Source: Mycolicibacterium baixiangningiae | GTDB taxonomy: Bacteria; Actinomycetota; Actinomycetes; Mycobacteriales; Mycobacteriaceae | Reading direction: 5' to 3' | Assembly (NCBI RefSeq): GCF_016313185.1 | Contig: NZ_CP066218.1 | Location: 4,960,001-5,024,000 of the forward strand | Length of the DNA: 64,000 nucleotides | In this document: in pieces, positions 1-64,000 of the stretch | Numbering within the stretch: the first letter of the stretch is position 1 | Layout of the letters: every line of letters starts with the position of its first letter | Translations under genes and position numbers: made by a program | The notes under the pieces: model-generated | The model's input: only the letters and a program-made list of their open reading frames with translations | The model's database searches: none | What the model was told of the DNA's origin: nothing

Positions 1-2097
1 GGACTCGCTGAAGAGGGTGACGAACGGGTCCGCGCCCTCGGGAAGCAGTAAGCGGCAACCGGTTTCGCCGGCCAGGGCGGCTTCCACCACCGCCTGGATC
101 AGGCCGCCCTCGCTCAGATCGTGTGCGGCCGAGACCAATCCGTCCCGGGAAGCAGAGGTGAGGACATCGGCGAGCAGCTTCTCCCGGTCGAGGTCCACCT
201 GCGGCGGTAGTCCGCCGAGGTGCCCGGCGATGACCTGCGCCCAGATGGACCCGTCGAATTCGTCGCGGGTGTCGCCGAGCAGGATCAGCGTCTCGCCCGG
301 TTCGGTGCCGAAGCCCGTCGGGATGCGGCGTTTGACGTCGTCGAGCACCCCGAGCACACCCACCACCGGGGTGGGCAGGATAGCGGTGCTGCCCGTCTGG
401 TTGTAGAAGCTGACGTTGCCGCCGGTGACCGGAATACCAAGGGCCGCACAGCCATCCGCGAGCCCCCGCACGGCCTGGCTGAACTGCCACATCACGCCGG
501 GATCCTCCGGGGAGCCGAAGTTGAGGCAGTTGGTCACCGCGACCGGCGTCGCGCCGGTGACCGCGACGTTGCGGTAGGCCTCGGCCAGTGCGAGTTGCGC
601 ACCGGTGTACGGGTCGAGTGCGGTGTAGCGGCCCGAGGCGTCCGTCGAGACCGCGATGCCGCGCCCGGTGGCTTCGTCGATGCGCAGCACGCCGCCGTCG
701 GCGTGCTCGGCGAGCACGGTGTTGCCACGCACGTAGCGGTCGTACTGTTCGGTGATGTAGCCGCGGCTGCACAGGTGCGGGCTGCCCACCATGGCCAACA
801 GGGTGGCGCGCAGTTCGTCACCGGTGGCAGGTCGGGGCAGGCCGGCCGAGGTGTCCGCGTTGAGCGCATCCTGGGTGTCGGGCCGCGCGAGGGGACGCTC
901 GTACACCGGCCCCTCGTGGGCGACGGTGCGCGGCGGCACGTCGACGACGGTCTCGCCGTGCCAGGTGATCTCCAGCCGGTCCCCGTCGGTGACCTCGCCG
1001 ATCACGGTGGCCAGCACATCCCATTTGCGGCAGACCGCCATGAACGCGTCGACGTTGTCCGGGGTGACCACCGCACACATCCGCTCCTGCGATTCACTCG
1101 ACAGAATCTCGGCGGGGGTCATATTGGCCGCCCGGAGTGGGACGCTGTCGAGCTCGACACGCATCCCGCCGTCGCCAGCGGATGCGAGTTCCGATGTCGC
1201 GCAGGACAATCCGGCTCCGCCGAGGTCCTGGATACCGACCACGAGGCCCGCGGCGTAGAGCTCGAGACAACACTCGATGAGCACCTTCTCCATGAAGGGG
1301 TCACCGACCTGCACCGAGGGGAGTTTCTTGCGGCCGGGGCCCGAACCCTCGTCACCGCCGAAGGTCTCGCTCGCCAGCACCGACACCCCACCGATGCCGT
1401 CGAGACCGGTGCGCGCGCCGAACAGGATGATCTTGTTACCCGCTCCGGACGCGAACGCGAGGTGCAGATCCTCTTTGCGCATCGCGCCGACGCACAGGGC
1501 ATTGACCAAGGGATTGCCCGCATAGGAGGGGTCGAAGACGGTCTCGCCGCCGATGTTCGGAAGTCCCAGCGAGTTCCCGTATCCCCCGACGCCGCGGACC
1601 ACGCCGTCGAGCACCCGCTTGGTGTCGGGGGCGTCGGCGGCGCCGAACCGAAGCTGGTCCATCACCGCGACGGGGCGCGCGCCCATCGCCATGATGTCGC
1701 GCACGATGCCGCCGACCCCGGTGGCCGCGCCCTGGTAGGGCTCGACGTAGGACGGGTGGTTGTGGGACTCGACCTTGAAGGTCACCGCCCAGCCGTCGCC
1801 GATGTCGACGACGCCGGCGTTCTCGCCGATACCCGCGAGCATCGCCGCGCGCATCTCGTCGGTGGTGGTCTCCCCGAAGTAGCGCAGATGCACCTTGGAG
1901 GATTTGTACGAGCAGTGCTCACTCCACATCACCGAGTACATCGCCAACTCGGCGTCGGTGGGCCTGCGGCCGAGAATGCCGCGAATGCGCTGGTACTCGT
2001 CGTCCTTGAGGCCCAGTTCGCGGAACGGTTGGGGCTGGTCTGGGGTGGCTGCGGCCCGCTCGACGGTGTCCGGCGATGGGGCAAGCTCCTGCGTCAC
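1..2097 (-). CDS. purL: PurL, phosphoribosylformylglycinamidine synthase large subunit (C-terminus missing at window edge)
   Basis: Catalyses the ATP-dependent conversion of FGAR to FGAM in de novo purine synthesis, working with PurQ and PurS (both at 10.5-11.4 kb). The frame opens with GTG at 2097 ([15 protein letters not shown]), followed by the familiar mycobacterial stretches [31 protein letters not shown] and [17 protein letters not shown]. It stays open for 699 codons to base 1. Actinobacterial PurL is about 750-770 residues, so roughly 60 C-terminal residues lie outside the window. It is last in a leftward unit with the antiporter, VOC protein and aminopeptidase. A TANNNT box 6 nt before the GTG suggests its own leaderless promoter. 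Confidence 0.97.
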
Positions 2098-2103
2098 GCA
2101 GAC

Positions 2104-2109
2104 AGTCTA
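2104..2109 (-). promoter_or_regulatory. Predicted -10 box of purL (TAGACT), leaderless arrangement
   Basis: On the minus strand TAGACT is followed by six bases (GTCTGC) and the purL GTG, so a transcript starting at the usual distance would begin at the start codon. The first three bases of the box are also the TAG stop codon of the upstream antiporter gene. The box fits the mycobacterial TANNNT consensus; no convincing -35 was sought. Confidence 0.5.
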
Positions 2110-3339
2110 TTTGCCTGGGTCGCTGTGTTCCGCCTCACGGGACGAACCGCGCCTCGCGGCGTAGGTGTGAGCGGCGGCCGGCGCGGCCAGACCGTGCATG
2201 ACGACGCTGCCCAGCACGCACAGCACCACCACCAATCCCACGGTGGTCTCGTCGTGTCCGTCCAGCACGTTGAACGCCAGCAGACCGAACACGATGGTCG
2301 TGGTGCCCCGCGGTCCCAGCCCACCGACCAGCAACCGTTCATGCCCGCTGAACCGGGATCCGAGCATCCCGATCGCCACCGGCACGATGCGCACCACGGT
2401 GAGCGCCAGCAGGCAGAACACCACGGTGCCGACCGGCACGCCGCGCTCGAGGATCGCCACCGCCGTCACCCCGAAGGCGAACCACATGCCCACCGCCAGC
2501 AGGAAGCCGACGTCGTCGACGAGTTCGAGGTCACGACGGATGTCGTCGGAGTGCCTCAGGTACTTGAAGGCGATCCCGCAGACGAACGCCGATACGAAGC
2601 CGTTGCCGTCGACAGCGAGGCTCAGGCCGAAGGCCAGCAACGGCGCAGCCACCAGCACCAGCCGCTTGGACTGGACGGTCATCCAGTCGCGGCGCTGCGC
2701 GGCGTTGGCGGCGACCGCGAGGAGGGCGCCGATCACCAGACCGACCACGATGGCCTTGGCCGCCTGTGGCACCGCCGCGCCCAGCGCCTGCAGCGGGGTG
2801 TCGGCACGGGTGTCCTGGTCGGCGAGCACGAGCGCGAAGATGAAAACCGGGGACACGATGCCGTCGTTGTAGCCGGCCTCGACGTTGAGCACGTTGCGCA
2901 CCCGCTCGGGCACCCGCCGGTCCCGCAGGATCGACGACACCGGCGCGAAGTCGATGGGCACGACGATGCAGGCGATCACCAACAGCACCGCCCACGACGA
3001 ACCGGGCAGCAGCCACAACCCGCACAGCAGCGCGACCGCGACACTCAACGGCAGCGCGATGAACAGGATGCGCAGCGCGGCCTTCGGTTCGTAGCCGAGC
3101 AGTCCGCCGCGCACGTCGGTGGCATCGACGAACAGCAGGATGGCGAGGATGATCTCGGCGACGTGTTCGGCGATCTCGGTGTTGAGGCCGGCCGCCACCC
3201 GATCCGAGGTGGCGAGGCCGATCAGCACACCGGCCAGGACGATCACCATCGGCGCGGTGACACGCCAGCGCTCCATCCGACGGGCTGATACCGCCCACGC
3301 GGCCAGCACGGCCGACACCGCGATCAGGGACAGCAACAC
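2107..3339 (-). CDS. Cation:proton antiporter, CPA family membrane protein
   Basis: A polytopic membrane protein of about 410 residues, expected to exchange Na+ or K+ for H+ across the cytoplasmic membrane. It has 10-12 hydrophobic segments. AEIILAILLFVDATDV and VVPIDFAPVSSILRD match the conserved half-membrane helices of Na+/H+ exchangers, including the acidic LLFxDA motif. The C-terminal part GLGPRGTTTIVFGLLAF is also typical. The frame extends upstream into the VOC gene. I place the start at GTG 3339, 8 bp after the VOC stop, just before the first hydrophobic segment (VLLSLIAVSAVLAAW); the exact start is uncertain. Ion specificity cannot be read from the sequence. Confidence 0.88.
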   Translation of the reverse strand: MLLSLIAVSAVLAAWAVSARRMERWRVTAPMVIVLAGVLIGLATSDRVAAGLNTEIAEHVAEIILAILLFVDATDVRGGLLGYEPKAALRILFIALPLSVAVALLCGLWLLPGSSWAVLLVIACIVVPIDFAPVSSILRDRRVPERVRNVLNVEAGYNDGIVSPVFIFALVLADQDTRADTPLQALGAAVPQAAKAIVVGLVIGALLAVAANAAQRRDWMTVQSKRLVLVAAPLLAFGLSLAVDGNGFVSAFVCGIAFKYLRHSDDIRRDLELVDDVGFLLAVGMWFAFGVTAVAILERGVPVGTVVFCLLALTVVRIVPVAIGMLGSRFSGHERLLVGGLGPRGTTTIVFGLLAFNVLDGHDETTVGLVVVLCVLGSVVMHGLAAPAAAHTYAARRGSSREAEHSDPGK

Positions 3340-3346
3340 GGCGGGG

Positions 3347-3694
3347 TCAGGTACCCGCCACGCAGAACTCGTTGCCCTCGGGGTCGGCGAGCACGACCCA
3401 GCTGAAGTCGTCACCGAAACTGTGCGTGCCCCGCTCCGAAGCACCCATTCCGATCAGCCGTGTCACTTCGGCCACGACGTCGCCCGCGGTGAAGTCGATG
3501 TGGACGCGGTTCTTGCCCGGTGTCACGTCGGGCACCTTCTGGAAGCCCAGGCGTGGGCCGGTCTCACGCATGACGACGACGAATTCCCCCGGCGCGAAGG
3601 CACTCACCTCGCCACCGACGGCTTCCGCCCACCAGCCGGCCAGCGTGTCGGGATCGGTGCAGTCGAACGTGATCATCTCCACGGTGAGGGTCAT
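3347..3694 (-). CDS. VOC superfamily (glyoxalase/dioxygenase-like) protein, 115 aa
   Basis: A single vicinal-oxygen-chelate module, matching the length and position of M. tuberculosis Rv0801. It begins MTLTVEMITFDCTDPDTLAGWW, which is the first beta-alpha unit with the conserved D-x-L-A-x-F/W-W pattern. It ends ADPEGNEFCVAG, where the Glu occupies the usual metal-ligand position of the second beta-alpha-beta-beta-beta unit. Substrate is unknown; such proteins bind small hydrophobic molecules or act in glyoxalase-like or resistance chemistry. It lies 15 bp after the aminopeptidase stop and 7 bp before the antiporter start, so it is probably cotranscribed with both. Confidence 0.9.
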   Translation of the reverse strand: MTLTVEMITFDCTDPDTLAGWWAEAVGGEVSAFAPGEFVVVMRETGPRLGFQKVPDVTPGKNRVHIDFTAGDVVAEVTRLIGMGASERGTHSFGDDFSWVVLADPEGNEFCVAGT

Positions 3695-3709
3695 GGCGCC
3701 AACCCTAAG

Positions 3710-4969
3710 TCAGCCCGGCGACAGAAACGCCTGCAGCGCTGCCGAGTACGCCGCGACGTCCGCGGCGCCCATGAGCTCCCGCGCGGAGTGCATGGCCAGC
3801 TGCGCCGCGCCGACGTCGACGGTGGGGATGCCGGTCCTGGCCGAGGTCATCGGGCCGATCGTCGATCCGCACGGTAGGTCGGCGCGGTGTTCGTAGCGCT
3901 GCATCGGCACCCCGGCTTGCGCGCACGCCAGCGCGAAGGCCGCGGCCGTGCGTCCGTCGGTGGCGTAGCGGAGGTTGGGCTGCACCTTGAGCACCGGCCC
4001 CGCGTTGACCTCGATGAGGTGGTTGGGCTCGTGCCGCTCCGGATAGTTGGGGTGGGTCGCATGCGCCATGTCGCCGGAGGCGACCATCGACCCGGACATC
4101 CGCCGCAGCAGGTCTTCGCGATGTCCGCCGGCCGCCAACGTGATTCGCTCCAGCACCGTGGGCAGCAGCTCGGACTGGGCGCCGTGATCGGAGGTGGAGC
4201 CGACCTCCTCGTGGTCGAAGAGCGCCAGCACCGGCACCACGTCGCGGGGCTGCGCGGCCAACAGTGCCTCCACTCCCGCGTAGCAGGTCGCCTGGTTGTC
4301 CAACCGCGGCGCACTCACCAGCTCCCGGTCGGTGCCGGCCAGTGTCGACGGTGTCAGGTCGTGGGTCATCAAATCCGCGGCGAGCACAGCATCTTCGGCC
4401 ACTCCGGCGCGGTCGGCGACCCAGCCCAGGAAGGATCCGGCCGCACCGCCCACCCCCCACACCGCATTCACGTGACGCTGCGGATCGAGGCTGACCCCCT
4501 TGCGGTCGTCGGAGAGATGAATCGCCAACTGCGGCACCCGCAGAATCGGGTCGTCGATGCGGAGCAGCCGGTGCTCGATCCCGTCGCCGACCCGGATGGA
4601 GAGCCTGCCGCTGATTCCCAGATCCCGATCCAGCCACGAGTTCAGCCACGCGCCGCCGTAGGGCTGCAACGCCACGATGCGCCAACCGGCGACGAAGCGG
4701 TCCGGGTGTTGCTTGACGCGAAGGTTCGGGCTGTCGGTGTGACCGCCCACGATCCGGAACGGTGTGTGCGGGTCGGCACCTGCCCGCCATGCGACCAGCG
4801 AGCCGGCCCGCACGGTGAAGTAGTCGCCCGCCGCGGAAGGCCACGCGTCGCCTTCGGCGAGCTCGGTGAACCCGGCGCCGCGCAAGCGGTCCGCGACGGT
4901 GCTGCACACGTGGAACGGGGACGGCGAGGCGTCGATGAACGCGCACAGGCTCTGGGGGCTGGGTGGCAT
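3710..4969 (-). CDS. pepC: M18 family aspartyl aminopeptidase
   Basis: Cytosolic zinc aminopeptidase of family M18 that removes N-terminal acidic residues from peptides; ortholog by position and sequence of M. tuberculosis Rv0800. The 419-residue protein starts at ATG 4969 with [20 protein letters not shown]. Metal-site motifs are visible in order: [12 protein letters not shown] (His and Asp), [11 protein letters not shown] (catalytic and metal Glu), and [39 protein letters not shown] is the conserved C-terminal block. Length is normal for the family. It is divergent from the decayed DyP gene and first in the leftward unit ending in purL. Confidence 0.95.
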
Positions 4970-5019
4970 CTTCTCATCTTGACGGTCGTTTCGTTGATCT
5001 TGAAGCTAGGGTTCACTTT

Positions 5020-5990
5020 GTGCCCGATCCACTGCCGTAACCGGTACTGGCGCCGCTGACCCCGTCGGCCATCTTTCTGGTGGCCACCATCGACGACGGC
5101 GGCGAATCCACGGTGCGGGAGGCGCTGCCGGGCATCGCGGGTCCGGTGCGGGCGATCGGTTTCCGCGATCCTTCGAAGAATCTGTCGGTCGTCACCTCCA
5201 TCGGGTCCGACGCCTGGGACCGCCTCTTCACCGGACCGCGTCCCGCCGAACTGCACCCGTTCCGGCCCCTCGACGGTCCGCGCCACCGCGCACCGTCCAC
5301 GCCGGGCGACCTGCTCTTCCACATCCGGGCCGAATCCATGGACATCTGCTTCGAACTGGCGATGAAGCTGACCCGGTCGATGGCCGGGGCGATCACACTC
5401 GTCGACGAGGTGCACGGTTTCAAGTTCTTCGGCAACCGCGACCTGCTGGGTTTCGTCGACGGCACCGAGAACCCGGACGGTCAGCTGGCGCGCAGCGCCA
5501 CCCAGAGCGGTAACGAGGACCCCGCATTCGCCGGCGGCTGCTACGTGCACGTCCAGCGGTACGTGCACGACATGTCGGGGTGGAACTCGCTGTCGGTCGA
5601 GGAGCAGGAGCGCGTGATCGGACGCATTAAACTCGACGACATCGAACTGGGCGATGACGTCAAACCGGCCGATTCGCACCTGGCGCTCAACGTGATCGAG
5701 GATAGCGACGGCAACGAGCTGAAGATTTTCCGTCACAACATGCCGTTCGGTGAAGTGGGCAAGGGTGAGTTCGGCACGTACTACATCGGCTACGCGCGCA
5801 CACCGACCGTCACCGAGCGCATGCTGACCAACATGTTCATCGGCCATCCGCCGGGCACCACCGACCGCATCCTCGACTTCCCCACGGCCGTCACCGGATC
5901 GCTTTTCTTCACCCCGACCGTCGAGTTCCTGAACACCCCGCCCCGCTGCCGGAACCGGTGGCTGCGCCGACACCACCGGCGCCGGAATCG
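5020..5990 (+). pseudogene. DyP-type heme peroxidase, decayed: nonsense codon 7, 3' frameshift, cargo tail lost
   Basis: Homolog of the M. tuberculosis DyP (Rv0799c), a heme peroxidase normally packed inside an encapsulin shell. The natural reading frame appears to begin at GTG 5020, but codon 7 (5038-5040) is TAA where the family has Gln (LP-Q-P-VLAPLTP). Translation could restart at GTG 5080 (VATIDDGGE), losing about 20 residues. The core is intact: GFVDGTENP (GxxDG motif) and KIFRHNMPFG (proximal His). Near 5941-5945 one C is missing from a C-rich run, so FLNTPP continues out of frame instead of into PLPEPVAAP. The restored frame reaches a GSL tripeptide and then runs into encapsulin sequence, so the encapsulin-targeting tail is gone. 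A truncated enzyme could still be made. Confidence 0.88.
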
Positions 5991-6715
5991 CACGGCTCGC
6001 TCGCCACATCGCCGGAGGGCGGGTCATCGACGTCAGCGCCCCCGGCGGCCCTGTCACCGCGGCGATTTCGACCGGTCACCTCCGCGACGTGACGCCCCCC
6101 AGTGACGGGGTGGTCGTCACGCTGCGCGAGAGCAAGCCCACGGTGCGGTTGCGGGTGCCGTTTACCGTGTCCCGCGCCGCGGCCGACGACGTCGAGCGGG
6201 GTGCGCAGGACTCCGACTGGATCCGGTCAAGGATGTGGCGAAGTAGCTGGCATTCGTGGAAGACCGCGCGATCTTCGACGGCTGCAAAGCGGCGTCGATC
6301 AACGGCATAAGGACGTACAGCAGCAATCCGACGCTGACGCTGCCCGACGACGCTCGCGGGATCCCCGACGTGATCGCCCAAGCCCTGTCGGCGCTGCGCC
6401 TCGCCGGTGCCGACGGCCCGTACTCGGTCCTGCTGTCCGCTGAGGCGTACACCAAACGCGAGCGAGACCACCGAACACGGCTATCCGATCCTCGAGCAAC
6501 TGAACCGAATAGTCGACGGCGACATCATCTGGGCGCGGGCGGTCGACGGCGCGTTCGTATTTTCAACGCGCGGCGGCGATTTCGACTTGCAGCTCGGCAC
6601 GGACGTGTCCATCGGCTACCTGTCCCACGATGCGGGGACGGCGCAGCTCTACCGCGAGGAGACGCTGACGTTCGTGTGCTACACCGCCGAGGCATCCGTC
6701 GCGCTGACGGCCTGA
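5991..6715 (+). pseudogene. Encapsulin (Cfp29-like shell protein), decayed remnant
   Basis: Remnant of the 29-kDa nanocompartment shell protein (Rv0798c family). Homology starts abruptly at LARHIAGGRVIDVSAPGG, about 25-28 residues into the normal protein, with no start codon. Three frame segments can be read: GGPVTAAISTGHLRDV to AQDSDW (about 5993-6220), then DVAK-stop-LAFVEDRAIF to LLSAEAYTK (about 6221-6456, with TAG at 6244-6246 in place of Lys), then ETTEHGYPILEQLN to CYTAEASVALTA (about 6465-6715). At least two frameshifts, one nonsense codon and the missing 5' end make a functional shell protein impossible from this copy. Confidence 0.9.
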
Positions 6716-6794
6716 CGAGACCCACGAGCGTGCATGTCTGCACGCCGCGCGGGACGCACACCACGCGCGCCCCCGGGCGTATCGAGCGTGCGTT

Positions 6795-8135
6795 TCAGGG
6801 CGCAACCAGCGAGAAGAGCCTGTCATTGGTGCGCTGGACCAACGTGGTGTTCACCTTCCACACCTCTTTGGCTTCATTCGGCGCGGAGCCCGGGATCGAC
6901 CACAGGACTTCACAAGTCGCCAGGTCCACGCCCTGGGCGGGTGAGCGGTCGCCGAGCGCGACAGCCACTTCGCCGTCGGACGCGAGGTAGTACGCGCCGA
7001 GGCCCTCACCTTCACACGTCTTTCCGGCGTCGCCGGTGTCGAGATCGAATTGCTGCCAGACCCGGTTCTCCGGGTCGGCAGCCAGATAGAACCAGGATCC
7101 GATCAGGCGGGCGCTCGTGGCCGGCTTCGACGGCGGCAGTTCGAGCAGTCGACGGCCATCAAGAGTGATGACTACACGACTTCTCTCGGCGGCGATCATC
7201 GGAATGTCGACGGACCCGCTGTCGAGCTTTCCGTGCACTGACGGCTCCGCGAGCTTACTGCCCGTGTCGTCGAAGAATGCCACTTGGTCCTTGGTGAAGT
7301 CGTCCGCTGGGACGAATTCGTATCCGAAGCCGCCGGGGTAGACGACAGCGCGCCCCAACTGAACACCATGCGACACCGCTGGATCGACGACCTGTCCGTC
7401 GACGACCGAGAACACGACATCGGCGACCTTGCCACTGCCCTGTACGGCGAGCGTCGAGGGAGCAGTGTCCCGTCCCGGACGGGTGAACTGGGTGGGCAGT
7501 ATGCCGTCGCCGGGCACGAACCAGGTCACCTCGGCGCGTGCCCCCACCCCGTGCACACCCTCACCGGTGACGGCCGCTACCGCGTAGTCACCGACCTGCT
7601 CGAGACGCGGGTGACCCTGCGTCATCGCCACGCGTAGATCGGTCGGCCCATCGTAGGTCAGCTTGCCCGCCGACGTGTCGACAACCCATGCAGTCGACGG
7701 CGCGCTGGGATCAGGCCCTTGCCGGACGCAGAGCACCCTGGGTGGACCGTTGACGTAGCAGTTGAAATCTGTTGCGTCACCGGCTGATCCGAGTTGTAAC
7801 GGACCGAACGATCGTTCTCCGCTGGTGACGTCGATACCGAGCAGCCACCAATCCTCGTCGGTGATACCGAGGAAGATGCCGCGGTCACCGATGTTCCCCA
7901 CCGGACGGACGACAGTGCCAGCCGGGAGCCCGAGATTGTCGACAGTGACCGTCCATCCTGGCACCGGTTCCTGGCGCATCGATGCGGAGAGCAGAACCTG
8001 CTGTGGCAGCTTCGGTAGGGACGGTGCCTGCGGAGCACCTTCTGTGGTGCCGGCACAGCCGACGAGCGCAAGCAAGATGACCCCGAGAATCGACCATGCC
8101 TTGAGCCACAACGGGCGGTCACCCTTCGTCGTCAT
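6795..8135 (-). CDS. Putative exported lipoprotein, 446 aa, beta-rich
   Basis: The N-terminus has a charged segment, a hydrophobic core (ILGVILLALVG) and a lipobox LVGC with Cys27, so it is predicted to be lipidated on the outer face of the cytoplasmic membrane. The rest is about 410 residues of mixed beta-type sequence with scattered W and G, such as DWWLLGIDVTSGERSF and WQQFDLDTGDAGKTC. This resembles a beta-propeller or PQQ-repeat fold, but I recognise no family. It is last in a four-gene leftward run with an EspC-like protein. Its start ATG overlaps the preceding stop by one base (TGATG), implying translational coupling. It could be an accessory or immunity partner of the secreted proteins; that is inference. 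Confidence 0.8.
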   Translation of the reverse strand: MTTKGDRPLWLKAWSILGVILLALVGCAGTTEGAPQAPSLPKLPQQVLLSASMRQEPVPGWTVTVDNLGLPAGTVVRPVGNIGDRGIFLGITDEDWWLLGIDVTSGERSFGPLQLGSAGDATDFNCYVNGPPRVLCVRQGPDPSAPSTAWVVDTSAGKLTYDGPTDLRVAMTQGHPRLEQVGDYAVAAVTGEGVHGVGARAEVTWFVPGDGILPTQFTRPGRDTAPSTLAVQGSGKVADVVFSVVDGQVVDPAVSHGVQLGRAVVYPGGFGYEFVPADDFTKDQVAFFDDTGSKLAEPSVHGKLDSGSVDIPMIAAERSRVVITLDGRRLLELPPSKPATSARLIGSWFYLAADPENRVWQQFDLDTGDAGKTCEGEGLGAYYLASDGEVAVALGDRSPAQGVDLATCEVLWSIPGSAPNEAKEVWKVNTTLVQRTNDRLFSLVAP

Positions 8136-8869
8136 CAGGCACCCCGCGCCTGAGAGCGGAGCCGTGCCGCTGCGCTGCCGTCGGTCAATTCACTGCGATG
8201 CTCGGGATGCTGCCAGTAGAAACGCAAGAACTCCCTCAGGTCACCTCCCCCGGGCGTGTACCAGTCCGTCGGCAACTCCCGCATGCGACCGTCATCTCCG
8301 ACGATGTATGTGGTTCCGGTTGGCCGGTCCTCCTTCTTCGCCCTGTCGGCGATGTCCGCGATCTCCTCCCACGGTCGCTTCACGGAGGTCATCGTGTTCC
8401 CTGTCTCGACGCCGTCAACGGTGAGCCGTAGGTAGCTGGTTCCACGCCGCCAGATGATCTGCCTCAAGCTGAGAACGCCGACGAATAGACCTGCAGCGCA
8501 TATGAAGACGAAGTAGCGCTGATTTCCGCTCGGCACATCGACGTCGAGCATGGCAAGCGGGGCGAAGACCGCATAGACGGCCATGGCGACGTATGCCCCA
8601 ACGGTCGACGCCATTAGCGAACCGTCCACTTTTTTGTCCGGGCGCACCATGACGGCTCCGTCATCGTAGGTCACGCGAGGTGCCACCTTTCGCGACGCGA
8701 CGCTCAACAACATGGCAACCAGTCCGAGCGTGAAGACGGCGAACCCCAGGGCCACCACGGCGGAAAGGTATTCGCCTCGCATCACGAAGCGAAGAGTCCA
8801 GGTAAGGCAGAAGATCCCGAAAGGTGCGAAGACAATGCAGAGGAAGGCGACAGCGATCGGCGATTTCAT
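8135..8869 (-). CDS. Uncharacterised membrane protein with four hydrophobic segments, 244 aa
   Basis: Starts at ATG 8869 (MKSPIAVAFLCIVFAPFG), overlapping the stop of the upstream gene as ATGA. Two hydrophobic hairpins are visible, at about residues 1-60 and 95-150, separated by a basic stretch (ASRKVAPRVTYDDGAVMVRPDKK). The cytosolic C-terminal 100 residues, containing YLRLTVDGVETGNTM and PWEEIADIAD, look like a PH-like domain of the kind found in bacterial membrane proteins. Function is unknown. Its place between a WXG-type protein and a lipoprotein suggests a role tied to that secreted pair. Confidence 0.78.
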   Translation of the reverse strand: MKSPIAVAFLCIVFAPFGIFCLTWTLRFVMRGEYLSAVVALGFAVFTLGLVAMLLSVASRKVAPRVTYDDGAVMVRPDKKVDGSLMASTVGAYVAMAVYAVFAPLAMLDVDVPSGNQRYFVFICAAGLFVGVLSLRQIIWRRGTSYLRLTVDGVETGNTMTSVKRPWEEIADIADRAKKEDRPTGTTYIVGDDGRMRELPTDWYTPGGGDLREFLRFYWQHPEHRSELTDGSAAARLRSQARGA

Positions 8870-10206
8870 GGTCCACACACCACGTTGCCGATCAATTTCC
8901 CGACATAGCCGAACGCGAAGCCGCCGGCGACGTTGGCGCCCATCGCCGCGAAGGGACCAACGCCCGGAATGGCTCCGACGGCGACGGAGGTCGCGATGCC
9001 GCCGGCGAAGCCGACACCACCCGACCACGTGGCGACACACTGCTCGTACACCGTATTGGCCGTATAGACGCCGAGGACGGCTTGAGCAATGCCCATCGCC
9101 GGACCACCCCACTTGGCGCCGGCCTTGAGTCCGTCGAGAACCGGGGCACTCAGCCCCTGAATGCCCTTACCCGCCTGCACCTCCAGTCCAGACAGCGCAC
9201 CGCCGGCCAACGTAGGGATGGGATCTTGAAAGAACGAATCCGGCAGGGCGGAGTGCTTTCCGTCAGGGGTGGTGCAACCGCCGGACTGCGTGCCATCCGG
9301 ATTCTGTGAGATGTCGATCTTCGTCCCACCGGCGTACCACACCTCGGTGAGCTTGCCACCATCCTCCCGGGGCGTGGTCATGGTCTCTGAGACGAAGTTC
9401 CCGTTCTTGTCGGTGTGCACCACCTTGAGAGTCCCTGCGGCATACATCTGTTGACTGGGCAATCCCTGATCGATGTACTCGGTCGCGACCTGTGTACTGC
9501 CGTCGAGCATTCTGTAGGTCGTGACCAGGTTGCCGTCTCGGTCGGTCGACTCGCTGACGTCGCGCACCGTGGTCGCCAGGTCCTGGTCGCGCGCCATCTC
9601 CTGGAACTGCTTTCCGTCCGGCGTTGAGGGATCGGGAACGTCATCCGGTGGTGGGGCGGGCACCGGGCCGGGCGGCCCGTATTCGAGATTCTCGAAGCTC
9701 AGGCCCTCGCCCCTTGCCACGATGAGTTGCTGCGCAGTTCGGTCGTCGCTTTCGCCGACCGCGTTCAGCATTCCATTCACTTCGGCTTGTGCTGCCTCGG
9801 CCAGCTTCTGGAGCTCTGCCGCCTGCTCCGCGGACATCTCCGCAGGGTCGATCATCACGACCCACTGATCCGTGACGTTCAGCGGGCCTGCGTCGATCTC
9901 GTCTGCCTTGGCGAGCAGGGTGGTCCGGGCGCTGCCGATCGACGCACTTCCGGTACGCAAAGCTCGAGCGAATGCATCGGTGTAATTCTTGAGACTCGAC
10001 GACCGCTCGGTCGCCCGGGTGAACATCCGGGTGGCAGCGTCGTGGCCCTGCCCGGCCCAGCCCCGCGACTCGGGCATCCGGTCGATGCGGTCGTCGAGGT
10101 TGACGACTGAGTTGTAGATCGATTCGCCGGAAGCCGCGATCGTCGATGCGGCCGCCGCCAGCGACTCGGGGCTCCAGCTCTTGAGCCGTGAACGTGAGGG
10201 CAGCAC
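8866..10206 (-). CDS. WXG100-like type VII secretion substrate with glycine-rich hydrophobic C-terminus, 446 aa
   Basis: Start chosen at GTG 10206, three bases after the EspC-like stop; frame further upstream lies inside that gene. Residues about 10-130 are helical with a WAG turn (W50-A-G52, in ESRGWAGQGHDAA), the helix-turn-helix layout of WXG100/LXG proteins. A Pro-rich linker (GPPGPVPAPPPDDVPDP, about 180-200) leads to a polar middle region. The last 110 residues are dominated by Gly and Ala with long hydrophobic stretches (GGIATSVAVGAIPGVGPF, GGFAFGYVGKLIG), like membrane-inserting glycine-zipper domains. No signal peptide is present. Export by an ESX system with its small partner is inferred; toxin, pore or adhesin activity is possible but unproven. 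Confidence 0.72.
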   Translation of the reverse strand: MLPSRSRLKSWSPESLAAAASTIAASGESIYNSVVNLDDRIDRMPESRGWAGQGHDAATRMFTRATERSSSLKNYTDAFARALRTGSASIGSARTTLLAKADEIDAGPLNVTDQWVVMIDPAEMSAEQAAELQKLAEAAQAEVNGMLNAVGESDDRTAQQLIVARGEGLSFENLEYGPPGPVPAPPPDDVPDPSTPDGKQFQEMARDQDLATTVRDVSESTDRDGNLVTTYRMLDGSTQVATEYIDQGLPSQQMYAAGTLKVVHTDKNGNFVSETMTTPREDGGKLTEVWYAGGTKIDISQNPDGTQSGGCTTPDGKHSALPDSFFQDPIPTLAGGALSGLEVQAGKGIQGLSAPVLDGLKAGAKWGGPAMGIAQAVLGVYTANTVYEQCVATWSGGVGFAGGIATSVAVGAIPGVGPFAAMGANVAGGFAFGYVGKLIGNVVCGP

Positions 10207-10208
10207 TG

Positions 10209-10493
10209 TCAGAACAGCTGGTCGAAGGTGCCTGCCAAGCCGGCGTCCTCGACTTCGTAGCAATCGCCTGCCCCGCGGACCGCGACGCCCATCGCCTGGA
10301 CGTCCGTGACGATGTCGCTTGCCGCCAACCCGAGGTGGTGGCCGACCTCCCGGGCCGCCCACTGCGTAGACGAGCCGGGCAGCCCGTCCGCCGCAGAAGG
10401 CGCGAGATTGCCGACATTCAACCCGCTGATCGCGGTCGCGGCCGCATCTACCTGCGCAGCAAAGGCGCGCAGCACCTCGGGATCGACCAACAC
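10209..10493 (-). CDS. EspC-like type VII secretion-associated protein (DUF2580 family), 94 aa
   Basis: Small helical-hairpin protein of the EspC/DUF2580 type, which is exported by ESX systems as a dimer with a larger partner. It begins MLVDPEVLRAFAAQVDAAA, the family's characteristic first helix. Near the C-terminus, Y79-x-x-x-D83 (in CYEVEDAG) fits the YxxxD/E general export signal of type VII substrates. The GTG start at 10493 is supported by TAGGTT six bases upstream. It directly precedes the WXG-like gene by three bases, the usual arrangement of paired substrates. No ESX core gene is in the window, so the machinery must be encoded elsewhere. Confidence 0.82.
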   Translation of the reverse strand: MLVDPEVLRAFAAQVDAAATAISGLNVGNLAPSAADGLPGSSTQWAAREVGHHLGLAASDIVTDVQAMGVAVRGAGDCYEVEDAGLAGTFDQLF

Positions 10494-10499
10494 CGCTCG

Positions 10500-10505
10500 A
10501 ACCTA
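10500..10505 (-). promoter_or_regulatory. Predicted -10 box (TAGGTT) of the EspC-like operon
   Basis: On the minus strand TAGGTT, then CGAGCG, then the GTG start. The 6-nt spacing predicts a leaderless transcript and a promoter separate from purQ, which ends 32 bp further upstream. Confidence 0.5.
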
Positions 10506-10536
10506 ACACCGGTCCGAACCGGCTCAGCGCACGAAT

Positions 10537-11211
10537 TCAGACCGTGAGCACCGCGTCGAGCGCCGACAGGAACAGGCCGAGCCCGTCGTCGGACGGTCCG
10601 GTGAGCGCCTCTGTCGCATGTTCGGGGTGCGGCATCAGGCCGACGACGCGGCCGTTGGCCGAACTGATCCCCGCGATGTCGCGCATGGACCCGTTGAGGT
10701 TCTCGCGGTAGCGGAAGACCACCCGGCCCTCACCCTCGAGTTCGTCGAGCACCTTCTCGCTCGCGACGTAGCGGCCCTCCCCCGACTTCAGCGGGATGAG
10801 GAGGTCGGCGCCGTTCTCGTAGCGCGTGGTCCACGCCGAGGTGTTCGAGGCGACCTGCAGCCACGTGTCGCGGCAGATGAAGTGCAGCCCGATGTTTCGG
10901 GTCAGCGCCCCCGGCAGCAGGCCGGATTCGCACAGCACCTGGAACCCGTTGCAGATGCCGAGCACCGGCATGCCCTGCTCGGCCGAGCGGATGACCTCAC
11001 CCATGACGGGCGCGAACTTCGCAATGGCGCCCGCGCGCAGGTAGTCACCGTAGGAGAAACCGCCCGGCACCACGACGGCGTCCACACCCTTGAGGTCGGC
11101 GTCGGCATGCCACAGGCTGACCGGCTCGGCACCGGCGAGCCGCACTGCGCGTGCGGCGTCGATGTCATCGAGTGTTCCCGGGAACGTGATCACTCCCACC
11201 CGTGCGCTCAT
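10537..11211 (-). CDS. purQ: PurQ, FGAM synthase glutaminase subunit
   Basis: Class I glutamine amidotransferase that supplies ammonia to PurL for FGAM formation in purine biosynthesis. The 224-residue protein shows the start [22 protein letters not shown], the oxyanion and elbow region [15 protein letters not shown], the nucleophile Cys in [12 protein letters not shown], and the catalytic His-Glu pair in [11 protein letters not shown]. Length is normal. Its ATG overlaps the purS stop (ATGA), so the two are translationally coupled, as is usual in actinobacteria. Confidence 0.98.
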
Positions 11212-11447
11212 GCGTCACCCCTGGACACGGACCAGTCCTCGATGACGGTGTTGGCCAGGAGGGATTCGGCGATTTCGGCCACCGTCTCGTCCGTGACGTC
11301 GCCGTCGATCTCCAACTCGAATCGTTTGCCTTGCCGGACATCTGAGACACCCGTCACACCGAGACGTCCCAACGCGCCGACGATCGCCTGACCCTGGGGG
11401 TCGAGGATCTCCGCCTTGGGCATCACGTGCACCACCACCTTCGCCAC
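11208..11447 (-). CDS. purS: PurS, FGAM synthase small subunit
   Basis: The 79-residue PurS subunit holds PurL and PurQ together in the FGAM synthase complex. The sequence [20 protein letters not shown], followed by [20 protein letters not shown], is diagnostic of the family. The start is GTG 11447. TAAAGT lies seven bases upstream, suggesting that transcription of purS-purQ begins at or next to the start codon. Confidence 0.97.
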
Positions 11448-11454
11448 GGCGATG

Positions 11455-11460
11455 ACTTTA
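11455..11460 (-). promoter_or_regulatory. Predicted -10 box (TAAAGT) of purS-purQ
   Basis: Minus-strand TAAAGT, 7-nt spacer, then the purS GTG. It matches TANNNT and predicts a leaderless or near-leaderless mRNA. Confidence 0.45.
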
Positions 11461-11483
11461 CCGGTGCCGCGGCACCTTGCCGG

Positions 11484-12152
11484 TTACCGGCATGAGCCGA
11501 TGTACGCGGTACAGAGTGGCGCGGCCAGCGCGTCGAGCACAGCGGCGTCCGCAACGGGACGCCAGAGCACCGACGGTTGTGCCGTGGACCACAGCGCCAG
11601 CTCGGTGATCGTGCTGTTGCGCGTGTCGGCGACGAGGTACTGGTGCAGCACCGTACGGTCGGGTGCGCTCAGCACGGCCGCCATCCGTGTGGGTTCGGCG
11701 GCGGTCACCGACGGCGAGGTGGACGGGGCGCTGAGCTGGCAGTTCCGCAGCGCGGTGACCGCCTCGTCGAACACCGCGGTCGCCAGCTCGCCGCCGCGCC
11801 AGGTCTCCCCGCGCCAGTGGATGACCTGGGCCTGCAGGTGCCACTGCCGGTCCGGCGAGGTGATGGACGCCCGGGACGCGACCGCCCAGGTGCGTGGGTC
11901 GTCGACGGCCGCCGCCGGCGTGGCGCACATCTCCTCGAATCGGAACAGCGGAGTGACCGCGGTGACCGACAGCGTCGACAATTCCGGCCAGCGGTACACG
12001 TCGTACAGCGGTATCGAGGGCGGCGCGATCCATGCCGACCGGGGAATCCGGTCGCAGTTCGGTGGACAGTCGAGTGGGTTGGCCGGAGCCGAAACCGGGG
12101 TGATCAACGCCACCCCGCAGCTGGCCAGCACCGCCGCCACAAGTAACCGCAT
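11484..12152 (-). CDS. Conserved exported protein of unknown function, 222 aa
   Basis: Starts at ATG 12152 with a clear Sec signal peptide (MRLLVAAVLASCGVALITPVSAPA) ending before NPLDCPPNCDRIPRSAW. Upstream in-frame starts would place charged residues before the signal, so this start is preferred. The mature part has paired cysteines (CPPNC, then single Cys residues near the middle and C-terminus) that could form disulphides. By position it corresponds to the hypothetical gene next to purS in M. tuberculosis (Rv0787 region). I recognise no enzymatic motif. It is divergent from the metallo-hydrolase gene. Confidence 0.83.
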   Translation of the reverse strand: MRLLVAAVLASCGVALITPVSAPANPLDCPPNCDRIPRSAWIAPPSIPLYDVYRWPELSTLSVTAVTPLFRFEEMCATPAAAVDDPRTWAVASRASITSPDRQWHLQAQVIHWRGETWRGGELATAVFDEAVTALRNCQLSAPSTSPSVTAAEPTRMAAVLSAPDRTVLHQYLVADTRNSTITELALWSTAQPSVLWRPVADAAVLDALAAPLCTAYIGSCR

Positions 12153-12197
12153 CCGAACCCCCACCCACGGCCCCCGCCTGAGCGCCAGAATATAGCC

Positions 12198-12851
12198 ATG
12201 CAATTGACTCATTTCGGCCATTCGTGCTTACTCGCGAGCTTTCCCGACGGTTCCGGGACCGATACGACGGTTTTGTTCGATCCGGGCACTTTTTCGCACG
12301 GATTCGAAGGCGTCACCGGGCTGTCGGCGATCCTGATCACCCATCAACATCCCGACCACGCGGACACCAGCCGCCTACCGGCCCTGCTCGAGTCCAATCC
12401 GCAGGCCGCTCTGTACTGCGATCCGCAGTCCGCGCAGCAGCTCGGCGGCACGTGGCGGGCAGTGCACGCCGGCGACGCGTTCACTGTCGGACACCTGAGC
12501 GTGCGCGGCGTCGGCGGCCACCACGCGATCATCCACCCGGAACTGCCCGAGATCGACAACATCTCGTACCTGCTCGGCGACGGCGACCACCCGGCCAGGC
12601 TGATGCACCCCGGCGACGCCCTGTACGAACCGGGGGAACCCGTCGACGTGCTGGCGACACCCGCGGCCGCGCCCTGGATGAAGATCTCCGAAGCGGTGGA
12701 CTATCTGCGGGCCGTCGCACCCGCCCACGCGGTACCGATCCACCAGGGCATCATCGATCCGAGCGCTCGCGGAATCTACTACGGTCGCTTGAGCGAGATG
12801 ACCGACACCGACTTCCAGGTCCTCGACGAGGAGAACGGCACCGAGTTCTAA
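12198..12851 (+). CDS. MBL-fold metal-dependent hydrolase, 217 aa
   Basis: A compact metallo-beta-lactamase-fold protein of the UlaG/YtnP-like group, ortholog by position of Rv0786c. It opens MQLTHFGHSCLLASFPDG and carries the zinc motif LITHQHPDHADTSRLP (HxHxDH). Further ligands are likely in GVGGHHAIIHPELP, ARLMHPGDALYEPG and AVPIHQGIIDP. Such enzymes hydrolyse phosphodiesters, lactones or sulfates; the substrate here is unknown. ATG 12198 is the natural start. It is divergent from the exported protein gene and ends beside a 15-bp tandem repeat. Confidence 0.9.
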   Translation: MQLTHFGHSCLLASFPDGSGTDTTVLFDPGTFSHGFEGVTGLSAILITHQHPDHADTSRLPALLESNPQAALYCDPQSAQQLGGTWRAVHAGDAFTVGHLSVRGVGGHHAIIHPELPEIDNISYLLGDGDHPARLMHPGDALYEPGEPVDVLATPAAAPWMKISEAVDYLRAVAPAHAVPIHQGIIDPSARGIYYGRLSEMTDTDFQVLDEENGTEF

Positions 12852-12852
12852 G

Positions 12853-12896
12853 CGGCGGCGGTCTGAACGGCGGCGGTCTGAACGGCGGCGGTCTAA
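12853..12896. repeat. Three-copy 15-bp tandem repeat between convergent genes
   Basis: The unit CGGCGGCGGTCTGAA occurs at 12853-12867 and 12868-12882, and a slightly shortened copy lies at 12883-12896. The array starts just after the MBL gene's stop. Its last unit supplies the stop codon of the convergent DUF2334-like gene (minus-strand TAG at 12893-12895). It looks like replication slippage in a GC-rich spacer. Confidence 0.9.
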
Positions 12897-13597
12897 GCGG
12901 CATCCCTACGCGCCAGGCCCAATTCCCACCGGTACACGTGCGGTGTGCACTGATGCATCAACGCGAGGTCGATCGCGTCCAGTACGGCGTGGCGTGGGCC
13001 GGGGCGGCCGAGTTGCTTGGCGGAGACCGCGAGTCGGACCATGCCGGCACGGCGGGCGGTCCGCTCGGCGGAGAGCACCACGGTGCGGCACCACCACGGT
13101 TCGGCGACGAATCCTGCGCCGACGCCCACCACGCGTGCCCGCTCCGTGGTCCGACGAACCAGATCGGTCACCCCGCCGAAGCCGGCAAGCAAACGAAACC
13201 CGTTGCGTGGCAATGCGATAGACGTCCCATGCGACACCGTCCACCCCGGCGCGGCGAACAGCCGGGTGCGCAGCCCGAGGTGTTCGAGCACCCGGTCCGC
13301 GCCCATCAGCCGCAGATTCGCCTCGTGGGCGGCCAGCGAGGCGAACTCGCTGCGCCGCTTCTTGGTGGCGGCCTCGTCGAACCCGTGCAGGACGATCGCA
13401 TCCCCGGCCGTCCGCCGCTCCTGGAGCCACTCGACCGTCGGGATGTCGCGCTCGAGGCGGTAGCCGCCCTTGAGGCGCGGGGCCACCAGGAAGGACACCG
13501 GCACGCCACGGGCGTCGAGGTCGGCACGGAAGTCCGCGACATCGCCGAGGGTGCGCGCACTGACGTGGGAGATGGAGACGATCAGTTGTCCTGCCAC
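12893..13597 (-). CDS. DUF2334 / polysaccharide deacetylase-like protein, 234 aa
   Basis: Begins at GTG 13597 (VAGQLIVSISHVSARTL). The sequence shows a deacetylase-like barrel: DLDARGVPVSFLVAPRLKGG, AIVLHGFDEAATKKRRSEF (His and Asp near the expected metal site), and LRTRLFAAPGWTVSHGT (the APGW segment typical of the group). It corresponds to the DUF2334 gene next to the MBL hydrolase in mycobacteria. Substrate is unknown; a carbohydrate or amide deacetylase role is inferred from the fold. The frame is open far upstream, but only this start avoids the GPx gene. Confidence 0.85.
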   Translation of the reverse strand: MAGQLIVSISHVSARTLGDVADFRADLDARGVPVSFLVAPRLKGGYRLERDIPTVEWLQERRTAGDAIVLHGFDEAATKKRRSEFASLAAHEANLRLMGADRVLEHLGLRTRLFAAPGWTVSHGTSIALPRNGFRLLAGFGGVTDLVRRTTERARVVGVGAGFVAEPWWCRTVVLSAERTARRAGMVRLAVSAKQLGRPGPRHAVLDAIDLALMHQCTPHVYRWELGLARRDAA

Positions 13598-13656
13598 GCC
13601 CGAAGTGTGGCAACCCGAGGTGTCGCCACGGTTGCCGTCACGTCGACGGCAGCTGT

Positions 13657-14154
13657 CTATTTCGGCAGCACCGCTTCGATGGCCGCGATGACCTCGGGGG
13701 CGTCGGGTTCGGTGCGCGGGCGGAACCGGTTGACCACCTCGCCGCCGGGCGCGAGCAGGAACTTCTCGAAGTTCCACTGCACGTCGCCGGCCTCGCCGCT
13801 GTCGTCGGGCGTCTGCGTCAGCTCGGCGTAGAGCGGGTGGCGGTCCGGGCCGTTGACGTCGGCCTTGGCCAGCAACGGGAAGGTCACCCCGTAGGTGGTC
13901 GAGCAGAACGTCTGGATCTCCTCGGCCGTGCCGGGTTCCTGTCCCATGAACTGGTTGCACGGCACACCGATCACCGTCAGCCCGCGGTCGCCGTAGTCCT
14001 GGGCCAGCTTCTCCAGCGCGCCGTACTGGGGGGTGAGCCCGCACTTCGACGCGACGTTGACCACGAGTGCGGCGCCGTCGGCGAGTTCCCTCAGCGTGGT
14101 CGATTTACCGTCGAGGGTGTTGAGCTCGATGTCGAGCAGGTACGACTCAGTCAT
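13657..14154 (-). CDS. Glutathione peroxidase family thiol peroxidase
   Basis: A 165-residue cytosolic GPx-like protein that reduces hydroperoxides. Mycobacteria lack glutathione, so thioredoxin is the likely reductant. The peroxidatic cysteine lies in VASKCGLTPQYGAL, with the catalytic Gln and Asn in VIGVPCNQFMGQEPG and the Trp in VQWNFEKFLL, completing the Cys-Gln-Trp-Asn tetrad. A Cys in EIQTFCSTTYGV occupies the resolving position of thioredoxin-dependent members. It is followed on the same strand, after a short gap, by the DUF2334 gene and preceded by a TetR gene. Confidence 0.95.
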   Translation of the reverse strand: MTESYLLDIELNTLDGKSTTLRELADGAALVVNVASKCGLTPQYGALEKLAQDYGDRGLTVIGVPCNQFMGQEPGTAEEIQTFCSTTYGVTFPLLAKADVNGPDRHPLYAELTQTPDDSGEAGDVQWNFEKFLLAPGGEVVNRFRPRTEPDAPEVIAAIEAVLPK

Positions 14155-14176
14155 GCCCGGACGCTACCCCACGTCG

Positions 14177-14731
14177 CTAACCGGCGAACAGCATCTGCGC
14201 GGCCCGCTCGATCTGGGCGAGCGGATCGCCTTCGGTGGCGATCAGGTCGTTGAGCCACAGCATGATGAAGCCGTGCACCAGCGACCACGCGGCGAGTGCG
14301 GCACCCTCGGGGTCGGACCGGGAGCGGGCGTCCGTGAGTGTCGCGACGCCTCGTCTGAGCTCGGCCTCGGCCGCCGCTTTCGCTTCGCCCAGTTCAGCAT
14401 TCGCGTCCTCGATCAGCGATTTGTCGAACATCACCTCGTAGTGGCCGGGATGTTCCAGCGCGAAGCGCACGTAGGCGCCGGCCGCGTCGAGGAAATCCGG
14501 GCGGGCGGTTGCCAGTGCTTCGGCGAGCATTCGCCACCCTTGGGCGGCCAGCGCGGTGAACAGCCCCCGGCGATCGGTGAAGTGGTGGGCGGGCGCCGCA
14601 TGCGATACCCCGGCGGCACGGGCCAGTTCTCGTAGCGAGACGCCGTCCGCACCGCGCTCGGCGACCAACACCGCCGCCTGCGCCAGGATCACCGATCTCA
14701 GGTCACCGTGGTGGTAGCTCGACTTGGCCAC
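14177..14731 (-). CDS. TetR family transcriptional regulator, 184 aa
   Basis: The N-terminal helix-turn-helix is clear: MAKSSYHHGDLRSVILAQAA, then DGVSLRELARAAGVSHAAPAHHF, a well-known TetR subgroup signature (SHxAPxHHF). The C-terminal helical part has the WHG domain features of this subgroup. GTG 14731 is the start, with TAGAAT six bases upstream (leaderless). It sits between ptrB and the peroxidase gene on the same strand, 22 bp before the peroxidase start, so it may regulate that gene as well as itself. Confidence 0.93.
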   Translation of the reverse strand: MAKSSYHHGDLRSVILAQAAVLVAERGADGVSLRELARAAGVSHAAPAHHFTDRRGLFTALAAQGWRMLAEALATARPDFLDAAGAYVRFALEHPGHYEVMFDKSLIEDANAELGEAKAAAEAELRRGVATLTDARSRSDPEGAALAAWSLVHGFIMLWLNDLIATEGDPLAQIERAAQMLFAG

Positions 14732-14737
14732 TCCGCC

Positions 14738-14743
14738 ATTCTA
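14738..14743 (-). promoter_or_regulatory. Predicted -10 box (TAGAAT) of the TetR gene at 14.2-14.7 kb
   Basis: Minus-strand TAGAAT, spacer GGCGGA, then the GTG start. A partial palindrome (TAACTAGTCACTGTCAA on the minus strand) just upstream is a possible autoregulatory operator. Confidence 0.5.
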
Positions 14744-14766
14744 ACCTGCGTCTTGACAGTGACTAG

Positions 14767-16872
14767 TTAGCCGTAGGTCTCCGGATCCGCGGTCGCCAGC
14801 ACCCAGGCGTACTGGAAGGCGGCTTCCTTCCATCGCTCGTAGCGGCCGCTGATCCCGCCGTGCCCGGCACTCATCTCCGTCTTGAGTAGCACCGGATTGG
14901 AGTCGGTCTTCGAGTGACGCAGTGCGGCAACCCATTTGGCTGGCTCGACGTAATAGACCCGGGTGTCGTTGAGCGAGGTCATCGCCAGGATGGGTGGGTA
15001 CCCCTTGGCGACGACGTTCTCGTAGGGCGAGTAGGACTTCATATAGTGGTAGACGAGTTCGTCCTCGAGCGGGTTACCCCACTCATCCCACTCCGTGACC
15101 GTCAGCGGTAACGACGGGTCGAGGATCGTGGTCAACGGATCCACGAACGGCACCTGTGCCAGGAAACCGGCGAAGAGTTCGGGTGCCAGGTTCGCGACCG
15201 CGCCGATCAACAACCCGCCCGCGCTTCCGCCGAGCGCCACCAGGTTCTGCGGCCGGGTGGTGTCGGTGGCGATGAGATGCCGTGCCACGGCGATGAAGTC
15301 GGTGAAGGTGTTGCCCTTCTCCAGGAGCTTGCCGTGCTCGTACCAGGGCCGGCCGAGTTCACCGCCCCCACGGACATGGGCGACCGCGAACACCATGCCG
15401 CGGTCCAGCAGCGAGAGCCGGGCGATCGAGAACCGCGGATCCTCACACGATTCGTAGGCGCCGTAGCCGTACAGCAGCGTCGGCGCCGGGAACTGAAGGC
15501 CGGTGCGGTGGACGATCGAGATGGGCACCCGTGCGCCGTCCGGTGCGACGGCCCACTCGCGCCGTTCGACGTAATCCTCGGGACGGTAGCCGCCCAGCAC
15601 CGGCTGCTCACGCAGCAGCGTCCGCTCCCCCGTCGCCAGGTCGAGGTCGTAGATCCGCACCGGTGTGACGAAAGACGTTGCGCCGATGCGGAGTTTGGGC
15701 GCATCCCAGTTCGGGTTGGCGCCCAGGCCCGCCGAGGTCAGCTCGGTGTCGAACGTGATGTCCTCGGCGCGGCCGTAGGATCCGTCGGCGCCCAGTGGCC
15801 ACAGCTGGATCTTGGGCAGCGCCTCTTCGCGGTAGCTCAGGACCAGGTGAGCGGCGAACGCGTCGACCCCGTCGAGCCGCACGTCCTCCCGGTGTTCGAT
15901 GAGCGTCTGGACCGCGGTCGGATCCGCCACCGGGGCGTCGACCAGCGTGAAGTTCTCGGCGCCGTCGTTGTGCATGATGAGGAACCGGTCCTCACCGCCG
16001 ACCACCGCGTGTTCGACCGAGTACTCGACCCCGTCGCGGCGCGGCCACACCACCGCGAACTCCGCGTGCGGATCAGTGGCATCGGCATAACGCACCTCCG
16101 AGGTGACGGCGCTGCCCGCGGCGATGATCAGGTACTGGTCGCTGCGGGTACGGCCGACGCCCAGCCAGTATTTCTCGTCGGGTTCGTGGTACACCCGCTC
16201 GGCGGGCAGCCCCGCGCCAAGCCGGTGGCGCCATACGGTGTCGGGCCGCCAGGCGTCGTCGACGGTGCTGTAGTAGACGGTCCGGTTGTCGGCGGCCCAG
16301 GTGGCGCCCGCGCCGATACCGACGATCGTGTCGTCGTACTGCTCACCGGTGCGCAGGTCCCGGAACCGCAACGTGTACCGCTCGTCACCGACGGTGTCCA
16401 CGGAGTAGGCCAGGATGTTCCCGTCGATGCTGACGGTGGCCGCTCCCAACGCGAAGTATTCGTGGCCTTCGGCTTCGACGTTCTCGTCGAGGAGCACCTG
16501 TTCACCCGGAATCGTGGTGTTCTCGTCGAGTTGCGGAGGCGTCCAGTCGCCGGGATCGCCGACGCGGCAGCGGCATTGGACGCCGTACTGTTTACCCTCG
16601 AAGCTGCGGCCGTAGTACCACCAGTCCCCACGCCGCGTCGGCACCGACAGGTCGGTCTCCTTGGTGCGGGCCTTGATCTCGTCGAAGATCTTCTGCCGCA
16701 ACGGCGCCAGATCCGCCGTCTGCTCCTCGGTGTAGGCGTTCTCGGCCTCGAGGTAGGCGATCACCTCGGGATCGGACTTGTCGCGCAGCCACTCGTAATG
16801 GTCGAGGAACACGTCGCCGTGGTGTTCGCGGCGCTGTTCGACGCGCTTGGCCTGCGGTGGCAGCACTGTCAT
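14767..16872 (-). CDS. ptrB: Oligopeptidase B (S9A serine peptidase)
   Basis: Cytosolic prolyl-oligopeptidase-family peptidase that cleaves short peptides after basic residues. The 701-residue protein has an N-terminal beta-propeller (for example [16 protein letters not shown] and [20 protein letters not shown]) and a C-terminal alpha/beta-hydrolase domain. The catalytic Ser is in [13 protein letters not shown], the Asp is probably in [14 protein letters not shown], and the His is in [17 protein letters not shown] 16872 overlaps the purC stop (ATGA). As I recall, M. tuberculosis carries this gene split into ptrBa and ptrBb; here it is one open frame of full family length. Confidence 0.96.
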
Positions 16873-17762
16873 GCGCTCTTCCCGATCCACGCGTCGAAGC
16901 TCAGGCCTGAAATGCGTTCGTAGGCTTCGATGTAACGCGACCGGGTGGCGTCGACGATCTCCGGCGGAAGCGGTGGCGGCGGCTGGTCGGTGGCGCGGTC
17001 CCAGCCGGAGTCAGGTCCGGTGAGCCAGTTGCGCACGAACTGCTTGTCGTAGCTTGGCTGCACCTCCCCCTCACGGTAGGTGTCGGCATACCAATACCGC
17101 GACGAGTCGGGAGTGAACACCTCGTCGGCGAGCACCAGCTCCCCCGCCTGGTCGACGCCGAATTCGAACTTGGTGTCCGCGATGATGATTCCCTTCGTCA
17201 GCGCGTGTTCGGCGCCCTGGGTGTAGATCTGCAGCGTGCGCTCACGCAACTGGCCGGCACGGTCTTCCCCGACCAACTCGACGGTGTCGTCGTAGCTGAT
17301 GTTCTCGTCGTGTGCGCCGAGTTCGGCCTTGGACGCCGGGGTGTACAGCGGTTCAGCGAACTTGCTCGCCTCGGTCAGCCCGGGCGGCAGCGTCAACCCG
17401 CACAGGGTGCCGGTCTCGCGGTAGTCGATCAGCCCCGAGCCGGTGAGGTATCCGCGGGCCACGCATTCGACGGGCATCATCTCCAACTGGCGCACCACCA
17501 ACGCGCGGCCGAGCACCTCCTCGGGGATCCGCGCGTCGTCGGGCGGGCCGGCGAGGTGATTGGGGGCGTCGATGAGGTCGAAGAAGAACACGCTCATCGC
17601 GGTGAGGATGCGGCCCTTGTCCGGGATCTGCGACGACAGGATGTGGTCGTACGCGGAGATGCGGTCGGTCGCGACGAACAGCAGATTCTCCTCGTCGATG
17701 CGGTACAGCTCGCGAACCTTGCCGCTGGCCAGATGGCGGTAGTCGGACAGAGCGGGGCGCAT
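16869..17762 (-). CDS. purC: PurC, SAICAR synthase
   Basis: Condenses CAIR with aspartate in the purine pathway. The 297-residue protein starts [20 protein letters not shown], with the nucleotide-binding loop [32 protein letters not shown] and [13 protein letters not shown] are conserved blocks. [15 protein letters not shown] and [10 protein letters not shown] form the C-terminal active-site part. Its stop overlaps the start of ptrB. TAGGCT lies six bases before ATG 17762, suggesting a leaderless promoter. Confidence 0.98.
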
Positions 17763-17768
17763 CGGGCC

Positions 17769-17774
17769 AGCCTA
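17769..17774 (-). promoter_or_regulatory. Predicted -10 box (TAGGCT) of purC
   Basis: Minus-strand TAGGCT, spacer GGCCCG, then ATG at 17762. Fits the leaderless pattern seen at the other pur genes in this window. Confidence 0.5.
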
Positions 17775-17793
17775 TCGGGCACCATCTACACAC

Positions 17794-18411
17794 ATGACTT
17801 CGCGGTTTGTGCCCTACGCCACTACCCCCGGTCGACTGCTCGGCCAGCTGATCAGCGACATCGTCATCGCCGTATGGGTGTTGATCTGGGTCTTCGTCGG
17901 GATGGCCGTGCACTCTGCGGTGGCGACCATCGCGCAGGTCGGGCGCCAGGTCGAGGACGGGGCGAACGGTATCGCCGACAACCTCGAGTCGGCGGGCGAC
18001 CAGACGGGCGACGTGCCGCTGCTCGGCAATGCCCTGCGCGGCCCGCTCAACGCCGCGGGCGAGGCCGCCCTCGACATCGCCAGCGCCGGCCACAACCTCG
18101 ACACCACCGCCTCGTGGCTGGCCTGGGTGCTGGCGCTCGCGGTCGCGTCCCCGCCGATCCTCGCGGTCGCCATGCCGTGGGTGTTCCTGCGCGTGCGGTT
18201 CGTGCGGCGCAAGTGGACCGCGATCACGCTGGCCGCCACCCCCGCCGGCCAGCAGTTGTTGGCGCTGCGCGCGCTGGCCAACCGGCCGCTGGCCAAACTC
18301 GTCAGCGTCGACGCCGACCCGGTCGGCGCGTGGCGCAATCAGGACATCGCGGCGATCCGCGGCCTGGCCGTGCTGGAACTGCGGGCCGCCGGCATCGCCC
18401 GCCACTTGTAA
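17794..18411 (+). CDS. Conserved membrane protein, two TM segments, 205 aa
   Basis: Begins MTSRFVPYATTPGRLLGQL. One hydrophobic helix is at about residues 20-45 (ISDIVIAVWVLIWVFVGMAV) and a second at about 108-133 (SWLAWVLALAVASPPILAVAM). Between them is an amphipathic extracytoplasmic stretch rich in Gly, Asp and Ala. The C-terminal 65 residues are basic and probably cytosolic. It corresponds in position and layout to M. tuberculosis Rv0779c, of unknown function. It is divergent from purC and followed by a strong hairpin. Confidence 0.85.
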   Translation: MTSRFVPYATTPGRLLGQLISDIVIAVWVLIWVFVGMAVHSAVATIAQVGRQVEDGANGIADNLESAGDQTGDVPLLGNALRGPLNAAGEAALDIASAGHNLDTTASWLAWVLALAVASPPILAVAMPWVFLRVRFVRRKWTAITLAATPAGQQLLALRALANRPLAKLVSVDADPVGAWRNQDIAAIRGLAVLELRAAGIARHL

Positions 18412-18415
18412 GCCT

Positions 18416-18468
18416 GCGATTTGTGCACGATCAGGAGCGCCCACCGCTCGTGAATGTGCACAAATCGC
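18416..18468. terminator. Long hairpin after the Rv0779c-like gene
   Basis: Perfect 13-bp arms GCGATTTGTGCAC (18416-18428) and GTGCACAAATCGC (18456-18468) enclose a second inner stem (GAGCG/CGCTC) with loop CCCAC. No U-tract follows, which is usual for mycobacterial hairpin terminators. Confidence 0.65.
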
Positions 18469-18510
18469 ATGGCGGGGAACCGTCGGCCGGGACACTCCGT
18501 CCTTTCAGAC

Positions 18511-19371
18511 ATGCTCGACGACCATCTCCGCCGGCACGACGGCGTGATCACGCTCGCGCAGGCTCAGCAGTGCGGGCTCAGTCGGCACGCCGTCGACCGG
18601 CGCGTCCGTTCCGGCCGCTGGCTCCGTTGCTCGCCGGGAGTGTTCTTCGCCGACGACAGGCCGTTCACCGACGCCGCCCGGGTACGAGCCGCCGTCTGGG
18701 CGTTCGGCCCGCGCGCGACGGCCAGCGGCCTGGCTGCGGCGTGGTGGCACGACGTCACGCGGTTCGCGCCGGAGATCGTCGAGGTCACGGTTCCTCGGGT
18801 GAGCAACCACCCACGGCGGCCCGGCATCCGCGTACGACGCCGCGACCTCGACCCGCACGACATCGTCGAGCGCAACGGCCTGCGGATTACCGCGCTGCCG
18901 CTGACGGTCGTCGAGGCCGCGGTGCGACGCGGCGGCGGCTCGAAGCTGATGGACACCGCGTTGCAGCGCCACGTCGAACTGGCCCAGCTGTGGCGGGCAC
19001 ACCTGCGAAACAAGGGCAGGCACGGTTCGCCCGCCGCGCGCCGGCTGTTGCGGGCGGCGCAGGACGGAGCGCGGTCGGAAGCTGAGCGGTTACTGGTGAA
19101 GCTGCTACGCGAGGCCGGGTTGACCGGCTGGAAGACGAACTACCCCGTCGGCGGCTACAAGGTGGACGTCGCGTTCCTTGGACCGAAGGTCGCGATCGAG
19201 GTCGACGGCTGGGCATTCCACACCGACAGCGAGGTGTTCCAGATCGACCGCCAACGGCAGAACGCCATCTCACTGCTCGGCTGGAACGTCCTGCGATTCA
19301 CCTGGCTGGACCTCACCGAGTACCCCGACCGGGTGCTCGCGACGATCCGCTACGCGATTTCGGCGCGCTGA
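18511..19371 (+). CDS. DUF559 endonuclease-like protein with AbiEi-type N-terminal HTH, 286 aa
   Basis: Residues about 1-60 (LDDHLRRHDGVITLAQAQQ, then LSRHAVDRRVRSGRWLRCSPGVF) match the winged-helix domain shared with AbiEi-type antitoxins. The C-terminal 110 residues (EAERLLVKLLREAGLTG, YKVDVAFLGPKVAIEVDGWAF) match the DUF559/Vsr-like PD-(D/E)xK nuclease fold, with D, E-x-D residues as probable metal ligands. ATG 18511 is chosen because family members begin just before LDDHLRRHDG; ATG 18454 would lie in the hairpin. These orphan genes are common in mycobacteria and have no assigned role. Confidence 0.82.
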   Translation: MLDDHLRRHDGVITLAQAQQCGLSRHAVDRRVRSGRWLRCSPGVFFADDRPFTDAARVRAAVWAFGPRATASGLAAAWWHDVTRFAPEIVEVTVPRVSNHPRRPGIRVRRRDLDPHDIVERNGLRITALPLTVVEAAVRRGGGSKLMDTALQRHVELAQLWRAHLRNKGRHGSPAARRLLRAAQDGARSEAERLLVKLLREAGLTGWKTNYPVGGYKVDVAFLGPKVAIEVDGWAFHTDSEVFQIDRQRQNAISLLGWNVLRFTWLDLTEYPDRVLATIRYAISAR

Positions 19372-19407
19372 TCGACGCTGGTGGGCGCACGTATCCGCGC
19401 CGAAATC
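19356..19407. terminator. Bidirectional hairpin overlapping two convergent stop codons
   Basis: Perfect 12-bp arms GATTTCGGCGCG (19356-19367) and CGCGCCGAAATC (19396-19407). The left arm lies in the last codons of the DUF559 gene and the right arm overlaps the stop of the convergent DUF1707 gene. The position suggests a shared terminator. Confidence 0.6.
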
Positions 19408-19975
19408 ACCGCAACACGCGCCGCAGCGCCGCGCCGAAGGGGTGCCGCACCGTCACTGAGCCCATGCGGACCCGCCCGCGGACCACGACGTGCAGGCGAG
19501 GCGACGGCGGCATGGCGGCGACGGTCACCGTGACGCTCCCCGCGACGGTCTCCACCTCGGTGGTGGCGGTGGCGTCGTCGGGCAGGATGATCTCGGTCGA
19601 ACTGCAGTAGTCGTCGACGTGAATCTCGACGACCGGGCGTTGCAGGGTGGCCGCCCGGAAATCCAACGTGGTGTCGCACATCCGGGTGTCGACACGGATC
19701 CGCGGAGGTGCCACCCACCGGCCACGACGCGACAGCGACGTCATCCGTCCGCGCAGCACCAGCGGCTCGGGCGCCTTCGGCCCGCCCAGTGGCAGGTCGT
19801 CGAGAACGGCGGCGAGGTCGCCTCGGGTTCGCGCCGCCAAGACGACGTCGATACGTTCGGTGAATTCGTCGAGCGTCAGCATCCCTTCGCCGACGGCATG
19901 TTCCAGCAGCCGCCGCGCCTCGGCTCGCTCCGTGTTCGAGATGCGCAGGTGCGCGTCACCACTCGCTGGGTCCAC
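19406..19975 (-). CDS. DUF1707 domain protein, 189 aa
   Basis: Starts at GTG 19975 (VDPASGDAHLRISNTERAE). Residues about 8-62 form a canonical DUF1707 domain (RISNTERAEARRLLEHAVGE, then LTLDEFTERIDVVLAARTRGDL). The C-terminal half (RIRVDTRMCDTTLDFRAAT, VEIHVDDYCSSTEIILPDD) is a beta-rich LiaF/DUF2154-like domain, linked in other bacteria to sensing of envelope stress. No membrane segment is visible between them. It is downstream of cyp126 on the same strand, after a short gap. Confidence 0.86.
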   Translation of the reverse strand: MDPASGDAHLRISNTERAEARRLLEHAVGEGMLTLDEFTERIDVVLAARTRGDLAAVLDDLPLGGPKAPEPLVLRGRMTSLSRRGRWVAPPRIRVDTRMCDTTLDFRAATLQRPVVEIHVDDYCSSTEIILPDDATATTEVETVAGSVTVTVAAMPPSPRLHVVVRGRVRMGSVTVRHPFGAALRRVLR

Positions 19976-19994
19976 GCCTTCCGAGGGTAGGCGC

Positions 19995-21218
19995 TCAGGA
20001 CGCCGCGAGCCGCACCACCATGTGCCGGATCCCGGTGTGCCGGTTGCTGCGGGCCCACTCGACCGGTTCGACCAGCTGCACAGTGTCACACCGAGCCAGC
20101 AATTCCTCGAACAGCACCCGCAGCTCGAGCCGCGCGAGGTTGGCACCAAGGCAGTAGTGGACACCCTGCCCGAATCCCAAGTGAGGGTTGGGTTTTCGTG
20201 CGATGTCGAATACGTCCGGATCGGCGAACCCTGCCGCGTCGCGGTTCGCCGAACCCTCCCACACCAACACCTTCTGCCCGGCCAGGACGAGGTGTCCGCC
20301 GAGTTCGGTGTCGCACGTGGCGGTGCGGCGCTTGGACGGCGACGGCGATGTCCACCGCACCATCTCCTCGACAGCGGTGGGCAGCAGCGACGGATCGGCG
20401 CGCAGCGCGTCGAAGGCAGCCGGGTGTTCGACCAGCGCCAGCAGGCCGCCGGCGATCGAATTGCGCGTGGTTTCGGCGCCCGCGCTGAACAGCAGATAGA
20501 AGAACAGGTACAGCTCGGCGTCGGTCAGCCACGATTCGGCGGCCACCACCGACAGCATGTCGTCACCGGGCTCGGCGCGCTTGCGGGCCACCAGTTCCGA
20601 ACCGTAGGCGTACATCCGGGAACCGGCGTCCTCCACCGTCAACCGCTCGATCGCGGCCTTGCGGGATCCGCGGAAGTCGAAGCCCGGTTCGACGGCCTCG
20701 AACAGCCAGTGCCGGTCGGACTCCGGCACGCCCAGCAGAATGCAGATCATCTGCATCGGCAGTTCGGCGGCCACCTGCGGCAGGAAGTCGAAAGCCTCCC
20801 CGTCGGCGACCTCATCGAGCAGCGTTCGGGCGCGCCGGCGCAGATCATCGGTGACGCGGGCGATCATCCGTGGCGACAGACCTGACGTCACCAGCCGGCG
20901 GATCTGCGAATGCCGCGGATCGTCCATCATGTTGAGCACTTGACCGGCGATCGGCAGATCCTGCAGCAACGTGCCGCCGTACGGCCTCTCGCCCCCGGTC
21001 ACCGAGGAGTAGGTGGCCTGATCACGAAGCACCGCAAGGGTTTCGGGGTAGGTGGCGACAGACCAGAAGCCTTCGCCGTCCGGGGTGTGCTCGGTGGCTT
21101 CGTGCCAGTACACGGGCGCGTCGCGGCGGTGGATCGCGAACAGGTCGTGAGGGAAGCCGTCGGCGAAGTTGTCAAGATCGGTGAAGTCGATCTGCGACAG
21201 CTCCGCCGCCCGAGTCAC
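19995..21218 (-). CDS. cyp126: Cytochrome P450, CYP126 family
   Basis: A 407-residue soluble bacterial P450 (class I), ortholog by position beside purB of M. tuberculosis CYP126A1 (Rv0778). The I-helix oxygen motif is [15 protein letters not shown], the K-helix ExxR is in [11 protein letters not shown], and the heme-thiolate Cys is in [15 protein letters not shown]. The physiological substrate is unknown. ATG 21218 overlaps the purB stop (ATGA), so it is probably cotranscribed and coupled with purB, as in other mycobacteria. Confidence 0.94.
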
Positions 21219-22633
21219 AGGATGGCGCCCGAGGTGTACTTGGCCGCCTCCGGGTAACGGCTGACCAGCTCGTCGACCGCGGAAGCGACCCGGTCCACCT
21301 GGTCACCTGCGGCTCCGGTGAACGCCTGCTTGTCGGCCAGCGCATCCTCGAGTGCGACACGGTCCAGCGGCAACCGTGGGTCCGCGGCCAGCCGGTCCAG
21401 CAGGTCGGGTTCCTGACCCTTCTCGCGCATGGCCAGCGCGACGGCCACCGCGTGCTCCTTGATGACTTCGTGGGCGGTCTCCCGTCCGACACCGGCCCGC
21501 ACCGCGGCGATCAGGATGCGGGTGGTCGCCAGGAACGGCAGGTAGCGGTCGAGTTCGCGCTGGATGACGGCCGGGTAGGCGCCGAACTCGTCGAGCACGG
21601 TCAGGAAGGTCTCGGTCTGCCCGTCGATCGCGAAGAACGCGTCGGGCAGCGCGACGCGGCGCACCACCGAGCAGAACACGTCGCCCTCGTTCCACTGCGC
21701 GCCGGCCAGTTCGGCGGCCATCGATGCGTAGCCGCGCAGCACCACCTGCAGGCCGTTGACCCGTTCGCACGACCGGGTGTTCATCTTGTGCGGCATCGCC
21801 GACGAGCCGACCTGCCCTGGCGCGAAGCCCTCGGTCACCAGTTCGTGGCCGGCCATCAGCCGGATGGTGTGCGCCATCGAGGACGGGCCCGCGCCGAGTT
21901 GCACCAGAGCCGAGACGGCGTCGTGGTCGAGCGACCGCGGGTACACCTGGCCGACGCTGGTGAAAACGTCTCGGAAACCCAGGAATTCGGCGACCCGCCG
22001 CTCGAGGTCGGCCAGTTTGGCGGTGTCGCCGCCGAAGAGGTCGAGCATGTCCTGCGCGGTGCCCATCGGGCCCTTGATGCCGCGCAGCGGATAGCGCGCG
22101 ATCAGCTCCTCGACCCGCTTCAGCGCGAGCAGCATCTCTTCGGCGGCCGAGGCGAACCGCTTGCCCAGCGTGGTGGCCTGCGCGGCGACGTTGTGGCTGC
22201 GGCCGGCCATCACCAGGTCGCGATAGCTGACCGCGCGTTCGGCGAGCCGCGCGACGACGGCGACGCCGTGGGCGTGCACGAGTTCGAGGGAGCGACGGAT
22301 CTGCAACTGCTCGACGTTCTCGGTGAGGTCGCGGCTGGTCATGCCCTTGTGCACGTGTTCGTGACCGGCCAGCGCGTTGAACTCCTCGATGCGCGCCTTG
22401 ACGTCGTGGCGGGTCACCCGCTCGCGGGCCGCGATCGAGGCCAGGTCCACCTGCTCGAGGACGCGTTCGTAGTCGGCCACCACCCCGTCGGGCACGTCGA
22501 CGCCGAGCTCGGCCTGGGCGCGCAGCACCGCCAGCCACAGCCGGCGCTCGGCGACGATCTTGGCCTCCGGCGACCAGATGGCCACCATCTCCTCGCTGGC
22601 GTAGCGGCTGGCCAGCACATTCGGAATCGTCAC
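21215..22633 (-). CDS. purB: PurB, adenylosuccinate lyase
   Basis: Catalyses two beta-eliminations, SAICAR to AICAR and adenylosuccinate to AMP. The 472-residue protein (the length I recall for M. tuberculosis PurB) starts at GTG 22633 with [21 protein letters not shown]. The superfamily signature is [36 protein letters not shown] and [18 protein letters not shown] carry the active-site His residues. A GTG six bases upstream is possible, but the chosen one aligns with the family and has TAAGCT at leaderless spacing. Confidence 0.97.
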
Positions 22634-22641
22634 AGACACAC

Positions 22642-22647
22642 AGCTTA
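22642..22647 (-). promoter_or_regulatory. Predicted -10 box (TAAGCT) of purB
   Basis: Minus-strand TAAGCT with 8 bases to the GTG at 22633, which fits a transcript that begins at the start codon and therefore supports that start over GTG 22639. Confidence 0.45.
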
Positions 22648-22673
22648 CGGCGCGGATCGGGCAGGCTGGCCAG

Positions 22674-23402
22674 GTGTACTTCGTCGGCATCGACCTCGCG
22701 TGGGGTGAGCGCAGCCCCACCGGCGTCGCGGTCGCCGACGCCCGCGGCAGGTTGGTACACCTCGCCGCCGCACGCGACGACACCGACATCGTGGCCCAGC
22801 TCGCGCCGTACACCGCCGAGGAGAGTCTGCTGGCGATCGACGCCCCACTGGTGGTGACGAACCCGACCGGCAACCGGCCGTGCGAGGCGGCCCTCAACCG
22901 CGACTTCCGGGCGTTCGAGGCGGGCTGTCACCCCTCGAACACCGGCCACCCGTGGTTCGCGGCGGGCAGTCGCGGCGCCCGCGTGGCCGAGGCGCTCGGC
23001 CGGCCCGCCATCGAGGTGTACCCGCATGCGGCAACGGTCGCGCTGTTCGGGCTACCCAGGACGCTGAAGTACAAGCAGAAGCCCGGCCGGGATGTGGCGC
23101 AGCTGCGCGCTGAACTGCTCCGGCTGATGGCTCTGGTGGAATCCCTCACGGACGCGAGCCCCCCGCTCGACGTCGCGCGGAACCCGCGGTGGGCCGCGCT
23201 GCGGGAAGCGGTCGAGGCGGCCACCCGCAAGTCGGAGCTGCGCCGGGCCGAAGACCCCGTCGACGCCGTCGTCTGCGCCTACGTCGCGCTCTTCGCCACC
23301 CGCAGGCCCGGCGACGTCACCACCTACGGCGACGATTCCACCGGGTGCATCGTGACGCCGGCCCTCAGTCGGGCCGCTCCGCCAGGTGAGTGGGGTCGGT
23401 GA
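22674..23402 (+). CDS. DUF429 protein, predicted RNase H-like nuclease, 242 aa
   Basis: Starts at GTG 22674 with MYFVGIDLAWGERSPTGVAV, where the Asp is the first acidic residue of an RNase H-like fold. LLAIDAPLVVTNPTGNRPCE and IEVYPHAATVALFG are conserved DUF429 blocks, and EDPVDAVVCAYVALFA supplies the last acidic pair. No biochemical role is established. It is divergent from purB, and its last 38 bp overlap the convergent permease gene antisense. Confidence 0.88.
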   Translation: MYFVGIDLAWGERSPTGVAVADARGRLVHLAAARDDTDIVAQLAPYTAEESLLAIDAPLVVTNPTGNRPCEAALNRDFRAFEAGCHPSNTGHPWFAAGSRGARVAEALGRPAIEVYPHAATVALFGLPRTLKYKQKPGRDVAQLRAELLRLMALVESLTDASPPLDVARNPRWAALREAVEAATRKSELRRAEDPVDAVVCAYVALFATRRPGDVTTYGDDSTGCIVTPALSRAAPPGEWGR

Positions 23403-24792
23403 TACCGGTACCGCGGATGCCGAGTTGGCGGTTGATCAGCATGGTGACGAAGAACAGCACGATGCCGATCGCGACCAGGATCAGGGCGACGTAGTACTGC
23501 TGGGAGGGGCGCCCGGAGAAGGGCAGCACCAGGTACAGCGACGCGGCGAAACCGATCCAGGGCAACACGGTCGGCGTCTTGAAGTGCCCGCCGCCGGCCT
23601 GCACGTCGCGCCGCAGCCGCAGCACCGCGATGTTGACGACCGCGAACACGCCGAGCAGCAACAGCGACGTGGTGCCACCGAGCACCGTGATGGCGCTGCT
23701 GCTGGCGAACACGCTCACGTAGAAGATGAGGCCGAAGGCGATCAATGTGGTGAACACGATCGCCACCCACGGCGTCAATCGCCGCGGATGGATGGTGCCG
23801 AACACCGGCGGCAGCACGTGCTGGCGGGCCATCCCGTAGATCAATCGGCTGGCCATCAGCATGTTGATCAGCGCGGTGTTGGATACGGCGAACATCGAGA
23901 TGAACGGGAAGATGTCGTCGATCGGCATGCCGGGCGCCCCGGCCTTGACCACCTCGACCAGCGGGGTGTCGCTGTCGGCGAGGGTGCCAACGGGCACCAG
24001 TGCCACGGCGACGACGGCGACCAGCATGTACACGATTCCGGCGATGGTCAGGCCGGACAGCAGCACTTTGGGGAACGTCCTGACCGGGTCCTTGGTCTCC
24101 TCGGCCATGTTGACCGAGTCCTCGAATCCGACCATTGCGAAGAAGGCCAGCGACGTCGCGGCGGTGACGGCCATGAACGCGTTCTTGTCGCCTTCGGTGT
24201 CGAAGGCGACGACCCGGGCGAAGTCGACGTCGCCACCGCGGGTGAACGCCCACATGCCGACGAAGAGCACCAGCATGAGGCCGGTGGCCTCGATGATGGT
24301 CAGGACGACGTTGAGTTTGATGCTCTCGCCGACGCCGCGGAAGTTCACCGCCGCCAGCAGCGCCATGAACCCGAGCGCGACGGCGGCCACACCCGCTGCG
24401 CCCCATTCCAGCCCGAAGCCCTCGATGAGGTTCGCACTGAAGAACCGCGACGCCGTCGAGGCCGACGTGATGCCCGAACACATCACCACGAACGCGACCA
24501 GGAAGGTGACGAACTGCACTCCGAAAGCCTTGTGCGCGTAGAGCGCAGCCCCGGCCGCCTGTGGATACTTGGTCACGAGTTCCAGATAGCTGAACGCGGT
24601 GATGGTGGCGATGAGAAAGGCCACCAGGAACGGAAGCCACGCTGCGCCACCGACTTCGGCGGCCACGTCACCGGTCAGCGCGTACACGCCGGTGCCGAGG
24701 ATGTCGCCTACGACGAACAGCAGCAACAGTCCGGGGCCCATCACCCGCCGCAGTTCCGGCTGCTTCTCCCCGACCGTGTCTGGCTGGCTCAT
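23365..24792 (-). CDS. APC superfamily amino acid permease
   Basis: A 475-residue cytoplasmic-membrane transporter with about 12 hydrophobic segments. After MSQPDTVGEKQPELRRVMGP comes the APC helix-1 motif (LLLLFVVGDILGTGVYALTG), followed by YLELVTKYPQAAGAALYAHK. FFAMVGFEDSVNMAEETKDP is the conserved helix-6 region of the family. It resembles APA/cationic amino acid transporters, but substrate cannot be assigned. ATG 24792 is chosen as the first Met before the family start. A TetR gene lies 91 bp upstream on the same strand and may control it. Confidence 0.91.
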   Translation of the reverse strand: MSQPDTVGEKQPELRRVMGPGLLLLFVVGDILGTGVYALTGDVAAEVGGAAWLPFLVAFLIATITAFSYLELVTKYPQAAGAALYAHKAFGVQFVTFLVAFVVMCSGITSASTASRFFSANLIEGFGLEWGAAGVAAVALGFMALLAAVNFRGVGESIKLNVVLTIIEATGLMLVLFVGMWAFTRGGDVDFARVVAFDTEGDKNAFMAVTAATSLAFFAMVGFEDSVNMAEETKDPVRTFPKVLLSGLTIAGIVYMLVAVVAVALVPVGTLADSDTPLVEVVKAGAPGMPIDDIFPFISMFAVSNTALINMLMASRLIYGMARQHVLPPVFGTIHPRRLTPWVAIVFTTLIAFGLIFYVSVFASSSAITVLGGTTSLLLLGVFAVVNIAVLRLRRDVQAGGGHFKTPTVLPWIGFAASLYLVLPFSGRPSQQYYVALILVAIGIVLFFVTMLINRQLGIRGTGITDPTHLAERPD

Positions 24793-24883
24793 GCGCTCCT
24801 CCGTCACTGTTGGTCGGTCATCATCATCGGGCAGTGGCGGCCACAACGCAGCGTCAATGCCGCAATCGATGCCCGACCGACGG

Positions 24884-25507
24884 TCAGCCCACCGGTGCGA
24901 GTACGTCGATGACGTCGATCAGCGTGGCTCGGGCGGTGGCGCGCGGACCGTCCCCGTCTCCGACCAGCGCTGCCACCACCGCACCGTCGACGGCACAGAC
25001 GAGCGCGGTGAGGAATTCGGCACGCACCGACCGCCCGCAGCGCTCCACCACCTCCACCACCGCGTCGGTGCGCTGACGCAGGATCCGGCCTTGTACGTCG
25101 CGCAGCGCCGGTTGACGGGCGCACGCGATATAGCGCTCGTAGCGCGAGATCAGTTCCTCGCTGCCGCGGGTGTCCAGCGCATCCCCGAGCAGCAGATCCA
25201 CCAACACATCGGCGGTGGATTCCGCGCCGCGCCGCCGCCGTGACAGCGCCGCCACCCGTTCCCGCAGCCGCTCAGCCTCCCGGATTCCCTCGTATTCGAC
25301 GGCCTTGACGATCAGGTCGTCCAGCGACGAGAAGTAGTAGGTCGTCGACGCCAGCGGCAGGCCGGCGCGGCGCGCCACCGCCCGATGCCGAACGGCGTCG
25401 AATCCGCCTTCACACAGCAGATCAGCGGCCGCGCTGACCAGCGCGTAGCGCCTGCGTTCCCCTTTCGGAGTGACTGCTGCTGTCACGCCTAGCATGCTGC
25501 CAGCCAC
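24884..25507 (-). CDS. TetR family regulator, 207 aa (Rv0775-like)
   Basis: DNA-binding domain GERRRYALVSAAADLLCEGG, then VRHRAVARRAGLPLASTTYYF, a TetR helix-turn-helix ending in the TTYYF signature. The C-terminal domain is helical without further motifs. Starts at GTG 25507, ATG 25495 and GTG 25486 are all possible; the conserved domain begins after TPKG, so the first 16 residues are not diagnostic. It is divergent from the esterase gene and upstream of the permease, either of which may be its target. Confidence 0.9.
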   Translation of the reverse strand: MAGSMLGVTAAVTPKGERRRYALVSAAADLLCEGGFDAVRHRAVARRAGLPLASTTYYFSSLDDLIVKAVEYEGIREAERLRERVAALSRRRRGAESTADVLVDLLLGDALDTRGSEELISRYERYIACARQPALRDVQGRILRQRTDAVVEVVERCGRSVRAEFLTALVCAVDGAVVAALVGDGDGPRATARATLIDVIDVLAPVG

Positions 25508-25604
25508 CGGGGTGGGGCATCGTCGTTTCGCCCAAACCCCAGCCTTTCTTCAGACAAGTCGGGCGGGGGCGGCGCCACCGGGTTCCGATGGCAAGATGGC
25601 CGCC

Positions 25605-26423
25605 ATGTCTGGCCAGCTGAGTCGTCGCGCCGTCCTGCGCCTGGCAGCGGGCGCCGCCGCGGGCGCGGCGGGTGCCCACGCGCTGGGCACGGCGCTGACG
25701 GCCGCGGCAGCCCCGCCGGCACCCACCTACGTGACGGGGTCGTTCGTGTCGGCCGCCCGCGGCGGCGTGACCACGAACTGGGCGATAGCCCGGCCGCCGG
25801 GGCAGACCACCGCGCTGCGCCCGGTGATCGCACTACACGGCAAGGGCGCCGACGCGGCCCAGGTGATGGCCGGCGGCGTCGAGCAGGGGTTGGCCGAAGC
25901 GGTCGCCGCCGGATTGCCGCCGTTCGCCGTCGTCGCCGTCGACGGGGGCGGAAGTTATTGGCACAAGCGCACTTCCGGCGAGGACTCCGGCTCGATGGTG
26001 CTCGACGAACTGCTGCCCATGCTGGGTGAGCAGGGCCTTGACACCTCGCGTGTCGGTTTCCTCGGCTGGTCGATGGGCGGTTACGGCGCGCTCCTGCTGG
26101 GTGCCCGGCTGGGGCCGGCACGCACCGCGGCGATCTGCGCGGTCAGCCCGGCGTTGTGGACATCGTCGGGGGCGGCCGCACCCGGCGCGTTCGACGGTGC
26201 CGACGACTACGCCGCCAACAGTGTCTGGGGCCGACCGGAGTTCGCGTCCATCCCCATCCGGATCGATTGCGGCACTTCGGATCCGTTCTATTCGGCAACC
26301 CAGCAGTTCATCGGCCAGCTGGCCAGCCCGCCGGCGGGTGGGTTCTCCCCCGGCGGCCACGACGGCGGCTTCTGGAGTTCGCAACTGCCGGCGGAGATCA
26401 CCTGGATGGCACCGCTCCTCTGA
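25605..26423 (+). CDS. Tat-exported alpha/beta-hydrolase (esterase), Rv0774c-like
   Basis: The 272-residue protein starts at ATG 25605 with a twin-arginine signal (MSGQLSRRAVLRLAAGAAAG) and an AAAAPPAP cleavage region. The mature domain is an esterase-D/PHB-depolymerase-like hydrolase. VIALHGKGADAAQ is the oxyanion strand, VGFLGWSMGGYGALLLG holds the nucleophile Ser (GxSxG), DCGTSDPFYSATQQF probably holds the acid, and SPGGHDGGFW the His. It likely hydrolyses acyl esters outside the cytoplasmic membrane. It is convergent with purD, with a hairpin between them. Confidence 0.9.
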   Translation: MSGQLSRRAVLRLAAGAAAGAAGAHALGTALTAAAAPPAPTYVTGSFVSAARGGVTTNWAIARPPGQTTALRPVIALHGKGADAAQVMAGGVEQGLAEAVAAGLPPFAVVAVDGGGSYWHKRTSGEDSGSMVLDELLPMLGEQGLDTSRVGFLGWSMGGYGALLLGARLGPARTAAICAVSPALWTSSGAAAPGAFDGADDYAANSVWGRPEFASIPIRIDCGTSDPFYSATQQFIGQLASPPAGGFSPGGHDGGFWSSQLPAEITWMAPLL

Positions 26424-26426
26424 CCC

Positions 26427-26488
26427 CGCGAGCAGACGCAAAACTGCCTCAAATTCGCGGAAAATGGGCAGTCTTACGTCTGCTCGCG
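26427..26488. terminator. Long hairpin between esterase and purD, covering the purD stop
   Basis: Perfect 12-bp outer arms CGCGAGCAGACG (26427-26438) and CGTCTGCTCGCG (26477-26488). An inner stem of ACTGCC with GGCAGT follows. The right arm encodes the last residues of PurD (VREQT), so the terminator is built into the coding sequence. It probably serves both convergent genes. Confidence 0.65.
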
Positions 26489-27754
26489 CACGGAAATCCT
26501 GCCCTCCGCCGCAGCCTGGCCGATGTCGGTGCGGAAGTGGCTGCCCGGCAACCGAATCGAGGAGACGATCGAATACGCGGCGGCCCTCGCAGCGTCGAGG
26601 TCGGCGCCGGTGCCCACCACCGAGAGCACCCGGCCACCGGAGGACACGATCGCGCCGTCCTCGCGGCGGGCGGTGCCGGCGTGCAGTACTCCGTTGGCGT
26701 CGGCGCCCGTGATCGCGTCGCCCACGCGCGGGCGGCCGGGATAGTTCTCGGCGGCGATCACCACCGTCACCGCAGCGCCGTCGCGCCACTGCAGTGCGGG
26801 GAAGTCCGCCAATTGGCCGGTCGCCGCGGCGCGCAGCAGTTGCGCCAGCGGGGAGTCGAGCAGTGCCAGCACCGATTGGGTCTCCGGGTCACCGAACCGG
26901 CAGTTGAACTCCACCACAGCCGGTCCGCGTGAGGTGATCGCCAGCCCCGCGTACAGCAGTCCGGAGAAGGGGCTACCGCGCCGGACTAGTTCGGCGGCAA
27001 CGGGTTTGACGATCTCGTCCACGATCTGGGCGTAGACCCCCGCGGGCAGCCAGGGCAGCGGGGCGTAGGCCCCCATGCCTCCGGTGTTGGGCCCGCTGTC
27101 GCCGTCACTGACGCGCTTGAAGTCCTGCGCGGGCAGCAGTGGCACCACGGTTTCGCCGTCGACGACGCAGAACAGCGACACCTCGGGTCCGTCGAGGAAC
27201 GATTCGAGCAGGACCGGGTGGCCGGAATCGAGCAGGCCGGCAGCGTGCAGGCGCGCGGCGTCGCGGTCGGCGGTCACCACCACGCCCTTGCCTGCGGCAA
27301 GCCCGTCGTCCTTGACCACCCAGGCGGCCTCGCCTGCGGGTGGGCCGAAGCGGTCGAGCGCGGCGTCGAGGTGTGCGGGGTTGTCGACGATCTCGCTGGC
27401 CGCGGTGCGCACCCCCGCGGAGTTCATCACGTCCTTGGCGAACTGTTTCGAGCCTTCGATGCGCGCGGCGTCCCTGCTGGGTCCGAAGCACGCGATCCCG
27501 GCGGCGCGCAGGGCGTCGGCGACGCCCAGCACCAGCGGTACCTCGGGTCCGATCACCACCAGATCGGCGCCGACGCGTCGGGCGAGTTCGGTGACGGCCT
27601 CACCGGAGGTGACGTCGACGTCGTACTGGTCGGCGATCGCCGCAGTGCCGGGGTTGCCGGGCGCCACGGCCAGTGCCTCCACCTCGGGGTCGCGGCGCAA
27701 CGCCAGCAACAGGGCATGTTCACGGGCACCGGATCCGATTACCAGGACGCGCAC
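26474..27754 (-). CDS. purD: PurD, phosphoribosylamine-glycine ligase
   Basis: ATP-grasp enzyme that joins phosphoribosylamine and glycine (second step of purine synthesis). The 426-residue protein starts GTG 27754 ([19 protein letters not shown], the PurD N-domain signature). The ATP-grasp part includes [18 protein letters not shown], and [14 protein letters not shown] is the PurD active-site signature. Length is normal. TAGGGT lies six bases upstream of the GTG. It stands apart from the other pur genes and is divergent from the CYP125-like gene. Confidence 0.97.
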
Positions 27755-27760
27755 ATGTGC

Positions 27761-27766
27761 ACCCTA
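27761..27766 (-). promoter_or_regulatory. Predicted -10 box (TAGGGT) of purD
   Basis: Minus-strand TAGGGT, spacer GCACAT, then the GTG start: leaderless spacing. Confidence 0.5.
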
Positions 27767-27780
27767 GACCGTGTTCTGGG

Positions 27781-27805
27781 CATACACCTTGCGCGAAAGT
27801 GTATG
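27781..27805 (+). promoter_or_regulatory. Candidate operator (imperfect 25-bp palindrome) upstream of the CYP125-like gene
   Basis: CATACAC (27781-27787) and GTGTATG (27799-27805) form perfect arms, with TT/AA continuing the symmetry around a GCGCG centre. The right arm overlaps TATGGT (27802-27807), a plausible -10 box about 43 bp before the P450 ATG. The TetR encoded just downstream of the P450 is the natural candidate to bind here; this is inference. Confidence 0.45.
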
Positions 27806-27849
27806 GTCGAACGCAAGCGTGTTCAGCGTCACACCGAGAGGCGGCCGTC

Positions 27850-29082
27850 ATGACGACCATGGATCGATGCCCGTTCGGAGCCGGGTTCGACTTCACCGAC
27901 CCCGACGTCTTGCTGCAGGGCATCCCGGTCAACGAGTTCGCTCAGCTGCGCAAGACCGCACCGGTCTGGTGGAACGAGCAGCAGGAGTCGATATTCGACG
28001 ACGGCGGTTACTGGGTCATCAGCCGCCACGAGGACATCAAGGCCATCTCCCGCAACGGCGACCTGTGGTCGACCCACGCCAAGGGTGCGGTCATGCGGAT
28101 GCCCGAAGGCGTCACCGCCGAGCAGCTCGACCTGACCAAGGCGCTGCTGATCAATCACGACGCCCCGGAGCACACCCGGCTCCGCAAGATTGTGTCCCGG
28201 CTGTTCACCCCGCGGTCGGTCGGCGCGCTCGAGGAGAAGCTGGCGATGTCCGCGCGCGAGATCGTCGCCGCCGCGCGGGAGAAGGGCCGCGGTGACTTCG
28301 TCAGCGACATCGCGACGGGCCTGCCGCTGCAGGCGATCGCCGATCTGATCGGTGTGCCCGAAGCCGACCGGGAGAAGCTCTTCCACTGGACGAACTGCAT
28401 CATGAACACCGACGACCCCGACTTCGACTCCGATCCCACGGTCGCGAACGCCGAGTTGATGGGTTACGCCTACAACATGGCCGAGGAGCGCAGGCGGTGC
28501 CCGGCCGACGACATCGTCACCCGGCTCATCCAGGCCGATATCGATGGTGAGTCGCTCGGCGACGTCGAGTTCGCGTTCTTCGTCATCCTGCTCGCGGTGG
28601 CGGGCAACGAGACCACCCGCAACGCGATCACCCACGGGATGAACGCCTTCTTCGACAACCCCGAGCAGTGGGAACTCTTCGTCCGCGAGCGGCCCGAGAG
28701 CGCGGTCGACGAGATCGTGCGCTGGGCCACCCCCGTGCACTGCTTTCAGCGCACCGCGCTTGCCGACGTCGAGCTCGGCGGGGTGACGATCCGCGAGGGT
28801 CAGCGCGCCGGCCTCTTCTACAGCTCGGCGAATTACGACGAGGCGGTGTTCGACCGGCCGTTCGAGTTCAACATCCTCCGCGATCCCAACCCTCATCTGG
28901 CGTTCGGCGGCAACGGCGCGCACTACTGCATCGGCGCGAACCTGGCCCGCATGGAGATCAAGCTGATCTTCAACGAGCTGGCCGACCAGATCCCCGACAT
29001 CGCCAAACTGGGCGACCCGCAACGGCTGCGGTCCGGCTGGATCAACGGGGTCAAGGAGCTGCCGGTCAGCTACCAGGGCTGA
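27850..29082 (+). CDS. Cytochrome P450, CYP125/CYP124-like
   Basis: A 410-residue P450 whose sequence closely resembles CYP125, the steroid C26/C27 monooxygenase. Shared stretches include GFDFTDPDVL, PVNEFAQLRKTAPVWW, the EHTRLRKIVSRLFTPR region, LPLQAIADLIGVPEADR, the I-helix AVAGNETTRNAITHGM, the heme loop FGGNGAHYCIGANLAR, and RSGWINGVKELPV at the end. It is not in the main cholesterol cluster context (no KstR-regulated neighbours are visible), so it is probably an additional family member acting on a branched lipid or sterol side chain. ATG 27850 is used; ATG 27859 is an alternative. Confidence 0.9.
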   Translation: MTTMDRCPFGAGFDFTDPDVLLQGIPVNEFAQLRKTAPVWWNEQQESIFDDGGYWVISRHEDIKAISRNGDLWSTHAKGAVMRMPEGVTAEQLDLTKALLINHDAPEHTRLRKIVSRLFTPRSVGALEEKLAMSAREIVAAAREKGRGDFVSDIATGLPLQAIADLIGVPEADREKLFHWTNCIMNTDDPDFDSDPTVANAELMGYAYNMAEERRRCPADDIVTRLIQADIDGESLGDVEFAFFVILLAVAGNETTRNAITHGMNAFFDNPEQWELFVRERPESAVDEIVRWATPVHCFQRTALADVELGGVTIREGQRAGLFYSSANYDEAVFDRPFEFNILRDPNPHLAFGGNGAHYCIGANLARMEIKLIFNELADQIPDIAKLGDPQRLRSGWINGVKELPVSYQG

Positions 29083-29095
29083 CCGCCGCCGCAAG

Positions 29096-29101
29096 TAGCA
29101 T
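29096..29101 (+). promoter_or_regulatory. Predicted -10 box (TAGCAT) of the TetR gene downstream of the P450
   Basis: TAGCAT, spacer CTGCGC, then ATG 29108. This gives the regulator its own leaderless promoter even though it follows the P450 by only 25 bp. Confidence 0.5.
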
Positions 29102-29107
29102 CTGCGC

Positions 29108-29701
29108 ATGCGCACCCACGGCTGGTCGGGCTCGGCGCCGGCCAGCGACGAAGAGGCCGTCGAACGGATACTGGCCGCCGCTGGCCGGGCCATCGACGAG
29201 CGCGGCGCGGACCTGAGCATCGCCGACGTCGCCCGCACACTGGGCGTCACCCGCCAGACGGTCTACCGGTACTTCCCCAGCACCGAGGCGTTGTTGGTGG
29301 AGGCGGCGGTCCATGCCGCGGCCGGGTTCCTCGACCGGCTGGCCGAGCACGTGCGTGGCATCACCGAACCCGAGGAGGCGGTGACGGAGGCGATCGCCAC
29401 CGCGCTGGAGTGGCTGCCCAAGGACAAGCACATCGGTTTGCTCGTCACGCCGGGCCGCGCCGACGCGCATTCGGAGTCGGTCACCTCCGACGTGGCGCTG
29501 CAGTTCGCGAATGCGATGGTCCGCCGGTTCGACGTCGACTGGACTGGTCTCGGCTTCAGCGATCAGGAACTCGACGAGCTGGCCGAGTATCTACTGCGCA
29601 TCATTCAGTCGTTCGTCGTGGACCCCGGCCGCCCGCCACGTACCGGCGAGGCGCTGCGCGGGTTCCTGCGGCGATGGGTGGGCGCCGCGGTGCGCCGCTG
29701 A
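29108..29701 (+). CDS. TetR family regulator next to the CYP125-like gene, 197 aa
   Basis: N-terminal HTH in ADLSIADVARTLGVTRQTVYRYF, a textbook TetR recognition-helix region ending TVYRYF. The remainder is a helical ligand-binding domain (residues about 70-195) without a recognisable subtype. It lies immediately downstream of the P450 gene, has its own predicted promoter, and is the likely ligand-responsive controller of the P450 through the palindrome at 27781-27805. Confidence 0.93.
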   Translation: MRTHGWSGSAPASDEEAVERILAAAGRAIDERGADLSIADVARTLGVTRQTVYRYFPSTEALLVEAAVHAAAGFLDRLAEHVRGITEPEEAVTEAIATALEWLPKDKHIGLLVTPGRADAHSESVTSDVALQFANAMVRRFDVDWTGLGFSDQELDELAEYLLRIIQSFVVDPGRPPRTGEALRGFLRRWVGAAVRR

Positions 29702-29717
29702 GTCGTCCCGGATACGC

Positions 29718-29773
29718 CGAAACTGCTGGGAGATCACCGTTTCGAGCATTTCGGTGATCTCCCAGCAGTTTCG
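29718..29773. terminator. Perfect 22-bp hairpin, copy A of a dispersed intergenic element
   Basis: The arms at 29718-29739 and 29752-29773 are perfect reverse complements (CGAAACTGCTGGGAG...), with a 12-nt loop. It sits between a TetR gene and a convergent small-protein gene, so it likely terminates both. The same sequence family recurs at 30192-30249. Confidence 0.7.
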
Positions 29774-29786
29774 AGGGGGTTTCGGG

Positions 29787-30035
29787 TCAGCGGGTGGTGA
29801 CGTAGACGACGCGGTCGTCGTTGTCGTAGCGCACCGACACGATGCTGGACTGGTCGAGCGACTTGTTCATGCCCTGCTGGCTGACGCGGACCTGGTAGCC
29901 GCGGTCGTCCAGCGAGCTGATGGCGTCCTGGGCGTTGCCCGGTCCGGCGGGGGCGGCCTGGGCGGGGGCGGCGAAGGCCAGGAATCCGGTGGCCAGTCCG
30001 CCGGCGATGATGGTGGCGAATCCGAACTTGTTCAT
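29787..30035 (-). CDS. Small secreted protein, 82 aa
   Basis: Begins MNKFGFATIIAGGLATGFLA and has a clear Sec signal ending AAPAQAAPA. The mature part is only about 50 residues (NAQDAISSLDDRGYQVRVSQ, ending VRYDNDDRVVYVTTR), predicted beta-alpha-beta, with no cysteines. Small exported proteins of this layout are common in mycobacteria and uncharacterised. AGAGG about 9 bases upstream of ATG 30035 is a good ribosome-binding site. The gene is isolated between two copies of a hairpin element. Confidence 0.82.
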   Translation of the reverse strand: MNKFGFATIIAGGLATGFLAFAAPAQAAPAGPGNAQDAISSLDDRGYQVRVSQQGMNKSLDQSSIVSVRYDNDDRVVYVTTR

Positions 30036-30191
30036 GTCCGTACCTCTTCGTGTCCGTTCGGTCTGGAGGGTTTTCCTGGCCGGTCTGCCTGCAATAACCT
30101 GCAGGTCAGCGGCTTCCATCCCGTTGGCAGTGATTGACCGACCGCTGGCAGGAAATGCACGACGGACGCGATGACGCCACCCTCGAATACG

Positions 30192-30249
30192 CCGAAACTG
30201 CGGGGAGATCACCGTTTCGAGGGATTCGGTGACCTGACCGCAGTCTCGG
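30192..30249. terminator. Imperfect hairpin, copy B of the dispersed element
   Basis: Arms at about 30192-30214 and 30227-30249 begin CCGAAACTGCGGGGAGATC on the left. The left half is nearly identical to copy A (both read TACGCCGAAACTGC...GGAGATCACCG), while the right arm has several changes, so pairing is imperfect. It lies just past the stop of the leftward gene at 30260-31486. Confidence 0.6.
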
Positions 30250-30259
30250 TGCAATGTTT

Positions 30260-31486
30260 TCAGACGACGGTCAGCGGCAACGATCGTCTCGGCTGGAATG
30301 CGAACTCCGCGCCACCGCTGATACGCACCACCGACACCTCGGACCGCTCCTTCGCGGCCGTGTCGGTCTCGATCACGCGGACAGTCCAGTCGCTCTCGGT
30401 GCCCGACACCTCCGCACGCAGATGCGGATCGACGGCCTGGACGGCGGCATGCAGCGGCAGGTCGGCGGCCGGCGATATCAGCGAGATCCACGCGCCGTCG
30501 TCGTGCGCGGGCGAGCGCCGGACGTGCAGGAACCCGGGGTCGACGTCGGCCCACACATAGGCAGCGGGGTTGAGCATCGGGTGCAGCTCGAGGACCCGCA
30601 ACGCACCCTTAGAGTCGGTGGACAGGTTGAGCGCCCGACGAATTCGGTCCGCGGCCACACCGGCGATGCCGATGAGCTGCTTGCTACGGATCGAGTGTTC
30701 CAACGCCGCGTCGTCCTTCGCACGTGCCCGCACAGCAAGGTTGAATGACAGCACCAGCAGGTGCATCTGCAAGCACACTTCGTCGGCGATCCGCACCAGC
30801 GCAGAGTGTGAGAACGCGCCGAAGTCGAGGTCGGACAGCAGCGGACCCGAGTAGTCCGCCAGCCCTTCGTCATTCGCGTCGATCGCGTCCAGTTCGGTGT
30901 GGTACGCGCGGCTGGCGCCCACGATGTCGAGCTGCGGGACGAAGCCCACCTCGGGATAGGACTCGTCGATGATGACCGTCCACCGGCAGTGCGGATGCCG
31001 GTCGGCGGGTGTGCGGGGCGGCCGGTGAACGGGCCGCACCTGGCACTTGCGGTTGGTGGCCAGCGCGGTGGCGTCGAACGTCGGGTCCTCGATGTCGTGG
31101 CACATGCCGCGGACATAGTCCTCACCCATGGGCTCGACGTCGAGCAGCGCGCCGCAGTGGTCGAGGTGGAACTCGCCGTGCCAGCGGTCGTGCACCGTGT
31201 ACCGGAAGTCCATGAACTGCGGCGGCGCACCGATGTCGAGCTGCAGGCCCTTGAAGATCGTGATGATGTCGACGCCCTCGTACTTCAGCGCCTTCTGCAT
31301 CCGTTTGGTGTAGAGCGGACTCGACCCGGCCCACTCCTCGATCGCGATCTGCACCATCTCCTCGCGGCCGAAATTGGAGATGCACCAAGCCATTCCGGAC
31401 CGGTCGATGAGCTGGCCGATCAACAGCAACTCCGGCACCAGGGTGGCGAGTTCCTCGCGTGAGAGCGCGGCGTACCTACTCATCAT
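30260..31486 (-). CDS. Conserved protein of unknown function, 408 aa
   Basis: I do not recognise the family. The protein is soluble, with no signal or membrane segment. A central region is rich in His, Cys and acidic residues (FRYTVHDRWHGEFHLDHCGALLD, then RGMCHDIEDPTFDA), which could bind metal, and RWTVIIDESYPEV follows. The N-terminal 80 residues are helical (REELATLVPELLLIGQLIDR). It is first on the transcript side of nothing obvious: the CMD gene upstream ends 11 bp inside it (ATG 31486 or 31483), so it is coupled to the redox operon CMD, HIBADH, SDR, aldA. A lipid or steroid catabolic role is suggested only by this context. Confidence 0.8.
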   Translation of the reverse strand: MMSRYAALSREELATLVPELLLIGQLIDRSGMAWCISNFGREEMVQIAIEEWAGSSPLYTKRMQKALKYEGVDIITIFKGLQLDIGAPPQFMDFRYTVHDRWHGEFHLDHCGALLDVEPMGEDYVRGMCHDIEDPTFDATALATNRKCQVRPVHRPPRTPADRHPHCRWTVIIDESYPEVGFVPQLDIVGASRAYHTELDAIDANDEGLADYSGPLLSDLDFGAFSHSALVRIADEVCLQMHLLVLSFNLAVRARAKDDAALEHSIRSKQLIGIAGVAADRIRRALNLSTDSKGALRVLELHPMLNPAAYVWADVDPGFLHVRRSPAHDDGAWISLISPAADLPLHAAVQAVDPHLRAEVSGTESDWTVRVIETDTAAKERSEVSVVRISGGAEFAFQPRRSLPLTVV

Positions 31487-31910
31487 CGAGGCTGCTCCCC
31501 GAGTGCATGTTGAGCGCGGCGTTGACGTTCGCCTTCTTGTCCTCGCCCTTCTCCGCTGCCTTGCGCCGCTGTTTGGCCACCTTGGTGACGACGCCGTCGA
31601 GTTTCGACCCCAGGGGGAATCCGAGGTAGTGCGTCAGGAAGATCGCCATCTCCTTGAGCTCCTCCTCACTGAGCTCACCGTTGGCCATCGCGGCGTTCGC
31701 CTGGATCTCGGCGAGATCGCCGATGCCCAGGGCGGTCACCACCGTCAGTGTCATGATCCGCTTGTCGCGCATGGAGAGCCCGGGGCGGTTCCAGATCGTG
31801 CCGAAGAGGTGGTCGGCCGTCAGCGCGAAGTACTCGCCGGGCATATCGGGCATCTCCCAGCCGTACACCTCGTTCATCTTCTCGAGGCCTTTGCGGCGCA
31901 ATTCGTCCAT
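31476..31910 (-). CDS. Carboxymuconolactone decarboxylase (CMD) family protein, 144 aa (Rv0771-like)
   Basis: A small all-helical AhpD/CMD-fold protein. It begins MDELRRKGLEKMNEVYGWEM, with LTADHLFGTIWNRPGLSMRD and IMTLTVVTALGIGDLAEIQ, the conserved CMD core. The CxxC of AhpD-type peroxidases is absent, so it is more like true lactone decarboxylases. ATG 31910 matches the M. tuberculosis ortholog length; GTG 31919, overlapping the upstream stop, is an alternative. Substrate is unknown. Confidence 0.9.
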   Translation of the reverse strand: MDELRRKGLEKMNEVYGWEMPDMPGEYFALTADHLFGTIWNRPGLSMRDKRIMTLTVVTALGIGDLAEIQANAAMANGELSEEELKEMAIFLTHYLGFPLGSKLDGVVTKVAKQRRKAAEKGEDKKANVNAALNMHSGSSLDDE

Positions 31911-31915
31911 ACCGG

Positions 31916-32782
31916 TCACTCCTCCGTGCTCGACTCCACGCGCGGCACACCGAGACCGTCCGCGAGATTCTTCAGTGCGATCTGGGCCAGCGGCAGGTCG
32001 ACGCCGAGTTCCTGTCCGAGCGCCAGTGCCAGGCTCAGATCCTTCTCCCCCAGACCACGGGTGTGCAGGAACATGTCGTAGAGGAAGTTGTCGTGGTCGA
32101 GGGGACGCATGTTCTCGCGGACGATGATCGCGCCGGGGCCACCGGACTGCGCGTCGCTGTGACGGACCACCCGGCCCAGCGCCTGCAGGTCGAGGCCGGC
32201 CTTCTCCGCCAAGGCCATCGCCTCGCACGCCGCGGTGAAGCCGGTGAACGTCAACATGTTGCGGGCCAACTTCATTCGAGTTCCCGCGCCGGGTTCACCG
32301 GCGTGTACGACAACGGACGCCCACTGTTTGAACGCCGGTTTGATGCGCTCGTAGACCTCGCGCTCCGCCCCCACCATGACGGCGAGCTCGCCCTTCTCGG
32401 CGGCGCTCGCGCCGCCGCTGACCGGGGCGTCGACGACGTGGATGCCCTGCGGCTCGAGCTCCGCGGCGAGCTGCACCGCGGTGTCCGGGCTGATGGTCGA
32501 GTGGATCGCGATGACGGTGCCAGCCTTGGCGTGCGGGACGAGTTCGGCGACCACGCCCCGCACCTGTTCGTCGTTGAGCACGGTGATGCTGATGATGTCG
32601 GCGGCCGCGACGTCGGCGACGCTGTCGGCCAGCGATGCGCCGGCTTCTACCAACGGCGTCATGGCGTCGGTGCGCACGTCGAACACGATCAGCCCGCCCG
32701 GCCAGTTCGTCAGGCGTTTCGCCATCGGCGCGCCCATGTTGCCGAGGCCGATGTAGCCGTACTTCAGGTCGTCGGCGCTCAT
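31916..32782 (-). CDS. NAD(P)-dependent beta-hydroxyacid dehydrogenase (HIBADH family), Rv0770-like
   Basis: A 288-residue oxidoreductase of the 3-hydroxyisobutyrate dehydrogenase family. The Rossmann signature YGYIGLGNMGAPMAKRL is at residues about 8-24, the substrate loop VDAPVSGGASAAEKG follows, and the catalytic Lys is in GTRMKLARNMLTF. It oxidises a short beta-hydroxy acid or reduces a semialdehyde; the exact substrate is unknown. ATG 32782 overlaps the stop of the upstream SDR gene (TGATG), giving tight coupling. Confidence 0.93.
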   Translation of the reverse strand: MSADDLKYGYIGLGNMGAPMAKRLTNWPGGLIVFDVRTDAMTPLVEAGASLADSVADVAAADIISITVLNDEQVRGVVAELVPHAKAGTVIAIHSTISPDTAVQLAAELEPQGIHVVDAPVSGGASAAEKGELAVMVGAEREVYERIKPAFKQWASVVVHAGEPGAGTRMKLARNMLTFTGFTAACEAMALAEKAGLDLQALGRVVRHSDAQSGGPGAIIVRENMRPLDHDNFLYDMFLHTRGLGEKDLSLALALGQELGVDLPLAQIALKNLADGLGVPRVESSTEE

Positions 32783-33543
32783 CACCGGATGATCTGTCCG
32801 CCATCGACATTGAAGATCTGGCCGGTGACCCACTTGGCCTGATCCGACAGAAGGAACAGGCACATCCCGACGAGGTCCTCGGGCTGGCCCATCCGCGACA
32901 GGGGGATGCCCTTGACGATGTCGGCCACCATCTCCTGCGGCGTGGTCGTCCGGTTGGCCTCGGTGTCGATCGGTCCGGGCGCGATCGCGTTGACGCGGAT
33001 GTTCTGCCCGCCCAGTTCGGTGGCCAGCTGCTGGGTGAGGCCGTTGATGCCGACCTTCGCCAGCCCGTAGAAGTTCGAGTACAGCCACGCCGCGGTCGAC
33101 GACTGGTTGACGATCGCCCCGCCCCCACGTTTGGCCATCTTGCGGTACACCGCCCGGGTGCACACCAACGCACCGTCGAGGTTCACGCTCATGAACTTCT
33201 TGTAGTACTCCCAGTCGACGGTGATCAGGAAGTCGAGCTTCATTCCACCGAAGATGGCGGCGTTGTTGACCAGGTAGTCGATCCCGCCGAACTCGGAGAG
33301 GGTCTGCGCGGCCATCTCTTTGGCCGAATCCGGCTCGGAGACGTCGACCCGTACCGCAAGGGCATTGCCGCCTTCACCACTGATGCCGTCGGCGACCTTC
33401 TGGGCGCCCTCGAGGTTGATGTCGGCCACCACGACCGCGGCGCCCTCACGGGCGAGCGCCTCGGCGTATGCCTGACCGATACCGCCACCCGCCCCGGTGA
33501 CGATCGCGACCTTGTCCTTGAAGTCGTCGCCGTAATTGACCAT
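32782..33543 (-). CDS. Short-chain dehydrogenase/reductase, 253 aa (Rv0769-like)
   Basis: Classical SDR. The cofactor motif is IVTGAGGGIGQAYAEAL, with VVVADINLEGAQ indicating NAD preference. NNAAIFG is the conserved NNAG-type element. The catalytic residues are Ser in IVNQSSTAAWL and Tyr-x-x-x-Lys in YSNFYGLAKVGINGL. It ends in the usual NVDGGQIIR. It is part of a coupled leftward operon with aldA upstream and the HIBADH-like gene downstream. Confidence 0.95.
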   Translation of the reverse strand: MVNYGDDFKDKVAIVTGAGGGIGQAYAEALAREGAAVVVADINLEGAQKVADGISGEGGNALAVRVDVSEPDSAKEMAAQTLSEFGGIDYLVNNAAIFGGMKLDFLITVDWEYYKKFMSVNLDGALVCTRAVYRKMAKRGGGAIVNQSSTAAWLYSNFYGLAKVGINGLTQQLATELGGQNIRVNAIAPGPIDTEANRTTTPQEMVADIVKGIPLSRMGQPEDLVGMCLFLLSDQAKWVTGQIFNVDGGQIIR

Positions 33544-33552
33544 CGAAACTCC

Positions 33553-35022
33553 TCAGTTCGCTGCTGTCGCAATGAGTTTGATCTCGGTGTACTCTTCGAA
33601 TCCGGCGGCGCCCATCTCGCGGCCGATGCCGGACTGCTTGTAGCCGCCGAACGGTGCGTCCGCGGAGTACCAGATGCCACCGTTGACGTTGACGGTGCCG
33701 ACCCGCAGTCGCGCCGCCACCGCCTGCGCACGGTCGTCGTCGCCGCCGAACACCGTGCCACTCAACCCGTAGGGGGAGTCGTTGGCGATGCGGACGGCGT
33801 CGTCGTCGCCGTCGTGGGCGATCACCGTCAGGACGGGTCCGAAGATCTCCTCCTGCGACACCCGGGCGTTGTTGTCCAGTCCCGCGATCACCGTCGGCTC
33901 GATGAAGAAGCCGGTGTCACGGTCGGCCGGACGGCCACCGCCGCAGGCGAATCGGCCGCCCTCCTGCAACGCCAGGTCGAGATAGCTCTGCACGCGGTCG
34001 CGCTGGCGGGCGGAGATCACCGGACCGCACACGGTGCGCTTGCTGGTCGGGTCGCCCGGCTTGATCGACCCCATGGTCGCGGCCGCCGCTTCCACGGCCT
34101 CGTCGTAACGGGCCCGCGGCACCACCAGTCGAGTGGTGATGGCGCAGCCCTGTCCGGCGTGCATCGCGGCGGTGAACGCCGCCATCGAGCAGGCGCCGGC
34201 CAGATCGGCGTCGTCGAGCACCAGGAACGCCGACTTGCCGCCGAGTTCCAGGAACACCTTTTTGATCGTCACGGCGGCATCGGTCATCACAGCGCGGCCG
34301 GTCGCCGTCGATCCGGTGAACGACACCATGTCCACCCGCGGGTCCTGGGACAGCAATGCGCCGACGGCATGGTCGCTGGAGGTGACGACGTTGATGACGC
34401 CCGGCGGAAAATCGGTGTGTTCGGCGATGATCTCGCCGACCGCCGCGGCGCACCACGGGGTGTCGGGCGCCGGTTTCAGGATCAGCGTGTTGCCCGCCGC
34501 CAGTGCCGGCCCAACCTTGGCGAGGTTGATCTGGTGCGGGAAGTTCCACGGAGTGATGGCACCGACGACGCCGACCGCCTCGCGGGCCAGCGTGCGGCGA
34601 GTCGGGATGCCCTGCGGTGTGGCGTGACCGAGATCGGTGCGCCATTCGTAGGTTTCGGCCGTATCGGCCGCGAAGGCGAGATCGTCGATCGGGCCCTCCA
34701 GCTGCGCGCCGGAGGTCAGCATCCGGGGTGCGCCGACCTCCCCGATGGTGATGTCGCGCAACTCCTCGACGTGTTCGCGCAGTGCGTCCTTGAGCTGACG
34801 CAGGCAGCGGACCCGCAATTCGGTGTTCGTCGACCAGTCGGTGTCGTCGAACGCAGACCGGGCGGCGGCGATCGCGCGGCCCATGTCGTCGGTGTCGGCG
34901 TCGGCGGCCACGCCGAGCACTTCCTCGGTCGCCGGGTTCACGGTGGGGAATGTCCCTCCCGTGCCCGCGACCAGCTTCCCGTCGATGAGCAGTCGGCTCT
35001 CGCCATTGGCCAGTATCGGCAT
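33553..35022 (-). CDS. aldA: NAD-dependent aldehyde dehydrogenase
   Basis: The 489-residue ALDH has the same length as the M. tuberculosis AldA (Rv0768) I recall, and the two proteins are closely similar. Active-site elements are visible: GAITPWNFPHQINLAK (substrate and cofactor Asn), VSFTGSTATGRAVM (NAD loop), LELGGKSAFLVLDD (catalytic Glu), AMHAGQGCAITTRLVV (catalytic Cys) and EEIFGPVLTVIAHD. ATG 35022 (MPILANGESRLLIDGKL) is chosen to match the family; ATGs at 35034 and 35040 are possible. It likely oxidises aldehydes made by the P450 and alcohol dehydrogenase genes nearby. It is divergent from a TetR gene, with matching operators between them. Confidence 0.96.
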   Translation of the reverse strand: MPILANGESRLLIDGKLVAGTGGTFPTVNPATEEVLGVAADADTDDMGRAIAAARSAFDDTDWSTNTELRVRCLRQLKDALREHVEELRDITIGEVGAPRMLTSGAQLEGPIDDLAFAADTAETYEWRTDLGHATPQGIPTRRTLAREAVGVVGAITPWNFPHQINLAKVGPALAAGNTLILKPAPDTPWCAAAVGEIIAEHTDFPPGVINVVTSSDHAVGALLSQDPRVDMVSFTGSTATGRAVMTDAAVTIKKVFLELGGKSAFLVLDDADLAGACSMAAFTAAMHAGQGCAITTRLVVPRARYDEAVEAAAATMGSIKPGDPTSKRTVCGPVISARQRDRVQSYLDLALQEGGRFACGGGRPADRDTGFFIEPTVIAGLDNNARVSQEEIFGPVLTVIAHDGDDDAVRIANDSPYGLSGTVFGGDDDRAQAVAARLRVGTVNVNGGIWYSADAPFGGYKQSGIGREMGAAGFEEYTEIKLIATAAN

Positions 35023-35043
35023 CCGAACTCCCATTCGCATCAC

Positions 35044-35057
35044 TGGACAACTGTCCG
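35044..35057. promoter_or_regulatory. Candidate TetR operator 1 (TGGACA-AC-TGTCCG) near aldA
   Basis: An inverted repeat with 2-bp spacing, one mismatch from perfect. It is about 20 bp before the aldA start and has the same half-site as operator 2 beside the divergent regulator. Confidence 0.6.
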
Positions 35058-35196
35058 GCTCTATTCCTCCGAACCATAGACGCCCATCCACCGGGGTGGC
35101 AAGCATCCGACCTCGACGTTCGCGACGGAAGCCCGAAACGCCCAGCTGGAAGCCGGTGTAGAAAACCGGTGCTTGCTTCGCGCCCCTGCGTTCGGC

Positions 35197-35202
35197 TAAC
35201 TT
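35197..35202 (+). promoter_or_regulatory. Predicted -10 box (TAACTT) of the aldA-linked TetR gene
   Basis: TAACTT, spacer GGACAT, then GTG 35209: leaderless spacing. Its last base is the first base of operator 2. Confidence 0.55.
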
Positions 35203-35215
35203 GGACATGTGTCCA
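35202..35215. promoter_or_regulatory. Candidate TetR operator 2 (TGGACA-TG-TGTCCA) over the TetR start codon
   Basis: A perfect 6-bp inverted repeat with a 2-bp spacer. It covers the end of the -10 box, the predicted transcription start and the GTG start codon, so bound repressor would block its own transcription. Confidence 0.65.
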
Positions 35216-35793
35216 GTGAAGCAGTGGCCGCGCTCACAGAGACGCCGCGCAACCGCCGGCAGGAGGAAACCTTCCGCAAGGTGTTGTCCGCCGGCGTCGA
35301 GATGCTGCGCGAATCGTCCTACGCCGACCTCACGGTCCGGGCGGTGGCCGCCCGCGCGAAGGTCGCCCCAGCCACTGCGTACACGTACTTCTCGTCGAAG
35401 AACCACCTGATCGCCGAGGTGTACCTCGACCTCATCCGTCAGGTGCCGTATTTCACCGACGTCAACGACAGCATGCCCACGCGTGTGGACAAGGCCTTGC
35501 GCAGCATGGCCCTGATGCTCGCCGACGAACCCGAAGTGGCAGCCGCCTGCACCACCGCACTGCTGAGCAACAGCGACGCCGCCGTCCGCGCGGCGCGGGA
35601 GCGCATCGGTGCCGAGATCCACAAACGCATCACCTCTGCCATCGGGCCCGGTGCCGATTCCCGCAAGGTGTCGGCGCTGGAGATGACGTTCTTCGGCGCG
35701 TTGGTCAATGCCGGCAGCGGCGCCTTCAGCTACCACCAGATCGCCGACCGGCTCACCTACGTGGTCGGCCTCATCTTGGGAGACGACCAGTGA
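35209..35793 (+). CDS. TetR family regulator of the aldA / cyp123-cyp51 divergon (Rv0767c-like)
   Basis: The 194-residue regulator starts at GTG 35209 (MSSEAVAALTETPRNRRQEE). The HTH is TVRAVAARAKVAPATAYTYFSS, a typical TetR recognition helix with the AYTYF ending. It is the first gene of the rightward cyp123-SDR-cyp51 operon (the stop overlaps the cyp123 GTG) and is divergent from aldA. Two copies of the inverted repeat TGGACA-NN-TGTCC(A/G) in the intergenic region make it the likely repressor of both directions. Confidence 0.93.
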   Translation: MSSEAVAALTETPRNRRQEETFRKVLSAGVEMLRESSYADLTVRAVAARAKVAPATAYTYFSSKNHLIAEVYLDLIRQVPYFTDVNDSMPTRVDKALRSMALMLADEPEVAAACTTALLSNSDAAVRAARERIGAEIHKRITSAIGPGADSRKVSALEMTFFGALVNAGSGAFSYHQIADRLTYVVGLILGDDQ

Positions 35794-37001
35794 CCCTGAC
35801 CAGCGATGTCGTGCTCGACCCGTATGACTACGACTTCCACGAGGACCCCTACCCGTACTACCAGCGGCTGCGCGACGACGCGCCGCTGTACCGCAACGAG
35901 CAGCTGGGCTTCTGGGCACTCTCGCGCCATGCCGATGTCCTGCAGGGCTTCCGCAACAGCACGACGTTGTCGAACAAGTTCGGCGTCTCACTGGACCCGG
36001 TGTCCCGGGGACCGCACGCGTCGAAGACGATGTCGTTCCTCGCAATGGACGATCCCGCCCACCTGAGGCTGCGCACCCTGGTCTCGAAGGGGTTCACCCC
36101 GCGGCGCATCCGCGAACTGGAACCGCGGGTGACCGAGCTGACCCGTAAGCATCTCGAGACGATGCTCGAGAAGGCCGATGCCGACGGAACCGTCGACTAC
36201 GTCGCCGAATTCGCCGGCAAGCTGCCGATGGACGTCATCTCGGAGCTCATGGGTGTCCCCGAGGCCGACCGGGACCGCATCCGCGCGCTGGCCGACGGGG
36301 TGATGCACCGCGAAGACGGGGTCAACGACGTCCCCGCCGAAGCGATCGAGGCGTCGCTCAACCTCATCGTCTACTACCAGGACATGGTCGCCGAGCGTCG
36401 CAAGAAGCTGACCGACGACCTGACCTCGGCGCTGCTCGAAGCCGAGATCGACGGGGACCGGCTGACCGACGAAGAAGTGCTCGGGTTCATGTTCCTGATG
36501 GTGATCGCCGGCAACGAGACGACCACGAAACTGCTTGCCAATGCCGCATTCTGGGGCCACAAGAACCCCGACCAGCTGACCCGGGTCTACGACGACACCT
36601 CCACGGTCCCGCTGTGGGTGGAGGAGACGCTGCGCTACGACACCTCCAGCCAGATCCTGGCCCGCACGGTGGTGGGCGACCTCACGCTGTATGACACCCG
36701 AATCCCCGACGGCGACGTGCTGCTGCTGCTCCCCGGCTCGGCCCACCGCGACGAGCGTGTCTTCGACGATCCCGACTCCTACGTGATCGGTCGCGAGATC
36801 GGTTCCAAGCTCATGAGTTTCGGCAGTGGCGCGCACTTCTGCCTCGGCGCCCACCTGGCCCGCATGGAGGCCCGGGTGGCGTTGACCGAGCTCTTCACAC
36901 GGATCCGCGGATACGAGGTCGACGAGGCCGGCGCCGTCCGAGTCCACTCGAGCAATGTCCGCGGGTTCGCCCATCTTCCGATCACAGTGGAGACCAGATA
37001 G
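35790..37001 (+). CDS. cyp123: Cytochrome P450, CYP123 family
   Basis: A 403-residue P450, ortholog by position and sequence of M. tuberculosis CYP123 (Rv0766c). Motifs: FLAMDDPAHLRLRTLVSKGF (C-helix), MVIAGNETTTKLLANA (I-helix), VEETLRYDTSS (ExxR) and FGSGAHFCLGAHLAR (heme Cys). Substrate is not established. GTG 35790 overlaps the TetR stop (GTGA). Electrons probably come from the ferredoxin encoded three genes downstream. Confidence 0.95.
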   Translation: MTLTSDVVLDPYDYDFHEDPYPYYQRLRDDAPLYRNEQLGFWALSRHADVLQGFRNSTTLSNKFGVSLDPVSRGPHASKTMSFLAMDDPAHLRLRTLVSKGFTPRRIRELEPRVTELTRKHLETMLEKADADGTVDYVAEFAGKLPMDVISELMGVPEADRDRIRALADGVMHREDGVNDVPAEAIEASLNLIVYYQDMVAERRKKLTDDLTSALLEAEIDGDRLTDEEVLGFMFLMVIAGNETTTKLLANAAFWGHKNPDQLTRVYDDTSTVPLWVEETLRYDTSSQILARTVVGDLTLYDTRIPDGDVLLLLPGSAHRDERVFDDPDSYVIGREIGSKLMSFGSGAHFCLGAHLARMEARVALTELFTRIRGYEVDEAGAVRVHSSNVRGFAHLPITVETR

Positions 37002-37826
37002 ATGCCACGTTTCGCACCCCTGCCCGACCGCCGGCCGGCCATCGTCGCCGGAGCATCGTCGGGAATCGGCGAGGCCAGCGCGATCGCCCTCGCCGCGCGC
37101 GGGTTCCCCGTCGCGCTGGGCGCACGCCGCGTCGAGAAACTCGAGGACCTCGTCGGGAAGATCAACGCCGACGGCGGTGAAGCCGTCGGGTTCCACCTCG
37201 ACGTGACCGACCCGAATTCGGTGAAATCCTTCGTCTCCCAATCGGTGGACGCCCTCGGCGACATCGAGGTCCTGGTGGCCGGTGCGGGTGACACCTACTT
37301 CGGGAAACTCGCCGAGATCACCACCGACGAGTTCGAATCGCAGCTGCAGGTCCACCTCGTGGGCGCCAACCGACTGGCCGCGGCGGTGCTACCCGGCATG
37401 CTCGAGCGTCAGCGCGGCGACCTGATCTTCGTCGGCTCCGACGTCGCCCTGCGCCAGCGCCCCCACATGGGCGCCTACGGCGCCGCCAAGGCCGCCCTGG
37501 TCGCCATGGTGAACAACTTCCAGATGGAACTCGAGGGCACCGGCGTGCGTGCGTCGATCGTGCACCCCGGCCCCACGAAGACGTCGATGGGCTGGAGCCT
37601 GCCCGCCGAGAAGATCGGTCCGGCGCTGGAGGACTGGGCCAAGTGGGGGCAGGCGCGCCACGACTACTTCCTGCGCGCCTCCGATCTCGCGCGCGCCATC
37701 ACCTTCGTCGCCGAGACACCGCGCGGGGGCTACATCGCCAACATGGAACTGCAGCCCGAAGCGCCGCTGGCGAACGCGCCCGCCGAACGCCAGCAGCTGA
37801 GGCTGAACGCGGAGAACCTGAAATGA
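37002..37826 (+). CDS. Short-chain dehydrogenase/reductase, 274 aa (Rv0765c-like)
   Basis: SDR with cofactor motif AIVAGASSGIGEASAIALAA (GxxxGxG) and ALGARRVEKLEDL; the Arg residues after the second strand favour NADP(H). The catalytic Ser is in LIFVGSDVALRQ, and Tyr and Lys are in HMGAYGAAKAALVAM. The gene begins directly at the cyp123 stop and ends at the region of the cyp51 start, so it is certainly in the same operon. It may interconvert an alcohol and ketone made by the neighbouring P450s. Confidence 0.94.
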   Translation: MPRFAPLPDRRPAIVAGASSGIGEASAIALAARGFPVALGARRVEKLEDLVGKINADGGEAVGFHLDVTDPNSVKSFVSQSVDALGDIEVLVAGAGDTYFGKLAEITTDEFESQLQVHLVGANRLAAAVLPGMLERQRGDLIFVGSDVALRQRPHMGAYGAAKAALVAMVNNFQMELEGTGVRASIVHPGPTKTSMGWSLPAEKIGPALEDWAKWGQARHDYFLRASDLARAITFVAETPRGGYIANMELQPEAPLANAPAERQQLRLNAENLK

Positions 37827-37839
37827 CCACCGAAGGGCA

Positions 37840-37858
37840 GGAGCGGAGCGACCGGGGA

Positions 37859-37860
<2 letters not shown>
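37840..37860 (+). repeat. 21-bp GC-rich motif at the cyp51 start (copy 1)
   Basis: GGAGCGGAGCG then ACCGGGGAAT, ending inside the ATG at 37859. A second copy with one mismatch lies at 60922-60942 near the end of the molybdenum hydroxylase large subunit gene. Confidence 0.7.
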
Positions 37861-39974
<2,114 letters not shown>

Positions 39975-40070
39975 CCGTGGTCGCGTGTAGTTTGACACCC
40001 GTCGAGAGCCCACTGAGACATGCGTCACTAGGCTGATGGCCGAGACGTTCTCCGAAGGAAAGCAGGCAAG

Positions 40071-41198
40071 ATGAAGACCAAAGGCGCCCTCATCTGGGAG
40101 TTCAACCAACCGTGGTCGATCGAGGAGATCGAGATCGGCGATCCGGTCCAGGACGAAGTCAAGATCCAGATGGAAGCGTCGGGCATGTGCCACTCCGACC
40201 ACCATCTGGTCACAGGCGGAATCCCGATGGCCGGGTTCCCGGTGCTGGGCGGTCACGAGGGCGCCGGCATCGTCACCGAGGTCGGGCCCGGCGTCGAGGA
40301 CGTCGCTCCGGGCGACCACGTCGTGTTGTCGTTCATCCCGTCCTGCGGGCGCTGCCCGTCGTGTCAGGCCGGGCTGCGCAACCTGTGCGACCTGGGTGCC
40401 GGGCTGCTGGGCGGCACCGCGGTGTCCGACAACACCCACCGCATCCACGCCAAGGGACAGCCCGTCTTTCCCATGACGCTGCTGGGCACGTTCAGCCCGT
40501 ACATGGTCGTGCATAAGAGCTCGGTCGTGAAGATCGATCCGTCGATCCCGTTCGAGGTGGCCTGCCTGGTCGGCTGCGGCGTCACCACGGGCTACGGCTC
40601 GGCCGTCCGCGCCGGTGACATCCGGCCCGGTGACGACGTCGCGGTGATCGGCGTCGGCGGCGTCGGCATGTCCGCGCTGCAGGGTGCGGTCAACGCGGGT
40701 GCGCGCAACCTCTTCGTCATAGAGCCGGTCGAGTGGAAGCGCGACGCCGCGCTCAAGTTCGGGGCCACCCACGCCTACCCGGATCTGGAGTCCGCGTTCG
40801 CAGGCGTTGCCGAGGTGACCCAGGGATTGATGGCCAAGAAGGTCATCGTCACCGTCGGTGAGCTGCACGGCCAGGACGTCGACAACTACGTCAACCTGAC
40901 GTCCAAGGGTGGCACCTGCGTGCTCACCGCCATCGGCAGCATGATGGACACCCAGGTGACGCTGAACCTCGCGATGCTGACCCTGCTGCAGAAGAACCTG
41001 CAGGGCACCATCTTCGGTGGCGGTAACCCGCACTACGACATCCCGCAGCTGCTGTCGATGTACAAGGCGGGCAAGCTCAACCTCGACGACATGATCACCC
41101 GGCAGTACAAGCTGGAGCAGATCAACGACGGATACTCCGACATGCTGGAGGGCAAGAACATCCGCGGCATCATCCGCTTCAGCGACGACGACCGGTAG
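40071..41198 (+). CDS. adhB: Zinc-dependent, NDMA-type alcohol dehydrogenase
   Basis: A 375-residue medium-chain dehydrogenase, ortholog of M. tuberculosis AdhB (Rv0761c). Structural-zinc cysteines are in CGRCPSCQAGLRNLC. Catalytic-zinc residues are in GMCHSDHHLVTGG, where Cys and the His-Glu of GGHEGAGIVTEVG are conserved. The Rossmann motif is VAVIGVGGVGMSALQGA. NDMA-dependent members hold NAD tightly and use an external acceptor. A good ribosome site (GAAGGAAAG) precedes ATG 40071, and TTGACA at 39992-39997 may be a -35 element, so it may start its own transcript. Confidence 0.94.
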   Translation: MKTKGALIWEFNQPWSIEEIEIGDPVQDEVKIQMEASGMCHSDHHLVTGGIPMAGFPVLGGHEGAGIVTEVGPGVEDVAPGDHVVLSFIPSCGRCPSCQAGLRNLCDLGAGLLGGTAVSDNTHRIHAKGQPVFPMTLLGTFSPYMVVHKSSVVKIDPSIPFEVACLVGCGVTTGYGSAVRAGDIRPGDDVAVIGVGGVGMSALQGAVNAGARNLFVIEPVEWKRDAALKFGATHAYPDLESAFAGVAEVTQGLMAKKVIVTVGELHGQDVDNYVNLTSKGGTCVLTAIGSMMDTQVTLNLAMLTLLQKNLQGTIFGGGNPHYDIPQLLSMYKAGKLNLDDMITRQYKLEQINDGYSDMLEGKNIRGIIRFSDDDR

Positions 41199-41201
41199 GC
41201 C

Positions 41202-41642
41202 ATGCCCGACAACAGCACTGAAACGGTCGAGCAGTCACCGGTGGTCGCCGCGTCGCGGTCGTCGTGGCGATGCGTCCAATCCGGCGACAAAGAGGGCTGG
41301 CTGGCCCTGATGGCCGACGACGTCCTCATCGAGGACCCGATCGGCGAGGCAGTGACCAACCCGGACGGAACCGGGGTGCGCGGCAAGGACGCCGTCGCGG
41401 CGTTCTACGACGCAAACATCGGGCCGAACACGCTCACGGTCACCTGTGAGGCGACGTTCCCGTCGAGCTCGCCGACCGAGATCGCCTACATCCTGGTGCT
41501 GCGGACGGAGTTCCCGAACGGTTTCGTCGCCACGGTCCGCGGCGTGTTCACCTACCGGGTGAACGATGCGGGCCTGATCACGAATCTGCGCGGTTACTGG
41601 AACATGGACTCGATGACGTTCGAAGAGGCCAAGGGCGATTAG
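41202..41642 (+). CDS. Ketosteroid isomerase-like (NTF2-fold) protein, Rv0760c-like
   Basis: 146-residue NTF2-fold protein: WRCVQSGDKEGWLALMADDV, LIEDPIGEAVTNPDGTGVRG and AAFYDANIGPNTLTV are typical of the mycobacterial KSI-like family. The M. tuberculosis homolog binds steroids but isomerase activity is weak or absent, as I recall. It begins 3 bp after adhB, in the same operon. A role in handling a cyclic ketone is consistent with the neighbours but unproven. Confidence 0.9.
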   Translation: MPDNSTETVEQSPVVAASRSSWRCVQSGDKEGWLALMADDVLIEDPIGEAVTNPDGTGVRGKDAVAAFYDANIGPNTLTVTCEATFPSSSPTEIAYILVLRTEFPNGFVATVRGVFTYRVNDAGLITNLRGYWNMDSMTFEEAKGD

Positions 41643-41673
41643 CGGCACGCAACCGCTCGCCGGGCGGGGTGCG

Positions 41674-42504
41674 GTGGTGGTCGGCGGCACGCGGGGCATC
41701 GGCCTCGCGGTCGCCGAACTGCTCGCCGCGCGAGGTGCCGGGGTGGTGGTGAGCGGACGGGACGCCGATGCGGTGGACGAAGCCGCACAACGTGTCTCGG
41801 GTGTCGGATGCGTGGGCTCACCGGCCGATCCCGAGGTTGCCGACGCACTGATCGAGCGATGCGTGCGCGAATTCGGCCGCATCGACATCCTGGTGAACTG
41901 TGCGGGTACCGCGGAGCCGCCCGGATCGTCGATCCTGAACGTGAGCTCCACACAGTTCCGCGACCTGCTCGACGCACACCTGGGCACAGTGTTCGAGACG
42001 TGCCGGGCGGCGGCGCCGCGAATGGTGGCGCAAGGCGGTGGGGCGATCGTCAACACGAGTTCCTTTGCCTACCTGGGTGACTACGGAGGGACGGGCTATC
42101 CGGCCGGCAAGGGTGCGGTGAACGCGCTGACGTTGGCGATCGCCGCGGAGCTGGCCGAACACGGCGTGCGCGCCAACGTCGTGTGCCCGGGCGCCAGGAC
42201 ACGGTTGTCGACGGGTCCGGAGTACGAATCACACGTGACGGAGCTGAACCGGCGCGGGTTGCTCGACGACGTCAGCCTGCAGGGCGCGCTCGACGCGGCC
42301 CCGCCGGAGTATGTGGCGCCGACGTACGCATATCTGGTCAGCGATCAGGCACGCGATGTGACGGGTCGGATCTTCATCGCGGCCGGCGGCTTCGTCGGTG
42401 AGTTCGCGCGGCCCTCCCCCGGATTCCTCGGGTATCGGGACCACCACGACTCACCGCCGTGGACCGTCGAGGAGTTGCACGGGGTCATCGGGGGCTCAGC
42501 GTAG
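41674..42504 (+). CDS. Short-chain dehydrogenase/reductase, 276 aa; true start may be ATT 41638
   Basis: SDR with cofactor motif VVVGGTRGIGLAVAELLA, strand VVVSGRDADAVDE, the NCAG element in ILVNCAGTAEPPG, Ser in IVNTSSFAYLGDYGG and Tyr-x-x-x-Lys in GYPAGKGAVNAL. The C-terminus is extended (GFLGYRDHHDSPPWTVEEL). The first standard start is GTG 41674, which cuts into the first beta strand. In frame upstream the sequence ISGTQPLAGRGAVVVGG reads naturally back to ATT 41638, which overlaps the KSI stop (ATTAG), and an in-frame TGA lies at 41614. An ATT start is therefore plausible. M. tuberculosis lacks this gene at the locus. Confidence 0.87.
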   Translation: MVVGGTRGIGLAVAELLAARGAGVVVSGRDADAVDEAAQRVSGVGCVGSPADPEVADALIERCVREFGRIDILVNCAGTAEPPGSSILNVSSTQFRDLLDAHLGTVFETCRAAAPRMVAQGGGAIVNTSSFAYLGDYGGTGYPAGKGAVNALTLAIAAELAEHGVRANVVCPGARTRLSTGPEYESHVTELNRRGLLDDVSLQGALDAAPPEYVAPTYAYLVSDQARDVTGRIFIAAGGFVGEFARPSPGFLGYRDHHDSPPWTVEELHGVIGGSA

Positions 42505-42778
42505 GGCGGCGATAGCGGACAGTTTGCGGCGGTGCGGTGTGGCCCGTATCCGGGTCCGAAAGGTGGCGGTCGGCCATGAGCTCGGCCGGGTCCACCAGCG
42601 ACACTCCGTCATCATCAACTCGAAACACTTTGCCTGCAATCCCCCGTGACAGCCGCCCTCCACTGCCACGGAAGAAGCATTAGCCCGGTGGTTCAGGTGA
42701 AGATGGACATTGCCCCTGCTTGGCGAGAGCTGTACTAACCCGAAGTCTTCCGACTTCCATAGCTGAAAGGAGCCGCAG

Positions 42779-42997
42779 ATGGACGTCCTTACTGCGGCAA
42801 TATCATTGACGGCCGTCGCATGTTTCATCGCACTGAGTGCCTGGTACTTCCGCCGCATACGCGCCGGTCGCGCTGACACTTACGTCAACCCTAGCTGGCC
42901 CACCACCATGCGTCCGTCTCCAACGGAGTTTCACGCACCGCAGCACGACGATAAGCAGACCAGCCGGTACGACGATGGCTCCGGGAACATTCGGTGA
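42779..42997 (+). CDS. Small single-pass membrane protein, 72 aa
   Basis: ATG 42779 is preceded by a strong ribosome-binding site (GAAAGGAG, 7 bases before the ATG). Residues about 5-25 are hydrophobic (AAISLTAVACFIALSAWYF) and are followed by basic residues (RRIRAGR), giving one helix with the tail in the cytosol. The tail is polar and unstructured. No family is recognised. The end overlaps the next start by 4 bp (GTGA), so the two form a unit. The 274 bp upstream (42505-42778) hold no other gene that I can support. Confidence 0.75.
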   Translation: MDVLTAAISLTAVACFIALSAWYFRRIRAGRADTYVNPSWPTTMRPSPTEFHAPQHDDKQTSRYDDGSGNIR

Positions 42998-43515
42998 CGC
43001 CAGGAGACACCGACGCTTCTCGGCGTCAACTGCCACAGCGCCGCTGGATGGGTCCGCACCGACGCTGGTGGGCCGCGATGGTTGGGGTGGCGGTAGTCGC
43101 TGTCGCCGTCGCCGTCGTCGTGCTACGTGCCCAGTCAAACCCATGCCGGGCAGTCGACGAGCTGGTTGCCTTCAATGAGTCACAGCTGGCGTTGTTGCAA
43201 TCCCGTACGCACACCCCCGCTGCAGGTTCACATGACGAGCCGTCGGCCCCCAGCGAGAGCGACTACCAGGCTTGGGCCGAGGGAATGCAGCAGCACGCCG
43301 CTGAGGTAACCAAGCCCGAACTAGCGGAGCACGCGCAGCGAGCGGCGGAATTGGCCGACCAAACCGTCGTTGTAATCCGGAAGTTTCGCAGCGAGAGCAG
43401 TTCCCGCGACGTCCTAGATGTGGAGCCACCGCCGTCAGCGAAGGCCTATGGGGAAGTAACGACCGAGTTACGCGGGGAACTGCAGGCGCTCGAGAGCGCC
43501 TGCCCGCGCCGCTGA
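42994..43515 (+). CDS. Membrane-anchored protein with short extracytoplasmic domain, 173 aa
   Basis: Starts at GTG 42994. A basic N-terminus (RRQLPQRRWMGPHRRWW) leads into one hydrophobic helix (AAMVGVAVVAVAVAVVVL, about 28-45). It is followed by about 125 mostly helical, Glu/Ala-rich residues (ELAEHAQRAAELADQTVVVI) with one Cys near each end (NPCRAV and ESACPRR). No family is recognised. Coupled to the small membrane protein before it. The pair sits between genes that are adjacent in M. tuberculosis (KSI and HIT), so it looks inserted. Confidence 0.75.
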   Translation: MTPGDTDASRRQLPQRRWMGPHRRWWAAMVGVAVVAVAVAVVVLRAQSNPCRAVDELVAFNESQLALLQSRTHTPAAGSHDEPSAPSESDYQAWAEGMQQHAAEVTKPELAEHAQRAAELADQTVVVIRKFRSESSSRDVLDVEPPPSAKAYGEVTTELRGELQALESACPRR

Positions 43516-43634
43516 TCATCGATCGACCTTCGATGACGGACCGATGCGTTGCTCGACTATGAGTGCCGGCATGAATCGCTTGGTCAGGCGCCACATCGCC
43601 TCACGCCCCGAGCCAACCCCCGCCTGACCCTCAC

Positions 43635-43640
43635 TATGCT
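43635..43640 (+). promoter_or_regulatory. Predicted -10 box (TATGCT) of the HIT-protein gene
   Basis: TATGCT, 7-nt spacer CGGGGCC, then ATG 43648: leaderless spacing. Confidence 0.5.
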
Positions 43641-43647
43641 CGGGGCC

Positions 43648-44052
43648 ATGGCGACTGTCTTCACGAAGATCATCAACGGAGAACTGCCGGGCCGATTCGT
43701 CTACGAGGACGATGAGATCGTCGCGTTCCTGACCATCGCGCCGATGACCCAGGGCCACACGCTGGTGGTGCCCCGCGCCGAGATCGACCAGTGGCAGGAC
43801 ATCGAGCCGCAGGTGTTCGCCCGCGTCATGGAAGTCTCGCAGCTGATCGGCAAGGCGGTCGTCAAGGCGTTCGGCGCCGAACGCGCCGGCGTCATCATCG
43901 CCGGCCTCGAGGTGCCGCACCTGCACGTGCACGTCTTCCCGGCCTACAACCTCACCGACTTCGGATTCGCAGGAGTCGACAACAACCCGTCGCCGGAGTC
44001 CCTCGACGACGCGCAGGCCAAGATCAAGGCCGCGCTCGCCGAAATCGGCTGA
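43648..44052 (+). CDS. HIT family nucleotide hydrolase/transferase (Rv0759c-like)
   Basis: 134-residue histidine-triad protein. It starts [20 protein letters not shown], a typical HIT beginning, and the catalytic triad is in [11 protein letters not shown] (HxHxH). [15 protein letters not shown] is also conserved. Members hydrolyse nucleoside phosphoramidates or related adenylated compounds in the cytosol. ATG 43648 follows TATGCT at leaderless spacing. It ends 4 bp from the convergent phoR. Confidence 0.95.
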
Positions 44053-44055
44053 CGG

Positions 44056-45477
44056 TCAAGCGGTTTCGAAGGTCACGTCGCTAAACCGCGGCATGTTCAC
44101 CGTGAAGCGGCAGCCCTGCCCTGGCGCCGTCGTCACCCGGACCGACCCGCCGTGGGCCCGCACCAGCGAATCGACGATCGACAGTCCCAGCCCGGTCCCG
44201 CCGCTCTCCCGTGCCCGCGACGAGTCGGTGCGGTAGAACCGCTCGAACACCCGGCGCGCGTCCTCCTCGGTCATCCCCGGCCCCTCGTCACACACCTCGA
44301 GCACCGCGTTGTTCTCATCGGTGCCCACCCGCACCGTGATGCCTGCGTTCTTCGGCGTGTGCTGCAACGCGTTGGCGACCAGATTGCCCAGCACCTGCCG
44401 CAGCCGTGCTTCGTCACCCAGCACCTCCGGTGTGCCGGGCCCGTCGAGCACCTGCAGCGTGATCGTGCGCAACGGCGCGATCGACCGGGTGTCGTGCACG
44501 GCATCGGTGGCCAGCGCCAGCAGGTCCACTCGGTGCTGCTCCAGCGGTCGCTGCGCGTCCAGACGCGCCAACAGCAGCAGATCCTCGACGAGCAACCCCA
44601 TCCGGCGCGATTCGCTCTCGATGCGGCTCATCAACATCTCGACGTCGCGCGCGGCGCCCTGACGGTACAACTCGGCGAAGCCGCGGATCGTCGTCAGCGG
44701 TGTGCGCAACTCGTGGCTGGCATCGGTGATGAACCGGCGCATCCGCTCCTCGGAGGTACGCGCGGCATCCGCTGAGGACTCCGAGGACGCGACCGCCTGC
44801 TGGATCTGCGCCAGCATTCCGTTGAGCGCCAACGAGAGCCGACCCACCTCGGTGCGGGGGTCCCGTTGCGGCACCCGGCGGTCGAGCTGACCCGCCGCGA
44901 TCGCCGCCGCCGTCTCCTCGACCTCCGCGAGCGGGCGAAGGCTGCGTTGCACCACGGCATAACCCACGACACCGAGGATCAGCAACACAGCCGCCCCGAT
45001 ACCGACCTGCGACCAGACCAGCGCGCGCACCGTCGACTGCACTTCGGACAGGTCGATCGCCACCGTCGTCAGCTCCCCGTCGGGGCCACGGACGGTCATC
45101 GCACGCCATTCCACATTGGAGTGGTTGACCGACCCCACGGTGACGGGATCGGGACCCACGTCGTTGTCGGCCGGCAGCAGGGGTTCTGCTTCGCGGTCGT
45201 TGACGGCGGTCCACATCCGCCCGTCGGGGCCGGTTCCCCTGACGTAGAAGTTCGACGGCGGGCGGGCCGGGTTGGGACCCGCCAGCGGCGTCACCGGCAG
45301 CTGGCGTGGCGCCTGCGCCCAACTGCGCGACGCGTCGAGCAGTGTCTGATCCACCCGGCTCTCCAGGCTGTGCCGCATGATCGACGTCACGGCGATGCCG
45401 GAGGCCAGCAGCCCCAGTGCGACGAGCACCAGCGTCGCGGCCACCAGACCCAGCCGCAGGGGCACGCCGCTGCGCAC
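44056..45477 (-). CDS. phoR: PhoR, sensor histidine kinase of the PhoPR system
   Basis: 473-residue membrane sensor that phosphorylates PhoP; in mycobacteria PhoPR controls lipids, pH response and virulence functions. Two membrane helices (about 10-35 and 155-180) flank an extracytoplasmic domain. A HAMP segment (RSLRPLAEVEETAAAIAAG) follows, then the HisKA box with the phospho-His (FITDASHELRTPLTTIRG) and the HATPase motifs NLVANALQH (N box), VCDEGPGMTEED and GGTGLGLSIV. The GTG start overlaps the phoP stop (TAGTG), so translation is coupled. Confidence 0.96.
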   Translation of the reverse strand: MRSGVPLRLGLVAATLVLVALGLLASGIAVTSIMRHSLESRVDQTLLDASRSWAQAPRQLPVTPLAGPNPARPPSNFYVRGTGPDGRMWTAVNDREAEPLLPADNDVGPDPVTVGSVNHSNVEWRAMTVRGPDGELTTVAIDLSEVQSTVRALVWSQVGIGAAVLLILGVVGYAVVQRSLRPLAEVEETAAAIAAGQLDRRVPQRDPRTEVGRLSLALNGMLAQIQQAVASSESSADAARTSEERMRRFITDASHELRTPLTTIRGFAELYRQGAARDVEMLMSRIESESRRMGLLVEDLLLLARLDAQRPLEQHRVDLLALATDAVHDTRSIAPLRTITLQVLDGPGTPEVLGDEARLRQVLGNLVANALQHTPKNAGITVRVGTDENNAVLEVCDEGPGMTEEDARRVFERFYRTDSSRARESGGTGLGLSIVDSLVRAHGGSVRVTTAPGQGCRFTVNMPRFSDVTFETA

Positions 45478-46214
45478 TACCGCGGCTCGCGCAGGACGTA
45501 CCCGACGCCGCGCAGCGTGTGCAGCAGGCGTTTCTCGCCGGTGTCGATCTTGCGGCGCAGATACGAGACGTAGGACTCGACCACGTTCACGTCACCGCCG
45601 AAGTCATACCGCCAGACGTGGTCGAGGATCTTCGGCTTCGACAGCACCGTGCCCGCGTTGATGATGAAGTACCGCAGCAGCGTGAACTCCGTCGGCGACA
45701 GCGACACCGGTTCGCCGGCCTTCCACACCTCGTGGGTGTCCTCGTCGAGTTCGATGTCGGCGAAGCTCAGCCGCGAGGTCTTGGGTTCCTCGGCGCCGCG
45801 GCCGGTGCGGCGCAGGATCACCCGCAGCCGCGCGACGACCTCTTCGAGGCTGAACGGTTTGGTGACGTAGTCGTCGCCGCCGAGGGTCAACCCGGCGATC
45901 TTGTCCTGCAGTGAATCCCGGGCGGTCAGGAACAACGCGGGTGCGTCGATGCCGTCGGCGCGCAGGCGGCGCAGCAGTCCGAAGCCGTCCATGCCGGGCA
46001 TCATCACGTCAAGGATCACCGCGTCGGGCCGGACGTCTCGGGCTTTGTCGAGGGCCGATGCCCCGTCGGAGGCGGTGTGCACCTCGAAACCCTGGAACTT
46101 CAAGCTGACCGACAGCAGTTCGACGATGTTGGCCTCGTCGTCGACGACGAGGACCCGGGCCTCGGGAGTGGTCTCTGATAACGCAGCCATGGCCATGAAC
46201 TCAGAGTCCAGCAT
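45477..46214 (-). CDS. phoP: PhoP, OmpR-family response regulator
   Basis: The receiver domain has acidic residues VVDDEANIVELL, phospho-Asp in AVILDVMMPGMDGFG, Thr/Ser in LFLTARDSLQDK and Lys in VTKPFSLEE. The winged-helix C-terminal domain includes SLSPTEFTLLRYFI and VVESYVSYLRRKIDTG, nearly identical to M. tuberculosis PhoP. ATG 46214 (MLDSEFMAMAAL) has an AAGG ribosome site; ATGs at 46196 and 46190 are alternatives, and N-termini vary between species. It precedes phoR on the same strand. Confidence 0.96.
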   Translation of the reverse strand: MLDSEFMAMAALSETTPEARVLVVDDEANIVELLSVSLKFQGFEVHTASDGASALDKARDVRPDAVILDVMMPGMDGFGLLRRLRADGIDAPALFLTARDSLQDKIAGLTLGGDDYVTKPFSLEEVVARLRVILRRTGRGAEEPKTSRLSFADIELDEDTHEVWKAGEPVSLSPTEFTLLRYFIINAGTVLSKPKILDHVWRYDFGGDVNVVESYVSYLRRKIDTGEKRLLHTLRGVGYVLREPR

Positions 46215-46278
46215 GGGCCTTGGAGTAATCCTGCTGGTTGGCTGTGAGATCTCTGTGAGTTCGCGCTTGCATTGTCCA

Positions 46279-46284
46279 TAGACT
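46279..46284 (+). promoter_or_regulatory. Predicted -10 box (TAGACT) of the repeat protein at 46.3-47.0 kb
   Basis: TAGACT, spacer GGCGAG, then ATG 46291: leaderless spacing. Confidence 0.5.
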
Positions 46285-46290
46285 GGCGAG

Positions 46291-47025
46291 ATGGATCTCG
46301 GCAAGAGCCTGATGCAGCTCGCGACCGCCCCGGCGCGCATCGGGCTCGCCGTCGCGGAGACCGGGTTGGGCGTCGCCACCTCGGCGGTAGGCGTGGCCAA
46401 GGCGACCCTCGGCGAGGGTGATGCCCGGATCGGGGCGAACCCGAGCGCCTTCGCGCAGGTTCTGGGCATCAACGACGCCGTGGGGCGGGCCAACCGCCTG
46501 GCCCGGTTGATGGACGAGGACCAGCCACTCGGACGTGCGCTCGCGCCGGACGGACCCGTCGACCGGCTCCTCAAACCGGGCGGCGTCATCGACCGGCTCA
46601 CCGCACCGGGTGGTGTGCTGGACCGGTTGACCCAGGACGACGGCGGGCTGATGCGGGCGATCGAACCCGGCGGGCTCGTCGACCAGCTGCTCGACGAGGA
46701 CGGCCTGATCGAACGGCTGCTGGCCGAAGACGGTCTGGCGGACCGGCTGCTGGCCGAGGGCGGGCTCGTCGACAAGCTGACGGCCCGCAACGGGCCGCTG
46801 GAACAGCTCGCCGACGTCGCCGACACGTTGAATCGGTTGACGCCGGGCCTGGAAGCGTTGGCGCCGACGGTCGAAGCGCTACGCGACGCCGTGATCTCAC
46901 TCAGTCAGGTGGTCAACCCGCTGAGCAATATTGCCGACCGGATCCCGCTGCCCGGCCGCAGGCTCGGCCGGCGCATGCCGACCACCCCGGTGCGCTCCCA
47001 ACGGGTGATCGACGTCGACGAGTGA
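46291..47025 (+). CDS. Conserved protein with about eight decapeptide-like repeats, 244 aa (Rv0756c-like)
   Basis: N-terminal 60 residues are helical and Ala/Gly-rich (LATAPARIGLAVAETGLG). Residues about 88-180 consist of repeats of roughly ten residues with consensus (D/G)G(L/V)(V/I)DRLLAE: for example PGGVIDRLTA, PGGVLDRLTQ, PGGLVDQLLD, DGLIERLLAE, DGLADRLLAE and GGLVDKLTAR. The C-terminal tail is basic (RIPLPGRRLGRRMP). No signal peptide is present. The repeat suggests an amphipathic helical or solenoid surface, perhaps for membrane or protein binding. It is divergent from phoP, as in M. tuberculosis. Confidence 0.88.
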   Translation: MDLGKSLMQLATAPARIGLAVAETGLGVATSAVGVAKATLGEGDARIGANPSAFAQVLGINDAVGRANRLARLMDEDQPLGRALAPDGPVDRLLKPGGVIDRLTAPGGVLDRLTQDDGGLMRAIEPGGLVDQLLDEDGLIERLLAEDGLADRLLAEGGLVDKLTARNGPLEQLADVADTLNRLTPGLEALAPTVEALRDAVISLSQVVNPLSNIADRIPLPGRRLGRRMPTTPVRSQRVIDVDE

Positions 47026-47312
47026 CCGGTCATCGACGAACGAGCCTGGGCGACTTTGCACGGCCGGCCGCCACAACGTTTCCACACCCGAGACCGGTCG
47101 TCGACACAGATCGACGCTAGCCTGGGGCGCCGACAACTACGGCGTCGGTGGATTCCGTAGCGATCTGTTGACGGACCGCCCGACCGATCGGCCATGTCCA
47201 GGGCGCGCACCGCCCGGCGCCCGCCGAAGCGACCCACTTTTCGAGCGAGCACAGCACTGCGAATAGTGGAGCCGGGGAGAAGCCGATAAGCTCTGGCAGT
47301 CCAACGAGACAC

Positions 47313-47387
47313 GCCTCCTTAGCTCAGCGGTAGAGCAACGCTCTTGTAAAGCGTAGGTCGTCAGTTCAATCCTGACAGGAGGCTCCA
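47313..47387 (+). tRNA. tRNA-Thr (anticodon TGT)
   Basis: Full cloverleaf. The acceptor stem GCCTCCT pairs with AGGAGGC, the D-arm is AGCTCAGCGGTAGAGCA, the anticodon stem ACGCT/AGCGT has loop CTTGTAA (anticodon TGT at 47345-47347, reads ACA), and the T-arm contains GTTCAATC. The discriminator is T, followed by an encoded CCA. Confidence 0.97.
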
Positions 47388-47421
47388 CAGTTCGACCGGG
47401 TTGGATCGGCACCGGTCTGGG

Positions 47422-47427
47422 TAACCT
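47422..47427 (+). promoter_or_regulatory. Predicted -10 box (TAACCT) of the small cysteine-protein gene, copy 1
   Basis: TAACCT, spacer GCCCCC, then GTG 47434. The same hexamer at the same distance precedes copy 2 at 51137. Confidence 0.6.
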
Positions 47428-47433
47428 GCCCCC

Positions 47434-47574
47434 GTGCTTAACGGGGATGCAGTAGTGGCCATCGACGACTGTCACGGATGTGGCTACCCCCGACTCGGGC
47501 CCGGTCTGTGCGCACCGTGTCAATCGTTCTCCGCCATGCCGTTCACGGGGTTCGAGGAACGATTGACCGGGTAG
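47434..47574 (+). CDS. Tiny zinc-ribbon-like protein, 46 aa (cassette copy 1)
   Basis: The short frame GTG 47434 to TAG 47574 encodes VLNGDAVVAIDDCHGCGYPR, then LGPGLCAPCQSF. Two CxxC pairs (DCHGCG and LCAPCQ) are spaced as in a small zinc ribbon. It has a leaderless-type promoter and a diverged duplicate at 51137-51304, both of which argue that it is a real gene. A putative lipoprotein frame follows 10 bp later. It may be a regulatory leader peptide or a small zinc protein; this cannot be decided from sequence. Confidence 0.65.
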   Translation: MLNGDAVVAIDDCHGCGYPRLGPGLCAPCQSFSAMPFTGFEERLTG

Positions 47575-47584
47575 AGCCCGCAGC

Positions 47585-47996
47585 ATGAACTGAGCAACGG
47601 CGCTGGACCACCGTCGTCGCCATCGGTGCGGCCGTGGTGTTCGCACCACTGGCCGTCGCGTGCGGCGGCAGCGAGGAAACCGGCGAGACGTCGACGACCT
47701 CGACAACCACCCCGACCACCTCGACGAGCGCCCCGGCGACCACGACCCCAGCTTCGCCCGCACCGGCCGGTACGGCACCGGCGACCCGACGCAACCCGCA
47801 TCGCCGGCCGTGCCCGGTGCCGGCTCCCCCGCCGCACCCGCTCCCGAAAAGCGGCGCGACCACCCGGCCCGAGACACCCACCGTCCCGCCCGGTGAGGGA
47901 CCCGGCGGCACCACGGGCGGCAACACCGAGGCACCTGGCATGGGTGACGGTGAGGGCGGCAGCGGCGATCCGGGTGATACCGGCGACGAGGGCTGA
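47585..47996 (+). pseudogene. Pro/Thr-rich putative lipoprotein, cassette copy 1, frame disrupted
   Basis: Related to the intact lipoprotein at 51323-51670. The frame encoding RRWTTVVAIGAAVVFAPLAVACGG resembles that copy's signal (RRWSAAAGISAAVV...PLAAAC), but the nearest ATG (47585) reads ATG-AAC-TGA. One extra base at about 47591 separates start and body, so only GTG 47634 could start the frame, with a truncated signal. A middle segment (about 47783-47848) reads as Arg/His/Cys-rich sequence in frame but as Ala/Pro-rich DPTQPASPAVPGAGSPAAP one frame over, suggesting compensating shifts. The end, PGEGP...APGMGDGEG, matches copy 2. Confidence 0.6.
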
Positions 47997-48041
47997 CGCC
48001 CGAGACCATTGACGAAGGCCGGTTCGGGGTATGCGGGGGGT

Positions 48042-49031
48042 ATGACCGTCATCGGCTTCCACTGCTCACACGAACAGATCGACCCCGCCCAGCTTCTCAA
48101 GGACGTCCAGCACGCCGAGCGGGCCGGCTTCACCGCAGGCATGTCTTCCGACCATTTCAGTCCGTGGAGCGAACGGCAGGGGGAATCCGGGTTCGCCTGG
48201 GCGTTCCTCGGCGCCGCGCTCGCCACCACCGCTCTGCCCTTCGGCGTCGTCAACGCACCCGGCCAGCGCTACCACCCGGCGATCATCGCCCAGGCCGTCG
48301 CCACGCTGGCCCAGATGTTCCCCGGTCGGTTCTGGGCGGCGCTGGGCTCGGGTGAGGCGTCCAACGAGCGGATCACCGGGCAGGTATGGCCCCGCAAGGA
48401 GGTGCGCGACGCACGCCTCGTCGAGTGTGTGGACGTCATCCGCCGCCTTCTGCGCGGTGAGGAGGTCAGCCACGAGGGCCTGGTTGAGGTCAACCGGGCT
48501 CGCCTGTGGACGCGGCCCGAGGTGGTGCCCGACCTCGTGGGGCCGGCGGTCACGCCGCAGACGGCCGCCCGCCACGCCGCCTGGGCCGACGGACTGATCA
48601 CGGTCAACCAGCCGCCCGACAAACTGCGCCAGATCCTCGACGCGTACCGGGAGGCCGGTGGGCGCGGCCCGGCCCGGCTCCAGATCCACCTGAGCTGGGC
48701 GCGCACCGATGACGAGGCCATGGCGATCGCGCACGACCAGTGGCGCAACAACGTCTTCGATCCACCGGTGTCGTGGGATACCGAGACGGTGGAGGCGTTC
48801 GACGTGGTCGGCAGCGCCGTCTCGGCGGAGAAGGTTGGTGGCGCGGTACGGGTTTCGGCGGACCTCGCCCGCCATGCGGAGTGGCTCGCCGAGTATGTGG
48901 AGCAAGGCTGGGAGGAGCTTTACCTGCACTTCGTCGGCAAAGAGCAGGCAGGCTTCATCGACGCCTTCGGTGAGCATGTGCTGCCGCAACTCTCCCCGAC
49001 TGCTCCGTCGACGAGCGCGGCCATCGCGTGA
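48042..49031 (+). CDS. Luciferase-like (LLM class) flavin-dependent oxidoreductase, 329 aa
   Basis: An LLM-fold TIM-barrel protein of the G6PDH/TIGR03885 type (annotated as non-F420 flavinoid oxidoreductase in this group). It begins MTVIGFHCSHEQIDPAQLLK, with AERAGFTAGMSSDHFSPWSE containing the conserved substrate-pocket residues, and continues RFWAALGSGEASNERITG. FMN or F420 use cannot be settled from sequence. ATG 48042 matches the family; the frame upstream (from 48009) adds nothing conserved. Its stop overlaps the glycosidase GTG (GTGA). Confidence 0.9.
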   Translation: MTVIGFHCSHEQIDPAQLLKDVQHAERAGFTAGMSSDHFSPWSERQGESGFAWAFLGAALATTALPFGVVNAPGQRYHPAIIAQAVATLAQMFPGRFWAALGSGEASNERITGQVWPRKEVRDARLVECVDVIRRLLRGEEVSHEGLVEVNRARLWTRPEVVPDLVGPAVTPQTAARHAAWADGLITVNQPPDKLRQILDAYREAGGRGPARLQIHLSWARTDDEAMAIAHDQWRNNVFDPPVSWDTETVEAFDVVGSAVSAEKVGGAVRVSADLARHAEWLAEYVEQGWEELYLHFVGKEQAGFIDAFGEHVLPQLSPTAPSTSAAIA

Positions 49032-50707
49032 GGAAGATCGAGACCGGCGACCTCTGGTGGAAGAACGCGGTGTTCTACTGCGCCGACATCGAGACGTTCT
49101 ACGACTGGAACGGCGATGGCAGCGGCGACATCCGAGGCATGACCGAGCGCATCGAGTACCTGTTCGATCTCGGCATCACCTGCCTGTGGCTGATGCCGTT
49201 CTATCCGACCGCCCGCAAGGACGACGGTTACGACATCGTCGACTTCTTCGGGGTCGATCAGCGTCTCGGTAACCTGGGTGACTTCGTCGAGTTGGTGCGC
49301 ACCGCTCGGTCCAAGGGCATCCGCGTGATCATCGACTTCGTCATGAACCACACCTCCGACGCCCACCCGTGGTTCAAGTCCGCCCGGCGCAGCAAAGACG
49401 ACCCGTACCGCGACTACTACGTGTGGAGCGCGACCGAACCCAAGTCGGACCCGGCCGACGTCGTCTTCCCCGACCAGGAGGACAGCATCTGGGAGTTGGA
49501 TCCCAAGACCGACGAGTGGTACCTGCATCACTTCTACAAGCACCAGCCCGACCTGAATATCGCGAACCCCAAAGTGCAGGAGGAGATCTCACGCACGTTG
49601 GGCTTCTGGCTGCAGCTCGGCGTCTCGGGGTTCCGGGTCGACGCCGTCCCGTTCCTGTTCGCCCGCGACGGTGCGCCGGGCGACCCGGGTGTATTCGACC
49701 CCTACGAATACCTCGGGGACGTTCGCAACTTCGTCACCCGGCGGGTCGGCGACGCGGTGCTGCTCGGCGAAGTGAACGTTCCCTATGAGGATCAGAAGAC
49801 GTTCTTCGGTGGCGACGACGGCGACGGGCTCAACATGCAGTTCGACTTCATCGGAATGCAGAACATGTACCTGTCACTGGCCCGCGGCGACGCCGGCCCG
49901 ATCTCCGAGGCGCTGCGCGGGCGCCCGCCGCTCGACGAGACGAGCCAGTGGGCGAACTTCGTTCGCAACCACGACGAGCTCACGCTCGACAAACTCGGCG
50001 AATCGGAACGCCAGGAGATCTTCGACGCGTTCGGTCCGGAACCGGAGATGCAGCTCTACGGCCGCGGGCTGCGGCGACGCCTGCCATCGATGCTCGGCGG
50101 GGACGAGCGGCGGATGCGGATGGTCTACTCGCTGGCGTTCTCGCTGCCTGGGACTCCGGTCCTGTTCTATGGCGAAGAGATCGGGATGGCCGAGAACCTC
50201 GACATCCCAGGGCGGTTCGCCGTACGGGTTCCCATGCAGTGGACCCGCGACGACAACGGCGGCTTCTCCAGATCCGACCCACGGCGGCTGGCCCGCCCGC
50301 TCACCGACGGCCTCTACGGCCCGGAGCATGTGAATGTCGCCGACCAGCGCCACGACCATCAGTCGTTCTGGTGGTTCATCCGCGATCTGATCTACACCTA
50401 CCGCCAACAGCCCGAGATCGGGTGGTCGACGGCCGAGGTGCTCGACCAGCCCAACCCGGCGGTGCTCGCGCACTGCTGCCGCGAGAAGACCGGGTGGACG
50501 ATGGTCGCGCTGCACAACTTCGGTGCAGACCGCTGCATGGTGCCGATCCAGATCGAGGACGCGCCGGAGGGGTCGACGCTCGTCGATCTGCTGGACGGAC
50601 TGTCCGTCCACGAACTGGACGCCAAGGGAGGGCTCGAGGTCGGCCTCGACGGATACGGCTACCGCTGGCTGCGCCTGCTGCGTCCGGGCGATGACCCCAT
50701 CATCTGA
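49028..50707 (+). CDS. GH13 alpha-amylase-family enzyme (trehalose synthase / glucosidase type), 559 aa
   Basis: A GH13 barrel with the conserved regions in order: DFVMNHTSDAHPWF (region I), GVSGFRVDAVPF (region II, nucleophile about Asp205), LLGEVNVPYED (region III, acid/base about Glu248) and FVRNHDELT (region IV, Asp about 316). The opening WWKNAVFYCADIETFYDWNGDGSGD resembles trehalose synthase (TreS) and related alpha-glucosidases, as do MPFYPTARKDDGYDI and MQWTRDDNGGFS. No signal peptide, so it is cytosolic. It is coupled to the LLM oxidoreductase gene, a pairing I cannot explain. Confidence 0.92.
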   Translation: MRKIETGDLWWKNAVFYCADIETFYDWNGDGSGDIRGMTERIEYLFDLGITCLWLMPFYPTARKDDGYDIVDFFGVDQRLGNLGDFVELVRTARSKGIRVIIDFVMNHTSDAHPWFKSARRSKDDPYRDYYVWSATEPKSDPADVVFPDQEDSIWELDPKTDEWYLHHFYKHQPDLNIANPKVQEEISRTLGFWLQLGVSGFRVDAVPFLFARDGAPGDPGVFDPYEYLGDVRNFVTRRVGDAVLLGEVNVPYEDQKTFFGGDDGDGLNMQFDFIGMQNMYLSLARGDAGPISEALRGRPPLDETSQWANFVRNHDELTLDKLGESERQEIFDAFGPEPEMQLYGRGLRRRLPSMLGGDERRMRMVYSLAFSLPGTPVLFYGEEIGMAENLDIPGRFAVRVPMQWTRDDNGGFSRSDPRRLARPLTDGLYGPEHVNVADQRHDHQSFWWFIRDLIYTYRQQPEIGWSTAEVLDQPNPAVLAHCCREKTGWTMVALHNFGADRCMVPIQIEDAPEGSTLVDLLDGLSVHELDAKGGLEVGLDGYGYRWLRLLRPGDDPII

Positions 50708-50710
50708 TAG

Positions 50711-51127
50711 ATGACCGTGTGGGGCTTCGTGATCGGCGTCGCCGTCGCGCTCTCGCTGACATGGCTGGCGCTCGTGGTCGTGTTGATGGTCGCGCGGCCC
50801 CGCGGCGGGGTGACGCGCGAGGCACTGAGGATCCTTCCCGACGTCCTGCGCCTCGTCCGCCGGCTCGCCGCCGACACGTCACTACCGACCGGTGTGCGGG
50901 TGCGTCTGGGGTTGCTGCTCGCATATCTGGCGTTGCCGTTCGACCTGATCCCCGACTTCATCCCGGTGCTGGGCTACGCCGACGACGCGATCATCGTCGC
51001 CGTGGCGCTGCGCGGCGTGGCCCGCTCGGCCGGCCGCGAGGCCCTGCGCGCTCACTGGCCCGGTAGCGACGAGGGCTTCGCGGCGCTCTGCCGCCTCACC
51101 GGGTTGAACTCCCGCGACGATGGGTAA
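50711..51127 (+). CDS. YkvA/DUF1232 family membrane protein, 138 aa
   Basis: One N-terminal transmembrane helix (FVIGVAVALSLTWLALVVVLM) is followed by a DUF1232 domain: LGLLLAYLALPFDLIPDFIP and VLGYADDAIIVAVALRGVAR carry the hallmark PxDLIPDxxPxxGxxDD motif. Function is unknown. It starts 3 bp after the glycosidase stop, in the same operon. Confidence 0.92.
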   Translation: MTVWGFVIGVAVALSLTWLALVVVLMVARPRGGVTREALRILPDVLRLVRRLAADTSLPTGVRVRLGLLLAYLALPFDLIPDFIPVLGYADDAIIVAVALRGVARSAGREALRAHWPGSDEGFAALCRLTGLNSRDDG

Positions 51128-51130
51128 CCT
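51125..51130 (+). promoter_or_regulatory. Predicted -10 box (TAACCT) of cassette copy 2
   Basis: TAACCT, spacer CCGCGC, then GTG 51137; the box overlaps the YkvA stop region. It is identical in hexamer and spacing to copy 1. Confidence 0.6.
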
Positions 51131-51136
51131 CCGCGC

Positions 51137-51304
51137 GTGCTGGGTGGGGAAGCAATGACCGCCATCGACAAATGCCACGGACGTGGCTATCCGCGGCTCG
51201 GGCCAACACTGTGTGCTCCGCGCCGATCCTTATCCGCGGTCCCCTTCAGCACCGCACTTCGGGTCGATGGCGCGCGGTTCGCGATACCGATTGACACCGA
51301 TTGA
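51137..51304 (+). CDS. Tiny protein, 55 aa, degenerate cysteine-ribbon copy 2
   Basis: GTG 51137 to TGA 51304 encodes VLGGEAMTAIDKCHGRGYPR, then LGPTLCAPRRSL. It aligns with the copy-1 protein (AIDDCHGCGYPRLGPGLCAPC), but the second Cys of each CxxC pair is replaced by Arg, so zinc binding as in copy 1 would be lost. The C-terminus is longer and unrelated. It keeps the same promoter spacing and the same position before a lipoprotein gene. It may be drifting toward a pseudogene or may serve only as a leader ORF. Confidence 0.55.
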   Translation: MLGGEAMTAIDKCHGRGYPRLGPTLCAPRRSLSAVPFSTALRVDGARFAIPIDTD

Positions 51305-51322
51305 CGAGGTAGACGTCGCATC

Positions 51323-51670
51323 ATGAGAATCGAGCATCTGTCGGCCCACCACGGCGCCGTGCGCCGGTGGTCCGCCGCCGCAGGAATCAGCGCCGCCGTC
51401 GTGATCGCACCGCTGGCCGCCGCGTGCGGGACCACCACCAGCGAGTCGAGCCAGCCCCCGACCCCCGCGCCCCCGACCACGACGACCGCAACCGTCCCGG
51501 CCGCGCCTGCGCCCCCCGCGCCCGGCGCGGTACCACCGGCTCCTGGGAGCGAGCCGAGCACACAGCCGGAGACCCCGGTGATCGCGCCCGGCGAGGGCCC
51601 GGTCGTCACCACCACCATCGTCGAGACCCCGGCGCCCGGAATGGGTGACGACGAAGGCAGCGGCGACTAA
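51323..51670 (+). CDS. Pro/Thr-rich putative lipoprotein, 115 aa (cassette copy 2)
   Basis: ATG 51323 opens MRIEHLSAHHGAVRRWSAAA. A hydrophobic core follows, ending PLAAACG, with Cys35 as candidate lipidated residue (weak lipobox). The mature part is low-complexity Pro/Thr/Ala (ESSQPPTPAPPTTTT, VPAAPAPPAPGAVPP), ending ETPAPGMGDDEGSGD, an acidic tail shared with copy 1 at 47.9 kb. It is probably an extracytoplasmic, possibly glycosylated, surface protein. The last 4 bp overlap the convergent antiporter gene. Confidence 0.75.
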   Translation: MRIEHLSAHHGAVRRWSAAAGISAAVVIAPLAAACGTTTSESSQPPTPAPPTTTTATVPAAPAPPAPGAVPPAPGSEPSTQPETPVIAPGEGPVVTTTIVETPAPGMGDDEGSGD

Positions 51671-52938
51671 TCGACCAGCCGTTCGCGTGCCTGCTCCTCG
51701 GGGGTCGGCGGGATCTGCCGCATATACCGCCGGACGAGTGGTCCGGCCATCGCCGAGGTGACCAGCGCGACCAGCACGAGGATCGTGAATCCTTCGGTGG
51801 AGATGACTCCGAGGCGCAGACCCGCGGCGGCGACCACGAGTTGAACGGTGCCGCGGGCGTTGAGCGCCGACGACACCGCCATCGACGCCGGGTGCCCGAG
51901 CCGGGCGAGGCGGCCGCCGCAGTAGGCCCCGGCCGACTTGCTCGCGATCGCCAACACGACCGCCGCGACCGCGACCAGGGCCAGGCCAGGGTCGCGCAGG
52001 GCCATCACGTCGGCTGACAGAGCATTCACGGCGAGGAACAACGGCGCCAGCACTCCCAACACCACTGTGCGCAGGGGCTGCAGCTTGGCCACGGGCACGA
52101 TTCGGCCGCCGGCGACGATCGCGCCGCACACGAAGGCGCCGAGCGTCGAATCCAGCCCGACCAGGTCGGTCAAGACTGCCCCCAGCGTGATGAACGCCGC
52201 CGCGACCAGACAGCACGCGCCGGCGCCGAGATCACGTTCAGCGCCGGTGACCGCGTGCCGCGCGACGACTGCGATCAGCACGAGGGCGGTGACGGCCGCC
52301 ACCGCCAACGGCATATCTCCATACCAGACGGCCCCGGTGCCTGCGTCTTCCAGATGAACCACCGCCGCGAGGATCGACAGGCCGATCCATACGACGGCGT
52401 CGTCGATGACGGCCACGCTCAGCGCCAACTGGCTCAGGTTGCGGTGCAGCACACCGATATCCGCGAATATCTTGACGATCACCGGTACGGCGCTCACCGA
52501 CAGGGCGAGGCCGGCGAACACGGCGAACGACCAGCTGTCCGCGGCGGGTCCGCGCAGCCGGTGGTCGGCGAGCAGGGCCAGCGCCGCCGTGGACACCAGC
52601 GGCAGCACGAGGGCTCCGGCGCTGAGCAACCACACCGTCGACAGGCGTGTCCGGACGAACGAGAGGTCGACGGACGCTCCGGCCACGCCGATCAGCAACA
52701 CGCCGCAGAACAGTGCGATACCGCGAAGTGCGTCCATCGGGGACGCCGGGGTGAACAACCAGTCCCCCGGGTCCGCTGCGATGCGGCCGAGCACCGACGG
52801 GCCGAGCAGCAGCCCGGCCGCGAGTTCACCCGTGGTGGCGGGCAGCCCGACGCGCTCTGCCAGGCGGCCCAGCAGAAAGGCGACCGCCAGCAGGATCCCG
52901 AGCTGCAGCAGCAGAGTCGTGGGGTCGAGGCTCTGCAC
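51667..52938 (-). CDS. Cation:proton antiporter, CPA2/KefB-like, 423 aa
   Basis: Polytopic membrane protein with 11-12 hydrophobic segments. It begins LLLQLGILLAVAFLLGRLAE, with the family motif RVGLPATTGELAAGLLLGPSVLG. ALSVSAVPVIVKIFADIG and LSVAVIDDAVVWIGL contain the paired Asp of the CPA2 ion site (IDD). LNARGTVQLVVAAAGLRLG is the conserved C-terminal helix. There is no TrkA-N domain, so it is a short KefB/NapA-type. It is unrelated in detail to the antiporter at 2.1 kb. ATG/GTG 52938 is the natural start. Confidence 0.9.
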   Translation of the reverse strand: MQSLDPTTLLLQLGILLAVAFLLGRLAERVGLPATTGELAAGLLLGPSVLGRIAADPGDWLFTPASPMDALRGIALFCGVLLIGVAGASVDLSFVRTRLSTVWLLSAGALVLPLVSTAALALLADHRLRGPAADSWSFAVFAGLALSVSAVPVIVKIFADIGVLHRNLSQLALSVAVIDDAVVWIGLSILAAVVHLEDAGTGAVWYGDMPLAVAAVTALVLIAVVARHAVTGAERDLGAGACCLVAAAFITLGAVLTDLVGLDSTLGAFVCGAIVAGGRIVPVAKLQPLRTVVLGVLAPLFLAVNALSADVMALRDPGLALVAVAAVVLAIASKSAGAYCGGRLARLGHPASMAVSSALNARGTVQLVVAAAGLRLGVISTEGFTILVLVALVTSAMAGPLVRRYMRQIPPTPEEQARERLVD

Positions 52939-53070
52939 GGACGCGACAGTAGCGAACGCAACATCCTCGCCGTCTTCAATTGACGCAATCTGCTATTCCA
53001 TACCCCGCTGATGGCGTGAGGAGCAGAATGGCAACGTCGCACTGTTCGGACCTCGTGGGGAGGCCGACGA

Positions 53071-55314
53071 ATGACCAGGGGAATGCTTCCGCCGAGCGTC
53101 GAAACACACGAGCGTTTGCTGCAGGATCACGACGCCGTGGTCGAACAACTCATCGCGGCCGACGCCGTGCTCGTCGCATTGGGGCGGTCCTCCTCGGCCG
53201 CCGACACGAACGCCGTGATGGCCACGGTGGCACACAGCGCCCAGCGCTTGTGCCGATGCCAGGGCGTGTCGGTCTACCTGCTGCACGGTGACGAATTCGA
53301 ACTCGCGGCGACGGTCGGTCTTCCGCCCGAGTACCGCACCTACGTCGACGCCCACCCGCTGCGCAGGGACCGCGAGACGATGGCGGGCCGGGTCGCGATC
53401 GACCGGCGCGTCGAACAGGTCACCGACGTCCTCACCGACGCCGGCTACGGCCGCCGCGACGTGCAGCAGCTGGCCGGATCGCGGACCGTGATCGCCGCAC
53501 CGCTGATCCTCGACGACGAGGTGGTAGGAGCAATCACGTTGTTCCGCACCGAAGTCGAGCCGTTCGACGACCGCGCCACCACCATGCTGCAGCGTTTCGC
53601 GGCCCAGGCCGCCGCCGTGGTGCGCAACCTGCACCTGGTGCGCGCACTGGGCGGGCGGCAGAAGGAACTCGCACGCAAAGTCGAACAGCTGCAAGCACTC
53701 AACGCGGTCGGTGAAATCGTCAGCTCGACCCTCGACCTCGACGAGGTGCTGTTCAAGATCATCCTCAACGCCGTGCGGTTCGCGGGCTGCGACGGCGGCT
53801 CGATCATGGAGTTCCTCGACGACGAACGTCGCTTCGTCGCCCGCACCACCTACCCCAGCAGCCCGGCACTGTTGGCCGGCTTGCGCAAGCTCCACATCGG
53901 CTTGGACGACACCCTGGTCGGCCGCGCCGCACGGCAGGGCCGCCCGCAGGGGATCCCCGATATCGCCGAGGTGGACCGAGACGTTCACCTCGAGCTGCTC
54001 TATCAGGACGGATGGCGTTCGGTACTAGCCGTTCCGGTGCTCCGCGACGGGCAGATCATCGGCGTCATGGTCGTCCGGCGCAAGACATCCGGCGTCTTCG
54101 CCGACGACCTGCTCGACTTCATCGAGACCTTCGCGAGCCAATCCGCGCTGGCCGTGCACAACGCTCGTCTCTATCGCGAACTCGAACGCAAGAGCGCTGA
54201 ACTGGAAGTGGCCAGCGACCACAAGTCGGACTTCCTGGCCAGCATGTCCCACGAGCTGAGAACCCCGCTCAACGCGGTCATCGGATTCTCAGAGGTGTTG
54301 CTGCAGAGGATGTTCGGCGATATCAACGACCGCCAGGAAGAGTACCTGCGGGACATCCTCAACTCCGGTAAGCATCTCCTCGAGTTGCTCAACGAGATCC
54401 TTGACCTGTCGAAGGTCGAGGCGGGCCGGATGGAGCTCGAACCGTCGGTGTTCACGGTCGGCGGGGTCATCGAGCACACCATCGCCCTTGTGCGGGAGCG
54501 GGCGGCCCGGCATGCGCTCACGCTGGCCGTCGCCATCGATCCCGAACTGGATCTCATCGAGACCGACGAACTGCGGTTCAAGCAGGTGGTGCTGAACCTG
54601 CTGAGCAACGCGGTGAAGTTCACCCCGGACGGCGGACACATCGAGGTCAAGGCCGAACAGACCGGCCAGTCCCTCACCGTCACCGTGACCGACGACGGTG
54701 TGGGCATTCCACCCGAGGACCAGCAGCGCATCTTCGAGGCGTTCCAGCAGGGGCGGCGGGGACCGGCGCGCGAAGAGGGCACCGGCCTCGGTCTCACCCT
54801 GTGCCGCCGGATCGTCACGCTGATGGGCGGTGTGATGTCGCTGCGCAGCGAGGTCGGCGTCGGGAGCACCTTCAGTTTCACGGTTCCGGTTCAGCACACC
54901 GGCGCGGCGGCGGTCAACGCCACCACCGACGGCGCAGATCCGATCGTCGTCGTGATCGACGACGACCGCCGGTCTCTCGACCTGCTGACCGCCTATCTGG
55001 ACGGTCAGGGGGTACGGGTCGTGTGGGCACGGGACGGCAGAGACGGACTCGACACCATCCGTCGGCTGCACCCGCTGGCGACCCTTCTCGACATCCGGTT
55101 GCCGGGCATCGACGGATGGGCCGTGCTCGACGATCTGCAGACCGACCCCGAGACCAGGCCCATGCCCGTGATCATCGTGTCGATTCTCGACGAGAAGGCC
55201 CGCGGCCTGGCGGCCGGCGCGACGGACTACCTCACCAAACCGGTGGGGCGTGACGACCTCCTCGACGCCCTGAGGCGGGTGCGCGTGCTGCCCGTCGGGA
55301 ACGCGGGACGCTGA
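53071..55314 (+). CDS. Hybrid sensor histidine kinase with tandem GAF domains, 747 aa
   Basis: Soluble sensor kinase. Residues about 45-190 (SVYLLHGDEFELAATVGLPP, then TVIAAPLILDDEVVGAITLF) and about 225-370 (GGSIMEFLDDERRFVARTTY, then VLAVPVLRDGQIIGVMVV) are GAF domains. A HisKA box follows with phospho-His in FLASMSHELRTPLNAVIGF, then HATPase motifs (NLLSNAVKFTPDG, DDGVGIPPEDQQRIFEAF, GTGLGLTLCRRIV). The C-terminal receiver (about 628-745) has VVIDDDRRSLDLL and phospho-Asp in TLLDIRLPGIDGW. No membrane helix. ATG 53071 has GGGGAGG upstream. It is the first gene of a coupled four-gene operon. Confidence 0.94.
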   Translation: MTRGMLPPSVETHERLLQDHDAVVEQLIAADAVLVALGRSSSAADTNAVMATVAHSAQRLCRCQGVSVYLLHGDEFELAATVGLPPEYRTYVDAHPLRRDRETMAGRVAIDRRVEQVTDVLTDAGYGRRDVQQLAGSRTVIAAPLILDDEVVGAITLFRTEVEPFDDRATTMLQRFAAQAAAVVRNLHLVRALGGRQKELARKVEQLQALNAVGEIVSSTLDLDEVLFKIILNAVRFAGCDGGSIMEFLDDERRFVARTTYPSSPALLAGLRKLHIGLDDTLVGRAARQGRPQGIPDIAEVDRDVHLELLYQDGWRSVLAVPVLRDGQIIGVMVVRRKTSGVFADDLLDFIETFASQSALAVHNARLYRELERKSAELEVASDHKSDFLASMSHELRTPLNAVIGFSEVLLQRMFGDINDRQEEYLRDILNSGKHLLELLNEILDLSKVEAGRMELEPSVFTVGGVIEHTIALVRERAARHALTLAVAIDPELDLIETDELRFKQVVLNLLSNAVKFTPDGGHIEVKAEQTGQSLTVTVTDDGVGIPPEDQQRIFEAFQQGRRGPAREEGTGLGLTLCRRIVTLMGGVMSLRSEVGVGSTFSFTVPVQHTGAAAVNATTDGADPIVVVIDDDRRSLDLLTAYLDGQGVRVVWARDGRDGLDTIRRLHPLATLLDIRLPGIDGWAVLDDLQTDPETRPMPVIIVSILDEKARGLAAGATDYLTKPVGRDDLLDALRRVRVLPVGNAGR

Positions 55315-55688
55315 TGGCCGCGCGCATCCTCGTCGTCGAGGACAACCCCCTCAACCTCAAGTTGATCAGGGACGTGCTGCGGTTCCAGGGATACGACGTG
55401 ATCACCGCGCGGTCCGGCGAGGAGGGCGTCGCGTTGGCGACCGGCGACGCACCCGACCTCATTCTGATGGACCTGCAGCTGCCGGGTATCGGCGGCTACG
55501 AGGCGCTGGAACTGCTGCGCGGCGACCCCCGCAGCCAAGGCGTCCCGGTGGTCGCCGTGACGGCCTTCGCCATGAGGGACGACCGCGAGCGGGCGATCGC
55601 GGCCGGCTTCGACGGCTACATCGCCAAACCGATCAGCATCATCGCGTTGCGAGAGCAGCTGGCCCCCTTCTTCACCCGGCGGACGTGA
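55314..55688 (+). CDS. Single-domain response regulator (DivK-like), 124 aa
   Basis: A stand-alone receiver: ILVVEDNPLNLKLIRDVLRF (acidic pocket), LILMDLQLPGIGGYEAL (phospho-Asp), VVAVTAFAMRDDRERA (Thr) and GFDGYIAKPISIIAL (Lys). It has no output domain, so it relays phosphate or acts by binding a partner, as DivK does. The ATG overlaps the kinase stop (TGATG), and its own stop overlaps the next ATG. Its natural partners are the hybrid kinase before it and the receiver-cyclase after it. Confidence 0.95.
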   Translation: MAARILVVEDNPLNLKLIRDVLRFQGYDVITARSGEEGVALATGDAPDLILMDLQLPGIGGYEALELLRGDPRSQGVPVVAVTAFAMRDDRERAIAAGFDGYIAKPISIIALREQLAPFFTRRT

Positions 55689-56812
55689 TGGCCGACCAGA
55701 TCACGATCCTCGCCGTCGACGACCAACCCCAGAACCTGCGGCTGCTCGACGCCGTCCTGAGCCCGCACGGCTACCGCGTGGTGCCCGCCATCTCGGGCGA
55801 GAAAGCGCTCCACGAACTATGCGAATCCGACGTCGACCTCGTCCTGCTCGACATCGTGATGCCCGGTATGGACGGACACCACGTCTGCCGGCGCATCCGC
55901 CAGGACCCGAAGACCGCGTTCCTGCCGGTCGTCATGATCACCGCCAGCGGACAGCAGGAGAAACTCGCCGCCCTGCTCGCCGGCGCCGACGACTTCATCA
56001 GCAAGCCGTTCGACCAGGGCGAGCTACTCGCGCGTGTCGCGTCACTGGCGCGGCTCAAGCGCTACCACGACACGATCAACCGGCAGGCCGAGGAACTCAG
56101 GCGCTGGAACACCGAGCTGGAGGACAGGGTGGCCGCCCAAGTGCGCGACCTCGAACGCGTGGGCCGGCTGCGGCGTTTCCTGTCCCCTCAGCTCGTCGAC
56201 GTGATCATCGACTCCGGGGAGCAGGACTTCCTGGCCAGCCACCGGCGAGAGATCGTGGTGGTGTTCTGCGACCTGCGCGGCTTCACCCCGTTCGCGGAGG
56301 CCAGCGAGCCCGAAGAGGTCATGGGTGTGTTGAACGAATACCACCAAGTCCTCGGAAAGCTCATCTTCGAATACGAGGGCACGCTGGAACGGTTCACCGG
56401 CGACGGCCTGATGGTGTTCTTCAACGATCCGTTTCCGGTCGACGACGCTCCCGAGCGCGCGTTACGCATGTCGCTGGCCATGCGCGACGACGTCCGCGTG
56501 CTGGCCGAAGGGTGGCACCGGCGCGGATACGACCTTTCGATGGGAGTCGGGGTCGCGCAGGGGTTCGCCACCCTGGGGCGGATCGGATTCGAGGGGCGGT
56601 TCGACTACGCCGCGATCGGCAGCGTCACCAACCTCGCCGCCCGCCTGTGCGGCGCGGCCGGACCCTGGGAAGTCCTTGCTTCCCAACGCGTCTACCACGC
56701 GGCCGAGCCGGCTGTGCTCGGCACGGAGATCGGCGCGCTGGAACTCAAGGGGTTCAGCCGCCCGGTCCGGGTGTTCGACGTCACTGACACCGGCGATCAT
56801 CGAGAAAGGTGA
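55688..56812 (+). CDS. Receiver domain-class III nucleotide cyclase fusion, 374 aa
   Basis: Residues about 1-125 form a receiver (ILAVDDQPQNLRLLDAVL, phospho-Asp in LVLLDIVMPGMDGHH, Lys in FISKPFDQGELL). A coiled coil follows (RQAEELRRWNTELEDRVAAQ). Residues about 180-345 form a class III cyclase with metal Asp residues in VVFCDLRGFTPFAEAS and ERFTGDGLMVFFNDP, and NLAARLCGA with the transition-state Asn and Arg. The residue usually Lys for adenine selection is Arg (ERFTGDG), so cAMP versus cGMP output is uncertain. ATG 55688 or GTG 55685. Phosphorylation presumably gates cyclase activity. Confidence 0.93.
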   Translation: MADQITILAVDDQPQNLRLLDAVLSPHGYRVVPAISGEKALHELCESDVDLVLLDIVMPGMDGHHVCRRIRQDPKTAFLPVVMITASGQQEKLAALLAGADDFISKPFDQGELLARVASLARLKRYHDTINRQAEELRRWNTELEDRVAAQVRDLERVGRLRRFLSPQLVDVIIDSGEQDFLASHRREIVVVFCDLRGFTPFAEASEPEEVMGVLNEYHQVLGKLIFEYEGTLERFTGDGLMVFFNDPFPVDDAPERALRMSLAMRDDVRVLAEGWHRRGYDLSMGVGVAQGFATLGRIGFEGRFDYAAIGSVTNLAARLCGAAGPWEVLASQRVYHAAEPAVLGTEIGALELKGFSRPVRVFDVTDTGDHRER

Positions 56813-56817
56813 AACCC

Positions 56818-58395
56818 ATGGCCGTTTCGGAACTGGCGGAATCGCAGAGCCAACCGACGCTGTCCGAACTCGACGAGGCGGCCCGGCAGGGCCGATTCGA
56901 GGCCCTCCAGGCCAGGATGCAGACCGTTTGGGACGCAATGAAACTCGACCTGGAGGACGAATCGGTGGTCATCGTGCCGTCGGTGTCCGTGACGCAGCCG
57001 GTCCCCGGGATCGTCTCGGCCTTCGAGGAGCGGTTCCTGTTCCTGCTGCTGTTGCTGCGCCAGCCGCGGCTACGGCTGATCTACGTGACGTCGACACCGG
57101 TTGACCCGCGAATCGTCGAGTACTACCTCGCGCTGCTGCCCGGCGTGATCCCCAGCCACGCATTGGCGCGGTCGACCTTCGTCTCCATCGACGATCCGTC
57201 GGACCGCCCACTCGCCGACAAGCTGCTGGAGCGGCCCCGGCTGCTGGCGAAGATCGCCGCACACATCCCGAATCGGCAGCGGTGCCATCTCATTCCATAC
57301 AGCACGACCGCGGCCGAGCGCGACATCGCCCTGACCCTCGGCATTCCGATGTACGGTGCCGACCCCCGCCTCGCCGACCTCGGCAGCAAGACGGGCTGTC
57401 GTCGCCTGTTCGCCGAATGCGGTGTCACCCACCCGCTCGGCGCTCAGGGATTGCACAACCTCGAAGAGGTGGCGGACGCGATCGCCGGCATGCTGGCGGT
57501 ACGGCCGTCCATCAGGGAGGTGATCGTCAAGACCAACGAGGGTGTCGCGGGTGCGGGGAACGCTCTCGTCGATTTGACCAGGATCACCGAGCTGCCTGCT
57601 GACGAGCGGCGTCCGGCCATCGCCGCGGCGGTGCGCGCCATGCGTCTGGAGTCGCCGAAGGTGCCGCTCGAGGCGTATGTGGAGAAGTTCGAGCACGGCG
57701 GCGGCATTGTCGAGGAACGCATCGTCGGCGAGGAACTGCGCAGCCCGAGCGTGCAGTTGCGGGCCCGGCCGGACGGCAGCGTCGAACTGCTGTCGACGCA
57801 CGATCAGCTGCTCGGCGGCACCACCGGACAGAGTTTCCTCGGCTGCCTGTTCCCTGCCGACCCGGCTTACTCGCGACTGATCAGCGAGCCCGCCCTGCGC
57901 ATCGGCGAACGGGTGGCGGCGGCCGGCGCGCTCGGGCGCTTCGCGATCGACTTCGTCGTGGTCAAGGACGAGACCGGCGCCTGGTCGACCTACGCGATCG
58001 AGATCAACCTCCGCAAAGGCGGGACCACCCATCCGTTCCTCACGTTGCAGTTCCTCACCGAGGGCTCCTATGACAGTGCGAGCGGACGGTTCCTCACTCC
58101 GCAGGGCCAAGAGAAACATCTCGTCGCCACCGACCACCTCGAGTCCGCCGGTCTGCGTGCTTTGTCGGTCGACGACCTGTTCGACGCCGTCGCCCGTCAC
58201 GGGATGCACTTCGACCAGTCGAGCCAGACCGGCGTGGTCTTCCACATGATCAGCAGCCTCAGCGGATGCGGCCGGGTCGGCATGACCGCCGTCGGCGACA
58301 CCGCGACGGACGCCATGGCGCTCTACCAACGCGCGCAGCACACCTTGCTGCAGGAGGCGGCGGCCGCCGCCCGGGAGACGGCGCTTCCCGGGTAG
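56818..58395 (+). CDS. ATP-grasp protein, peptide ligase PGM1-related, 525 aa
   Basis: Long ATP-grasp protein resembling the PGM1-type peptide ligases first described in pheganomycin biosynthesis. A pre-ATP-grasp N-domain has VSVTQPVPGIVSAFEERFLF, YVTSTPVDPRIVEYYLALLP and NRQRCHLIPYSTTAAERD. The ATP-grasp part follows: EVIVKTNEGVAGAGNALVD, then LEAYVEKFEHGGGIVEERIV, and YAIEINLRKGGTTHPFLTLQ with the metal Glu-x-Asn. ATG 56818 has AAAGG nearby; GTG 56809 overlapping the cyclase stop is an alternative. No precursor peptide gene is visible. Its coupling to signalling genes suggests a regulated ligation reaction. Confidence 0.85.
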   Translation: MAVSELAESQSQPTLSELDEAARQGRFEALQARMQTVWDAMKLDLEDESVVIVPSVSVTQPVPGIVSAFEERFLFLLLLLRQPRLRLIYVTSTPVDPRIVEYYLALLPGVIPSHALARSTFVSIDDPSDRPLADKLLERPRLLAKIAAHIPNRQRCHLIPYSTTAAERDIALTLGIPMYGADPRLADLGSKTGCRRLFAECGVTHPLGAQGLHNLEEVADAIAGMLAVRPSIREVIVKTNEGVAGAGNALVDLTRITELPADERRPAIAAAVRAMRLESPKVPLEAYVEKFEHGGGIVEERIVGEELRSPSVQLRARPDGSVELLSTHDQLLGGTTGQSFLGCLFPADPAYSRLISEPALRIGERVAAAGALGRFAIDFVVVKDETGAWSTYAIEINLRKGGTTHPFLTLQFLTEGSYDSASGRFLTPQGQEKHLVATDHLESAGLRALSVDDLFDAVARHGMHFDQSSQTGVVFHMISSLSGCGRVGMTAVGDTATDAMALYQRAQHTLLQEAAAAARETALPG

Positions 58396-58523
58396 GCACC
58401 GCTGCCTCGCCGATTCCCGCCCGGCTGCGCCGTTCACCTGGCAGCCTGGGCACGTGCGGCGCCCTGACAGCCCAACGACGTGCGGAAATGACGCTCTCCC
58501 TTTCAGGGGGACTCGTTACCAGT

Positions 58524-58529
58524 TACGAT
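58524..58529 (+). promoter_or_regulatory. Possible -10 box (TACGAT) for the molybdenum hydroxylase operon
   Basis: The 208-bp gap 58396-58603 contains CGTTA and TAACG arms around CCAGTTACGA (58514-58533), with TACGAT in the centre fitting TANNNT. It would give a leader of about 70 nt. Weak: no good -35 was seen. Confidence 0.3.
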
Positions 58530-58603
58530 AACGGCACTCTTGCTGGCGCCCGTGACCGACCACTTACGCGCAGAAGCAATCCGACGGAATGGAGCGATCA
58601 CCG

Positions 58604-60964
58604 ATGACCGACACCGTCGCCACCCGGTACTCGGGCACCCGCGTCGCCCGCGTCGAGGACAATCGCCTGCTGACCGGTCGCGGCACCTTCGTCGACGACA
58701 TCCAGCGCCCGGGGATGCTGCATGCGTGCTTCGTGCGCAGTCCCTTCGCCCGAGCCCGGATCACGCGCGTCGACGCGACCGCCGCTCTGGCGATGCCCGG
58801 CGTGTACGCGGTCTACACCGCCGACGACCTCAACGGTGACGCCGTCGAGGCCTGGCACGCCGTGACCGGTAAGGACATTGTCGACACCCCGCGCCCGCCG
58901 CTGGCCGAGGGCGAGGTGAAATTCGTCGGTGACCCCGTCGCGCTCGTCGTCGCCGAATCCCGGTACCTCGCCGAAGACGCCGTCGACGCCGTCGAGGTGG
59001 ACTACGAACCCTTGCCCCCGGTGGCCGATTTCCGCACCGCGGTGAACTGCGAGAACGTCGTTCACGAGCAGTACCCGGACAACGTGGCGGGCGGACTCGG
59101 CGGCGCACCGCCGGACGAGGAGACCTTCTCGTCGGCGGCATGTGTGGTCAGCGAGAACGTCTATCAGCAGATGTACGTGCCGGTCCCGATCGAGACCCGC
59201 GGCATGGTGATCGAATGGGAAGCCACCACAGGCGAATTGACGCTGTGGGCGTCCACGCAGACACCGCACGAGCTGCGCGCGTTCACCGCCCGGCTGCTCG
59301 GCATCCCGGCCCAGAAGGTCCGGGTCATCATGCGCGACACCGGCGGCGGTTTCGGACAGAAGGTCGTGCCGATGCGCGAGGACATGGTCATCATGCTCGC
59401 CGCGCGCAAAGTCCCCGGTGCGCTGAAGTGGATCGAGGACCGGCGCGAGAACCTGATGTCGGCCGGCCAGTCCCGCCACGTCGACGGCACCGCGCGGATG
59501 GCATTCGACGACGACGGCACCCTCCTCGCCGTCGACATCGACTTCAACCAGGACGTCGGCGCGTATCCCACTCCGTACCCGGTGCTCACCACCGCGGCGA
59601 TCGGCATGTTCTTCCCCGGGCCGTACCGCGTCCCGAAGGCCAGCTTCAACTACAAGACGGTGTTCTCCAACACCGCAGGCCTGCACGCCTACCGGGGCCC
59701 GTGGCAGTACGAGACGCTGGCACGCGAGATCCTGCTTGACATCGCCGCCCGCAAGCTCGACATGGACCCGATCGAACTGCGCCGCAAGAACATCCTGCGC
59801 GGGGATGAGATGCCCTACTTCAACCCCAACGGCATGCCGTACGACCACGTCGCACCGGCCGACACCTTCGAACAGGCCGTCAAGATCCTCGACCACGAGG
59901 GCTTTCGCAAGGAGCAGGCCGAAGCGCTCGCCCAGGGTCGCTATATCGGGCTGGGGTTCTCGGCATACATCGAACCGACGGGCGCGGCGACCGGCCACCT
60001 GGGCACCGAGGGGTGCACGATCCGGATGGAGCCGACCGGCAAGATCAATGTCTACGTCAACGGCGGGTCGACGGGAAACAGCCTGGAGACCACGGTCATT
60101 CAGCTCACCGCCGACGCGCTGGGCGCCGACATCGACGATGTGGCGACGATCCAGGGTGACACCGCCGTCACGCCCTACGGTGCGGGCACACAGGGCAGTC
60201 GCAGCGCCCCGATGACGGCGGGCGCGGTCAACGAGGCCGGCACCATCCTGCGGGCCCAACTCGTCCGCATGGCCGCGCACCGGCTCGAGGTCACCGAGGA
60301 CGAGATCGAACTCGGCGGGTCGCAGGCGTATGTGCGCGACGACCCGTCGAAGAGCGTCAGCTTCGCCGACATCGCCTACCGGGCGCACTACCAGCCCGAG
60401 CACCTTCCGCCTGGAGGAACAGCCACCCTCGAAGCCACCGCACGCTTCACCTCGATGGCGATGATCCACTGGGCCAACGCCACCCACGCCTGCACCTGTG
60501 AGGTCGACGTGGAGACCGGCCAGGTGACGCTGACCCGCTACATCGTCAGCGAGGACGTCGGCCCGATGATCAACCCGAACGTCGTCGAGGGCCAGGTGGC
60601 CGGCGGCACGGTGCAGGGCATCGGGGGCGCACTGCTGGAGAGCCTGGTCTACGACGCCGACGGCAACCCTTTGTCGTCGACGTTCGTCGACTATCTGCTG
60701 CCGACGGCCACCGAGGTGCCGCCGATCGAATTCGGCCACGTCGAGATCCCCGGCCCGGGCGTCGGCGGCTACAAGGGCGCCGGCGAGGGTGGCGCCATCG
60801 GCGCCACACCGGCGGTCATCAACGCGATCAACGACGCGCTCGCCCCGCTGGGGGTGACCGTCACCAAGCTGCCCGCCAGCCCCGCGACCATCGTCGAACT
60901 GCTCGAAGGCTCCGGAGGGCTGGAGCGAAGCGACCGGGGAATCAAACCAAGAGAGGACCACTGA
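58604..60964 (+). CDS. Xanthine dehydrogenase-family molybdopterin-binding large subunit (CoxL-like), 786 aa
   Basis: The large Mo-cofactor subunit of a three-subunit hydroxylase. It starts at ATG 58604 (MTDTVATRYSGTRVARVEDN), with RGTFVDDIQRPGMLHACFVR typical of the family. Mo-cofactor motifs are RDTGGGFGQKVVPMREDM and YKGAGEGGAIGATPAVINAI, where Glu in GEGG is the catalytic base. The active-site loop reads LHAYRGPWQYETLAREIL, unlike the AYRCSFR of true form I CO dehydrogenases, so this is not a CO dehydrogenase by that criterion. It likely hydroxylates an aromatic heterocycle or aldehyde. Confidence 0.93.
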   Translation: MTDTVATRYSGTRVARVEDNRLLTGRGTFVDDIQRPGMLHACFVRSPFARARITRVDATAALAMPGVYAVYTADDLNGDAVEAWHAVTGKDIVDTPRPPLAEGEVKFVGDPVALVVAESRYLAEDAVDAVEVDYEPLPPVADFRTAVNCENVVHEQYPDNVAGGLGGAPPDEETFSSAACVVSENVYQQMYVPVPIETRGMVIEWEATTGELTLWASTQTPHELRAFTARLLGIPAQKVRVIMRDTGGGFGQKVVPMREDMVIMLAARKVPGALKWIEDRRENLMSAGQSRHVDGTARMAFDDDGTLLAVDIDFNQDVGAYPTPYPVLTTAAIGMFFPGPYRVPKASFNYKTVFSNTAGLHAYRGPWQYETLAREILLDIAARKLDMDPIELRRKNILRGDEMPYFNPNGMPYDHVAPADTFEQAVKILDHEGFRKEQAEALAQGRYIGLGFSAYIEPTGAATGHLGTEGCTIRMEPTGKINVYVNGGSTGNSLETTVIQLTADALGADIDDVATIQGDTAVTPYGAGTQGSRSAPMTAGAVNEAGTILRAQLVRMAAHRLEVTEDEIELGGSQAYVRDDPSKSVSFADIAYRAHYQPEHLPPGGTATLEATARFTSMAMIHWANATHACTCEVDVETGQVTLTRYIVSEDVGPMINPNVVEGQVAGGTVQGIGGALLESLVYDADGNPLSSTFVDYLLPTATEVPPIEFGHVEIPGPGVGGYKGAGEGGAIGATPAVINAINDALAPLGVTVTKLPASPATIVELLEGSGGLERSDRGIKPREDH
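60922..60942 (+). repeat. 21-bp GC-rich motif near the end of the CoxL-like gene (copy 2)
   Basis: GGAGCGAAGCG then ACCGGGGAAT, one mismatch from the copy at the cyp51 start (37840-37860). Here it lies in coding sequence, 25 bp before the start of the CoxG-like gene, and encodes part of a poorly conserved tail. Confidence 0.7.
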
Positions 60965-60966
60965 CC

Positions 60967-61659
60967 GTGGAGCTGAACAACGAATTCCGGGTCGCGGTGC
61001 CCGCCGCCAAGACCTGGGAGGTGCTCACCGACGTCAATCGGGTGGCACCCTGCCTGCCCGGCGCGACGCTGCTGTCGGTCGACGGCGACGAGTTCACCGG
61101 CGCGGTCAAGGTCAAGGTCGGTCCGATCACGGTGTCCTACAACGGCGTTGCCGCGTTTCAGGAGAAGGACGCCGCGGCGCGGCGGGTGGTGCTCAAGGCT
61201 TCCGGCAAGGAGACCCGCGGAAACGGCAACGCCTCCGCGACCGTCACCGCACAACTCAAGGACGAGGGCGACGCCACCCACGTGGTGATCAACACCGACC
61301 TCACCATCTCGGGTAAGGCCGCCCAGTTCGGCCGCGGTGTGCTCGCCGACGTCGCGACCAACCTCATCGGCCAGTTCGCCAAGGCGCTCGAGGCCGACGT
61401 GCTCGGCGATGCCCCGACGGCGACGACGGCACCGACTGCGGAGGCGGCCGCCGCGGCGTCGCAGCCCGCCGCGGGTGATTCGCTCGACCTGCTCAAGGTG
61501 GTCGCGGTGCCGCTGGCGAAGCGCTTCGCGCCGGTCGCGGGCGCAGTGGCCGCGGGCGCCGCTGCGGGCTTCCTGATCGGCCGTCGCCGCAAGCGCGCGC
61601 CGGCGGCGGTGCTGGCCGAGGATCTGCAGGCCGCGCTGGCCCGGCTGCTGTCGTCATGA
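60967..61659 (+). CDS. CoxG-like SRPBCC protein with C-terminal membrane anchor, 230 aa
   Basis: Residues about 1-145 form the CoxG/SRPBCC fold: MELNNEFRVAVPAAKTWEVL, TDVNRVAPCLPGATLLSVDG, VKVKVGPITVSYNGVAAFQE and DLTISGKAAQFGRGVLADVA. A Pro/Ala-rich linker leads to a hydrophobic helix (VAGAVAAGAAAGFLIG) and a basic tail (RRRKR). CoxG proteins help recruit molybdenum hydroxylases to the membrane or deliver hydrophobic electron carriers. The GTG start lies 2 bp after the large-subunit stop. Confidence 0.93.
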   Translation: MELNNEFRVAVPAAKTWEVLTDVNRVAPCLPGATLLSVDGDEFTGAVKVKVGPITVSYNGVAAFQEKDAAARRVVLKASGKETRGNGNASATVTAQLKDEGDATHVVINTDLTISGKAAQFGRGVLADVATNLIGQFAKALEADVLGDAPTATTAPTAEAAAAASQPAAGDSLDLLKVVAVPLAKRFAPVAGAVAAGAAAGFLIGRRRKRAPAAVLAEDLQAALARLLSS

Positions 61660-62549
61660 AAGCCGCACCGTTCGCCTACCACCGTCCCGACACGGTGACC
61701 GAGGCGGTGCAGATGCTCGCCGAATTCGGTGAGGACGCCAAGATCCTGGCCGGCGGGCAGAGCCTGGTGCCGATGCTGGCCATGCGCCTGACGCACTTCG
61801 AGCACCTGATCGACATCTCCCGCGTCGGAGAGTTGACGGGTATCGACCTCGTCGACGGTCAGATCTCGGTGCGCGCGGGGACACCGCACGCGCTGGTCGG
61901 GATGGACGACGAAGTGGCCGACTCGGTGCCGCTGCTCACGTTGGCCACCCCACACATCGGGCACTTCCAGATCCGCACCCGCGGCACCCTCGGCGGCGCG
62001 ATCGCCCACGCCGACCCCGCCGCCGAGTACGCCGCGGTCGCGCTGGCACTCGATGCGCAGATCGACGCCGTGTCCGCCCGCGGCCGCCGCGAGATCGCCG
62101 CCGCGGACTTCTTCACCGGCCTGTGGGAGACGTCGCTCGCGGCAGACGAGATCCTCACCGCCGTGCGGTTCCCCGTATGGAGCGGTCGGACCGGCTTCGC
62201 GGTCGAGGAGTTCGCGCGCAGGCACGGCGATTTCGCGATCGCCGGCGCGACGATCGCTCTGGAGGTCGACGGCGACGACCGTGTGACGCGGTGCGGCATC
62301 GGGCTGCTGGGCCTGGGGTCGACACCGCTGCGCGGCACCGACGGTGAACGGGCCGTCGTCGGAGAACGGATCTCCGACATCAGCACCGACGAGATCGGCA
62401 GAGTGACGCTGGCCGCACTCGCCGACGTACCCGCCGACCTGCAGGGTTCGGCGAGCTACCGCCGCCGCGTCGGGGCCGCGATGGTGTCGCGCGCCCTGAC
62501 CGCGGCCGTCACACAGGTGACTTCATCGGAGGAGATGGTCCATGCATGA
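61656..62549 (+). CDS. FAD-binding medium subunit of the molybdenum hydroxylase (CoxM-like), 297 aa
   Basis: The FAD subunit that receives electrons from the 2Fe-2S subunit. FAD-site motifs are AKILAGGQSLVPMLAMRLTH (AGGQS) and IRTRGTLGGAIAHADPAAEY (TLGGxxAHAxPxAE). The CO-dehydrogenase-FAD C-terminal domain follows (DISTDEIGRVTLAALADV). The ATG overlaps the CoxG-like stop (ATGA), and its end overlaps the small-subunit start by 8 bp. Confidence 0.95.
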   Translation: MKAAPFAYHRPDTVTEAVQMLAEFGEDAKILAGGQSLVPMLAMRLTHFEHLIDISRVGELTGIDLVDGQISVRAGTPHALVGMDDEVADSVPLLTLATPHIGHFQIRTRGTLGGAIAHADPAAEYAAVALALDAQIDAVSARGRREIAAADFFTGLWETSLAADEILTAVRFPVWSGRTGFAVEEFARRHGDFAIAGATIALEVDGDDRVTRCGIGLLGLGSTPLRGTDGERAVVGERISDISTDEIGRVTLAALADVPADLQGSASYRRRVGAAMVSRALTAAVTQVTSSEEMVHA

Positions 62550-63036
62550 GCTTCCGGTGGCGTTGACGGTCAACGGCCGCAACCACCGCGGGGTGGTCGA
62601 ACCGCGAATCACGTTGGCCGACTTCCTGCGTGAGACCTGCGGGCTTACCGGCACCCACCTCGGCTGTGAGCACGGGGCGTGCGGGGCGTGCACGGTGCTG
62701 CTCGACGGGCAGGCCGTCCGGTCCTGCCTCGTGTTCGCCGTGCAGGCCGACGGCCAAGAGGTCACCACGGTCGAGGGTATCGCCGGGCCGGAAGGAGAGC
62801 TGTCTCCCGTGCAGTCCGCGATGAAGGAATGCCACGGGCTGCAATGCGGTTTCTGCACACCGGGGTTCGTCACCTCGATCACTGCGCTGCTGGCCGACAA
62901 TCCTGACCCCAGCGACGAGGAGATCCGCGAAGGGCTGTCCGGCAACTTCTGCCGGTGCACCGGGTACCAGGGCATCGTCAACGCCGTGCGCCTCGCAGCC
63001 GCGAAGACCCGCAACGGGGAGATCGTCAGGTCCTGA
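62542..63036 (+). CDS. 2Fe-2S small subunit of the molybdenum hydroxylase (CoxS-like), 164 aa
   Basis: Two [2Fe-2S] clusters are evident: a plant-type ferredoxin domain with THLGCEHGACGACTVLLDG and AVRSC, then a helical domain with GLQCGFCTPGFV and NFCRCTGYQGIVNAV. Length and order are those of CoxS/XdhC-type small subunits. It carries electrons from the molybdenum site to FAD. It is the last structural gene of the operon, and a hairpin follows. Confidence 0.96.
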   Translation: MHELPVALTVNGRNHRGVVEPRITLADFLRETCGLTGTHLGCEHGACGACTVLLDGQAVRSCLVFAVQADGQEVTTVEGIAGPEGELSPVQSAMKECHGLQCGFCTPGFVTSITALLADNPDPSDEEIREGLSGNFCRCTGYQGIVNAVRLAAAKTRNGEIVRS

Positions 63037-63048
63037 GCGTGCACCTGT

Positions 63049-63094
63049 GTAACGCGGTGGCGGAAATGTGCGCTTGCGACCGCCACACCGTTAC
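63049..63094. terminator. Hairpin after the molybdenum hydroxylase operon
   Basis: GTAACGCGGTGGCGG (63049-63063) pairs with CCGCCACACCGTTAC (63080-63094): 6 bp, two mismatches, then 7 bp, with a 16-nt loop. No U-tract. Confidence 0.55.
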
Positions 63095-63128
63095 GGAAGT
63101 TCCTCGCCACCTCCGGTAGAAGTGGTCT

Positions 63129-64000
63129 ATGCACATCGGATTCATCGGCCTGGGCAACATGGGTTCCGCGATGGCGGCCAACCTACTGGCCGCCGGTCAC
63201 GAGGTGACCGCCTACAACAGGTCCCAACACAAGGTCGACGCGCTGGCCGCCAAGGGCGCGCGCCCCGCCCGCACGGTGGCTGAAGCGTCCCGGGCCGAGG
63301 TCGTCGTCACGATGCTCGCCGACGACGCGGCCGTCGAAGCGGTCAGCTTCGGCGCGGACGGCATCGTGGAGTCCCTGGGCCCCGATGCGCTCCACGTGTC
63401 GTCATCGACCATCAGCCTGGCCCTGGCCGAACGGCTCACCGCCGCGCACGCCGACGCCGGTCAGCGCTTCGTGTCCGCACCCGTGTTCGGCCGCCCCGAG
63501 GCGGCTGCCGCGGCCAAACTCTTCGTCGTAGCCGCCGGTGCAGCCGATGACCTGACCGAACTCGCCCCGGTCTTCGAGGCCGTCGGACAGCGCACCTTCG
63601 TCATGGGGAGTGAACCGAAGGCGGCGAACCTCGTGAAGATGTCGGGGAATTTCCTGATCGCCTCCGTGATCGAATCGCTCGGCGAGGCCATGGCTCTGGT
63701 GACCAAGGGCGGCGTGGACGCCGGCGAGTACCTCGACCTGCTGACGTCCACGTTGTTCGACGCACCCGTGTACCGCACCTACGGCGGCCTTGTGGCGAGC
63801 CGCGAATTCGAGCCTGCCGGCTTCGCCGCCACGGGCGGTCTCAAAGATGTGCGTCTGGCGTTGGAAGCCGGTGAGGGTCTGCAGGTTCCGTTGCCGATCG
63901 CCAGCCTGCTGCGTGACCGGTTCCTCACGTTGCTCGCCACCGGCGGCGGACACCTGGACTGGTCGGCGATCAGTGCTCTCAGCGCCCGGGATGCAGGCGG
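63129..64000 (+). CDS. NAD(P)-dependent oxidoreductase, HIBADH/GHMP-reductase family (3' end beyond window)
   Basis: Begins at ATG 63129 with MHIGFIGLGNMGSAMAANLL, the Rossmann GxGxxG of the beta-hydroxyacid dehydrogenase family, and YNRSQHKVDALAAKGAR indicating NADP preference (Asn-Arg-Ser after strand 2). FVSAPVFGRPEAAAAAKLFV is the substrate loop and PKAANLVKMSGNFLI holds the catalytic Lys. At least 290 residues are encoded before the window ends, so only the last few are missing. It is distinct from the Rv0770-like paralog at 31.9 kb. Confidence 0.93.
   Translation, partial: MHIGFIGLGNMGSAMAANLLAAGHEVTAYNRSQHKVDALAAKGARPARTVAEASRAEVVVTMLADDAAVEAVSFGADGIVESLGPDALHVSSSTISLALAERLTAAHADAGQRFVSAPVFGRPEAAAAAKLFVVAAGAADDLTELAPVFEAVGQRTFVMGSEPKAANLVKMSGNFLIASVIESLGEAMALVTKGGVDAGEYLDLLTSTLFDAPVYRTYGGLVASREFEPAGFAATGGLKDVRLALEAGEGLQVPLPIASLLRDRFLTLLATGGGHLDWSAISALSARDAG

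What the first reader, a model, noticed from the sequence alone, without database searches (positions are those of the whole stretch)
5020..6715. DyP peroxidase-encapsulin locus destroyed by a deletion that fuses cargo tail to shell gene
The DyP frame has TAA at codon 7 and a one-base loss near 5941-5945. In the restored frame the DyP tail reads PLPEPVAAPTPPAPES-HGSL and then becomes encapsulin codons. Encapsulin homology begins about 25-28 residues late at LARHIAGG. The join falls in GGCTCGCTCGCC, where a DyP GSL-coding stretch and an encapsulin RLAR-coding stretch would share CGGCTCGC, so a short-homology deletion is likely. It removed exactly the DyP cargo-loading peptide, the intergenic gap and the shell N-terminus. 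Later changes are TAG 6244-6246 and two frameshifts in encapsulin.
Basis: partly seen in the sequence, partly recalled or inferred. Interest (0 to 1): 0.72.

Follow-up and report, generated by a model that had tools for sequence, protein, structure and literature searches.

The report
Decayed encapsulin-peroxidase locus in a mycobacterium
This stretch is the wreck of a known bacterial nanocompartment (a peroxidase cargo and its protein shell) that an unnamed mycobacterium stopped maintaining fairly recently, in a group of species of which most sampled close relatives have lost it; it is an ordinary pseudogene, of some use as a natural example of shell loss.

Summary
The lesions are real. DyP has an in-frame stop at codon 7 and a one-base frame change near 5942; 111-130 bp (median 114, 73 loci) are missing between the DyP tail and encapsulin residue 29; encapsulin also has TAG 6244-6246 and frame changes near 6218 and 6457.

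Corrections: the proposed shared CGGCTCGC occurs in 0 of 73 intact loci, junction overlap being 0-3 bp; DyP tail and shell lie in different frames, so no fusion protein; the cargo peptide is cut inside, keeping GSL.

No other encapsulin match was found in the genome (PF04454, PF19307). Of seven sampled genomes with pepC at least 91% alike, six lack both genes here and one, G252, has an intact locus. Genus-wide 368 of 395 genomes hold a PF04454 match; a pepC tree needs 11-14 changes. Substitution counts place the inactivation late on the window's own branch, with more unusual changes in the shell (10/241) than in DyP (3/260; Fisher p 0.047); DyP alone is not distinguishable from a constrained gene. 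In three other species the shell is broken while DyP is open and tagged, a hint that the shell often goes first.

The parts
3710..4969 (-). pepC-like M18 aminopeptidase, intact neighbour and synteny anchor
   Evidence: NCBIfam NF002759, 566 bits; 80 related loci
5007..5012 (+). TAGGGT, -10-like element, 7 bases between it and the ancestral DyP start; suggests a leaderless DyP transcript (inferred)
   Evidence: same motif in the corresponding stretch of 71 of 77 relatives; no sigma-70 consensus hit
5020..5079 (+). DyP N-terminus with in-frame stop at codon 7 (5038-5040)
   Evidence: alignment with 7 relatives
5041..5943 (+). DyP core, about 300 codons open; first ATG/GTG/TTG after the stop is GTG 5080
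   Evidence: Dyp_perox_C 192.7 bits and Dyp_perox_N 100.9 bits; DyP of PDB 7bok, E 2.4e-161
5941..5946 (+). one-base frame change between DyP core and tail
   Evidence: against 7 of 7 relatives
5946..6002 (+). remnant of the proline-rich DyP tail, ending in HGSL
5994..6011 (+). deletion junction; 111-130 bp fewer than intact loci
   Evidence: 73 loci; 114 bp against G252
6002..6217 (+). encapsulin piece 1 (from residue 29)
   Evidence: PF04454 53.9 bits, NF041155 62 bits
6211..6255 (+). frame change near 6218 and in-frame stop 6244-6246
6256..6468 (+). encapsulin piece 2, frame change near 6457
   Evidence: PF04454 68.2 bits
6470..6715 (+). encapsulin piece 3 with its stop
   Evidence: PF04454 71.2 bits, NF041155 88.2 bits
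6795..10509 (-). three-gene cassette between shell and purQ (lipoprotein-like, membrane protein, WXG100-like; first two named by eye)
   Evidence: present in L008, absent in L010 and G252
10537..11211 (-). purQ, the neighbour that follows pepC in kin that lost the locus (gene name recalled from the mycobacterial gene order)

Best explanation
The region is a recently inactivated family 1 encapsulin operon (cytosolic DyP peroxidase plus shell protein) in a mycobacterium. Shown: nonsense, frame and deletion lesions rule out both ancestral products; the deletion, about 114 bp long, took the last part of the cargo peptide, the gap and the first 28 shell codons; no other encapsulin of the two families searched was found in the genome. 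Inferred: the deletion arose by end joining or slippage with little or no homology (0-3 bp); selection on the locus ceased late on the branch leading to this species; constraint on the shell may have ended before that on the peroxidase; six near relatives lost the locus by separate deletions of the whole block between pepC and purQ.
For: Lesions against 7 relatives and an intact near relative, G252, with DyP 85% alike. Same-place DyP in 77 of 80 pepC loci. The only PF04454 matches in the genome are these pieces; PF19307 finds nothing in the own genome while it rings in 19 of 59 genus genomes. Window-unique changes at codon positions 1+2 that are invariant in relatives: shell 10 of 241 against at most 3 in 75 relatives, DyP 3 of 260 (10 of 242 and 3 of 262 without G252), pepC 0 of 448. 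Ten of twelve neighbouring frames end like their kin's. Six near kin lack the locus. Junction overlap 0-3 bp, 111-130 bp missing.
Against: No raw reads were seen. The DyP core is open for about 300 codons, keeps the motifs GFVDG, SHLAL and RHNMP (roles recalled), and its 3 unusual changes are within the range of intact relatives (3 of 75 have 3 or more); pairwise dN/dS of the core, 0.143, 0.136 and 0.178 to L008, L010 and G252, is near that of intact pairs (0.115 to 0.171). So DyP alone is not shown to be free of constraint.
Confidence: 0.92

Rival explanations
1. Shell lost, peroxidase kept: the 341-codon frame from GTG 5080 makes an unencapsulated, N-terminally shortened DyP with a new arginine-rich tail.
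For: Core open and little changed (3 of 260); -10-like TAGGGT kept; in three other species DyP is open while the shell is broken.
Against: The start would drop the first 20 codons, where the family model begins (NCBIfam match starts at model position 26); the promoter looks leaderless for GTG 5020, so 5080 would need re-initiation, and I saw no ribosome site by eye; the new tail resembles none of the 77 DyP tails listed.
Confidence: 0.06
2. Ancestral inactivation: the locus broke in the common ancestor of the window and the six near species without it, which then deleted it, and this genome keeps the fossil.
For: Six of the seven genomes nearest by pepC lack it; the best trees nest the window among those six, with intact G252 outside.
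Against: With dS 0.346 to G202 (0.367), about 45 DyP and 42 shell changes would be expected over the tip alone (my arithmetic); 3 and 10 are seen.
Confidence: 0.03
3. Assembly error in an intact locus.
For: Three of the lesions are single-base frame changes.
Against: Two nonsense codons and about 114 missing bp are not typical base-calling errors; ten of twelve compared frames nearby end like their kin's; unusual shell substitutions exceed those of all 75 relatives.
Confidence: 0.02

Closest known systems
Family 1 DyP encapsulin operon of mycobacteria (M. tuberculosis Cfp29/DyP, M. smegmatis DyP-loaded encapsulin)
   Same: Same DyP and shell families, same conserved tail type GSLxIGSLKG in relatives, same place beside pepC in 77 of 80 loci.
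   Different: Both genes broken here; cargo peptide cut; first 28 shell codons gone.
Pseudogenes of reduced mycobacterial genomes
   Same: Several lesions in one locus, as in G324 (3.1 Mb), where both genes are degenerate.
   Different: Here a 6.18 Mb genome with mostly intact neighbours; decay is local.
Flp-fusion and cytochrome-fusion encapsulins (passages seen in PMC8346489)
   Same: Cargo-coding DNA lies directly before shell-coding DNA.
   Different: Here the frames do not match, so there is no fusion protein.

Membership tests
Family 1 encapsulin system with DyP cargo | shell gene of the Linocin_M18 / encap_f1 family | tested here: met
   three pieces each over PF04454's cut-off; NF041155 62, 69.8 and 88.2 bits, each under its whole-protein cut-off of 100
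Family 1 encapsulin system with DyP cargo | open, full-length shell reading frame | tested here: not met
   first 28 codons missing, one stop, two frame changes
Family 1 encapsulin system with DyP cargo | DyP cargo gene next to the shell gene | tested here: met
   as a broken gene
Family 1 encapsulin system with DyP cargo | C-terminal cargo-loading peptide on the cargo | tested here: not met
   tail stops being DyP after HGSL and is out of frame with the core
Family 1 encapsulin system with DyP cargo | assembly into a loaded shell | not testable with these tools
   -
Pseudogene | several inactivating lesions absent from orthologues | tested here: met
Pseudogene | relaxed constraint | tested here: inconclusive
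   met for the shell (10 of 241, maximum 3 in 75 relatives), not distinguishable for DyP (3 of 260, maximum 4)
Cargo-shell fusion encapsulin | one frame through cargo and shell | tested here: not met

The most novel reading that the evidence does not exclude
In mycobacteria the shell is the expendable part: encapsulin is lost repeatedly and first, and the DyP goes on for a time as a free enzyme, here perhaps still made from GTG 5080 without its cargo peptide. Three other species with a broken shell, an open DyP and a kept cargo peptide would be earlier steps of the same path.
Probability: 0.12. Interest if true: 0.5.

Novelty: new member of a known kind. Interest (0 to 1): 0.26.

Why it matters
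The peroxidase nanocompartment is reported to help M. tuberculosis withstand oxidative stress (title and passages of PMC8635971), yet 27 of 395 genus genomes show no PF04454 match, among them most sampled near kin of this species. Such natural shell losses let one ask what the shell is for.

Tried and rejected
Rejected: shared 8-bp homology at the junction; protein fusion; a rescue by another encapsulin or by a cytosolic DyP (both other DyPs carry twin-arginine-type N-termini by eye).

Mended on re-checking: I first took the kin only from genomes already known to lack or break the shell (26 searched for pepC) and would have written that all nearest kin lost the locus. A pepC search of all 395 genus genomes brought up G252, 94% alike, which has an intact locus.

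Unresolved: one or several losses among the six near kin. The tree in which the six form one clade has p-AU 0.048 with 4839 columns, 0.18 with 4815 codons and 0.048 with 4514 codons and G252 added: borderline. In G166 the gap holds an open frame of 456 codons that looks like a transporter and in G002 what looks like a piece of it, which suggests shared history there (named by eye).

FolB tails vary too much in both groups to say anything. A census of broken neighbour genes from stop-to-stop frames of kin (end) was too crude, since upstream extensions gave breaks of doubtful meaning, and was replaced. The first tree script stopped on a missing taxon after printing part of its result; 33 loci without purQ were left out of it. 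The promoter scan found nothing.

Dropped rows: BfrB was compared in 19 of the 30 genomes searched plus the window's; 11 had no close BfrB or a degenerate one. Of 27 genomes without an encapsulin match 20 are named; seven more handles appear only and were not looked into. 18 loci of shell-less or weak genomes were read. The pepC tree has 103 rows, 26 counted as lost or broken (two of them, L047 and L076, judged by this locus only); its intact rows were chosen by likeness to the window and G252 is not in it, so 14 changes (11 without three cases G363, G398, G097) is a rough figure. Junction borders were found in 73 of 79 loci tried.

Full report
What is there. The window lies in a 6.18 Mb one-contig genome of a mycobacterium; by the neighbouring aminopeptidase pepC the nearest named genome is Mycobacterium sp. 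IS-1496, 92%. Between pepC and purQ stands a locus that in relatives encodes a DyP peroxidase and a family 1 encapsulin. Of 80 pepC loci fetched, 77 carry DyP, each in one open frame; 74 carry encapsulin in one open frame and the other 3 of the 77 are cut by contig ends; 3 loci (L007, L047, L076) have neither.

Lesions. In the window the DyP frame from GTG 5020 meets a stop at codon 7. Its core then stays open for about 300 codons (Pfam Dyp_perox_C 192.7 bits; best solved relative 7bok, E 2.4e-161). Near 5942 the frame changes by one base against 7 of 7 aligned relatives. After a short proline-rich tail ending HGSL, DNA homologous to encapsulin residue 29 follows at once; further lesions are a frame change near 6218, TAG 6244-6246 and a frame change near 6457. 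Three encapsulin pieces are recognised separately.

The deletion. Measured in 73 loci in which both borders could be found (of 79 tried), the intact interval is longer by 111 to 130 bp, median 114; against G252 it is 114. The piece lost runs from inside the conserved DyP tail (GSLxIGSLKG in most relatives), after GSL, through the gap to shell codon 28. Overlap between the two borders is 0 bp in 54, 1 in 3, 2 in 12 and 3 in 4 of 73 loci, and CGGCTCGC is absent at the shell border in 73 of 73. So the proposed 8-bp repeat is not supported; end joining or slippage with little homology is the better guess (mycobacterial Ku/LigD end joining is recalled, not tested). In its own frame the tail reads ...ESHGSLATSPEG, while the shell reads ...ARLARHIAGG in another frame: DNA is joined, protein is not.

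Is it noise? Twelve frames from 10.5 to 27.8 kb were compared with seven kin. Ten end within 16 codons of the stops of those kin that have them; purQ aligned over its whole length but its kin loci end there; one (19623-20882) matched poorly and may be no gene. The lesions cluster in one locus of 1.7 kb, and one of them is a deletion of over 100 bp.

Kin. A pepC search of 395 genus genomes gives seven at 91-94% identity besides the window's own, and then a step down to 87%. Six of the seven (G166, G202, G304, G002, G115, G261; G115 has the contig length of IS-1496) show no trace of DyP or shell between pepC and purQ; about 1540, 2080, 160, 440, 70 and 10 bp lie between the aligned flanks there. 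The seventh, G252 (94%), is intact: DyP open to a GSLAIGSLKG-type end and 85% alike, shell pieces 79-89% alike, purQ directly after. In a tree of 4514 codons G252 stands outside the group of the window and the six (support 98/93); within that group the window is nested with low support, and one clade of losers is borderline rejected (p-AU 0.048; 0.048; 0.18). Synonymous distance window-G252 is 0.45 for DyP and 0.457 for flanking genes, as expected if the locus was inherited, not imported.

When. At first and second codon positions that are invariant among relatives, the window alone differs at 10 of 241 shell sites and 3 of 260 DyP sites; among 75 relatives the maxima are 3 and 4, the means 0.48 and 0.60; G252 has 1 and 2 (the same picture without G252). 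pepC shows 0 of 448 such sites in the window. Shell and DyP differ with Fisher p 0.047, which is weak. Synonymous distance of flanking genes to G202 is 0.346 (0.367); half of that predicts about 42 shell and 45 DyP changes had both genes been free over the whole terminal branch (my arithmetic). Hence inactivation is recent, very roughly the last fifth of the branch for the shell and a twentieth for DyP; mutation bias is ignored. The losses of the six kin are then separate from the window's. Against this reading, DyP on its own cannot be told from a constrained gene: 3 of 75 relatives show as many changes, and dN/dS of the core is 0.143, 0.136 and 0.178 to L008, L010 and G252.

Genus. 368 of 395 genomes have a Linocin_M18 match, 367 over the cut-off. 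On a pepC tree of 103 rows, 26 lost or broken, at least 14 changes are needed, 11 without three cases. G212 keeps only the start of DyP and G104 a shorter stretch; G324, a 3.1 Mb genome, has both genes degenerate. In G363, G097 and G398 the shell is broken while DyP is open and ends in a cargo peptide; assembly errors cannot be excluded there, above all in the first two, where the shell is only split between frames.

Compensation. Own genome: no PF19307 match, with the model shown to ring in 19 of 59 genus genomes. Two further DyPs have Tat-like N-termini by eye. So I found no other shell and no other cytosolic DyP.

A side test. BfrB and FolB were proposed as cargo on the basis of a shared end (PMC8635971, passages seen; the 2014 paper itself is not held). 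The BfrB end AP-x-x-AGG-x-L is present in 10 of 10 shell-less genomes, the window's and three of its near kin included, and in 9 of 10 with a shell, the tenth ending at AGG. It is therefore unlikely to be kept for encapsulation alone. FolB ends are variable in both groups.

Literature. Searches for encapsulin with pseudogene (4 papers; from the listing none appears to be about mycobacteria) and for encapsulin with gene loss and mycobacteri (0 papers) found no report of encapsulin loss in mycobacteria in the open library. [quoted passage not shown] leprae.

Verdict. Interest is modest.

Noticed in passing
L107 and loci L141-L159 (BfrB): The C-terminal AP..AGG.L end of BfrB is as conserved in shell-less as in shell-bearing mycobacteria, so it is unlikely to be kept only as an encapsulin cargo peptide.
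   Followed up: partly
L239, about 5262-5447 in window orientation (Mycolicibacterium sp. S2-37): A second, diverged 3' fragment of encapsulin lies beyond the three-gene cassette, in addition to the usual gene; the cassette may have arrived by recombination at this spot.
   Followed up: partly
window 6795-10509: Three-gene cassette (lipoprotein-like, membrane protein, WXG100-like protein with 24.2 bits, under Pfam's cut-off 27.3) between shell and purQ; some homology in 10 of 80 pepC loci, absent in G252. Possibly a secreted protein with accessory genes.
   Followed up: partly
L182, L186, L185 (G363, G097, G398): Encapsulin broken, DyP open with cargo peptide kept.
   Followed up: partly
G011 C1:1267061-1268843: A second DyP-encapsulin pair, 71-72% alike in DNA, in a genome that also has a closer one.
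   Followed up: no
L173 (G166) between pepC and purQ: An open frame of 456 codons that looks like a transporter sits where DyP-encapsulin would be; G002 seems to hold a remnant of it (named by eye).
   Followed up: partly
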